NCBI RefSeq assembly: GCF_030696805.1
Contig: NZ_JAUYRO010000064.1
Coordinates: forward strand, 1-38,726
DNA from: Methyloversatilis sp.
Lineage (GTDB): Bacteria; Pseudomonadota; Gammaproteobacteria; Burkholderiales; Rhodocyclaceae
Direction of reading: 5' to 3'
Length of the DNA: 38,726 bases
Part shown: positions 1-38,726 of the stretch, piece by piece
Position numbering within the stretch: the stretch's first letter is position 1
Layout of the letters: each line of letters begins with the position of its first letter
Position numbers and translations under genes: made by a program
Notes under the pieces: generated by a model
Seen by the model: only the letters and a program-made list of their open reading frames with translations
Databases searched by the model: none
Told to the model about the DNA's origin: nothing

Positions 1-195
1 CGCTCCTGCGAAAAACGTCACCAGTTGCAAAGCCTTCACGGTTTTCGTAGGAGCCTGCCCCGCAGGCGATCCCGGTCTCCGAACACGTGACTCGGCTTGA
101 TCAACGCGCCTATCGCGGACGGGGTCCGCTCCTACGAAAAACGCCGCCAGTTGCAAAGCCTTCGCGGTTTTCGTAGGAGCCCTCCACGGCCGGCT
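1..195. repeat. REP/BIME cluster (GTAGGAGC family), left edge
   Basis: Short palindromic units occur in both orientations. A cut unit ends in gctcctgc at 1-9. A plus-oriented unit at 47-72 reads GTAGGAGC followed by the hairpin GCCTGC-CCC-GCAGGC. A minus-oriented unit at 111-135 carries GCGGAC-GGG-GTCCGC and ends GCTCCTAC. Another head is at 173-180. Head plus imperfect palindrome in inverted pairs, about 35-40 bp apart, is the usual build of REP/BIME elements. The cluster starts just past the rsmI stop codon and may give its mRNA a 3' hairpin. No RAYT transposase is in the window. Confidence 0.8.
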
Positions 196-205
196 CTGCG
201 TGCGA

Positions 206-1108
206 TCACACTGCATCCTCGTCCTGCGGCGCATCCGTGCCACGGGCCATTGCGTGGTCGTACAGCAACTTGCGCGGCGCGCCGGTGATGGCCTGCGCCA
301 CCTTCACGGCGCGACTTGGCGGCAGCTCTTCGAGCAGCAGATCCAGCGTGCGACGCGCCGTGGCGTCCAGCCCCTCTTCCGGCTGCGCCGCCGCGAGCAG
401 CAGCACGAATTCGCCACGCTGGCGGTTCGGGTCGGCGGCCAGCCATGCAGCCGCATCCGATACCGGCAGCCGCACGATCTGCTCGAACAGCTTGGTCAGT
501 TCGCGGGCGATCACCAATTCGCGTTCCGGCTCGATCACTGTGGCGATATCGTCGATGCATTCTACGATGCGGTGAGGCGCTTCGTAGAACACGAGCACGC
601 AGTCCTGTTCGCGCATCGATTCGAGCACCTTGCGTCGCGCCGCCGACTTGACCGGCAGAAAGCCTGCGAAACGGAACTGTGCGTCGAGCAGACCGCTGGC
701 CGACAGGGCCACCACGGCGGCACTCGGGCCGCTGATCGGTATCACGCGAAAGCCGGCGTCCTGCACCGCGCGCACCACCCGCGCGCCGGGGTCGGACACC
801 GCCGGCGTACCCGCATCCGACACCAGCGCCACGCGCCGGCCGTCGCGCAGTGCCGTGATCAGGCGCTCCGCACCGCTGCGCTCGTTGTGTTCATGCACCG
901 CCACCAGCTGGGCGGTCAGCCCGAGGTGGCGGGCGAGGCGCGACGTTTCCCGCGTGTCCTCGCAGGCGATCAGGTCGGCCGCGCGCAGCGCCGCGATGGC
1001 GCGTGCCGACAGCTCGCCCAGATGGCCGATCGGCGTGCCGACGACATACAATGCCGATGTCGTAAATTCTCGCGCGAGGTCATCATGGGGCGTCACGGCA
1101 TCGGTCAT
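206..1108 (-). CDS. rsmI: 16S rRNA (cytidine(1402)-2'-O)-methyltransferase RsmI
   Basis: This 300-residue protein is an SAM-dependent tetrapyrrole-methylase-fold enzyme that 2'-O-methylates C1402 of 16S rRNA in the ribosome P site (family knowledge). Visible motifs are GTPIGHLGE at residues 24-32, EDTR at 50-53 and SDAGTPAVSDPG at 97-108, the glycine-rich SAM and substrate loops of the family. Length is close to the usual 280-290. The reading frame stays open far upstream, but family homology begins only around residue 18, so the ATG at 1108 is chosen over longer starts that would overlap yraN. It is divergent from yraN, with 62 bases between them, as in the E. coli rsmI (yraL)-lpoA-yraN-diaA-dolP region; lpoA is not between them here. 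Confidence 0.95.
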   Translation of the reverse strand: MTDAVTPHDDLAREFTTSALYVVGTPIGHLGELSARAIAALRAADLIACEDTRETSRLARHLGLTAQLVAVHEHNERSGAERLITALRDGRRVALVSDAGTPAVSDPGARVVRAVQDAGFRVIPISGPSAAVVALSASGLLDAQFRFAGFLPVKSAARRKVLESMREQDCVLVFYEAPHRIVECIDDIATVIEPERELVIARELTKLFEQIVRLPVSDAAAWLAADPNRQRGEFVLLLAAAQPEEGLDATARRTLDLLLEELPPSRAVKVAQAITGAPRKLLYDHAMARGTDAPQDEDAV

Positions 1109-1170
1109 GGGGCACTTTCCTGCGGGCGGGCCGCCATTCTGAGCGTGGCAGCGGTCCGCCACAAGCCGGC

Positions 1171-1533
1171 ATGACGCTGCGCGCCGCGCACGGCGCCGCA
1201 GCCGAGGCGCTGGCTGCCCGTCATCTCGAAGCGCACGGCCTGCGGGTGATCGGCCGCAACTTGCGCTGGCCGGACGGCGAACTCGATCTGGTGTGCGAAC
1301 ACGGTGACAGCCTCGTTTTCGTAGAAGTGCGCCTGCGTCGCGATGCGCGCTTCGGCGGTGCAGCCGCCAGCGTCGGCCCGACCAAGCAGGCGCGGCTGAT
1401 CCGCGCCGCCCAGCACTATCTGGCCGAACAGGGCCGGCGTGCGCGCCAGCGCCCGGCACGCTTCGACGTGGTGGCGCTATCCGGGCTCGACGGCAGGCAT
1501 ATCGAATGGATACGCGATGCGTTCGGCCTGTAG
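1171..1533 (+). CDS. yraN: YraN family protein (UPF0102), nuclease-like fold
   Basis: The 120-residue protein matches the UPF0102/YraN family in length and motifs. GELDLV at residues 36-41 and FVEVRLR at 50-56 are the acidic and E-x-[KR] elements of a restriction-endonuclease-like fold, with R53 where most members have K. The biochemical function is not established for the family. It starts the block yraN, HIRAN gene, diaA, dolP. The end overlaps the start of the HIRAN gene by 17 bases, which suggests translational coupling. Confidence 0.9.
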   Translation: MTLRAAHGAAAEALAARHLEAHGLRVIGRNLRWPDGELDLVCEHGDSLVFVEVRLRRDARFGGAAASVGPTKQARLIRAAQHYLAEQGRRARQRPARFDVVALSGLDGRHIEWIRDAFGL

Positions 1534-1903
1534 CGTGCTGGCCCTGCTCGCCTCGTTCGCTGCTGACCTCGCGTCCGCCCAGAGCCTGCGCCTGCTGGCG
1601 CAGCGCTCGCCGCTGGCCGGTGCACAGTTCCACCAGCTGCATGCGGTGCGTCCGGCCCTGCGCGAAGGCGATGCGCTGACGCTGGAACGCGAACCCGACA
1701 ACCGCCATGACCGGCGCGCCATCCGCGTGCTGTGGCGCGGCCACATGCTGGGCTATCTGCCGCGCGCCGCCAATTTCGAGGCGGCAGCCGAAATGGATGC
1801 CGGACAGAGACTGAGTGCACGTATCGGCCGGCTGACCGACGACCCCGACCCCTGGCAGCGCGTGCGTATCGACGTGTATGTCGAACTGGTGCCCTCGCAA
1901 TGA
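1517..1903 (+). CDS. Exported HIRAN-domain protein
   Basis: A 128-residue protein with an N-terminal hydrophobic stretch ending ASA near residue 21, consistent with a Sec signal peptide. The rest is one HIRAN domain: GDALTLEREP and DNRHDRRAI at residues 51-69, then LGYLPR at 78-83. HIRAN domains are best known as DNA-end-binding modules fused to SNF2 helicases such as HLTF. A stand-alone copy with an export signal is a known but poorly understood bacterial form, so DNA binding should not be assumed. The ATG at 1517 lies inside the end of yraN. An earlier start is possible in frame but would lack the clean signal peptide. Confidence 0.8.
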   Translation: MRSACSVLALLASFAADLASAQSLRLLAQRSPLAGAQFHQLHAVRPALREGDALTLEREPDNRHDRRAIRVLWRGHMLGYLPRAANFEAAAEMDAGQRLSARIGRLTDDPDPWQRVRIDVYVELVPSQ

Positions 1904-1959
1904 AAAGCGGCTTCGTTTCCGGCTGTAAGTAAACGGGGCAACACAAGGGATATTGGTAA

Positions 1960-3230
<1,271 letters not shown>

Positions 3231-3254
3231 GCGCAGGTTGATCGCCGGGCGTCG

Positions 3255-3692
3255 TCAGAGGCCCGGTACCGCGAGCCTGCGGCGCAGCCAGCGCATCGCG
3301 CCGCCGATCACCGGCAGCTTTTCGTACAGCTCCTGCGCGGCATCCCAGTAATCGCGATGTTCGGCGACGCACCCCGCGTCGTCGAAGCGCAGCCGCGTCG
3401 CGCCCACGATCTGCAGCGCCTGCCCGCGCATCGTGAAATGCATCGTCCAGTCCAGCCACGCCGTATCGCCTTCGCTCATCGCCGAGTGCACCTCGAAGCG
3501 CGGTGAGTCGACCTGCTCGAACATGTGGCTGAAAATGCGCGCCACCGCCGCCCGCCCCCGCACATCGTTGAACGGATCGCGGAAGGTGGCGTCGGCCGCG
3601 TACAGCGCAGCGAGCCGGTCCACGGTGTCCAGCGTCAAGGCTTCGAACGCCGCGATCAGCGCGCGCAGGCGCAGGTCGGTGTCAGGAGACAT
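3255..3692 (-). CDS. SnoaL/NTF2-like fold protein
   Basis: A 145-residue protein of the NTF2-like/SnoaL superfamily. It has an N-terminal helical part with the common phrase ALYAADATFRDPF, then alternating strands with DWTMHFTMRG and VGATRLRFDDAG, and a closing HRDYWDAAQELYEKLP. Similar bacterial proteins often sit near steroid, lipid or regulatory genes, but the substrate cannot be read from the sequence. It lies 86 bases upstream of hrpA's 3' end on the same strand and is probably a separate transcription unit, convergent with dolP across a 24-base gap. Confidence 0.8.
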   Translation of the reverse strand: MSPDTDLRLRALIAAFEALTLDTVDRLAALYAADATFRDPFNDVRGRAAVARIFSHMFEQVDSPRFEVHSAMSEGDTAWLDWTMHFTMRGQALQIVGATRLRFDDAGCVAEHRDYWDAAQELYEKLPVIGGAMRWLRRRLAVPGL

Positions 3693-3778
3693 GTCGTGTC
3701 ATTCCGGAATCTTTCCCATCGGCCATTCTTGCAGAGAGTGACCGTGGGGTGCATTTGTGGGTGTGGGCGGCAGGCCGG

Positions 3779-6700
3779 TCAGGCCCGCGCACGCGACTCC
3801 CATATCTTCTGCAGCCGTTTCACCGACACCGGCACCGGGGTGCGCAGTTCCTGGGCGAACAGGTTCACGCGCAGCTCTTCGAGCAGCCAGCGGAACTCAT
3901 CGATGAACGGATCGGCCACGCCGGCGCGGGCGCGGACGATGCGTTCGCGGTCCCACAGGGTGGCCAGTGACTGCCAGTCGGCCAGCGCGCGGGCGTCGCG
4001 TTCCGGGTCGGTGCGCAGCTTGTCGATGCGCAGCGCGATCGCCTTCAGATAGCGTGGGTAGTGGGTCAGCCGCTCGAACGGCGTACGTTCGATGAAGAAC
4101 TTGCCGACCAGTGCATCGAGTTGGGCGCGCATGTCGGCGCCGGCATCCGGATGCGCCTTCAACGCGATGAGCTTTTTGCTCAGCGCGGCGTATTCGGTCA
4201 GCACGCTGCCAGCGAGCCGGCCGATTTCCTGCGCCACCAGCGAAATGCGCGGCCGGGCTTCGTCGCGGCGCGCGGCAAAGCTCGCAGCATCCTGCGGCCA
4301 GGGGTCCATCATGCAGCAGCGGTCCATCGTGGCGGCAACAAGCTGCGCGCGCAACTCCGGCTCGCTGCCCAGATTCATGTACTGCATCGCCATGTCGCGC
4401 AGGCCGGGCAGGCTCTTTTCGATGTACTTCACCTGATCGCGCAGCTCGAGCGCAAACAGCCGACGCAGGCCGCGCCGGTGCACCTCCAGCGCAGCCTCCG
4501 GCGTGTCGAGCACGCGCAGGCTGACCGACTCGCCTTCGTCCTGCAGCGCCGGAAAACCGATGACGCGACGACCGGCCACTTCGACTTCCATCAGTTCGGG
4601 TAGCGGCCCGAAGGTCCACGCGCGATAGCGTTCGTCGCCGGCGGTCTGCTCGGCGACCGCCGGGGCGGCCGGCTCGGCTGCAGCGCGGCCCTTCTTCGTC
4701 GGCTGCGGCACCGGCGCCTTCGCCACCACATCGCGTGCGCCGAGCGCAGACAGCGCGTCGGCCATGCTGCCGCGCGCCGTCGCGGCCTTCGCGGCCACCG
4801 CCTCGTTGTGCGCCGCAGCCGGTGCACTTGCCGGCGGGCGAGCCGCGTCCGCCACGGGTGCAGCCGGCGGCAGCGCGATGCGTGCCGACTCGAAACGACG
4901 CGCCACCTCGTCCTTCAGCCGGGTGCGCAGTTCGGCCAGATTGCGCGACTGGCCGAGCACCCGGCCGTGCTCATCGACCACCCGCACATTCATCATCAGA
5001 TGCGCCGGCAGGTTTTCGGCACGGATGGCATCGGACGGCAGCTTCAGGCTCACCTTCAGTTCGATCGCGCGCGCCAGCGCCTTCACCAGCGGTTCGGCCT
5101 GGTCGTGTTCCTGCGCGATGAAATCGGCGACGAAACCGGCCACCGGCTGCAGACGATGGCGCAGCTTCGGCGGAATGGTCTTGGCCAGCTGCAGCACTTT
5201 CTCTTCGATCAGGCCGGGCACCAGCCAGTCGAGCCTGGCCGCCGGAATCTGGTTCAGCAGCGTCAGCGGCACGGTCAGCGTGACGCCGTCGTCGGCCGCG
5301 CCCGGTTCGTGCCGGTACTCGAGCTTCAGGCGCTGGCCCAGCAGATCCATCTTGGCCGGGAAGCGCTCGCTGCTGACGCCGGCCGCCTCGTGGCGCATCA
5401 GCTGTTCGCGCGTGAGATGCAGCAGCTTCGGGTTTTCGCGCTCGGCGTCGCGCCGCCAGCGCTCAAAGCCGCGCAAATCGATCACGTCCGCGGGCACGAT
5501 GGAATCGTAGAAGGCGTGAATCAGCGATTCGTCCACCAGCAGGTCCTGGCGCCGCTGCTTCTCTTCCAGCCGCTCGATCTGCGCGATCAGGTCAAGGTTG
5601 TGCTGCAGGAATTTCATCTGCTTCAACGCGATGTCGGTCACGTCGCCATTGACCAGCCCTTCGCGGATCAGCAGTTCGCGCGCCAGCACCGGGTCGGTCT
5701 TGCCGTACTGCACCGCCCGCTTGGCATACAGCGTGATGCCGTGGATGACGCCGCGCTCCCAGGCGACCGTCTCGCCGCGGCTTTTCGACCAGTGCGGCTC
5801 ATAGGTCGAGCGACGCAGCAGATGGGCGCCCACCTCCTCCACCCATTCCGGTTCGATGCGCGCGATACAGCGCGCGAACAGCCGCGTGGTTTCGACCAGT
5901 TCGGCGGTCATGATCCACTTGCCGCCTTTCTTCGCCAGCGCCGAGCCCGGATGCGGCCAGAACTTGATGCCGCGTGCGCCCAGATACGGCGGTTCGCCGG
6001 CGCGCGCGTCTTCGATGCGCAGTCCGAGATTGCCGAGCAGGCCGGTCAGCAGCGCGCGATGCAGCGCATCGAATTCGGCCGGCCGTTCGTTCTCCTTCCA
6101 GTCGTGCTCGGCACACAGCGTGTGCAGCTGGGTGTGCACGTCGCGCCACTCGCGCATGCGCATCCAGTTCAGGAAGTTGGCGCGGCACCACTCGCGCTGC
6201 TTGGCCTGAGACTGGTGATGCCACACCTCGTCGAACGCCGCCCACGCCTTCAGATACCACAGGAATTCGCTGCGTTCGTCGGCGAACTTCGCGTGCGCCT
6301 GATCGGCTGCGCCGGCCCGTTCTTCGGGCCGGTCGCGCGGGTCCTGCACCGACAGGCCGGCGGTGATGACCAGCACTTCCTTCAGGGCGCCGTGGTCGCG
6401 CGCCGCCAGAATCATGCGCGCCACGCGCGGGTCGACCGGCAGCTTCGCCAGTTCGCGGCCGAGCGGCGTCAGATCGCGCGCCTCGTCCACCGCGCCCAGT
6501 TCCTGCAGCAGCTGATAGCCATCGGCGATGGCGCGCGGCGCTGGGCGGTCGATGAAGGGGAATTCCTCGACGTCGGCCAGACTGAGCGACTTCATGCGCA
6601 GGATGACGCCGGCCAGCGACGAGCGCAGGATTTCCGGGTCGGTGTGCGCCGGCCGCAGGTTGAAATCCTCTTCGTCGTACAGCCGGAAGCACACGCCGCT

Positions 6701-7909
6701 CGACACCCGGCCGCAGCGGCCGGCGCGCTGCTTGGCAGCCGACTGCGCAATCGCTTCAACTTGCAATTGCTCGACCTTGTTGCGGTAGCTGTAGCGCTTC
6801 ACGCGCGCCAGACCGGTGTCGATCACATAGCGGATGCCCGGCACGGTGAGCGAAGTTTCGGCCACGTTGGTGGCGAGAATGACGCGCCGGCCGTTCGAAC
6901 CCTGGAACACGCGCGACTGTTCCTGCGCCGACTGACGCGCGTACAGCGCCAGCACTTCCGGCTTCACGCCGGCCAGCCGCGTGTGGTGCTTGCGCAGCGC
7001 CTCGGTGCATTCGCGGATTTCCCGCTCGCCCGGCATGAACACGAGCACGTCGCCCGGGCCCGTCGAGAAGGCCTCGTCCACCGCGTCGCACACCGCGTCA
7101 TACAGGTCGCGGTCCTTCTGCGCCTCGAACGGCCGCCAGCGCATTTCGATCGGGTACAGCCGGCCGCTCACCTCGATCACCGGCGCCGGCCTGTCGCCCT
7201 GCGCGAAGTGGTTGGCGAAGCGCTCGGCGTCCAGGGTGGCGGAGGTAACGATCACCTTCAGGTCGGGCCGGCGCGGCAGCACCTCGCGCAGATAGCCGAG
7301 CAGGAAGTCGATGTTCAGGCTGCGCTCGTGCGCCTCGTCGATGATCAGCGTGTCGTAGGCGGCCAGCCAGCGGTCGCGCTGCGTTTCGGCAAGCAGGATG
7401 CCGTCGGTCATCAGCTTGATGCGGCTGTCTTCCGACGTGCGATCGGTGAAGCGGATCGCGAAGCCGACTTCGCGGCCGAGCGACACGTTCAATTCCTTGG
7501 CGACACGGTCAGCGGTGGCGCGCGCCGCGATGCGGCGCGGCTGCGTATGGCCGATCAACCCGCGCGCGCCACGGCCCAGTTCGAGGCACAGCTTGGGCAG
7601 TTGCGTGGTCTTGCCGGAGCCGGTTTCGCCACACACGATGATGACCTGATGCGCCTGCAGCGCGGCCGCGATTTCGTCGCGCCGCGCCGACACCGGCAAC
7701 TCTTCCGGGTACTCGATCTTCGGCGCCGACGCGCGCCGCGCCGCGACCTTGGCCTGCGACGCCGCGACGCGTTCGGCCAGCTTTGCCGGCCACTTGTCCG
7801 GCGCGCGTTGCCCCGGCGGCAGTTCGCGCAGCGCGCGGCCGATTGCCGCCGCATCGCGGCTCATGCAGCTTTCGAGAATGGCGTTCAGATCGGGGGGCGG
7901 CACAGTCAT
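3779..7909 (-). CDS. hrpA: ATP-dependent RNA helicase HrpA
   Basis: A 1376-residue DEAH-box helicase. Walker A is GETGSGKT at 94-101 and the DEAH box is at 191-194. The SAT motif follows in VTSATLDAERF, and motif VI is QRAGRCGR. After the RecA domains come the HA2/OB segments and a long C-terminal DUF3418 region, which defines the HrpA type; E. coli HrpA is about 1300 residues. HrpA acts on stalled ribosomes and on mRNA processing in E. coli. An alanine/proline-rich low-complexity linker of about 80 residues in the C-terminal half is longer than usual and accounts for the extra length. The ATG at 7909 precedes a typical N-terminal helical segment. Confidence 0.95.
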   Translation of the reverse strand: MTVPPPDLNAILESCMSRDAAAIGRALRELPPGQRAPDKWPAKLAERVAASQAKVAARRASAPKIEYPEELPVSARRDEIAAALQAHQVIIVCGETGSGKTTQLPKLCLELGRGARGLIGHTQPRRIAARATADRVAKELNVSLGREVGFAIRFTDRTSEDSRIKLMTDGILLAETQRDRWLAAYDTLIIDEAHERSLNIDFLLGYLREVLPRRPDLKVIVTSATLDAERFANHFAQGDRPAPVIEVSGRLYPIEMRWRPFEAQKDRDLYDAVCDAVDEAFSTGPGDVLVFMPGEREIRECTEALRKHHTRLAGVKPEVLALYARQSAQEQSRVFQGSNGRRVILATNVAETSLTVPGIRYVIDTGLARVKRYSYRNKVEQLQVEAIAQSAAKQRAGRCGRVSSGVCFRLYDEEDFNLRPAHTDPEILRSSLAGVILRMKSLSLADVEEFPFIDRPAPRAIADGYQLLQELGAVDEARDLTPLGRELAKLPVDPRVARMILAARDHGALKEVLVITAGLSVQDPRDRPEERAGAADQAHAKFADERSEFLWYLKAWAAFDEVWHHQSQAKQREWCRANFLNWMRMREWRDVHTQLHTLCAEHDWKENERPAEFDALHRALLTGLLGNLGLRIEDARAGEPPYLGARGIKFWPHPGSALAKKGGKWIMTAELVETTRLFARCIARIEPEWVEEVGAHLLRRSTYEPHWSKSRGETVAWERGVIHGITLYAKRAVQYGKTDPVLARELLIREGLVNGDVTDIALKQMKFLQHNLDLIAQIERLEEKQRRQDLLVDESLIHAFYDSIVPADVIDLRGFERWRRDAERENPKLLHLTREQLMRHEAAGVSSERFPAKMDLLGQRLKLEYRHEPGAADDGVTLTVPLTLLNQIPAARLDWLVPGLIEEKVLQLAKTIPPKLRHRLQPVAGFVADFIAQEHDQAEPLVKALARAIELKVSLKLPSDAIRAENLPAHLMMNVRVVDEHGRVLGQSRNLAELRTRLKDEVARRFESARIALPPAAPVADAARPPASAPAAAHNEAVAAKAATARGSMADALSALGARDVVAKAPVPQPTKKGRAAAEPAAPAVAEQTAGDERYRAWTFGPLPELMEVEVAGRRVIGFPALQDEGESVSLRVLDTPEAALEVHRRGLRRLFALELRDQVKYIEKSLPGLRDMAMQYMNLGSEPELRAQLVAATMDRCCMMDPWPQDAASFAARRDEARPRISLVAQEIGRLAGSVLTEYAALSKKLIALKAHPDAGADMRAQLDALVGKFFIERTPFERLTHYPRYLKAIALRIDKLRTDPERDARALADWQSLATLWDRERIVRARAGVADPFIDEFRWLLEELRVNLFAQELRTPVPVSVKRLQKIWESRARA

Positions 7910-8019
7910 GGGGCGGGACAGCGATCCGCCAGCGGCGGAAAGGGCGACATTGTCGTTGAAAGGCAGGCCGACGGGCGGTTGGGGTGGGTGGTGTTGGTAG
8001 TCGGCGGGCCGGGGGTGGT

Positions 8020-8223
8020 GTTGGGCATCGCCTTCGGCTCACCCCAACCTACAAAAGCGTGACGAGTCCGTAGGTTGGGGTGAGCGCAGCGATGCCTAAC
8101 ATCCGTCGTCGCACCCCGCGCCCACGCCGTAGGTTGGGGTGAGCCGAAGGCGATGCCCAACACCCGCCCCACCGCACCGCGCACCCGCCCACGTAGGTTG
8201 GGGTGAGCGCAGCGATGCCCAAC
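8020..8223. repeat. Interspersed repeat family GTAGGTTGGGGTGAGC, four copies
   Basis: Four copies of a 31-33 bp unit lie in the 355-base gap between crcB and the hrpA start. The plus-oriented copies are at 8070-8100, 8129-8161 and 8193-8223, and one inverted copy is at 8020-8052. Each begins GTAGGTTGGGGTGAGC and ends GCGATGCCCAAC or a close variant. The middle alternates between CGCAGCGATG and CGAAGGCGATG. The ends are partly complementary (GTTGGG against CCCAAC), so each unit can fold. No gene is seen in this gap. Confidence 0.85.
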
Positions 8224-8264
8224 GGCGGCCTGTCACCCTCGACACCCCCATCCCCGGCGCACGG

Positions 8265-8642
8265 CTAGCCCACGACGTTCTTCCACATCCACCAACCGAG
8301 CGCGGTCATGGCGAGCGAACCGATCACGTGCGCGGCCACGGCGACGAAGGCCCACATCGTGTCGCCGCGCTGGAAGAGCGAAAACACCTCGCCTGAAAAG
8401 CTCGAAAAGGTGGTCAGACCGCCCAGAAACCCCGTTGTACAGAGCAGTTTCACATGCGGCGGCACATCCGGCACCGACTGGAAAACAGCCAGCGCGACAC
8501 CCATCAGCAAGCCGCCGACCATATTGGCCGCCCACGTGCCGAGCGGAAACCCGGCGAACAGCGGATTCAGCGTCAGGCCCAGCCCCCAGCGCAGCCAGGC
8601 ACCGAGCGCCGCACCGCCGCCCACGGCAAGGAAGTTCTGCAT
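8265..8642 (-). CDS. crcB: Fluoride-specific ion channel CrcB/Fluc
   Basis: A 125-residue protein with four predicted membrane helices, the length and topology of Fluc channels, which work as antiparallel dimers to expel fluoride. Family signatures are visible: GTWAAN with N40, and GFLGGLTTFSSFSGE at 71-85, the conserved phenylalanine/serine track lining the pore. No fluoride riboswitch is recognised upstream. The gene lies upstream of hrpA on the same strand but is separated by the repeat-filled gap, so it is probably transcribed on its own. Confidence 0.95.
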   Translation of the reverse strand: MQNFLAVGGGAALGAWLRWGLGLTLNPLFAGFPLGTWAANMVGGLLMGVALAVFQSVPDVPPHVKLLCTTGFLGGLTTFSSFSGEVFSLFQRGDTMWAFVAVAAHVIGSLAMTALGWWMWKNVVG

Positions 8643-8767
8643 GTCGCGCAGCCGGAGTCATTGAAGGCGCTCATTGTAAAGACAGGCAAGTCCCTGCACG
8701 AGCCATCCACAGTTTGCTCTGCTGCCGATTCCGTCTTCGAGACGCCACATCGCTTGCTCAACGTACG

Positions 8768-8950
8768 TATCGCGGACAGGGTCCGCTCCTACGAACGGCA
8801 ACACCGTCGCGGTTTTCGTAGGAGCCTGCCCTGCAGGCGATCCGGTCTCCGAGATGCGGCAGCTCGTGATCGACGTGCGGATCGCGGGCAGGGTCCGCTC
8901 CTACAAACGGCAACACCGTCGCGGTTTTCGCAGGCGCGTTCAATGGCCAG
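8768..8950. repeat. REP/BIME cluster (GTAGGAGC family)
   Basis: The 416-base gap between crcB and the first ECF sigma gene holds a minus-oriented unit at 8768-8792 (stem GCGGAC-AGG-GTCCGC), a plus unit at 8818-8843 (stem GCCTGC-CCT-GCAGGC), a second minus unit at 8880-8904 and a degenerate half unit near 8936-8945. Spacers carry the shared text GGCAACACCGTCGCGGTTTT. No gene is seen elsewhere in the gap. Confidence 0.8.
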
Positions 8951-9058
8951 CCGTCTGCGGGCGGCGAGCAGTGGCCGCTCGCTCGGCCTGTCACACGATG
9001 TAAGGTTGCGCACCCGCCACGGGTCTGTAGGCTTGTCAGCTCATCCCCGGACGACGTC

Positions 9059-9577
9059 GTGATACTCGGATTCAGCAAACGCAAAAGCTTCGAACAGGCG
9101 GTGCGCGCCTTCAGCCCGGACCTGTACCGGTTCGCCTGGTGGCTGTGCCGCGACAAGTTCGTGGCCGAAGACCTGGTGCAGGAAACGTTTGTCCGCGCCT
9201 GGAAGGCGTGGGACGACATCAAGGATTCCAACGCCACCAAAAGCTGGCTGATCACCATCGTGCGGCGCGAGCACGCCCGGCTGTACGAACGGAAGCAGTT
9301 CGATTACGTCGATGTCGAGCTGGAAGACCTGCAGATCGCCGCCGACCACGAACCGATGGAGCTGTTTGAAACGGAAAACCTGCTGGGCAGCCTGCCGCTG
9401 ACCCTGCGCGAACCGCTGGTGCTGCAGGCACTGGGCGGTTTTTCATGTGCTGAAATCGCCACCATGCTCGACACCACCGAAGGCGCCATCATGACCCGCC
9501 TGACCCGCGCCCGGCAGGCGCTGCGCAGCACGCTCACCGCCCAACCGGGCACCGCCGGCCGGAGGGCCGAATCATGA
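9059..9577 (+). CDS. ECF-type RNA polymerase sigma factor
   Basis: A 172-residue ECF sigma factor. Region 2 runs through LYRFAWWLCRDKFVAEDLVQETFVRAWKAW in outline (positions about 23-52), with the promoter-melting part NATKSWLITIVRRE. Region 4 is a helix-turn-helix around CAEIATMLDTTEGAIMTRLTRAR near the C-terminus. The start is a GTG with only a weak ribosome site, so a nearby alternative is possible. Its stop overlaps the start of the anti-sigma gene (ATGA), the usual coupling for a sigma/anti-sigma pair. The downstream exported catalase-like protein suggests an oxidative or envelope-stress regulon, by inference. Confidence 0.9.
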   Translation: MILGFSKRKSFEQAVRAFSPDLYRFAWWLCRDKFVAEDLVQETFVRAWKAWDDIKDSNATKSWLITIVRREHARLYERKQFDYVDVELEDLQIAADHEPMELFETENLLGSLPLTLREPLVLQALGGFSCAEIATMLDTTEGAIMTRLTRARQALRSTLTAQPGTAGRRAES

Positions 9578-10323
9578 GCGCCGACGGCTTCAACTGCATC
9601 GACTTCCGGCGCGAAAAGATGTCCGATCCGCGCCGCCTGACCGAACTCGCGGAAGAACACCTGATCGCCTGCGCCGGCTGCCAGAGCTTCTCGCGCCGGG
9701 TCAATGCGCAGGAGCGCGCGCTGCAGCAGGCGGTGAGCATCGACGTACCCGACGGTCTGGCCGAACGCATCATCGTCGCCGGCCGCAGCCAGACGCGCAC
9801 GCCGTACAAGCTGTGGGCGCTGGCGGCCAGCCTGGTGCTGAGCGTGGGCATGGGCGCGCAGTACTGGCACGCCGCGCCCGACCGCGACCGCATCGCGCTG
9901 GCAGTCGAACACGTGATGCACGAGCCGCAGGCGCTGATGAGCACGCGGCTGATCGAACCGGAACGGGTGGCACAGGTGTTCGAAAGCTTCGGCGCCGAAG
10001 TGCGGGTGCCGCTGGCGTCGGTGCGTTACGTGAAGCTGTGCCCGGTGCCGGGCGGCACCGGCTGGCACATCGTGTTCGACACCGACAAGGGCCCGGCCAC
10101 CCTGCTGCTGCTGCCGCAGAACACCGCGAAAAAGGCTCGCGTGCTGACCGCGTCGTACGGCGGCATGGGCGTGCATGTCGAGCCGGGCGGCCAGGGCATG
10201 TTTGCCGTGGTGGCCGGCGACGAGGAACAGGCCCGCGCCGCGGCCGGCATGCTGCACCGGCACGTGAGCTGGCAGGTGTACACCGCGCACGGCGGCGACC
10301 CGGGCGCTCCGAAAAGGCTGTAA
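9574..10323 (+). CDS. Membrane zinc-finger anti-sigma factor (DUF3379-like)
   Basis: A 249-residue protein with an N-terminal H29-x3-C33-x2-C36 motif, the zinc-binding anti-sigma (ZAS) signature that clamps ECF sigma factors. A single membrane segment lies near residues 79-97, followed by about 150 residues of predicted periplasmic domain containing YVKLCPVPGG and TGWHIVFDTDKG. The layout resembles DUF3379 proteins. It overlaps the sigma gene by four bases and ends 77 bases before the exported catalase-like gene. The likely job is to hold the sigma factor at the membrane until a periplasmic signal arrives. Confidence 0.82.
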   Translation: MSADGFNCIDFRREKMSDPRRLTELAEEHLIACAGCQSFSRRVNAQERALQQAVSIDVPDGLAERIIVAGRSQTRTPYKLWALAASLVLSVGMGAQYWHAAPDRDRIALAVEHVMHEPQALMSTRLIEPERVAQVFESFGAEVRVPLASVRYVKLCPVPGGTGWHIVFDTDKGPATLLLLPQNTAKKARVLTASYGGMGVHVEPGGQGMFAVVAGDEEQARAAAGMLHRHVSWQVYTAHGGDPGAPKRL

Positions 10324-10400
10324 CGAAAAGGCGTTTCGCGCGACTACATGGCGAGGGCTCGATGCCTTCGCATACCCTTCCTCACTCGAACGGAGTCGCC

Positions 10401-11384
10401 ATGAAACGAAAGACCCTCCCCTTTTCCGCCACCGGGCTGCTCCTGGCTGCTGTCGCCTCGATACCGCTGCAGGCCGCCGAGCCGACACCGGCCGACATGG
10501 TCGATGCGCTCAACGGCGTCTTCGGAAAGCATGCCGGTGCCCGCGGTTCGCACGCAAAAGGTTTCTGCGCGCGCGGCACTTTCACGCCCGCGCCGGCAGC
10601 GGATAGCTTCGCAAGCAGCCGGCTGCTGTCTGCGATGCAGGTGCCGGCCGAAGTGCGTTTCTCGATCGGCGGGGGCAATCCGCGCGTCTCCGACAAAAGT
10701 CGCTCGGTGCGCGGCATCGCTGTGAGACTGACGGGCCCCGAAGAAGGGTGGGACATGGTCTTCATTTCCGAACCCGTGTTCTTCGCTGCGACGCCGGCTT
10801 CCTTCGTGAGCTTCCTGAAAGCGCGCGTGGCAGATCCAGCCACGAAGAAACCGGACCCGGCGCGCATCAAGGCCCACAACGAACAGTATCCGGAGGGCAC
10901 ACGGCAACCGTCGATGCTGGGGGCACACGCAGCGCCGGCCTCGTATGCGAGCACGCCCTATTTCTCCAATCACGCCTTCAAATTCATGGCGGCCGACGGC
11001 CGCTCGACTTGGGCACGGCTGCAGTTCGAGCCGGTATCGGGCACCCGCCATCTGAGCGAGGCCGAGGAAAAATCGCTGCCCGACGACTTTCTCGAACAGG
11101 AGTTCAGAGACCGTCTCGGCAGCGGCAGCGCCGATCTGGATCTTTACGCGCAACCCGCCGGCAGCGGCGATTCGCTCACCGACCCATCGGTGACATGGTC
11201 GAACGGGCCTGCCAGGGTGCTCCTTGGCCGGCTGTCGCTCGATCGATACAGCGGTCAGGACTGCAATGATCGGGTGTATGTGCCGACCCGGCTGCCGGCG
11301 GGGGTCGAGCCGTCCGACGACCCGGTTCTTCGGGTGCGCGCCGCCGCTTACGGGGTCTCGAACGCCCGCAGAGCGCAACCTTGA
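10401..11384 (+). CDS. Exported catalase-related peroxidase, SrpA type
   Basis: A 327-residue protein with a Sec signal peptide ending QAA at about residue 26. The catalase-fold core follows: distal histidine H51 in GSHAKGFCARGTF, a substrate-channel segment VRFSIGGGNP, and R313-x3-Y317, which fits the heme-ligand R-x3-Y pattern of catalases. Length and the C-terminal block ending EPSDDPVLRVRAAAY match SrpA-like catalase-related peroxidases, which are minimal periplasmic members of the catalase superfamily. The ATG at 10401 is chosen for the signal peptide. It is flanked on both sides by ECF sigma/anti-sigma pairs and is a likely target of one of them. Confidence 0.88.
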   Translation: MKRKTLPFSATGLLLAAVASIPLQAAEPTPADMVDALNGVFGKHAGARGSHAKGFCARGTFTPAPAADSFASSRLLSAMQVPAEVRFSIGGGNPRVSDKSRSVRGIAVRLTGPEEGWDMVFISEPVFFAATPASFVSFLKARVADPATKKPDPARIKAHNEQYPEGTRQPSMLGAHAAPASYASTPYFSNHAFKFMAADGRSTWARLQFEPVSGTRHLSEAEEKSLPDDFLEQEFRDRLGSGSADLDLYAQPAGSGDSLTDPSVTWSNGPARVLLGRLSLDRYSGQDCNDRVYVPTRLPAGVEPSDDPVLRVRAAAYGVSNARRAQP

Positions 11385-11414
11385 TCGCTGCGGTCGTGTC
11401 GGCCGCAGCGTCCG

Positions 11415-11449
11415 GCTGTGCTGCCGGAGCGGCTGGCCGGCAGCACAGC
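11415..11449. promoter_or_regulatory. Perfect 13-bp hairpin between catalase and second sigma gene
   Basis: GCTGTGCTGCCGG at 11415-11427 is exactly complementary to 11437-11449, with a 9-base loop. No T-run follows, so it is not a classical intrinsic terminator. It ends 24 bases before the start of the second sigma gene. It could be a Rho-type or processing hairpin, or a control site on the sigma mRNA. Confidence 0.6.
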
Positions 11450-11473
11450 ACGAATCATGCATACTGCCGGCCC

Positions 11474-12043
11474 ATGACCCCACTGTCCCAGCCGCGCGCC
11501 GACACGCTGGAGGAACACCGACGATTCCTGCTCAACCTTGCCGCGCTGCAGCTGGGGTCGCGCGACGACGCCGATGACGTGGTTCAGGACACGTTCGCTG
11601 CGGCACTCGGCGGCCTGGCTGGCTTCTCCGGCGAGGTGCCCGTTCGCGCCTGGCTGGTCGGCATCCTGCGGCACAAGATCGTCGATGCCATCCGCCGCCG
11701 TGTCCGCTACGTCCGTCTCGACCCCGAGGACGTGCTGCCGGACGATGAAGCCGAGTTCGACGACCACTTCACGACAGACGGCTGCTGGCATCCATCCGTG
11801 CTCAATGACAGCTGCCCGGAAGCGTCTTTGGCGCACCGCGAACTGCTCGAACTGATCGAACTGTGCATGCAGAAATTGCCCGCCAACACCGCCCGGGTGT
11901 TCCTGATGCGCGAGTTCCTTGATCTCGACTTCGGCGAAATCGCTGCGCAACTCGGGCTGACCGAAGGCCACCTGCGGGTACTGCTCTACCGCGCCCGCAT
12001 GCGTCTGCGCGACTGCGTCAGCCGCGGCTGGAGTTGTCCGTGA
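11474..12043 (+). CDS. Second ECF-type sigma factor
   Basis: A 189-residue ECF sigma factor. Region 2 includes DADDVVQDTFAAALGGL and the melting segment VRAWLVGILRHKIVDAIRRR. A variable linker rich in acidic residues follows, then region 4 with LDLDFGEIAAQLGLTEGHLRVLLYR cut by the HTH turn. It resembles the family of sigma factors paired with very small zinc-finger anti-sigmas. The ATG at 11474 is preferred because upstream in-frame starts would place the hairpin at 11415-11449 inside the gene and lack similarity. Its stop overlaps the next gene's GTG (GTGA). Confidence 0.88.
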   Translation: MTPLSQPRADTLEEHRRFLLNLAALQLGSRDDADDVVQDTFAAALGGLAGFSGEVPVRAWLVGILRHKIVDAIRRRVRYVRLDPEDVLPDDEAEFDDHFTTDGCWHPSVLNDSCPEASLAHRELLELIELCMQKLPANTARVFLMREFLDLDFGEIAAQLGLTEGHLRVLLYRARMRLRDCVSRGWSCP

Positions 12044-12264
12044 GTACCGCTGCCCCCGCGCCGGCCGGCGGCATAAGCTGCCGTGACAGCACCCGCCTAG
12101 TGTCGGAAATGCGTGATCGTCCGCTGGACGGCGCGGAAACGAGGCAGCTCGAGACCCATGTCACGCAGTGCCCGCACTGCCGCATCGCCGCGCAGCAGTT
12201 CGCTGACCTGTTCGCTCGCGTCGATCTGTTGCTGGCGCGTGCGCCGAAGGGCGATCACCGGTAG
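12040..12264 (+). CDS. Short soluble zinc-finger anti-sigma factor
   Basis: A 74-residue protein consisting of little more than a ZAS zinc finger: H40-x3-C44-x2-C47, with a basic N-terminal helix and a C-terminal helix. There is no membrane segment, unlike the first anti-sigma in the window. The GTG at 12040 overlaps the sigma stop; a TTG two codons earlier is possible. Thiol oxidation releasing zinc is the known switch for several soluble ZAS proteins and would fit the neighbouring peroxidase, but that is inference. Confidence 0.8.
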   Translation: MSTAAPAPAGGISCRDSTRLVSEMRDRPLDGAETRQLETHVTQCPHCRIAAQQFADLFARVDLLLARAPKGDHR

Positions 12265-12355
12265 CAGCAGGCGCTGCAGGTAGCGTGTCGTCACGGTACT
12301 GTCGGACGCAGGGTTTACAATCCGGCGTCGCTTTTTTCCTGCACCGCGCTTCGCA

Positions 12356-15300
12356 ATGGAATTGACCCGCCTGCTTTCGCAGCTCGACGACCGCATGCTC
12401 GGCGAGCTGTTCTCGGAAGAGACCATCGTGCGCGGCAGCGGCTATGTGTCGCGGGTGGGCGACATCGAGGTCAATGGCCCGACGCTGCGCGCGCTGGTGC
12501 GCGGCTCGCGGCCGCAGCCGTATCAGGTGTCGGTGCGGCTGGAGCGGCGCGAATACTTCGGCAAGCTCACGCTTGAAGTGGCGTCGCGCTGCAGTTGCCC
12601 GGTCGGCAACCGCTGCAAGCACGCGGTCGGCCTGCTGCTGGCGGCCAAACAGCAGGGCGAGCTGATCGAAAAGCCGCGCGCTGAGATCCTGCGCTGGGCG
12701 CAAACCCTGGGTCAGCGCCTGGCCCGGGACACCAGCACCGCAACGAAGAAGCGCAGCAACCCGGTGCGCGACGCCATCATCTTTCTGGTCGCGCTGCGCG
12801 GCACGCAGGCGCCCGAGTTCCGGCTGCTCAAGGCGCGCCTGACGCGCGACGGCGCCTTCAGCGGCGACGGCCAGCCCTGGTTCAATTACGAACAGGCGCT
12901 GCTCAAGCCACCCTCCTTCGTGCACGAAAGCGATCTGCCGGTGTTCCGCGTGTTGCGCGACGCCATCCGCAAGCGCCACAGCAGCACTTTTGTACCGTTC
13001 GAACTGCGTGGCAGCGACGGGCTGGGCGTGCTGCGCAGCGCGCTCGAAACCGGTCGCACCTATGTGCTGGACAGCGGCGGCGACGGCCTCGTCCACCTGC
13101 TGGCGGCCGGCGAACCGCGCCCCGGCCAGCTCGAGTGGCAGACCGAAAGGCTCGGCGTGCGCGCCCTGCTCGCCTGCACGCCACCGGCCAGCACGGTGCT
13201 GCCGACCGAGCCGCCCTGGTATGTCGACGCCGGCAGAGGTGAAGCCGGCGAAGTGCTGCACCCGGACCGCGCCGCACTGATGGCGGTGCTGGAACTGCCG
13301 CTGCTGTCGCCGGCCGAGTTGCCGCTGGTGGCCGGGGCGCTGGCCGACGTGGCGCCCGCGCTGCCGTCGCCGCTCGGTCGCGACGCCGCCAACTTGCCGC
13401 TGCTGACCGAGCCGCTGCGCCCGGTGCTGCAGCTGCAGAGCCTCGCCGTGTGGCATGTAAAGCCGCATCGCGGCTACGACAAGGCGCTCGGCCACACGCT
13501 GTACGACCTCGCCACCGTGTCGCTGCACTACGGGCAGGCGCGCTTCGCAGCCACCGATTCGTCCGATCTCGCCACCCTGCCGAGCGGGCGCGCGGTGCGC
13601 GTCCAACGCGATCTGGCGGCCGAAAGCCGCGCGCTCGCGCTGCTGAGCGAGGTCGGCTTTGCGCCGCTGCAGGCGCGCTGGCTGCAGATGTTCGACCCGC
13701 TGCCGGTCGGCGCACTCGGGCTGGAAAGCGAAGCCGCCTGGGCGCGCTTCTTTTCCGCCGAAGCCGGCACGCTGACCCGCGCCGGCTGGCAGATCGAGTG
13801 CCCGCCCGACTTCCGCCACCGCGTGCTGGTGGTCGACGAGTGGTACGCGGATCTCGACGAGAACGAGAACGGCTGGCTCGAACTGTCGCTCGGCATCGAC
13901 GTCGGCGGCCGCCGGCTCGATCTGGCGCCGCTGCTGTACGCCTTGTTCAAGCGCGACGGCCGCTGGCTCGACCCGGTCGCGCTCGACCGCATGCGCGACG
14001 AAGACGCGACCGAACTGCAAACGCCGGAAGGCGAGCGCATCGTGGTGCCGGCCGGGCGCATCAAGCCGCTGGCGCGCACCCTGGTCGACCTGTTCGACAG
14101 CCCGACCGCCGGCGCGCTGCGCGTGTCGCGCATGGACGCCCCGCGCCTGACCGAGGCGCTCGATGCGAAGTGGACGCGCGCCGGCTTCCAGTCGCTGGAA
14201 AAGTGGGTCGAGCGGCTGCGCGGCATGAAGGGAATCGCGCCGGTCGCCGAGCCGGCGGGCTTCGGCATCGAACTTCGCCCCTACCAGCGCGAAGGGCTGG
14301 CCTGGCTGCAGCATCTGCGGGCACACGATCTGGGCGGCATCCTGGCCGACGACATGGGGCTGGGCAAGACCGCCCAGGCGCTGGCCCACCTGCTGACCGA
14401 AAAACTCGCCGGCCGGCTCGACCGCCCGGCGCTGGTCGTGCTGCCGACTTCGCTGGTGTTCAACTGGCAGCGCGAAGCCGAGCGCTTCGCGCCGCAGCTG
14501 AGCGTGCTCAAGCTGCACGGCGCCGACCGCAGCGCGCTGTTCAACCAGATCCCGCAGCACGACGTGTGCCTCACCACCTACCCGCTGCTGTGGCGCGACC
14601 ACGAAAAGCTGGCCGCGCACGACTACCACCTGCTTATCCTCGACGAGGCGCAGACGGTGAAGAACACCGGCAGCCAAGCGGCAAAGGCGGTGCGCCTGCT
14701 GCGCGCACGTCATCGGCTGTGCCTCACCGGCACGCCGATGGAAAACCATCTGGGCGAGCTGTGGGCGCAGTTCGACTTCCTGCTGCCCGGCTTTCTCGGC
14801 GAATCGAAGGATTTCACGCGCAGCTGGCGCACGCCGATCGAAAAGCACGGTGACCTCATCCGGCGCGAACTGCTGGCGCGACGCGTCGCACCCTTCATCC
14901 TGCGTCGGCGCAAGGACGACGTCGCGAAGGAACTGCCGCCCAAGACCGAAGTGCTTCGCACGGTCGAACTGACCGGCCGCCAGCGCGACCTGTACGAAAC
15001 GGTGCGCGTCGCGATGGACAAGCGGGTGCGCGAAGAAATCGCCAGCCGCGGCTTCGCGCGCAGCCGCATCGTCATCCTCGACGCGCTGCTCAAGCTGCGT
15101 CAGGTGTGCTGCGACCCGCGCCTGCTGAAGACCGATGCCGCGCTGCGCGTGAAGGAACGCGCCAAGCTCGACCTCCTGATGGACATGCTGGAAAACCTGC
15201 TGGCCGAAGGCCGCAAGGTGCTGGTGTTTTCGCAATTCACCGCCATGCTCGACCTGATCAAGACCGAACTGGACGACGCCGGCATCGGCTCGGTCATGCT

Positions 15301-15673
15301 GACCGGCGACACCACCCACCGCGAAGCCGTCGTGCGCCGCTTCCAGGAAGGCACCGTGCCGGTGTTCCTGATCAGCCTGAAGGCCGGCGGCGTCGGCCTC
15401 AACCTCACGAACGCCGACACCGTCATCCACTACGACCCCTGGTGGAACCCCGCCGCCGAAAACCAGGCCAGCGACCGCGCCCACCGCATCGGCCAGGACA
15501 AGCCGGTGTTCGTCTACAAGCTCATCGTCGCCGGCAGCATCGAAGAACGCATCGTCGCCCTGCAGGAAAAGAAGGCCGCCCTTGCCGAAGGCATCCTCGG
15601 CAACGACGAGGCCGCGCTGGAGAAGTTCGGGGAGACGGATCTGGCGGCGCTGTTTGAGCCGCTGGCGGAGTGA
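12356..15673 (+). CDS. SWIM-domain SNF2-family helicase
   Basis: A 1105-residue protein. A SWIM zinc finger (C79-x-C81-x5-C87-x-H89) near the N-terminus is followed by a long middle region. The SNF2 ATPase comes next, with motif I ADDMGLGKT at 664-672, motif II DEAQ at 763-766, LTGTPMENHLGELW, and the C-terminal RecA lobe with SLKAGGVGLNL and HRIGQ. DEAQ in motif II is normal for bacterial SWIM-SNF2 enzymes. These DNA translocases are widespread and of uncertain function in bacteria. It stands alone, 91 bases after the small anti-sigma, with no nuclease or methylase partner that would mark a defence system. Confidence 0.93.
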   Translation: MELTRLLSQLDDRMLGELFSEETIVRGSGYVSRVGDIEVNGPTLRALVRGSRPQPYQVSVRLERREYFGKLTLEVASRCSCPVGNRCKHAVGLLLAAKQQGELIEKPRAEILRWAQTLGQRLARDTSTATKKRSNPVRDAIIFLVALRGTQAPEFRLLKARLTRDGAFSGDGQPWFNYEQALLKPPSFVHESDLPVFRVLRDAIRKRHSSTFVPFELRGSDGLGVLRSALETGRTYVLDSGGDGLVHLLAAGEPRPGQLEWQTERLGVRALLACTPPASTVLPTEPPWYVDAGRGEAGEVLHPDRAALMAVLELPLLSPAELPLVAGALADVAPALPSPLGRDAANLPLLTEPLRPVLQLQSLAVWHVKPHRGYDKALGHTLYDLATVSLHYGQARFAATDSSDLATLPSGRAVRVQRDLAAESRALALLSEVGFAPLQARWLQMFDPLPVGALGLESEAAWARFFSAEAGTLTRAGWQIECPPDFRHRVLVVDEWYADLDENENGWLELSLGIDVGGRRLDLAPLLYALFKRDGRWLDPVALDRMRDEDATELQTPEGERIVVPAGRIKPLARTLVDLFDSPTAGALRVSRMDAPRLTEALDAKWTRAGFQSLEKWVERLRGMKGIAPVAEPAGFGIELRPYQREGLAWLQHLRAHDLGGILADDMGLGKTAQALAHLLTEKLAGRLDRPALVVLPTSLVFNWQREAERFAPQLSVLKLHGADRSALFNQIPQHDVCLTTYPLLWRDHEKLAAHDYHLLILDEAQTVKNTGSQAAKAVRLLRARHRLCLTGTPMENHLGELWAQFDFLLPGFLGESKDFTRSWRTPIEKHGDLIRRELLARRVAPFILRRRKDDVAKELPPKTEVLRTVELTGRQRDLYETVRVAMDKRVREEIASRGFARSRIVILDALLKLRQVCCDPRLLKTDAALRVKERAKLDLLMDMLENLLAEGRKVLVFSQFTAMLDLIKTELDDAGIGSVMLTGDTTHREAVVRRFQEGTVPVFLISLKAGGVGLNLTNADTVIHYDPWWNPAAENQASDRAHRIGQDKPVFVYKLIVAGSIEERIVALQEKKAALAEGILGNDEAALEKFGETDLAALFEPLAE

Positions 15674-15842
15674 GGAAGCTGGCAACAAGCACCTCGGCAT
15701 TTCGGCCGATGTCTGCCGCGCACGCTGCGCCTGACAATCCAGCTGTCTGAACCCGGTTGTCGGCCGCGGAGCACCCTCCGCCGGCTCACCACCCCTCCAT
15801 TGCCCACCTGTAGCCCAACGGCTACACTTCTCTGGTGTGATC

Positions 15843-16142
15843 ATGCGCGTCGAAAAGACCGACGAGTATCGCGACTGGATCGACAGCCTCAAGGACGTGA
15901 CCGGTCGCGCGCGGATACTGATGCGCGTCGACAGGCTGATCCACGGCAACCCGGGCACGCATCGCAATCTGACGCACGGCGTGTCCGAACTGAAGATTGA
16001 TGTTGGACCCGGCTACCGTGTGTATTACACCCAGCGCGGCAACGTCCTGCTTCTACTGCTGGTCGGCGGCGACAAGTCGACGCAGGAGAACGACATTGCA
16101 CGCGCGATCCGTCTGGCCCGAACCTGGGGAGAACAAACATGA
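15843..16142 (+). CDS. RelE/HigB-like toxin (HI1419 type)
   Basis: A 99-residue protein of the RelE/ParE superfamily, the HI1419-like 'addiction module killer' branch. Recognisable parts are the N-terminal EYRDWIDSLKD, RILMRVDRLIHGNPG, the strand SELKIDVGPGYRVYYTQRG and LLLLVGGDKSTQENDI. It is expected to be an mRNA interferase, although catalytic residues in this branch are poorly defined. The toxin comes first and overlaps the antitoxin by four bases (ATGA). ATG 15843 is used; a GTG six bases earlier is possible. It marks the left edge of the accessory island. Confidence 0.9.
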   Translation: MRVEKTDEYRDWIDSLKDVTGRARILMRVDRLIHGNPGTHRNLTHGVSELKIDVGPGYRVYYTQRGNVLLLLLVGGDKSTQENDIARAIRLARTWGEQT

Positions 16143-16456
16143 CCGCCGAAAAGACCCTTTCACCGCCAAAGGCGAACACATCGCCCTATGACGTTGCAGA
16201 TCACCTCCGCACGCCGGAAGACATGGCGGCCTACCTCGACGCCTGGCTTGAAGGCGCGGACGACGACATCTCAGGCATCGCGCGCGCCCTCGGCGATCTC
16301 GCCCGTGCCAAAGGAATGAGCCAGGTCGCGCGGGACACCGGACTGAGCCGTGAAAGCCTTTACCGGGCGCTGAGCGAAAACGGCAACCCGAGCTTCGGCA
16401 CCGTGCTCAAGGTAGCGCGGGCGTTGGGGGTGAAGTTGCGTGCGGTAGCAATGTGA
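16139..16456 (+). CDS. HI1420-type antitoxin, HTH protein
   Basis: A 105-residue antitoxin. The N-terminal part has PYDVADHLRTPEDMAAYL, typical of the HI1420 'addiction module antidote' family. The C-terminal part is a helix-turn-helix: MSQVARDTGLSRESLYRAL followed by FGTVLKVARALGVKL. It should neutralise the toxin encoded just upstream and repress their shared promoter. Gene order is reversed relative to most type II modules but normal for this family. Confidence 0.92.
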   Translation: MTAEKTLSPPKANTSPYDVADHLRTPEDMAAYLDAWLEGADDDISGIARALGDLARAKGMSQVARDTGLSRESLYRALSENGNPSFGTVLKVARALGVKLRAVAM

Positions 16457-16734
16457 CCATTTTGCTTACGAGCGAAAAAACTCCACCGTAGGCAAAGGCC
16501 CTTCCGCACATTCTGTGGTTGAAGGTCGAGAAGTCTTTGTCATAATACTGGAGCCGCGAGGTGCGGTTTTTGCGCGAATTTTAAGGTCGGAATATGGAGC
16601 AGAATTCCGCGCAAGGCATTGATACGGAAGCGCATTCCGGAAAATGAATGTTATTGAGCCGAAACTAGCTGGCCATTTAACCAGAAAACTTTCGCCCGAA
16701 AACAAATTTGGGCTTTACTTGGCTAGGAGAAACC

Positions 16735-17571
16735 GTGGCAGATAAAAGAGGAATTGTCATTTCCCCGCCTTTCGTAGTGTTACCTGAGGGTGGAATCTCA
16801 TGCGGAGGTAGCCCGTCATCTGCCGACTTGCGTAAATACTTGTTGTACTGGGACGAGATTGACTACCCCGACAACAATTTCGTTTCCATCGGTGTAGACC
16901 CTGACATGGAATTTCTTATTTCTGCAGGCGTCGCAGCTCGAACTCGTGTCCAATTTCAGGGCGCAATGTCGTCGGGAAATGGGGAGTTTTTTCTCTTAGC
17001 TCAGCAAGCTGTGTTTGAGAGACGCGACAACGAAAACCCCGGGCTATGGTCGATCGCCCAGCTATCTGATGCGCCGTATTTCGCGAACTCACGTCCTGTC
17101 ACTGCGATTGAATACCAGCTTTGGAACACCTTGCCAGTCCCTCAAGACGATGTCCCATTAAGTGAAATTCTCGAATTCAAGGCTCGCCGACGAGATGAGT
17201 TAATTGCACTTCGCATTTACCTTGACGAACTCTATCTTTCCGTGACATCTGCGTCAGATTTGCCGCGCGCAAAGACGTCAGCCATATTGAAGCTTGAGGT
17301 TGCTCTAGCCGAGGTTGATAGAGCGCTAGGAGAATCCGGAATTTCCAAAACGTTTTCGTCTTTGCGCGGATTCATCGCGGGTGAATTCACGAATATCGCC
17401 GGCACAGGCTTGGGAGCTGCAGGTGTCGCGCCGTTCATAGGAATGTCGCCCCTCATAGCAGGCGCGATTGGGGCTGGCATTGCGTTTGCGATCAAACCCG
17501 TTCTTTCACCGAGGTCGCGTAAAGAGGCCCATCCCCTCACTTATGTTTCTAGTGTTCGCAAAGAGTTATAA
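16735..17571 (+). CDS. Hypothetical protein, DUF6236-like
   Basis: A 278-residue protein. The GTG start at 16735 is fixed by a strong ribosome site, AGGAGA at 16725-16730, five bases upstream. The N-terminus KRGIVISPP and the following YWDEIDYPDNN resemble DUF6236 proteins, a family without assigned function. The middle is helical with a charged stretch EFKARRRDELIALR, and the end has a glycine/alanine-rich hydrophobic segment (about residues 225-260) that could insert into a membrane. Base composition is clearly lower in G+C than the flanking genes, with many A/T-ending codons, suggesting horizontal transfer. DUF6236 membership rests on memory of family motifs and needs a profile search. Confidence 0.7.
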   Translation: MADKRGIVISPPFVVLPEGGISCGGSPSSADLRKYLLYWDEIDYPDNNFVSIGVDPDMEFLISAGVAARTRVQFQGAMSSGNGEFFLLAQQAVFERRDNENPGLWSIAQLSDAPYFANSRPVTAIEYQLWNTLPVPQDDVPLSEILEFKARRRDELIALRIYLDELYLSVTSASDLPRAKTSAILKLEVALAEVDRALGESGISKTFSSLRGFIAGEFTNIAGTGLGAAGVAPFIGMSPLIAGAIGAGIAFAIKPVLSPRSRKEAHPLTYVSSVRKEL

Positions 17572-17640
17572 GCAGCCCAACACTGTGCTCCAAGGGACGT
17601 TGCGCGATGCAGCCGCGCAGCGCCCCTAAGCTTGAACGTT

Positions 17641-17739
17641 GAGGCTGTAGAAAAACCTGTCCTCTTGAAAATCGGACCATGGAAAATCAAGCACTTGCAG
17701 CGCGCAAAATCCTCATGAATAGAGTTTTTCTACAGCCTC
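17641..17739. mobile_element. 99-bp MITE-like element with 16-bp terminal inverted repeats
   Basis: GAGGCTGTAGAAAAAC at 17641-17656 is perfectly repeated in inverted orientation at 17724-17739. The trinucleotide GTT flanks both ends (17638-17640 and 17740-17742), consistent with a 3-bp target duplication. The inside has no coding capacity. The terminal sequence resembles ends of GGCTGT-type insertion sequences, but the parent element is not in the window. It could alternatively be a long-loop transcription hairpin. Confidence 0.65.
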
Positions 17740-17755
17740 GTTGGGCATCTAAAAA

Positions 17756-18220
17756 ATGATCCCTTTGGACCGCCTTGTCGCTCTCCGAGATCAATATCTG
17801 CAACTCGTTCGACTAGAAATCGATGAGTTTGGCGTTAAGCCTACAGAAATTCGGCACCTTATCGGTCGCCTAGGGGAGTTTGAGTGCGCGCTCATGATCG
17901 GCGGAACACTGGCTCACAGGGCTAATCAGCACGGCTTTGATGTTATTTCAAAAGAAGGCCGAAAAATCAGTGTCAAGACCACGGCTCAGAAGAGCGGTTT
18001 TGTCGCCATCTCGGAAAGAACCCTCCACTACGCAGACGACCTCATGCTGCTCCAATATATCGGTGGCGGTCTCGTGACAATCTACTATGGCTGCATAAAA
18101 AATGCAGTTTCAGTAGCCCGCATCTATGACGGGGTAGGAAAGTTTGAGCTTGACATTTCAAAGGCCAGAACCCTTGCGCGCAAGCTTGAAGCTTCGGGTA
18201 CCCAACAAACCGGTCTCTAG
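17756..18220 (+). CDS. Hypothetical protein with PD-(D/E)XK-like motif
   Basis: A 154-residue protein starting 16 bases past the MITE. An N-terminal helical part leads to RLGEFECA (E41), then FDVISKEGRKISVKT with D62 and K74. The spacing E...D-x11-K fits the core of restriction-endonuclease-like folds and resembles the DUF6998 family. A strand-rich C-terminus follows. Nuclease activity is not proven; several such domains bind nucleic acids only. Codon use is A/T-richer than the chromosome background, as in the preceding gene. No methyltransferase is adjacent, so it is not an ordinary restriction system. Confidence 0.65.
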   Translation: MIPLDRLVALRDQYLQLVRLEIDEFGVKPTEIRHLIGRLGEFECALMIGGTLAHRANQHGFDVISKEGRKISVKTTAQKSGFVAISERTLHYADDLMLLQYIGGGLVTIYYGCIKNAVSVARIYDGVGKFELDISKARTLARKLEASGTQQTGL

Positions 18221-18286
18221 CGAACCGAGCCAACTTCGCTGTCTGCCGTCCGCTGACCTTCTGAGTTTTGCCTCACAGGCTGGTGA

Positions 18287-18441
18287 GAAACCCTTGAATC
18301 CTTCCGGGAAGCAATAGGGGACGTAGCAACATTTTCTCGGTGGCGGACTATACGCCGCGTGGCGCGGATCGCCATGTATTCAGCATGAGGAAAGCAAATG
18401 ACCGCGAGCAAGCGCGCATCGGGCCCATCCTTGGGCTCTGA
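18287..18441 (+). pseudogene. brnT toxin remnant, frameshifted and truncated
   Basis: Bases 18287-18330 read EAIGDVA in one frame, and bases from about 18327 to the stop at 18439-18441 read VADYTPRGADRHVFSMRKANDREQ in the next frame. Together they resemble the C-terminal third of BrnT toxins, whose signature is a strand followed by [IV]-S-x-R-[RK]-A-x-x-x-E. The N-terminal two thirds are absent. The remnant overlaps the brnA start by 44 bases, the normal arrangement of brnTA operons. This is seen by hand translation and not tested by alignment. Confidence 0.6.
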
Positions 18442-18703
18442 TCTGAAGCGGGTCGACGGGCATGTCATTCAGCCGGCCGAATACGATGAACTGCCTGAAC
18501 TCAACGATGAAATGCTTGCGCGTGGAAAGGTGAATCGAGGCGGGCGACCCAGATCCGCGAATCCGAAGAGGCTGATTTCGATTCGTCTGACCGAGGATGT
18601 CATTCAACGCTGGCGGGCCACAGGCCCGGGGTGGCAGACCCGTATGGCAGAGAGCCTCAGCAGGCTCGCGCCAACGGGAAGCGGTGGACAAACCGGGGAA
18701 TAA
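18398..18703 (+). CDS. brnA: BrnA-like antitoxin without intact toxin
   Basis: A 101-residue protein. The N-terminus is flexible and acidic (YDELPELNDEMLARG). The C-terminus has the ribbon-helix-helix signature of BrnA: RLISIRLTEDVIQRWRATGPGWQTRM, followed by a short helix. BrnA binds BrnT and represses the operon. Here the toxin gene is reduced to a frameshifted fragment just upstream, so the antitoxin is an orphan. It may still act as a repressor or protect against a related toxin elsewhere. Confidence 0.82.
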   Translation: MTASKRASGPSLGSDLKRVDGHVIQPAEYDELPELNDEMLARGKVNRGGRPRSANPKRLISIRLTEDVIQRWRATGPGWQTRMAESLSRLAPTGSGGQTGE

Positions 18704-18920
18704 GCACATACCCGTGATAGTCCCCACCGAGCAGGCAGAGGACCGACGCCAAGGTTTCTCCGCCTGTCTCGAACGGCTACAAAGAGGCCTCGCTGATTTC
18801 TGCCGCTGCTTCGGGCAGGATGTCTACGCCCCCGAGCGGGTCACAGGGCGTTCCGCGCTCGATCGTACGCTGCGCAGCCAACCATACTGCTGGGCAGACC
18901 TCGCCGCTCTTGCCGCCTGA
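18684..18920 (+). CDS. Possible small hypothetical protein
   Basis: A 78-residue reading frame opens with GTG at 18684, overlapping the end of brnA, with another GTG at 18714. It contains GFSACLERLQRGLADFCRCFG, a plausible amphipathic helix, and ends LAALAA. I do not recognise it. The ribosome site is weak and the gene could be spurious. Confidence 0.3.
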   Translation: MDKPGNKHIPVIVPTEQAEDRRQGFSACLERLQRGLADFCRCFGQDVYAPERVTGRSALDRTLRSQPYCWADLAALAA

Positions 18921-18977
18921 TGTTCGCCAACCGCGGTAGCGAACGTCACCCGAACTCGTATCCCAACGCCCGACACC

Positions 18978-19412
18978 ATGAACTTCAGCCCGATCAGAAT
19001 CATGTGGAACGACTGGCCGGCGCTGGCGTCATGGGTGGCGATGCCGATCACCTGGGCCATCCATTGCGGCTTCCCGTACCTGTACGGTGGCGCCGCGGCC
19101 TTGCCGCTGGTGCTTCCGGTCGGGGTGTCCGTCGCGCTCGTCGCCGTGCTCCTCTGGCGCATCAAGCGTGTGGCCGATCTGTTCGCGCGCGGGGTGGCGG
19201 TGAGCGGCACGGTGACCGACCTGATGATTGCAAAGGATCGCGGGCAGTTGGTGTTCGAATTCGAAGCCCCCGGCACGCGGGTTCGAACATGGATGCCGAT
19301 ACACAAGACCCGTGACGTGCTGTCGCTCGCCATCGGCGACCGCGAGGACGTTCTTTACGACGCGAATAAGCCGACTCGAGCCATCGTCAAAAGCCTGTTC
19401 GTCGCGAGATAG
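18978..19412 (+). CDS. DUF3592-like membrane protein
   Basis: A 144-residue protein with two adjacent hydrophobic stretches (about residues 14-32 and 38-60). A small strand-rich domain follows: VSGTVTDLMIAKDRG, LVFEFEAPG, and near the end VLYDANKPTRAIVKSLF. Two membrane helices followed by a strand domain with 'vLYDp..P..a' resembles DUF3592 proteins, whose function is unknown. It lies between two decayed toxin genes in the accessory island but shows no toxin-antitoxin features itself. Confidence 0.7.
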   Translation: MNFSPIRIMWNDWPALASWVAMPITWAIHCGFPYLYGGAAALPLVLPVGVSVALVAVLLWRIKRVADLFARGVAVSGTVTDLMIAKDRGQLVFEFEAPGTRVRTWMPIHKTRDVLSLAIGDREDVLYDANKPTRAIVKSLFVAR

Positions 19413-19476
19413 GGAACGACATGGGAGCTCAGCACCATTCCGTGCCGCGACCATCCGCGTCGGTCATCGCGAAGAT

Positions 19477-19760
19477 ATGCCTGACAGACCGGCTTCCCGG
19501 CGTATTTTTCCGGGTACGGCTGCCCCGGGTTTCGCGGAGCTTGCGCGCGATTTTTCGCGCATCCTTGCCCACCTTGCGGAGATCAAAGTCCGGGCGCAGG
19601 AAAGACGCATCCTCGACATCGTCGCCGCCCTCGACGTACTCGAAAACAACCCGCTGGTTCGTCGCCCGACATATGGCGCTGTACCGATAATCGGCGAGGT
19701 CGACAGGGTTTTCGTATGGGCCACATCCGCAGCGAGCGCGAGGCCGGCTATCGAGACTGA
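19477..19760 (+). pseudogene. Decayed ParE-family toxin gene
   Basis: Three frames together spell a ParE toxin. Frame one from 19477 gives GFAELARDFSRILAHLAEI and ILDIVAALDVLENNPLVRR. A neighbouring frame gives HMALYR at about 19670-19687. Frame one returns with EVDRVFVWA, and the third frame ends SEREAGYRD before the stop at 19758-19760. ParE proteins carry these blocks in this order. The segment normally between NPLVRR and ALYR is missing, one base is lost after the ALYR codons, and two extra bases follow VFVWA. No antitoxin gene is next to it. Confidence 0.65.
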
Positions 19761-19821
19761 CTCGCCCTCTCGCCCATGAAGCGCAAGAAGATTTCAATCG
19801 CTAAAATCGATAACTTGCATT

Positions 19822-19838
19822 TATCGAGAAATTCGATA
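19822..19838. promoter_or_regulatory. Operator 1 for hipBA (TATCG-N7-CGATA)
   Basis: An inverted repeat TATCG-AGAAATT-CGATA in an A/T-rich stretch 33 bases upstream of the hipB ATG. A further CGATA at 19808-19812 pairs outward with the left TATCG. HipB proteins bind palindromes of this general type to repress their own operon. Confidence 0.7.
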
Positions 19839-19847
19839 TTGTTTGAT

Positions 19848-19864
19848 TATCGTTATTGGCGATA
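19848..19864. promoter_or_regulatory. Operator 2 for hipBA (TATCG-N7-CGATA)
   Basis: A second TATCG-TTATTGG-CGATA with the same half sites and the same 7-base spacer, 26 bases centre to centre from operator 1, ending 6 bases before the hipB ATG. Two identical sites about 2.5 helical turns apart suggest cooperative binding by two HipB dimers. Confidence 0.7.
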
Positions 19865-19870
19865 AACGTC

Positions 19871-20110
19871 ATGCCCCGATTGATCACTGCACATCAGGCC
19901 GGACAGATACTCAGCGCCAGGCGCAAGGCGATGGGCCTGTCACAGGCGGCGGCGGCCGCAAACCTTGGCATCAGCCAGAATCGCCTGTCTGAACTTGAAG
20001 CGGATCCGGCGCGCTTGACACTGGACAGGTTGCTCTCCCTGGCAAGCCAGCTCGGATTCGAAGTCGTGCTCCAGGAAAAGACGCCGCCCACCGACACCGG
20101 CGAGTGGTAG
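19871..20110 (+). CDS. hipB: HipB-like antitoxin and operon repressor
   Basis: A 79-residue helix-turn-helix protein of the HipB/Xre type. The HTH runs through KAMGLSQAAAAANLGISQNRL, followed by ELEADPARLTLDRLLSLASQLG and a short strand EVVLQE used for dimerisation. The ATG at 19871 is preferred over an in-frame TTG at 19856 because operator 2 covers the latter. It ends two bases before the hipA ATG, so the two are co-translated. It should bind the two palindromes upstream and restrain HipA. Confidence 0.9.
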   Translation: MPRLITAHQAGQILSARRKAMGLSQAAAAANLGISQNRLSELEADPARLTLDRLLSLASQLGFEVVLQEKTPPTDTGEW

Positions 20111-20112
20111 CC

Positions 20113-21438
20113 ATGGGGCGCCGCTCGCACGCTCGCGCCCTGAACGTCTGGGCCAACGGCCGTCTGGTTGGTCAGTGGCGCATGCCCGGCCGTGGCCCGA
20201 CCGAATTCCAGTACGAAGCAGACTGGGTCAACGCCCCCGACGGGCGCCCGCTGTCCTTGTCGCTGCCGATGACGCCGGACAATCTGCCGCTGCGCGGAGA
20301 CCGTGTCCGCAACTACTTCGACAACCTGCTTCCGGACAGCGACCGCATCCGCGCACGGCTGCAGTCCCGGTTCCACACCGACAGTACCGACGCGTTCGAC
20401 CTGCTGCAGGCGATCGGCCGCGATTGCGTCGGGGCGGTGCAGCTCCTGCACGAGAACCGTGCGCCGGAAGAGGTGTTCAGCATCCAGGTTGAACCCCTCG
20501 ACGACGCGGGCGTGGAACGCATGCTTGCAGGCGCATTGACGACCTCGACCTTTGGGCAACAAGCCCACGAAGACGACGATTTCCGGATTTCCATCGCCGG
20601 TGCCCAGGAAAAGACCGCGCTGACCCGGCACGACGGGCATTGGTGTCGCCCCCTGGGTGCCACGCCCACGACGCATATCTTCAAGCTGCCACTGGGGCTG
20701 GTCGGCAACCGCAAAGCCGACATGCGCACCTCTATCGAAAATGAATGGCTGTGCGCGCAGATACTCGCCGGATTCGATTTGCCGGTCGCGCCGTGCGAAA
20801 TTCACCGGTTCGGAGACCAGAAGGCACTGGTCGTCGAGCGATTCGACCGCAAGCTCGCCAGCGCGGGAACGTACTGGCTCCGTCTTCCACAGGAGGATTT
20901 CTGCCAGGCGACCGGCACGCCTGCAAGGGCGAAATACGAGGCCGACGGCGGCCCCGGGATGATCGAGATTGCCGGCATCCTGCAGGGCTCGGAAGCACGC
21001 GAAAAAGACCTGGCCACACTGCTGAAGGCACAACTGCTGTTCTGGATGATGGCCGCCACGGACGGCCACGCAAAGAACTTCTCCCTCTTCCTGCTGGCAG
21101 GGGGCCGATTCCGCCTGACACCGCTCTACGATGTCCTGTCCGCCTGGCCGGTCACCGGAACCGGCCCGAATCGACTCGACCGCGAAAAGCTGCGCCTCGC
21201 CATGGCTGTGCGGGGAAAGAATACACACTATCGCCTGCACGACATCCAGCGCCGACACTTCATCGAAACCGGCAGCCGGTGTGGCCTGGGCTCAGGCATG
21301 GAGCAGATCATCGATGAGGTAAGCGGGCACTCCGAGGCGGTGCTGGAACAGATAGGCCGAACGCTTCCACCGGGTTTCCCGGAGGACGTTTTCATTGCGC
21401 TTGCGGAAGGTCTGCGGGCTTCTGCCGCCAGGCTTTAA
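20113..21438 (+). CDS. hipA: HipA-like serine/threonine kinase toxin
   Basis: A 441-residue HipA kinase, the usual length. The N-terminal subdomain includes VRNYFDNLLPDSDRIR and the 'IGRDCVGAVQL' element. Residues 163-168 are GAQEKT, the phosphate-binding loop; HIFKLPLG carries the ATP lysine; NEWLC and LVVERFDR follow; TDGHAKNF holds the catalytic D317 and N322; LYDV has the metal-binding D340. All kinase elements are intact, so it is probably active. E. coli HipA phosphorylates glutamyl-tRNA synthetase and induces persistence; the target here is unknown. A GTG nine bases upstream is an alternative start. Confidence 0.93.
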   Translation: MGRRSHARALNVWANGRLVGQWRMPGRGPTEFQYEADWVNAPDGRPLSLSLPMTPDNLPLRGDRVRNYFDNLLPDSDRIRARLQSRFHTDSTDAFDLLQAIGRDCVGAVQLLHENRAPEEVFSIQVEPLDDAGVERMLAGALTTSTFGQQAHEDDDFRISIAGAQEKTALTRHDGHWCRPLGATPTTHIFKLPLGLVGNRKADMRTSIENEWLCAQILAGFDLPVAPCEIHRFGDQKALVVERFDRKLASAGTYWLRLPQEDFCQATGTPARAKYEADGGPGMIEIAGILQGSEAREKDLATLLKAQLLFWMMAATDGHAKNFSLFLLAGGRFRLTPLYDVLSAWPVTGTGPNRLDREKLRLAMAVRGKNTHYRLHDIQRRHFIETGSRCGLGSGMEQIIDEVSGHSEAVLEQIGRTLPPGFPEDVFIALAEGLRASAARL

Positions 21439-21488
21439 GTCCGCGCCACGCCCGCCCGCTACCGCAGCACTGCGCACAGGCGCCCTCC

Positions 21489-21941
21489 CTATGCCTTGCC
21501 CCCACCCGCACCCACGATCAGATTGAACACCTCTCGCGCCAGCAGCAGTTCCACCAGCACGCCGCCGCGCAGCGCGCTGATCGGCCGGAACACGCCGCCG
21601 TGCGGTTCGAGCGCGGCCTTGGGCGCCTCGAAAGTGGTGAAGCGCAGCAGATGCACCCTGACCGGGCCGGTTTCGGTGGACACCCAGTGATTGAAATCGC
21701 ATGCCCGCACCACCTCGGCCGGATTGAGTCCCAGCCTTTCGATGACCGCCGCCTTCACCGCCTCGCCATCGTGCGCAGCCGCGGGCTCATCGGGCGCTGA
21801 CGTCAGTTCGGCGGAAGCGGGAAGCCCTGCCGGCAGAAGCAGTGTTTCATTCCACTTCGCAAACACGAGCGCGGTGCTGTAGCTGTCGAAATGCACGAGC
21901 ATCACGCGATTCTTGATCAGCACGTCGTCCTGAGTATCCAT
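21489..21941 (-). CDS. Conserved-looking hypothetical protein
   Basis: A 150-residue protein with a good ribosome site (GAAGGGAA upstream of the ATG). It starts with a strand-rich stretch RVMLVHFDSYSTALVFAKWNETLLLPAG, then a helical part with AVIERLGLNPAEV, a second strand set with VRVHLLRFTTFE, and a C-terminal helix. The alternation and length are reminiscent of small Nudix-like or ligand-binding alpha/beta domains, but no Nudix box is present. I do not recognise the family. It is convergent with hipA, and codon use matches the chromosome rather than the island. Confidence 0.7.
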   Translation of the reverse strand: MDTQDDVLIKNRVMLVHFDSYSTALVFAKWNETLLLPAGLPASAELTSAPDEPAAAHDGEAVKAAVIERLGLNPAEVVRACDFNHWVSTETGPVRVHLLRFTTFEAPKAALEPHGGVFRPISALRGGVLVELLLAREVFNLIVGAGGGKA

Positions 21942-22349
21942 GGTTCATTCCCTTCCGTCGGGCAAGAAAGTCGACCCGACGTCAGGCTCGCTGGCCGTTC
22001 CGACGGCGTCGCTCGATGTACCGATCCAGTGCGCCGGCGTCCGCCGGACCTGGATGGGGTGTGCACCGTTCGTGGCAGACCTCGCTGCACACGCGGGAAG
22101 TATGCAGGCTGGCCGGAGCAGTGCAGCATCGGTCACGCCGACACAGCGCGCTGCGTCGCCCCGCCATTCCAGGGCCTGTCACGACGTGGAAAGTGGCGGT
22201 GGTGCAGTAATGAGTGCCCGACGAGGAACGTCCCCTTCGCAAGGCTGTCCCGACCAAGGCGGTGCAATGCGCGATACTTATGGGTGCAATGCGCCGTGCA
22301 AGCGGTAATTCGCGCCTGTCACCCTTGATCTATCGTGGAAGGAAACCTG
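21942..22349. other. 408-base gap with no recognisable gene
   Basis: Short open frames exist on both strands but none has a ribosome site together with family-like sequence. No REP units of either family and no tRNA-like folds were seen. A ribosome site for the next gene lies at 22337-22342. Confidence 0.5.
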
Positions 22350-22769
22350 ATGTCTTTTGCCTCACGCCTGCTGCTGCCGATTGCGCTGATCGTCGCTGCA
22401 GCGGGCATGCCGGTGTTTGCCGCCGAGCCCCCGTCGCTGTTCCTCAACCTGACCACTGACAATTCGCAGCGCTCGGAAACGGGACTCATCTTCGCGCGGG
22501 ACCAGATGGCGCGCGGCCACGCGCTGACCGTGCTGCTGAACGACCAGGCCGTGCGCATGGGCAGCAGCACCAACCTGCGCAACTTCGTCAATCAGCAGAA
22601 ACTGCTGCGCGAACTGATGGGCAAGGGCGCCGTGGTACTGGTGTGCCGCGTGTGCATGCGCCACTACGGCGTGACCGAAGCCAGTCTGATGCAGGGCATG
22701 CAGCTCGACGACCCTCAGCGGGTCGGCGAAGCGCTGTTCCGCGACAACACTCGCTCGCTCACCTGGTAG
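22350..22769 (+). CDS. Exported DsrE/F-like protein
   Basis: A 139-residue protein with a signal peptide (hydrophobic stretch to FAAE at about residues 23-27). It then has a DsrE/DsrF-type alpha/beta fold: LFLNLTTDNSQRSETGLIFA, a helix with AVRMG, and VVLVCRVCMRHYGV, which holds the cysteines typical of the family. DsrE-like proteins often act in sulfur relay, but exported single-domain versions are uncharacterised. The ATG at 22350 has GGAAGG eight bases upstream. It precedes the peroxiredoxin-like gene by 41 bases on the same strand, so a shared redox function is plausible. Confidence 0.8.
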   Translation: MSFASRLLLPIALIVAAAGMPVFAAEPPSLFLNLTTDNSQRSETGLIFARDQMARGHALTVLLNDQAVRMGSSTNLRNFVNQQKLLRELMGKGAVVLVCRVCMRHYGVTEASLMQGMQLDDPQRVGEALFRDNTRSLTW

Positions 22770-22810
22770 GTGCCCCGCGTGCTCAAGCCTGGCGCGCACC
22801 GCATATATAG

Positions 22811-23791
22811 ATGGCGACATCGCTGACCACCCTGCCCGACGACCTGCCGGTGCCGCTTGACGACGGGGCGGCCGCCCACCTCGAAGGGATGCGTCTGCCC
22901 GCGCTGGCGCTGCCGCGCACTGAAGGCGGCACGACCGATCTCGCGGCGCTGCGCGGCCTGCAGGTGATCTACGTGTATCCGATGACCGGCCGGCCGGATG
23001 CGCCGCTCCCCGACGGCTGGGACGCGATACCCGGCGCACGCGGCTGCACACCGCAGTCGTGCGCCTTTCGCGATCACCATGCCGAACTGGCGGCGTTGGG
23101 CGCCGGCGTGTTCGGGTTGAGCAGCCAGACCAGCCATTACCAGCAGGAAGCCGCGGCGCGCCTGCATCTGCCGTTTCCGCTGCTGAGCGACGACGGCCTG
23201 CAACTCAAGGCCGCGCTGCGCCTGCCCACCTTCACTGCGGCCGGGCTGGAACTGTACCGGCGGCTTACGCTGATCACCGACGACGCACGCATCGTCAAGG
23301 TGTTCTACCCGGTGTTTCCGCCCGATCGCAATGCCACCGATGTTCTGGCGTGGCTCAAGGAGCACACCATGAAAACCCGCGCCACCGCACTGGCGCTGGC
23401 GGCTTGCGCCTCCACCGCCCTCGCGGCCGATGCCGCCCCGCGCGTGCTGACGCGCTGCCCCGACTCGCCCAACTGCGTATCGACCCAGTCGGACAGCGCA
23501 GCAAAGATGGCGCCCATTCCATTCAGCGGCGACGCTGCCGCTGCGCAGGCGCGCCTGAAGCAGGTCATCCTCGCCCAGCCGCGCGCCACCATCACCCGCG
23601 AAGAGCCGGGATTCATCGCAGCCGAATTCCGGTCGCGCATCTTCCGCTTCGTCGATGCCGCAGAGTTCGCCATCGACGCCGGTGCGTCGGTCATCCACTA
23701 CCGCTCCGGTGCCCGGACCGGTTACTCGGATTTCGGCGTGAATCGCTCGCGCATGGAAGCGCTGGCGAAGGGCTTTGCCGAAGCGAAGTAG
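22811..23791 (+). CDS. Peroxiredoxin-like protein fused in frame to DUF1499
   Basis: A 326-codon open frame containing two proteins. Residues 1-186 are an AhpC/TSA-like thioredoxin fold with C79-TPQS-C84 at the active-site position and GVFGLSSQTSHYQQEAA, as in BCP-type peroxiredoxins. Residues 187-326 start MKTRATALALAACAST, a complete signal peptide or lipoprotein signal (LAAC). A DUF1499 domain follows, with RCPDSPNCVST, GFIAAEFRS and SVIHYRSGARTGYSDFG. No stop codon separates them, and an internal AAGGAG stands just before the second ATG. Either a single fused product, two products by internal initiation, or both may be made. Confidence 0.8.
   Translation: MATSLTTLPDDLPVPLDDGAAAHLEGMRLPALALPRTEGGTTDLAALRGLQVIYVYPMTGRPDAPLPDGWDAIPGARGCTPQSCAFRDHHAELAALGAGVFGLSSQTSHYQQEAAARLHLPFPLLSDDGLQLKAALRLPTFTAAGLELYRRLTLITDDARIVKVFYPVFPPDRNATDVLAWLKEHTMKTRATALALAACASTALAADAAPRVLTRCPDSPNCVSTQSDSAAKMAPIPFSGDAAAAQARLKQVILAQPRATITREEPGFIAAEFRSRIFRFVDAAEFAIDAGASVIHYRSGARTGYSDFGVNRSRMEALAKGFAEAK
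23369..23791 (+). CDS. DUF1499 protein, likely separate internal start
   Basis: The ATG at 23369 (codon 187 of the larger frame) has AAGGAG seven bases upstream and opens directly into an export signal, which makes little sense in the middle of a cytoplasmic enzyme. The 140-residue product would be an exported DUF1499 protein. The LAAC at residues 10-13 could be a lipobox, or the signal may be cleaved after ALA near residue 19. Independent translation is inferred, not shown. Confidence 0.65.
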   Translation: MKTRATALALAACASTALAADAAPRVLTRCPDSPNCVSTQSDSAAKMAPIPFSGDAAAAQARLKQVILAQPRATITREEPGFIAAEFRSRIFRFVDAAEFAIDAGASVIHYRSGARTGYSDFGVNRSRMEALAKGFAEAK

Positions 23792-23821
23792 TCCAGCGTC
23801 GATGCGCCGTATTCACCACCG

Positions 23822-24535
23822 GATCGCGGACGGGGTCCGCTCCTACAATCGACGTCACCAGTTTTGAAGCCGTCACGGTTTTCGCAGGAGCCGTCCCACG
23901 CAGGCGATCCCGGTCTCCGAAATGGCGACTCCGCTTGATCAACGCGCCTCTCGCGGACCGGGTCCGCTCCTGCGAAAAACGTCACCAGTTGTGAAGCCCT
24001 CGCGGTTGTCGCAGGAGCCGTCCCACGGTCGGCCCTGCATGGCCGACCGGCTCCACGGGCGGCGAGCCGTGCTCGCCGAAACCCCCGCTCCGCCCCCGCA
24101 GGCGATCCCGGTCTCCGAAATGGCGAGTCCGCTTGATCAACGCGCCTCTCGCGGACCGGGTCCGCTCCTACGAAAAACGTCACCAGTCGTGAAGCCTTCG
24201 CGGTTTTCGCAGGAGCCGTCCCACGGTCGGCCCTGCATGGCCGACCGGCTCCACGGGCGGCGAGCCATGCTCGCCGAAACCCCCGCTCCGTGCCCGCAGG
24301 CGATCCCGGTCTCCGAAATGGCGGTACCGTTGATCAACGCGCGGATCGCGGACGGGGTCCGCTCCGAACGGCAACACCATCGCGGTTTTCGTAGGAGCCT
24401 GCCCTGCAGGCGATTCCCGTCTCCCAAATGGCGGTACCGCTTGATCAACGTGCCTATCGCGGACGGGGTCCGCTCCTACGAAAAACACCGCCAGTCTTTT
24501 AGCCTTCACGGGTTTTTGCAGGAGCCCTCCACAGC
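23822..24535. repeat. Large REP/BIME field with 198-bp tandem duplication
   Basis: The 761-base gap before the histidine kinase is almost wholly repeats. Minus-oriented units start near 23823, 23949, 24147, 24346 and 24452; plus units start near 23884, 24014, 24209, 24389 and 24519. The spacer text (AACGTCACCAGTTGTGAAGCC and variants) is shared. Bases 23923-24120 and 24121-24318 are tandem copies with about eight differences by eye. In those copies the plus unit is enlarged by two extra palindromes: GGTCGGCC-CTGCAT-GGCCGACC, and CGGCGAGC-CGT-GCTCGCCG (the second copy has one mismatch in the loop). No gene is credible here. Confidence 0.85.
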
Positions 24536-24552
24536 CGGCCCTGCATGGCGGG

Positions 24553-26274
24553 TCAGCGTGTGAGATCGGGTGCCAGGACGAAGCGGACGCAGCCGTTGCC
24601 GTTGTGATCGAGCTGCAGGCGGAAGCCGCTGGCGCGGGCGAGCAGTGCCGACTGGTACAGCCCGACACCCAGACCGCTGGCGGAGGCGACTGGCGCCTGC
24701 AGCAGGTTTTCGGCCAGATCGACGGCGATGGCGCTGCCGCTGTCTTCGACCGACAGCCGGTCACCACCGAGGCGCAGCACGATGGCGATACCCGGTTCGG
24801 CGAGCCGCTTCTGCAGCGCGTTGCCGACCAGATTTTCCGCCACGGTCGTGTACAGCGCGCCGGGCAACAGCTGGTCGGGTTCGGTCATGCCTTCGACCAT
24901 CACGCCCTGACCGGCGAAATGCGCCGCGGTGGCCTGCAGCCATTCGGGGGCCGGCGTCCATTCGCCGTCGACCGGCTGCGGGCGGCGCAGCTTGTCGAGC
25001 GTGGCTTCGAGGCGCGCGCTGATGACCGGCAGCTGGCGCGCCAGCAGCGCGTTGGCACGGGCGGCGCTGTCCGGGTCCGTGGCTTCGCGGGCGGCGAAAC
25101 ACAGGGTGTTGAGCGACTGCAGCAGATTCTTCACGTCGTGCGTCAGCCGCGCGCCGGTGTCGTGGATGGCCGACAGATAGGACAGGCGGCGCAGCTCTTC
25201 GGTGCGCAGCTGGGCCTGGTAGAACTGGCCGAGCAGTTGCACCAGCAGGTTGAAGTGCCACAGCAGGCCGCCGGACAGCGGGCGCGCGGTATAGAGCGTC
25301 AGGTCGAGCAACGGGTGTTCGAAATCCTGCCGGTGCGCGGCAACCTCGCCGAAGCGACGCGGTGGCGCGGCGTTCGCACCGCTGCGGGTGCGCCACTCGC
25401 CACCGCTGATCAGCGGCAGGGCGAGCAGGCGGTTGGCGGCGCGGGCGACGAATTCCTCCGGCCGGCTCTCTTCCTGCGACAGCGACGCGAGGCTTTCCAG
25501 CCAGCGCTCATAGGGCAGTGCCAGCGACAGCACATAGCGGGTGAAGGCGACACTGACGCCGCCGAAGCCGGCGCGCGGATTCCACGCCCAGCCCATCACC
25601 ATCAGCGCGCTGGCCAGCACGCCCAGCGTCGCGAGCAGCGCGCGCAGGTAATCGACGTCGGCCAGTTGCATCGCCGCCAGCGTGCCCAGCACGAGTACGG
25701 CAAGCAGCAACAGCACGAAGGTGCCCGACACGAAGTCGAGCACTTCGCGGTCGCGGTCGGCCCGCTCGCGACCGGGCACCAGCAGCATGACGGTCAAGGC
25801 CACCGGCGCCAGCCACAGACCCAGCGTGTCGATGCCGGGCGGTACCGGCAGGCCGGGCGGCAACGCCCGCGGCAGCGCAATGGTCAGCAGTGCCGTGATC
25901 AGGTAGGCCAGTGCGCCGAGGTAGTAGATGCGCGGCCCGCGCGAGCGCGAAAAGAACACCTTGCCGCCGACCAGACCGGCCAGCAACAGCAGCCACAGGC
26001 TGAGCGCCAGTGGCCCGTAGAACCACAGGAACACGCCGACCAGTGCGCACAGCGCCGCCAGCACCGGCCATTCGATGCGGGACTGCGCACGCAGCAAGGG
26101 TTGCCACAGCAGCAGCAGGCCGAGGTGGGGCAACAGCAGCGCGCGACCGAACAGGCGGTCGTCGTCCAGCCACAACAGCAGATGCAGACTGGTCAGCACG
26201 CCCAGCAACAGCCAGGGTTGCGCCCGCGTCAGCCACATGACGCGCATGCGGCGCGGCACGGCAGGGCGTCGCAT
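24553..26274 (-). CDS. Orphan membrane sensor histidine kinase
   Basis: A 573-residue protein. The first 240 residues hold about seven hydrophobic segments, a multi-pass sensor. A GAF-like middle follows, then the histidine kinase core: H379 in RLTHDVKNLLQSLN is the phosphorylation site; the N box is AENLVGNALQKR; G1 is VEDSGSA; G2 is GLGVGLYQSA. No response regulator is adjacent, so the partner is elsewhere. It is divergent from a pilin-like gene across 245 bases that contain a perfect 18-bp palindrome. ATG 26274 is used; a GTG one codon earlier and an ATG ten codons later are alternatives. Confidence 0.88.
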   Translation of the reverse strand: MRRPAVPRRMRVMWLTRAQPWLLLGVLTSLHLLLWLDDDRLFGRALLLPHLGLLLLWQPLLRAQSRIEWPVLAALCALVGVFLWFYGPLALSLWLLLLAGLVGGKVFFSRSRGPRIYYLGALAYLITALLTIALPRALPPGLPVPPGIDTLGLWLAPVALTVMLLVPGRERADRDREVLDFVSGTFVLLLLAVLVLGTLAAMQLADVDYLRALLATLGVLASALMVMGWAWNPRAGFGGVSVAFTRYVLSLALPYERWLESLASLSQEESRPEEFVARAANRLLALPLISGGEWRTRSGANAAPPRRFGEVAAHRQDFEHPLLDLTLYTARPLSGGLLWHFNLLVQLLGQFYQAQLRTEELRRLSYLSAIHDTGARLTHDVKNLLQSLNTLCFAAREATDPDSAARANALLARQLPVISARLEATLDKLRRPQPVDGEWTPAPEWLQATAAHFAGQGVMVEGMTEPDQLLPGALYTTVAENLVGNALQKRLAEPGIAIVLRLGGDRLSVEDSGSAIAVDLAENLLQAPVASASGLGVGLYQSALLARASGFRLQLDHNGNGCVRFVLAPDLTR

Positions 26275-26341
26275 CACGGTGTCGCCCTTCTTTCATCGCC
26301 CACGCCGCACCAAAGTGAAAAATGACCGGATCGTGACAGGA

Positions 26342-26359
26342 CTGACCGGATCCGGTCAG
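26342..26359. promoter_or_regulatory. Perfect 18-bp palindrome, candidate operator
   Basis: CTGACCGGATCCGGTCAG is its own reverse complement. It lies 68 bases before the histidine kinase start and 161 bases before the pilin-like gene, between divergent units. Such a site would suit a dimeric regulator; no regulator gene is adjacent. Confidence 0.5.
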
Positions 26360-26519
26360 ATCGAAGGGCTTTCGCACCGTAACTCGCGTGCCGTGAACGG
26401 TCGTTCGCCACCACCAATGCAAAAAAACGTTTCCAAATCAGTGCCATTCGGGAAACACTCCCGGCACTGTACTTTCGGGCACGAAATCTGCATCGACGGG
26501 ACGCATACGGAGGATTCAC

Positions 26520-27212
26520 ATGAAAGCCAATCAACAAGGGTTCACGCTGGTCGAAATCGCCATCGTGCTCGTCATTATCGGTCTGCTGCTGGGCGGCGTG
26601 CTCAAGGGGCAGGAACTGATCAACAGCGCCAAGGCAAAAAGTCTGGTGAATGACTTCCGCACGATGTCGACCGCCGTGTATGCCTACCAGGACCGCTTCC
26701 GCTTCATGCCGGGCGACGATCCGGCCGTGGTGCAGCACGTCGCGGGCACGCTGGCGACCACGCCGGGCACGCCGGAAACCCAGGGCAACGGGCGCATCGG
26801 CGGCAACTGGAATTCGACCACTGCAACCGATGAATCGCGTCTGGTGTGGCAACACCTGCGACTGGCCAATCTGCTGACCGGCCCGACCGTCGAAAGCGAC
26901 CCGGCCTACCTGCCGCGCAACGCAGACAACGGCACCATCGGCATCACCAGCACATCGCCGATCACGCCGGCCACGGGCAGCGGTCCGGATTCGCGGCCGA
27001 TGACCGGCGCCTTCTTCATCTGTTCGTCCGGCATCACGGCACGCCTCGCCCGTCAGGTCGATTCGACCATGGACGACGGCGTCACCAACACCGGCAACGT
27101 GCGCGCGATGATCGACGTCAATGGCACGCCGTCGGCCACATCGACTGCCGCCAACATCGACGCCGCGGCCGAAACCGCAGCCGATCGTTACACGGTATGC
27201 GTGGCGTTCTGA
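26520..27212 (+). CDS. Type IV pilin-like / pseudopilin protein
   Basis: A 230-residue protein with a class III signal: cleavage after G7 in QQG|FTLVE, with the conserved glutamate at mature position 5, followed by a hydrophobic helix IAIVLVIIGLLLGGVLKG. After the helix come SAKAKSLVNDFRTMSTAVYAYQDRF and a long threonine/asparagine-rich globular part with cysteines near FFICSSG and TVCVAF. It looks like a prepilin-type N-methylation protein processed by PilD, probably a minor pilin or pseudopilin. It stands alone, without assembly genes nearby. A sigma-54-like GGCAC-N7-TTTC at 26463-26476 is only a weak match. Ribosome site GGAGG precedes the ATG. Confidence 0.88.
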   Translation: MKANQQGFTLVEIAIVLVIIGLLLGGVLKGQELINSAKAKSLVNDFRTMSTAVYAYQDRFRFMPGDDPAVVQHVAGTLATTPGTPETQGNGRIGGNWNSTTATDESRLVWQHLRLANLLTGPTVESDPAYLPRNADNGTIGITSTSPITPATGSGPDSRPMTGAFFICSSGITARLARQVDSTMDDGVTNTGNVRAMIDVNGTPSATSTAANIDAAAETAADRYTVCVAF

Positions 27213-27236
27213 TGGCGGGTTCGCAGGAATGGCCGC

Positions 27237-29207
27237 TCAGCCCTTGAGCAGGCGCGATTCGGCCTGAGCCAGTTCGGCCGGCGCGCCCAGCAGCACCACC
27301 ACATCGCCGCTTTCGAATGCCAGATCGGAACTGGGCTCCAGCGCCCGGATGCCGCGTCGGCGGATCGCGCTCACCTCGACGCGGATGTCGTTGAAGTGGA
27401 ATTCGTCGATGCGGTGGCCGATGGCCCAGGCGCCCGGCGCCAGCGGCACCGAATGCAGACGCGTGTGTTGCTGATCGGACGCCGCCTCTTCCGCCAGATG
27501 TTCGGCGCCGCGGTAAAGCCCGCGCAACAGGTGATAGCGATCGCCTCGGAACTGGCGGATGCGCTTGAGCACGCGATGCAGCGGAATGCCCAGCAGCACC
27601 AGAGCGTGGGTGGCCAGCATCAGTGACGATTCGAGCGATTCCGGCACCACTTCGGTGGCGCCCGCAGACGACAGCTTGTCGTAGTCGCGCTCGTCGAAGG
27701 TGCGCACGACCACCGGCACTTCGGGATGCAGCTCGTTGACCAGGTGGATCACGCGCAGCGCCGCCTCGGTATCGACAAACGTGATGACGACGATGGATGC
27801 GCGCGTCAGCCCGGCTGCGATCAGCGTTTCGCGCTTGCCGGCGTCGCCGAACACCACCGTTTCACCGGCCGCCGCCGCCTCGCGCACCCGCTCCGGATCG
27901 AGGTCGAGCGCGATGAACGAAATACCCTCGTTTTCCAGGAAGCGCCCCAGGTACTGACCGTTGCGGCCGTAGCCGCAGACGATGGCGTGACCGTCGGTGG
28001 CCAGTGACTGGGCGGCGATCGACGTGAGCTGCATCGAACGCATCAGCCATTCCGACGGCACCAGCCGCAGCACGATGCGGTCGGCGTAGTGGGCGAGGAT
28101 GGGTGCGGTCAGCAAGCTCAGCAGCAGCGAGGCGAGCACGATCTGCAGGATGCGGTCGGGCAGCAGGTTGGCCCCATCGGCCAGCGCCATCAGCACGAAG
28201 CCGAATTCGCCGCCGGCGCACAGCCACAGCCCGACGCGCAGCGCGGTGCCGGGCGACGAGCCGAAAAAGCGCGACGCTGCGGCGGCAACCACGAACTTGC
28301 CGATCAGGATGAACAGCACCGTCACCAGCACGAAGAACAGCTCGGACAGCACCAGCGCGAGGTTGAGCTTCATGCCGATGGTGACGAAGAACAGGCCGAG
28401 CAGCACGTCGCGGAACGGCTTGATGTCTTCTTCCACCTGATACCGGTACTGGGTTTCCGAAATGAGCATGCCGGCCAGGAAGGCGCCGAGCGCCAGCGAC
28501 AGCCCGGCGTGTTCGGTTGCGAACGCCATGCCCAGCGTCACCAGCAGCACGTTGAGCATGAACAGCTCGGGCGACTTGCGCTGCGCCACAACGAAGAACC
28601 AGCGCTGCATCAGGCGCGGGCCGAGATACAGGATGAGGGTGAGCGCCACCGCGGCCTTCACGCCGGCCAGCGCCAGCGCTTCCATGCTTTCCTCGGCGCC
28701 GAGCGACAGCACTGGAATCACCACCAGGAAGGGCACGACCGCCAGATCCTGGAACAGCAGCACGCCGATCACCTGCCGGCCGTGCGCGGAATCGAGTTCC
28801 ATCCGCTCGACGAGCAGCTTGATCAGCACCGCGGTGGACGACATGGCGATGGCGGCGCCGACGGCAATCGCGCCCTTGAGGCTCAGGCCGAACAGCCAGG
28901 CGAATGTGATGACACCGGCCACCGACAGCGCCACCTGGGTGCCACCCAGGCCGAACACCACGCGCTTCATCGAAAACAGCTTGGGCAGCGAGAATTCGAG
29001 GCCGATGGAAAACATCAGGAACACGATGCCGTATTCGGCGAACTGCCGCGCCTCGTCGGTATCGGGAATGAAAGCCAGCGCATGCGGTCCGGCCAGCGCA
29101 CCGACCAGCAGGTAACCGAGTATGGGCGGCAGGCCGACGCTGCGGAAAAGGCCGACCACCAGCACTGAAGCGGCGAGCAACAGCAGGACCAGCTCGAGTG
29201 CGGACAT
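27237..29207 (-). CDS. KefB/KefC-type monovalent cation:proton antiporter
   Basis: A 656-residue CPA2-family transporter. The N-terminal two thirds has about 12 membrane helices with PPILGYLLVGALAGP, SIGLEFSLPKLF and ALGAFLAGMLIS. A TrkA-N (RCK) domain follows, starting with the nucleotide-binding AIVCGYGRNGQYLG near residue 415, and a TrkA-C domain closes the protein (VSAIRRRGIRALEPS). It exchanges K+ or Na+ for protons, gated by nucleotide. Whether it is glutathione-gated like E. coli KefB/KefC cannot be told, and no KefF/KefG partner is adjacent. It is divergent from kdsD. Confidence 0.9.
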   Translation of the reverse strand: MSALELVLLLLAASVLVVGLFRSVGLPPILGYLLVGALAGPHALAFIPDTDEARQFAEYGIVFLMFSIGLEFSLPKLFSMKRVVFGLGGTQVALSVAGVITFAWLFGLSLKGAIAVGAAIAMSSTAVLIKLLVERMELDSAHGRQVIGVLLFQDLAVVPFLVVIPVLSLGAEESMEALALAGVKAAVALTLILYLGPRLMQRWFFVVAQRKSPELFMLNVLLVTLGMAFATEHAGLSLALGAFLAGMLISETQYRYQVEEDIKPFRDVLLGLFFVTIGMKLNLALVLSELFFVLVTVLFILIGKFVVAAAASRFFGSSPGTALRVGLWLCAGGEFGFVLMALADGANLLPDRILQIVLASLLLSLLTAPILAHYADRIVLRLVPSEWLMRSMQLTSIAAQSLATDGHAIVCGYGRNGQYLGRFLENEGISFIALDLDPERVREAAAAGETVVFGDAGKRETLIAAGLTRASIVVITFVDTEAALRVIHLVNELHPEVPVVVRTFDERDYDKLSSAGATEVVPESLESSLMLATHALVLLGIPLHRVLKRIRQFRGDRYHLLRGLYRGAEHLAEEAASDQQHTRLHSVPLAPGAWAIGHRIDEFHFNDIRVEVSAIRRRGIRALEPSSDLAFESGDVVVLLGAPAELAQAESRLLKG

Positions 29208-29271
29208 GGTGGGCAGGAAGGGGCGGCAAGGCCATGAGCGGATGGCCGGCCGCCTGCCGTGGGCAGGTTGT

Positions 29272-29277
29272 TATAAT
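29272..29277 (+). promoter_or_regulatory. Possible -10 box of the kdsD operon
   Basis: TATAAT stands in an otherwise G/C-rich 152-base gap between the divergent kefB-like gene and kdsD, 82 bases before the kdsD ATG. No good -35 hexamer is seen at 16-18 bases, so the promoter assignment is tentative. Confidence 0.4.
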
Positions 29278-29359
29278 CCGCAGCGATCATAACCGATCCA
29301 CCCGAACGCCCGCGCTGCGGGCACCTGCCGGATCAACCGGGCCTGCCCCCGCCAGACGC

Positions 29360-30349
29360 ATGACACACAGTTCCCCGCCCGTCACCGAAGACATCGTCGC
29401 CGCCGCCCGTCGCGTGCTCGACATCGAAGCGCGCGCGATCGACGCGCTGTCCGATCGCCTTGGCGAAGACTTCGCCGCCGCGGTCCGGCTGGTGCTCGAC
29501 AGCACCGGCCGCGTCATCGTCAGCGGTCTGGGCAAATCCGGGCACATCGCGCGCAAGATCGCCGCGACGATGGCCAGCACCGGCACACCGGCCTATTTCG
29601 TTCATGCGGCCGAGGCGCTGCACGGCGATCTGGGCATGATTCATCGTGACGATGTGCTGATCGCGCTGTCCAATTCGGGCGAAACAGCCGAGTTGCTGGC
29701 GGTGGTACCGCTGGTGCGCCGGCAGGGTGGCCGCACGATCGCGATGACCGGCAAGCCGGATTCGACACTGGCCCGGCTGGCCGACGTGCATCTGGACGCC
29801 GGCGTGGCCACGGAAGCCTGCTCGCTCAATCTTGCCCCGACCGCCAGCACCACCTGCGCGCTGGCGCTCGGTGACGCATTGGCGGTTGCGCTGCTCGACG
29901 CGCGCGGTTTTCGCGAAGACGACTTCGCACGCAGCCACCCGGGCGGCGCGCTCGGCCGGCGCCTGCTGACCCATGTGCGCGACGTGATGCGCGCGCGCGC
30001 CGACGTGCCGACGGTGGGTGTCGACTGCACGGTGACCGAAGCGCTGCTGCAGGTGACGCGCGGCGGCATGGGCATGACCGTGGTGCTGGATGAAGCCGGC
30101 GGCGTGGCCGGGGTGTTCACCGACGGCGACCTGCGGCGCGCGATCGACCGCCTGGGCGACGTGCGCACCGTGCCGGTGGCCGACGTGATGAGCCGTCAGC
30201 CGCGCTCGATCAGCGAGGCGAAGCTGGCCGCCGAAGCGGCCGACGTGATGGAACGCAACCGGGTCAACCAGTTGCTGGTGACGGATGAACACGGCGCACT
30301 GGCCGGCGCGCTGAGCATGCACGACCTGATGCTGGCCAAGGTGATCTGA
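29360..30349 (+). CDS. kdsD: Arabinose-5-phosphate isomerase KdsD
   Basis: A 329-residue enzyme (E. coli 328) that converts ribulose 5-phosphate to arabinose 5-phosphate, the first step to Kdo. The SIS domain shows VSGLGKSGHIARK with K59 and ALSNSGETAE. SHPGGALGRRLL leads into two CBS domains with VFTDGDLRRAI and ALSMHDLMLAKV. The frame is open upstream, but ATG 29360 gives the family's N-terminus. It is first of kdsD-kdsC-lptC-lptA; kdsC begins two bases after its stop. Confidence 0.96.
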   Translation: MTHSSPPVTEDIVAAARRVLDIEARAIDALSDRLGEDFAAAVRLVLDSTGRVIVSGLGKSGHIARKIAATMASTGTPAYFVHAAEALHGDLGMIHRDDVLIALSNSGETAELLAVVPLVRRQGGRTIAMTGKPDSTLARLADVHLDAGVATEACSLNLAPTASTTCALALGDALAVALLDARGFREDDFARSHPGGALGRRLLTHVRDVMRARADVPTVGVDCTVTEALLQVTRGGMGMTVVLDEAGGVAGVFTDGDLRRAIDRLGDVRTVPVADVMSRQPRSISEAKLAAEAADVMERNRVNQLLVTDEHGALAGALSMHDLMLAKVI

Positions 30350-30351
30350 AC

Positions 30352-30882
30352 ATGGACGGCAATGCGGTACGCGAGGTGGCGGGCCAGGTCCGCCTGATGG
30401 GTTTCGATGTCGACGGCGTCATGACCGACGGCACGATATGGTTCGGCCCGGACGGCGACCTGATGAAGGGCTTCAACACGCTGGACGGACACGGACTGAA
30501 GATGCTGGCCGGCGCGGGCGTCGAAATCGTCATCATTTCCGGTCGCTCGTCGGCGGCGGTGCGTCACCGCGCAGCCAATCTCGGCATCACCACCGCGCTG
30601 CTCGGCGTCGAGAACAAGCGCGACGCGATGCGCGAACTGGCGGCCGAACGTGGCATTCCGCTGGCGCATTGCGGCTACATGGGTGACGACATCGTCGACC
30701 TGCCGGTGATGCGTGCCTGCGGCTTTTCAGCGGCACCGGCCAATGCCCACTTCTTCGTGCTCCAGCATGCGCGCTGGATCGCCGAAGCCGAGGGCGGCCG
30801 CGGCGCAGTGCGCGAAGTGTGCGAATACCTGCTCGACGCGCGCGGCGCGCTCGACGCGCTGCTGCAGGACTGCCTGCGTTGA
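30352..30882 (+). CDS. kdsC: 3-deoxy-D-manno-octulosonate 8-phosphate phosphatase KdsC
   Basis: A 176-residue HAD-family phosphatase that releases Kdo from Kdo 8-phosphate. The catalytic motif I is FDVDGVMTDG with D19 and D21; motif II is IISGRSS; motif III/IV includes ENKRDAM and GYMGDDIVDLPVM. Like other KdsC enzymes it has no cap domain and probably forms a tetramer. Its stop overlaps the TTG start of lptC. An N-terminal extension of about ten residues before the motif is normal. Confidence 0.96.
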   Translation: MDGNAVREVAGQVRLMGFDVDGVMTDGTIWFGPDGDLMKGFNTLDGHGLKMLAGAGVEIVIISGRSSAAVRHRAANLGITTALLGVENKRDAMRELAAERGIPLAHCGYMGDDIVDLPVMRACGFSAAPANAHFFVLQHARWIAEAEGGRGAVREVCEYLLDARGALDALLQDCLR

Positions 30883-31454
30883 ACCGACGCATCCAGCAGG
30901 CGCTGCCGCTGCTCATCCTGATCGGACTCGCCGGCATGACGATCTGGCTCGAGCGCACGACGCGCATCGACGACAAGCCGTCGAGCGGCAGCCTGCGTCA
31001 CGACCCGGACGTGATCATCGACAACTTCACGCTGTACCGCTACGACGAATCCGGCGCGATACAGCACACCCTGACGGCCCGGCAGATGCGCCACTACCCG
31101 GACGACGACTCGGCCGAACTCGACCACCCGACGCTGCGCTACGAAGGCAAGCTGGCGCCGACCCACATCAGCTCCGAACGCGCGCTGCTGACCAAGGATG
31201 GCAAGGAAGCCATCCTGCGCGACAATGTGCGAGTGCTGCGCGAAGCCAGTCCGGGCCGCGCCGAAATGACGCTGGCGACCACGCTGCTGTATGTGTATCC
31301 GGAAGAGGAAATCGCGCGCACCGATCAGCCGGTGCGCATGACGCAGGGCAAGTCGGTGGCGACCGGCGTTGGCATGGTCGCTGATCGCATCAAGGAACAA
31401 TACGTACTCGAATCGCGCGTCAAAGCCACCATAGAAAGAGCCCGCCGCCCATGA
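30879..31454 (+). CDS. lptC: LPS export protein LptC
   Basis: A 191-residue protein with a TTG start that overlaps the kdsC stop (TTGA), giving tight coupling. One membrane anchor lies near residues 8-24 (LPLLILIGLAGMTIWL), and the periplasmic jellyroll follows, with DNFTLYRYDESGAIQHTL and EEIARTDQPVRMTQG. LptC links the LptBFG transporter to the LptA bridge. Earlier starts inside kdsC exist in frame, but the TTG yields the standard N-terminus. It overlaps lptA by four bases. Confidence 0.93.
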   Translation: MNRRIQQALPLLILIGLAGMTIWLERTTRIDDKPSSGSLRHDPDVIIDNFTLYRYDESGAIQHTLTARQMRHYPDDDSAELDHPTLRYEGKLAPTHISSERALLTKDGKEAILRDNVRVLREASPGRAEMTLATTLLYVYPEEEIARTDQPVRMTQGKSVATGVGMVADRIKEQYVLESRVKATIERARRP

Positions 31455-32035
31455 TTTCGCGTCAGATCACTGCCGCATTGACCACCCTGGCCCTGCTGCT
31501 GGCAGCCGGCCTGCCCGCCACCGCCCGCGCGGAACGCGCCGACCGCGACAAGCCGGTCAATCTCGAAGCCGACAAGGTGACGGTGGACGACCGCACGAAA
31601 ACCCACAACTTCGAAGGCAATGTCGTATTCACGCAGGGCACGCTGACCATCAAGGCCAACAAGGTCGTGGTGACGCAGGATGCGACCGGCTACCAGAAGG
31701 GCGTGGCCACCGGCGGCGAAAACGGTCTGGCGCGCTTCAGGCAGAAGCGCGACGGTCAGGACCTCTGGATGGAAGGCGAGGGGGAGCGCATCGAGCACGA
31801 CGCGAAGACCGAAATCACCCGCTTCTACGTGCGTGCCCACGTGAAGAGCGGCGGCGACGAGGTGCGCGGCCAGTACATCGAATACAACTCGATCAGCGAA
31901 AATTATACGGTCACCAATTCGGCCGACGCGAAGGCGGTGCCGTCGGGTGGCGACCAGTCGAAGCGCGTTCGCGCCATCATCCAGCCCAAGAGCGCGCCGG
32001 CGGGCGCGGCGCCGGAGACGGCACCCAAGCCCTGA
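31451..32035 (+). CDS. lptA: LPS transport periplasmic protein LptA
   Basis: A 194-residue periplasmic protein with a signal peptide ending ARA near residue 26. The OstA-like jellyroll contains VNLEADKVTVDDRTKTHNF, VVFTQGTLTIKANKVVV and a C-terminal alanine/proline tail. LptA forms the bridge carrying LPS across the periplasm. In many proteobacteria lptB and rpoN follow; here the next genes are on the opposite strand, so lptB must lie elsewhere. Confidence 0.95.
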   Translation: MISRQITAALTTLALLLAAGLPATARAERADRDKPVNLEADKVTVDDRTKTHNFEGNVVFTQGTLTIKANKVVVTQDATGYQKGVATGGENGLARFRQKRDGQDLWMEGEGERIEHDAKTEITRFYVRAHVKSGGDEVRGQYIEYNSISENYTVTNSADAKAVPSGGDQSKRVRAIIQPKSAPAGAAPETAPKP

Positions 32036-32044
32036 GGTCGTGCG

Positions 32045-32278
32045 TCAGGCGGCCCTGGGCGCCTGCCCGGACGTCTGCGCAGGGGGCTCCGCATCCGTCA
32101 ATTCGCGCAGGCAGGCGATACACAGGCAACCCACGTAGCGTTCGCGCAGGTCGGCCAGCACCTCCGGATCGATCTTCAGCGTGAAACAGTCGCAGGGCGC
32201 CGGCCCGGCCGCGCCACAGGTGAAGCTGCCCGCGCAGCGCGGGCAGCAGTCGGGTTCGAAAACGGCGGCTTCATTCAT
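32045..32278 (-). CDS. Cysteine-rich CWC-family small protein
   Basis: A 77-residue protein dense in cysteine: C11, C12, C15, C21, C29, C31, then C51, C53 and C56. The pattern CPRC-x5-CG...PCDC fits the cysteine-rich CWC family, with D replacing the usual W. It probably binds zinc or an iron-sulfur centre; no function is known. Its ATG overlaps the matB stop (ATGA), so it is translated with matB, and it is convergent with lptA across 9 bases. Confidence 0.82.
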   Translation of the reverse strand: MNEAAVFEPDCCPRCAGSFTCGAAGPAPCDCFTLKIDPEVLADLRERYVGCLCIACLRELTDAEPPAQTSGQAPRAA

Positions 32279-33810
32279 GCCGCGAACAGCGCGCGGTGCG
32301 CGTCGCGCAGCAGGTTCTTCTGCACCTTGACCATCGTGTTGCGCGGCAGTTCGGACACGATGAACAACCGCTTGGGCACCTTGAAGTTGGCGATCCGCGC
32401 CTTCAGCCGTGCTGTCATCGCGGCGGCGTCGAGCGCCGCACCCGGCTTGGCGACCACGATGGCGACCACCGCCTCGCCGAAGTCGGCGTGCGGCACGCCG
32501 ACCACCGCCGATTCCGCCACGCCCGGCATGTCGTTGATGACGCTTTCGATCTCGGCCGGATACACGTTGTAGCCGCCGCTGATGATCAGATCCTTGCTGC
32601 GGCCGACGATGGTCACATAGCCGTCTGCGCTCAGATGGCCGACGTCACCGGTCATGAACCAGCCGTCGGCGGTGAATTCGGCGGCGGTCTTTTCCGGCAT
32701 GCGCCAGTACCCCTTGAACACGTTCGGGCCACGCACCTCGATGCCGCCGATGTCGCCCGCCGGCAGCAGTTGCCCCAGGTCGTCGCGCACACGGAGGCCG
32801 ACGCCCGGCAGCGCCGGCCCGACCGTGCCGCCGCGGCGCTGGTCTTCCGGCCGGTAGGGGTTGGATGTGAGCATCGCGGTTTCGCTCATGCCGTAACGCT
32901 CCAGTATCGTGTGGCCGGTGCGCTGCCGGAAGTCGCGGAAAGTTTCGATCAAAAGCGGCGCAGAACCGCTGATGAACAGACGCATGCCGCGGCAGGTCTG
33001 CTTCGTGACGCCGGGTTCGGCCAGCAGGCGCACGTACAGCGTCGGCACACCCATGAACACCGTGGCGTCGGGCAGGCGCGCCACCACGGCTCGTGGATCG
33101 AAACGGCTGAACCAGATCATGCGGCTGCCATTGAGCAGCGCTCCGTGCGAGGCAACGAACAGCCCGTGCACGTGGAAGATCGGCAGCGCGTGCAGCAGCA
33201 CGTCGCCCGGCTGCCAGCCCCACACCTCTTTCAGCACCTGCGCGTTCGACAGCAGGTTGCCGTGCGTCAGCATGGCGCCCTTGCTGCGGCCGGTCGTGCC
33301 GCTGGTATACAGGATCGCCGCCAGATCGTCGGCCGCGCGCAGCGCCGGCGTGTGACGGTCGCTGTGCGGCGCGGCCGCCTCGAGCAGGCTGCCGCTGCGG
33401 TCGTCTTCCAGCGTGAACACATACGGTGTACCCAGACGCGCGGCGAGATCGCTCACCCATCTGACGTTCCTCTCGGTGCACACGACCACAGCCGGCTCCG
33501 CGTTGCCGATGAAGTACTCGACCTCGCCCGCCTGGTAGGCGGTGTTCAGCGGCAGGTAGATGTGGCCCGCGCGCAGCACGGCGAGGTAGAGCATCAACGC
33601 CTCGACGCTCTTCTCCGTCTGCACCGCGATGCGGCTTTCCGGAAGAAGCGCGAGCGAATCGATCAGGTTGGCCAGCATGGCTGTGCCGCGTTCGAGGTCG
33701 CGCCAGGTGTAGTACAGCGGATCGGGTGTATCGGCGGTTTCGATGGCGACTGCATCGACATCGTCCGGGAAGGCTGCGCGCAGTGCGCAGAACAGGTTTT
33801 CCTGCGTCAT
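32275..33810 (-). CDS. matB: Malonyl-CoA synthetase (MatB-like acyl-CoA ligase)
   Basis: A 511-residue ANL-superfamily adenylate-forming enzyme. The phosphate loop is YTSGTTGRSKG at 168-178; A5 is ERYGMSETAM; the hinge region has TGDVG and GRSKDLIISGGYNVYPAEIE; the C-terminal catalytic lysine lies in MVKVQKN. SGSAPLLIETFRDFRQRTGH is the phrase typical of malonate-activating MatB enzymes, so malonate plus CoA plus ATP is the likely reaction. No malonyl-CoA decarboxylase (matA) or malonate transporter is adjacent. Methylmalonate or other short acids remain possible. Confidence 0.85.
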   Translation of the reverse strand: MTQENLFCALRAAFPDDVDAVAIETADTPDPLYYTWRDLERGTAMLANLIDSLALLPESRIAVQTEKSVEALMLYLAVLRAGHIYLPLNTAYQAGEVEYFIGNAEPAVVVCTERNVRWVSDLAARLGTPYVFTLEDDRSGSLLEAAAPHSDRHTPALRAADDLAAILYTSGTTGRSKGAMLTHGNLLSNAQVLKEVWGWQPGDVLLHALPIFHVHGLFVASHGALLNGSRMIWFSRFDPRAVVARLPDATVFMGVPTLYVRLLAEPGVTKQTCRGMRLFISGSAPLLIETFRDFRQRTGHTILERYGMSETAMLTSNPYRPEDQRRGGTVGPALPGVGLRVRDDLGQLLPAGDIGGIEVRGPNVFKGYWRMPEKTAAEFTADGWFMTGDVGHLSADGYVTIVGRSKDLIISGGYNVYPAEIESVINDMPGVAESAVVGVPHADFGEAVVAIVVAKPGAALDAAAMTARLKARIANFKVPKRLFIVSELPRNTMVKVQKNLLRDAHRALFAA

Positions 33811-34021
33811 GTTCGGGTTGTCCGTTATTTTGCGCGCGGAGTATGGCGGCCGGCCGGTGGCAGCGTCAATCGGCCGCGATCATGAAAATCATGGGCCTTC
33901 TTTCGTGCGCATCTTCAGGTGCGCAAATGCTGTCGCGTCCATTATTCACTTCACGCACGGCAGACGCCGATGCAACGCGAAAGACCTGAAGACGTACGCA
34001 CCACACACCAAGGAGACTCAC

Positions 34022-34096
34022 ATGAACTGGCAAACCCCGAAGGCGACCGACCTGCGTTTTGGCTTTGAAATCACGATGTACATCGCCAACCGCTGA
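34022..34096 (+). CDS. pqqA: PQQ precursor peptide PqqA
   Basis: A 24-residue peptide, below usual gene-finding size cut-offs. Its core is DLRFGFEITMYIANR, with E16 and Y20 in the E-x3-Y spacing that PqqE cross-links to begin pyrroloquinoline quinone synthesis. Length and the flanking W3 and P6 match known PqqA peptides. A strong ribosome site AAGGAG lies 7 bases before the ATG, and an intrinsic terminator stands 25 bases after the stop, so it forms its own short transcript. pqqB, pqqC, pqqD and pqqE are not in the window. A lone extra pqqA copy is known in some methylotrophs. Confidence 0.92.
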   Translation: MNWQTPKATDLRFGFEITMYIANR

Positions 34097-34121
34097 ACGG
34101 TGCGGCAGTACAGGCAGGAAA

Positions 34122-34149
34122 AAAAACGGCGGGCACTCCCGCCGTTTTT
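34122..34149 (+). terminator. Intrinsic terminator after pqqA
   Basis: A 12-bp perfect stem, AAAAACGGCGGG at 34122-34133 against CCCGCCGTTTTT at 34138-34149, with a CACT loop. The trailing T-run provides the U-tract, and the leading A-run would let it work from the other strand too. Confidence 0.9.
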
Positions 34150-34232
34150 CATTGCCGACGACGGTGACCGCAGTTACTGACGCGGCGCAGCAGGCGATAT
34201 AAGGTGCTCTCCTACGATTCAGGGGAGCCATC

Positions 34233-35102
34233 ATGTCCAGCAGTTCGATGCAGATCGAAGCCTTCTTCGATGAAGCGACCAGCACGGTGAGCTACCTCGT
34301 GCTCGACCGCAGCACGCAAGCCTGCGCCATCCTCGATAGCGTACTCGACTACGATCCCAAGGCCGGTCGCACCTCGACACAGTCCGCCGACCGCCTGATT
34401 GCGCGCGTGCGCGAACTGGGCGCCCGACTCGAATGGATACTGGAAACCCATGTGCATGCCGACCACCTGTCGGCCGCGCCACATCTGCGCGCACAGCTCG
34501 GCGGGCAACTGGGCATCGGTGCCCACATCGTCACCGTGCAGAAGGTGTTCGGCAGCCTGTTCAATGCCGGAAGCGATTTCGCACGCGACGGCCGCCAGTT
34601 CGACCGGCTGTTCGCGGACGGCGACAGCTTCACCATCGGTTCGCTGACCGCGCGCGCACTGCACACGCCGGGTCACACGCCGGCCTGCATGAGTTATGTG
34701 ATCGAGGATGCGGTGTTCGTGGGCGACACGCTGTTCATGGCCGACTACGGCACCGCGCGCTGCGACTTCCCCGGCGGCGACGCGCGCACGCTGTATCGCT
34801 CGGTGCGCCGGCTGCTGTCGCTGCCGCCGGACACGCGGCTGTTCATGTGCCACGACTACCCGCCGGGCGGCCGCGCGCCCGCATGGGAAAGCACGGTGGC
34901 CGAACAGCGCGCGCACAATATCCATGTGCATGACGGCATTTCCGAAGACGATTTCGTCGCCATGCGCACGGCGCGCGACGCCACGCTCGACATGCCGGTG
35001 CTCATCCTGCCGTCGGTGCAGGTCAACATGCGCGCCGGCCACTTGCCCGAGCCGGAAGACAACGGCACGCGCTACCTGAAGATTCCGCTCGACGTGCTGT
35101 GA
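34233..35102 (+). CDS. MBL-fold hydrolase, persulfide-dioxygenase-like
   Basis: A 289-residue metallo-beta-lactamase-fold protein. The metal site is T-H73-V-H75-A-D77-H78, followed by HTPGHTPACMSY, GDTLFMADYG with a second-shell aspartate, and FMCHDYPP near the C-terminus. The order and the C-terminal segment PVLILPSVQVNMRAGHLP resemble the persulfide dioxygenase/Blh-type branch, which oxidises glutathione persulfide to sulfite. No rhodanese domain is attached. Its stop overlaps the start of the SulP gene (GTGA), which supports a role in sulfur-anion chemistry. A generic glyoxalase II-like hydrolase cannot be excluded. Confidence 0.85.
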   Translation: MSSSSMQIEAFFDEATSTVSYLVLDRSTQACAILDSVLDYDPKAGRTSTQSADRLIARVRELGARLEWILETHVHADHLSAAPHLRAQLGGQLGIGAHIVTVQKVFGSLFNAGSDFARDGRQFDRLFADGDSFTIGSLTARALHTPGHTPACMSYVIEDAVFVGDTLFMADYGTARCDFPGGDARTLYRSVRRLLSLPPDTRLFMCHDYPPGGRAPAWESTVAEQRAHNIHVHDGISEDDFVAMRTARDATLDMPVLILPSVQVNMRAGHLPEPEDNGTRYLKIPLDVL

Positions 35103-36862
35103 GCCGCGCGATGCACCCGGTCACGACGTCGGGCGCGTGGGCGCGCTGGCTGCCGGTGCTCGGCTGGGCGCCGCGCTACGACCGCGCAACGTTCGGCGCC
35201 GACCTGCTGGCCGCGCTCATCGTCACGCTGATGCTGATCCCGCAGAGCCTGGCCTACGCCCAGCTGGCCGGGCTGCCGCCACAGGTCGGGCTGTACGCCA
35301 GCATCGCACCGCTGTTTGCCTACGCGATCTTCGGCAGCAGCCACGCGCTGTCGGTCGGGCCGGTGGCCGTCGTGTCGCTGATGACCGCCGCTGCGGTCGG
35401 TTCGCTCGGCCTGGTGGACGAGGCCGCGCGGCTGCAGGCCGCGCTGACGCTGGCTTTCGTGTCCGGTGTCATGCTCACCCTCATGGGTGCGCTCAGGCTG
35501 GGCTTTCTTGCCAGCTTCCTCAGCCACCCGGTGGTATCCGGCTTCGTCACCGCGTCGTCGCTGCTGATCGCGCTGAGCCAGCTCAAGCATCTGCTCGGCA
35601 TACAGGCCAGTGGCGACACGCTGCCCGATCTGCTGCCCGGCCTGATCGCCAATCTGCCGGACACCCATCTGCCCACTGCAGCACTCGGTGCCGGCGTGCT
35701 GATCTTCCTGTACTGGACGCGCCGGCGGCTCAAGCCGCTGCTGATCCGGATCGGCCTGTCGGCGCGTGCGGCCGACACCTGTGCCAAGGCGGGCCCGGTG
35801 GTTGCGGTGCTCGGCAGCACCGCGCTGGTGTGGGCCTTGCGGCTCGACCAGATCGGCGTGCGCAAGGTGGGCGACATTCCGGCCGGACTGCCGCCCCTGA
35901 CCCTGCCCTCGTTCGACCCCGCACTGCTGTCGCAACTGCTGCTGCCGGCGCTGCTGATCAGCATCATCGGCTTCGTCGAATCGGTATCGGTGGCGCAGAC
36001 CTTCGCCGCCAAGCGCCGGCTGCGCATCGAGCCGGACCAGGAACTGGTCGGCCTCGGTGCCTCCAACCTTGCAGCCGCCTTCACCGGCGGCTACCCGGTG
36101 ACCGGCGGTTTTTCGCGCTCGGTGGTGAATTTCGACGCCGGTGCCGCGACCCCCGCCGCCGGCGCCTTCACCGCCGTCGGCATCGCGCTGGCCGCACTGG
36201 CGCTGACGCCACTGCTGCATTACCTGCCGCAGGCCACGCTGGCGGCGACCATCGTCGTGGCCATCATGACGCTCGTCGATACCGACACGCTGCGCCGCAC
36301 CTGGCGCAGTTCACGCACCGATTTCGCGGCGGTGGTCACCACGCTGGTTGTCACCTTGCTGGCCGGCGTCGAAGCCGGGGTCGGTGCCGGCGTGCTGCTT
36401 ACGCTGCTCACGCTGCTGTGGCATGCCAGCCGACCGCACATGGCGGTGGTCGGGCGCGTACCTGGAACCGAGCACTACCGGAACGTGGACCGCCACCGCG
36501 TCGTAACCGAACCTTCGCTGATCGGGCTGCGGGTGGACGAAGGCCTGAATTTCATGAACGCGCGCCAGGTCGAGGATCGCATGCTCGCGCTGGTCGCCGC
36601 CCAGCCTGCCGCGCAGCACGTGGTGCTGCAGTGTTCGGCGGTGAATGACATCGACGCCAGTGCGCTGGAAATGCTGGAAAGCGTGGCGCACCGGTTGCGC
36701 GACATGGGCGTGCTGCTGCACCTGTCGGAAGTGAAGGGGCCGGTGATGGACAAGCTCGAGCGCACCGATCTGCTGGCGCAGCTCGGCGGTCCGGTGTTCC
36801 TGTCACATCACGAAGCGGTCACGGCGCTCACGGCGCCCGGATCCTGTCCACCGCCGCCCTGA
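35099..36862 (+). CDS. SulP-family anion transporter with STAS domain
   Basis: A 587-residue SulP transporter. The signature LIPQSLAYAQLAGLPPQVGLYAS appears in the first helices (about residues 42-64), with 10-14 membrane segments to residue 440. A STAS domain follows from about 460, with GLNFMNARQVEDRM and the conserved NDIDASALEMLE. SulP proteins carry sulfate, bicarbonate, dicarboxylates or other anions. The GTG start overlaps the MBL hydrolase stop; an ATG four codons later is an alternative. Coupling to a possible persulfide dioxygenase favours sulfite/sulfate as cargo, by inference. The 3' end overlaps the ankyrin gene by 35 bases tail to tail. Confidence 0.9.
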   Translation: MSRAMHPVTTSGAWARWLPVLGWAPRYDRATFGADLLAALIVTLMLIPQSLAYAQLAGLPPQVGLYASIAPLFAYAIFGSSHALSVGPVAVVSLMTAAAVGSLGLVDEAARLQAALTLAFVSGVMLTLMGALRLGFLASFLSHPVVSGFVTASSLLIALSQLKHLLGIQASGDTLPDLLPGLIANLPDTHLPTAALGAGVLIFLYWTRRRLKPLLIRIGLSARAADTCAKAGPVVAVLGSTALVWALRLDQIGVRKVGDIPAGLPPLTLPSFDPALLSQLLLPALLISIIGFVESVSVAQTFAAKRRLRIEPDQELVGLGASNLAAAFTGGYPVTGGFSRSVVNFDAGAATPAAGAFTAVGIALAALALTPLLHYLPQATLAATIVVAIMTLVDTDTLRRTWRSSRTDFAAVVTTLVVTLLAGVEAGVGAGVLLTLLTLLWHASRPHMAVVGRVPGTEHYRNVDRHRVVTEPSLIGLRVDEGLNFMNARQVEDRMLALVAAQPAAQHVVLQCSAVNDIDASALEMLESVAHRLRDMGVLLHLSEVKGPVMDKLERTDLLAQLGGPVFLSHHEAVTALTAPGSCPPPP

Positions 36863-37898
36863 AGCGCTTGCGCAGTTCTTCGGTCGGCTGACCGGCCGCC
36901 TGCGCCGCCTCGATCGCGCGCAGGATGTCCAGCGCACCGGCGTCAGCCGCGAGCGTCTGCGTCGCCGGCGTCGCAGCGCCGGACACCAGCTCGGCTCGCT
37001 CGGCACCCGGCTTTCCCCGCTTGGCGGAAATGACCAGCGCCGACGGCGCGGCCTTCGCCGTCTGCCGCGTCGCGCTGTTGCGGTGGCTGTCGACTGCGGC
37101 CATGAACTGCTTGCGCAGCGAGGCGGTCGGTTGGCCCCGCGTCTCGGCCTCACGCAGCTTCTTCAGCAGCGCCGCCACATCGGGCGGCGCCGGCACCGAC
37201 GCCTGCGGTGGCGGGGCGGGCGGCGCCGGCTGCGCCTTCACGGCCGCGGCCACCTCTTCCGTGGGCGCAACCAGCCCGGCAATGCGCAGGCGGTTGTAGC
37301 GCAACGCCCAGGCCAGCGCGTTTTCACCGCGGTCGGACACCGCATTCGTGCTGGCGCCGGCCTCTACCAGCGCGCGCACGATGGTGTCGTGGCCTTCGCG
37401 CACCGCCATCATCAACGGTGTGGACAGGTTGGGCGCGCGTGCGTCGAGCTTCGCGCCACGCGCGATCAGCAGGTCTGCGATGCGCCGGTGACCGGCGAAC
37501 GCGGCGTAATGCAGCGCGCCCCAGGTCTTGTCCGGCGGGTCGAGCGACGCACCGCGCTCGATCAGCCATTCGACCGCCTTCTGATGGCCTCGCCACGCCG
37601 CCAGCGCGATCGCCTGTTCGCCGATGCGGCTGAGGTAATCGATGTTGGCACCGCGCTCGAGAAACAGCTGCATCAGCTCGATATTGCCGTCCCAGGCGGC
37701 AATCATCATGCCGCTGCCGACCGTGTCGGCTTCGAAATCCGGAGGCAGGCCTTCGTCCAGCCAGCGCGTCGCCGAGCGGATGTCACCCATTTCCATCGCG
37801 CGGCCGAAGCGCGCCGGATCGGGCAGTTGGGCCAGCGCGGGCGGGATCAGGCAGAGCGCCAGCAGCAGCGCGGCAAGGCGGCGGTAGATTTGACTCAA
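36828..37898 (-). CDS. Exported ankyrin-repeat protein
   Basis: A 356-residue protein with a TTG start that gives a clean signal peptide (LAALLLALCLIPPALAQ). Five or so ankyrin repeats follow, recognisable from GMMIAAWDGNIELMQLFLERGANI, WGALHYAAFAGHRRIADLLIARGA and TPLMMAVREGHDTIVRALVEAGA. The C-terminal third is low-complexity (PAPPAPPPQ) with two copies of a short element like RGQPTASLRKQFMAAVD and AGQPTEELRKRFRAAVD. Ankyrin repeats mediate protein contacts; the partner is unknown. The frame is open further upstream but would remove the signal peptide. It is divergent from the TonB-like gene. Confidence 0.85.
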   Translation of the reverse strand: MSQIYRRLAALLLALCLIPPALAQLPDPARFGRAMEMGDIRSATRWLDEGLPPDFEADTVGSGMMIAAWDGNIELMQLFLERGANIDYLSRIGEQAIALAAWRGHQKAVEWLIERGASLDPPDKTWGALHYAAFAGHRRIADLLIARGAKLDARAPNLSTPLMMAVREGHDTIVRALVEAGASTNAVSDRGENALAWALRYNRLRIAGLVAPTEEVAAAVKAQPAPPAPPPQASVPAPPDVAALLKKLREAETRGQPTASLRKQFMAAVDSHRNSATRQTAKAAPSALVISAKRGKPGAERAELVSGAATPATQTLAADAGALDILRAIEAAQAAGQPTEELRKRFRAAVDRIRAP

Positions 37899-37972
37899 GT
37901 GCGTCCCCGTCAAGGCGGCCCGGTGGGTCGGGCACAATAGAGGTCGCCAGTCTAACGATCCCGTCCGCCGGT

Positions 37973-38509
37973 TTGTCCCGCCTGAAACTTCATTTCGCAC
38001 TTGCACTGTCCGCGCTGACGCACGCCCTGTTCCTGCTGTGGCCCGAACGCACGGCCGAAGCGCCGCGCCCCGAGCCGGCGCCGGTACTGCAGGCCCGGCT
38101 GCAGACCGCGCCTGCGGCCTCGGCCTCGCGCGCACCGGAGCCCGAGGCGGAAGAACCGCTGCTGAAGGACACGCGCAGCGAACAGGCGGCGCCGACACCC
38201 CGCCCACCACCGGTCGTCCAGGCCCCGCGCGGCACGACCGCCACCGCCAAAGCCCGCGAGCAGGCGCAGCAGAAACTGAACCGTCATGTGTTCTACCCGC
38301 CGGAGGCGGTCGAGCAGGAACTGGAAGGAGAAGTGACGCTGCGCCTGCTGCTCGACGCGTCGGGCCGGGTCATCGACGCCGCCGTGCTGGCCGGGAGCGG
38401 TCACGCAATTCTGGACCGGGCCGCGCTCGACGCCGCACGCCAGATCGGCCGCATCGACGCGGGTGGCGCACGCGAAATTCTGCTGCCGGTGGTGTTCAGG
38501 CTGGATTGA
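37973..38509 (+). CDS. TonB-like energy transducer
   Basis: A 178-residue protein with the TonB plan: a short N-terminal anchor (LHFALALSALTHALFLLW), a proline/alanine/glutamate-rich periplasmic linker, and a C-terminal TonB domain with FYPPEAVEQELEGEVTLRLLLDASGRV and AALDAARQIGRI. YPPEAV is the family's usual YP-x-x-A. The start is TTG. It would pass proton-motive energy to outer-membrane receptors, but no ExbB/ExbD or receptor is adjacent. A repeat cluster begins soon after the stop codon. Confidence 0.87.
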   Translation: MSRLKLHFALALSALTHALFLLWPERTAEAPRPEPAPVLQARLQTAPAASASRAPEPEAEEPLLKDTRSEQAAPTPRPPPVVQAPRGTTATAKAREQAQQKLNRHVFYPPEAVEQELEGEVTLRLLLDASGRVIDAAVLAGSGHAILDRAALDAARQIGRIDAGGAREILLPVVFRLD

Positions 38510-38535
38510 CACGGCGTCGCGTGATCGACGTGCCG

Positions 38536-38726
38536 ATCGCGGACAGGGTCCGCTCCTACGAAGGGCAACACCATCGCGGTTTTCACAGGAGCCGTCCCAC
38601 GGTCGGCCCTGCATGGCCGACCGGCTCCACGGGCGGCGAGCCGTGCTCGCCGAAACCCCCGTTCCGCCCCTGCAGGCGATTCCGGTCTCCGAGCTTACGA
38701 AATGTCTTCGTCTGGCGGCACCTCGG
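38536..38726. repeat. REP/BIME cluster, right edge
   Basis: A minus-oriented unit at 38536-38559 (stem GCGGAC-AGG-GTCCGC), the shared spacer with CACCATCGCGGTTTTC, then an enlarged plus unit from about 38586 with the two extra palindromes seen at 24.0-24.3 kb (GGTCGGCC...GGCCGACC and CGGCGAGC-CGT-GCTCGCCG), ending GCAGGCGATTCCGGTCTCCGAG. The rest of the window past this point holds nothing recognisable. Confidence 0.8.

Follow-up and report, generated by a model that had tools for sequence, protein, structure and literature searches.

A lone pqqA gene and its neighbors

The window, that is, the whole stretch of 38,726 nucleotides of Methyloversatilis sp. DNA that was analyzed, is contig C37 of a 4.19-Mb draft genome and carries a pqqA gene on its forward strand. 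Open reading frame and profile analyses place this gene at 34022–34096 (24 codons plus stop), with an ATG at 34022 and a TGA stop at 34094–34096. The encoded peptide, MNWQTPKATDLRFGFEITMYIANR, passes the cut-offs of both the Pfam PqqA family PF08042 (36.7 bits against 21.1) and NCBIfam TIGR02107 (38.5 bits against 20). PqqE is the enzyme that cross-links PqqA, and the cross-link pair Glu16-x3-Tyr20 is present in the peptide. A Shine–Dalgarno sequence, AAGGAG, lies on the same strand at 34010–34015, six bases 5′ of the ATG. An initial annotation, made from the sequence alone, had described a 24-codon lone pqqA with an E-x3-Y pair and a good ribosome site; these features were confirmed, and the reality of the gene is further supported by its occurrence with the same neighbors in 6 of 13 genomes of the genus.

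Upstream of pqqA, a divergent malonyl-CoA synthase gene was identified by profile search at 32275–33810. Downstream, the gene at 34233–35102 encodes an MBL-fold protein resembling the C-terminal part of Blh, with a score under the cut-off of the Blh model; among its close relatives are one from Methyloversatilis sp. XJ19-49, which is 98% identical, and one from M. universalis EHg5, with 78% identity. As had been stated in the initial annotation, no pqqB–E genes were found in the flanks read around the gene, and pqqBCDE are located on another contig, C76. Farther away in the window, open reading frames at 29198–32035 resemble the lipopolysaccharide genes kdsD, kdsC, lptC, and lptA as judged by eye.

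Copies of pqqA in the genome and the genus

The source genome contains three pqqA genes: the window copy, C34:81284, and C76:17074. The first two are both lone and identical at 75 of 75 nucleotides. The third shares 70 of 75 nucleotides with the lone copies, encodes the same peptide, and heads pqqB, pqqC, pqqD, and pqqE, each of which scores above its NCBIfam cut-off; one PqqE match above the cut-off was found in the genome. The search for pqqBCDE and additional pqqA copies that had been proposed at the outset thus yielded a full set of pqqBCDE and two further pqqA genes, in keeping with the earlier view that the lone gene looks functional and is not a relict. The model of PQQ-dependent alcohol dehydrogenases (TIGR03075) has 14 matches in the genome, six of them above the cut-off.

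Each of the 13 congeneric genomes carries 2 to 5 pqqA genes, and all 45 were extracted. Thirteen head pqqB (one per genome), six have the neighbors of the window copy, 11 have the C34-type neighbor, and 15 are placed elsewhere; positions therefore turn over between species, that of the window copy being kept in six genomes. Two of the 15 copies placed elsewhere, in genomes G010 and G006, encode a divergent peptide starting with MQWIDPAY; the one in G006 (C19, L048) has a downstream start that looks similar by eye and no clear box of the kind described below. After removal of these two, a set of 43 MNW/MSW-type copies (30 lone and 13 operon) was obtained, in which W3, FGFE at positions 13–16, and Y20 are invariant in 43 of 43, the cross-linked E16 and Y20 among them, while many codons vary synonymously. 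Selection presumably keeps the intact copies. That lone copies can be dispensable follows from the C34-type position of genome G007 (C56, L203 at about 3.9–4.1 kb), where pqqA has decayed, the cross-link Glu being replaced and the stop lost; the promoter and terminator stretch of the decayed copy is still recognizable.

A promoter layout common to lone and operon copies

Comparison of the copies revealed a conserved arrangement upstream of pqqA, which in the window lies on the forward strand. It begins with a dyad-like box, TCATGAAAATCATGG, at 33880–33894 (consensus TCATGAwwwTCATGA), which sequence patterns mark as a putative regulator site and whose core may resemble part of a Fur-type site. 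The 3′ part of the conserved element (GCC...TTC) follows at 33895–33904, then CAGG (often GAGG in other copies) at the −35 position at 33916–33919, of which the A is found in 43 of 44 rows and the last G in all 44. A hexamer, CATTAT, at 33940–33945, which is 60 nt downstream of the first base of the box, is a predicted −10 element; in the alignment, 43 of 44 rows have its A (at +61), and 43 of 44 have its T (at +65). Lone and operon copies share this upstream element, which reads TCATGAwwwTCn(T/C)(G/T)AGnC followed first by TTC, next by a motif like GAGG, and last by an A...T hexamer, with deviations in single copies. The spacing between box and hexamer is constant, and among the copies of the genus the box itself lies 119–145 nt 5′ of the ATG.

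Within this common layout, the boxes fall into subtypes. The sequence is TCATGAATTTCC(C/T)(T/G)AG in operon copies and TCATGAAAATC(G/A)TG in the two lone copies of the source genome, and it varies among the remaining lone copies. The initial annotation had suggested that promoters of the pqqA copies be compared for differences, and that a stand-alone copy could either raise precursor dosage or be expressed under conditions other than those of the main operon. The differences found are fine ones in the box. A separate expression condition is not supported, because lone and operon copies have one promoter layout, with the same kind of box and the same box-to-−10 spacing; the proposal of precursor dosage is plausible, since the copy looks functional and the genome contains pqqBCDE and two other pqqA genes. 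Given the fine differences in the box, lone and operon copies may still differ in strength or timing.

The specificity of the box for pqqA depends on the length of the pattern. In the source genome, the exact 18-letter pattern occurs at the three pqqA genes only. When up to two mismatches were permitted, there were seven matches versus two for a backward control; the four that are not at pqqA (on C71, C104, C18, and C52) lie inside coding open reading frames and were regarded as chance matches. With one mismatch allowed, the 15-letter dyad also finds one site within a coding open reading frame on C52. Across the 13 genomes of the genus, the same search gave 35 sites, 24 at pqqA and 11 elsewhere, and none for the backward control. 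As judged by eye, none of these 11 sites is beside a recognized pqqA, pqqB, PqqU, or DUF1800 gene, and several are inside open reading frames. In the genus, the shorter dyad is less specific for pqqA than the 18-letter box.

A sequence-only model of 68 nt (R1) recovered 43 copies in the 13 genomes with E values of 5.5e-5 or better, a result that is by construction, 42 of the sequences having been used for training; in each genome, scoring was applied to the best 150 of about 3500–7000 first-look candidates. The decayed copy came next (7.1e-5), and the first match after the pqqA copies, at G008:C8 inside a large open reading frame, had an E value of 0.0046.

The box was also considered as an operator of PQQ dehydrogenase genes and rejected, as the best weight-matrix score at 10 of the 14 TIGR03075 loci, with flanks of about 1.5 kb, was −3.2 versus a training minimum of 29.6. 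The source genome has a PqqU-like receptor gene at C9:189512 (E value of 8e-129 to YncD), for which the best upstream box-like site matches at 12 of 15 positions. In genome G006 (C31:124904, L266), a pair of small genes has a dyad-like site where one of them starts, and a similar gene pair adjoins pqqE in the source genome (L007, 3854–5698).

Leader hairpin and terminator

The 12-bp-stem terminator described in the initial annotation is well supported. Folding and a dedicated script both identify an intrinsic terminator at 34122–34149 on the forward strand, with a 12-pair stem, a CACT loop, and a T-run. Its folding z score is −3.43, and none of 200 shuffles is equally stable. While a simple terminator scan of 33700–34300 listed no site, the script, which permits overlap of T-run and stem, recovered it. 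Among the 13 genomes of the genus, such terminators follow 30 of 30 lone MNW/MSW-type pqqA genes, 0 of 13 operon copies, and 0 of 2 MQWIDPAY copies. With a terminator of its own and no adjacent pqqB–E, the window copy is an orphan pqqA.

A leader hairpin is predicted at 33955–33973 on the forward strand, directly after the predicted transcription start; in the window copy, a bulge interrupts its stem. An uninterrupted stem of at least six pairs within the first 32 nt was found in 31 of 43 copies versus 756 of 4300 shuffles, and 12 of 43 leaders, including that of the window copy, lack one. In pair counts that left out the operon copy L017 and six lone copies whose leaders are longer, all 72 cells of 12 operon leaders pair, with both sides changed at three of six pairs, while 89.4% of cells pair in 24 lone leaders (22 distinct). 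The covariation score was reached by 0 of 500 shuffles in either group, the number of both-side-changed pairs by 29 of 500 for operon and 187 of 500 for lone leaders, and further pair types by 247 of 500 and 16 of 500, respectively. This covariation is taken as supportive only, because related sequences can beat such shuffles without structure. The hairpin at the 5′ end could protect the mRNA. As for a known RNA element, no Rfam family came near its gathering score in 33750–34250.

The box outside the genus

A survey of 150 relatives, the 13 genomes of the genus included, found pqqA in 45. Outside the genus there were 53 pqqA matches, and 51 copies were recognized by a regular expression in 50 of 52 loci, two being dropped. 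A box matching at least 16 of 18 positions is present within 320 nt upstream of 39 of these 51 copies, compared with a best score of 15 of 18 among 1020 shuffles and of 14 of 18 among 51 downstream stretches. In 50 boxed upstream sequences, the −10-like A...T pair lies at offset 61 in 28 rows and at offset 62 in 17 (a row may count twice), and at any other offset from 45 to 73 in at most five. Both inside and outside the genus, the box thus stands about 60 nt from a −10-like hexamer.

The pattern TCATGAAAATCATGAGNC with at most one mismatch has 28 matches, and its backward control none, in 16 genomes chosen for having pqqA. Twenty-one of them are no more than 320 nt from pqqA, one is 0.65 kb upstream of a pqqA that has pqqB behind it, one lies before pqqB, two are beside divergent TonB-receptor genes, and three are beside DUF1800 genes. 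When 399 genomes of the order were searched with no mismatch, 24 matches in 19 genomes were obtained, with none for the backward control among the matches listed; the order is that of GTDB, Burkholderiales, while NCBI puts Methyloversatilis in Sterolibacteriaceae, Nitrosomonadales. The exact pattern misses variants, since 380 of the 399 genomes, the source genome included, are without a match. Nine of the 24 matches were already in the 16-genome set; the 15 new ones comprise 12 before pqqA, one at a DUF1800 gene, one beside a divergent TonB-receptor gene, and one 292 nt from a divergent pqqB. In sum, 43 of 43 distinct box matches outside the genus are at such genes: pqqA (34), pqqB (2), PqqU-like receptors (3), and DUF1800 (4).

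The three box-adjoining receptor genes (L253, L255, and L288), which are cut by locus ends, are divergent from the box, and the only PDB entries that their products match with E values of 1e-10 or lower are YncD (6v81) and the PQQ transporter (9c4o), with best E values from 1e-113 to 6e-81. Three non-Methyloversatilis genomes thus have a homologue of PqqU/YncD next to a pqqA-type box. The DUF1800 genes (PF08811; L248, L249, L259, and L280) start 98–123 nt from the box in four genomes. Orientation and distance of the box at PqqU and DUF1800 genes vary from gene to gene. Within the genus, neither the 11 dyad sites away from pqqA, viewed by eye, nor the PqqU-like gene of the source genome revealed a clear box at pqqU or DUF1800.

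Interpretation

The window locus is probably a self-contained pqqA minigene that would increase the dosage of substrate, be regulated together with the pqq operon, and have its product processed by the PqqD and PqqE of that operon. This reading builds on the genes present, the identity of the peptide, the promoter layout, the terminators, and the conservation in the genus. The six alcohol dehydrogenase matches above the cut-off and the compensatory changes in the leader hairpin also count in its favor. The unit would consist of a promoter with the dyad-like box, a short leader with a hairpin, pqqA, and the terminator, in this order. If the promoter is active as predicted, pqqA would give a separate mRNA of about 0.2 kb at the times of pqqABCDE transcription, since the same kind of putative regulator site precedes both. 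The peptide would then be cross-linked between Glu16 and Tyr20 by PqqE with PqqD, supplied by the operon on the other contig. Since one PqqA is used per PQQ while the enzymes act repeatedly, extra monocistronic copies would raise the amount of substrate without more enzyme.

Work by Ge in 2015 reportedly dealt with multiple pqqA copies in Methylovorus MP688. Availability of PqqA is rate-determining in Methylovorus according to Ge 2015, as cited in the accessible part of PMC11317620, and this rate limitation counts for the dosage minigene. Counted against it are the turnover of positions, the decay of the G007 copy, and the reported dispensability of pqqA in Methylorubrum extorquens, where, in the accessible part of PMC11317620, the gene is cited as not required for PQQ synthesis and the orphan copies were not investigated.

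The same organism offers an argument for the view that a lone copy serves a condition other than that of the operon: its orphan pqqA2 and pqqA3, unlike most pqq genes, showed a fourfold change from one neodymium condition to another (PMC11317620, accessible part), and the box subtypes of operon and lone copies in Methyloversatilis differ as well. Yet the kind of box, its spacing, and the position of the −10 element are the same in both types of copy, and one sequence model, although built from them, fits all 43, which makes such a division of labor unlikely. A neutral duplicate that is being lost would account for the decayed copy in G007 and for the variable positions among species. It is quite improbable, as the peptide, a recognizable box with its spacing, and the terminator are kept in 30 lone copies, and the position of the window copy is common to six genomes. 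A role of the peptide or transcript other than that of a precursor, for example in lanthanide uptake, is favored by a published suggestion only, made for PqqA in the accessible part of PMC11317620. Such a role is highly improbable for the window copy, whose peptide is exactly the operon-encoded precursor and in whose surroundings (33750–34250) no Rfam family reaches its gathering score.

The box matches outside the genus suggest a PQQ regulon spanning synthesis and, in some species, uptake. On balance, we lean toward TCATGAAAATCATGAG(N)C as the operator in a dedicated, order-wide PQQ regulon, in which one putative regulator would act on lone and operon pqqA copies and, in some species, on pqqB, PqqU, and DUF1800. 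The 11 dyad sites of the genus that are not at pqqA make this proposal less secure. In the accessible part of PMC12124388, PqqU and the pqq operon are considered to be generally regulated independently, as inferred from lack of synteny, with four Burkholderiales genomes as exceptions; in contrast, the box suggests a common site in some genomes. If the regulon is real, synthesis and uptake would be co-regulated in those species, contrary to the inference from synteny, and DUF1800, a protein of no known function, would gain its first functional link. DUF1800 is a possible PQQ-linked family, by association only, and no paper linking it with PQQ was found in the open-access literature searched; nor was any description of a pqqA promoter box. 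The promoter comparison opens the questions of how a stoichiometric peptide substrate is balanced against catalytic enzymes and what senses the demand for PQQ. The box could be used as bait for the putative regulator, and in some genomes it connects PQQ synthesis with PqqU and DUF1800.

Methylotrophs are already known to carry lone pqqA copies, and the window copy is of a known kind, as such copies are reported in the accessible parts of PMC4109929, PMC9851590, and PMC11317620. Methylophilaceae have 3–12 pqqA genes per genome and typically one set of the remaining pqq genes, an arrangement like that of Methyloversatilis, with one pqqBCDE cluster and several pqqA; they belong to another family, however, and the accessible part of PMC4109929 describes no promoter site common to the copies, unlike what is found here. 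In Methylorubrum extorquens AM1, pqqA2 and pqqA3 resemble the window copy in being lone and outside the pqq cluster, but they change apart from most pqq genes (PMC11317620, accessible part), whereas the lone copies of Methyloversatilis have the promoter layout of the operon. The strain described in PMC9851590 has, according to the accessible text, five pqqA genes: three stand separately, one belongs to pqqABCDE, and one is part of a pqqADE operon that is almost silent. Like Methyloversatilis, it has lone pqqA alongside a full cluster; its expression was measured and it has a second cluster, pqqADE, while the source genome is known from sequence and has a single PqqE match above the cut-off. 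A second cluster is also present in the congener G010 (C15, L205 at 3310–4860), where the MQWIDPAY-type pqqA, with no clear box, is beside pqqD and pqqE in an arrangement that resembles the almost silent pqqADE operon reported in the accessible part of PMC9851590.
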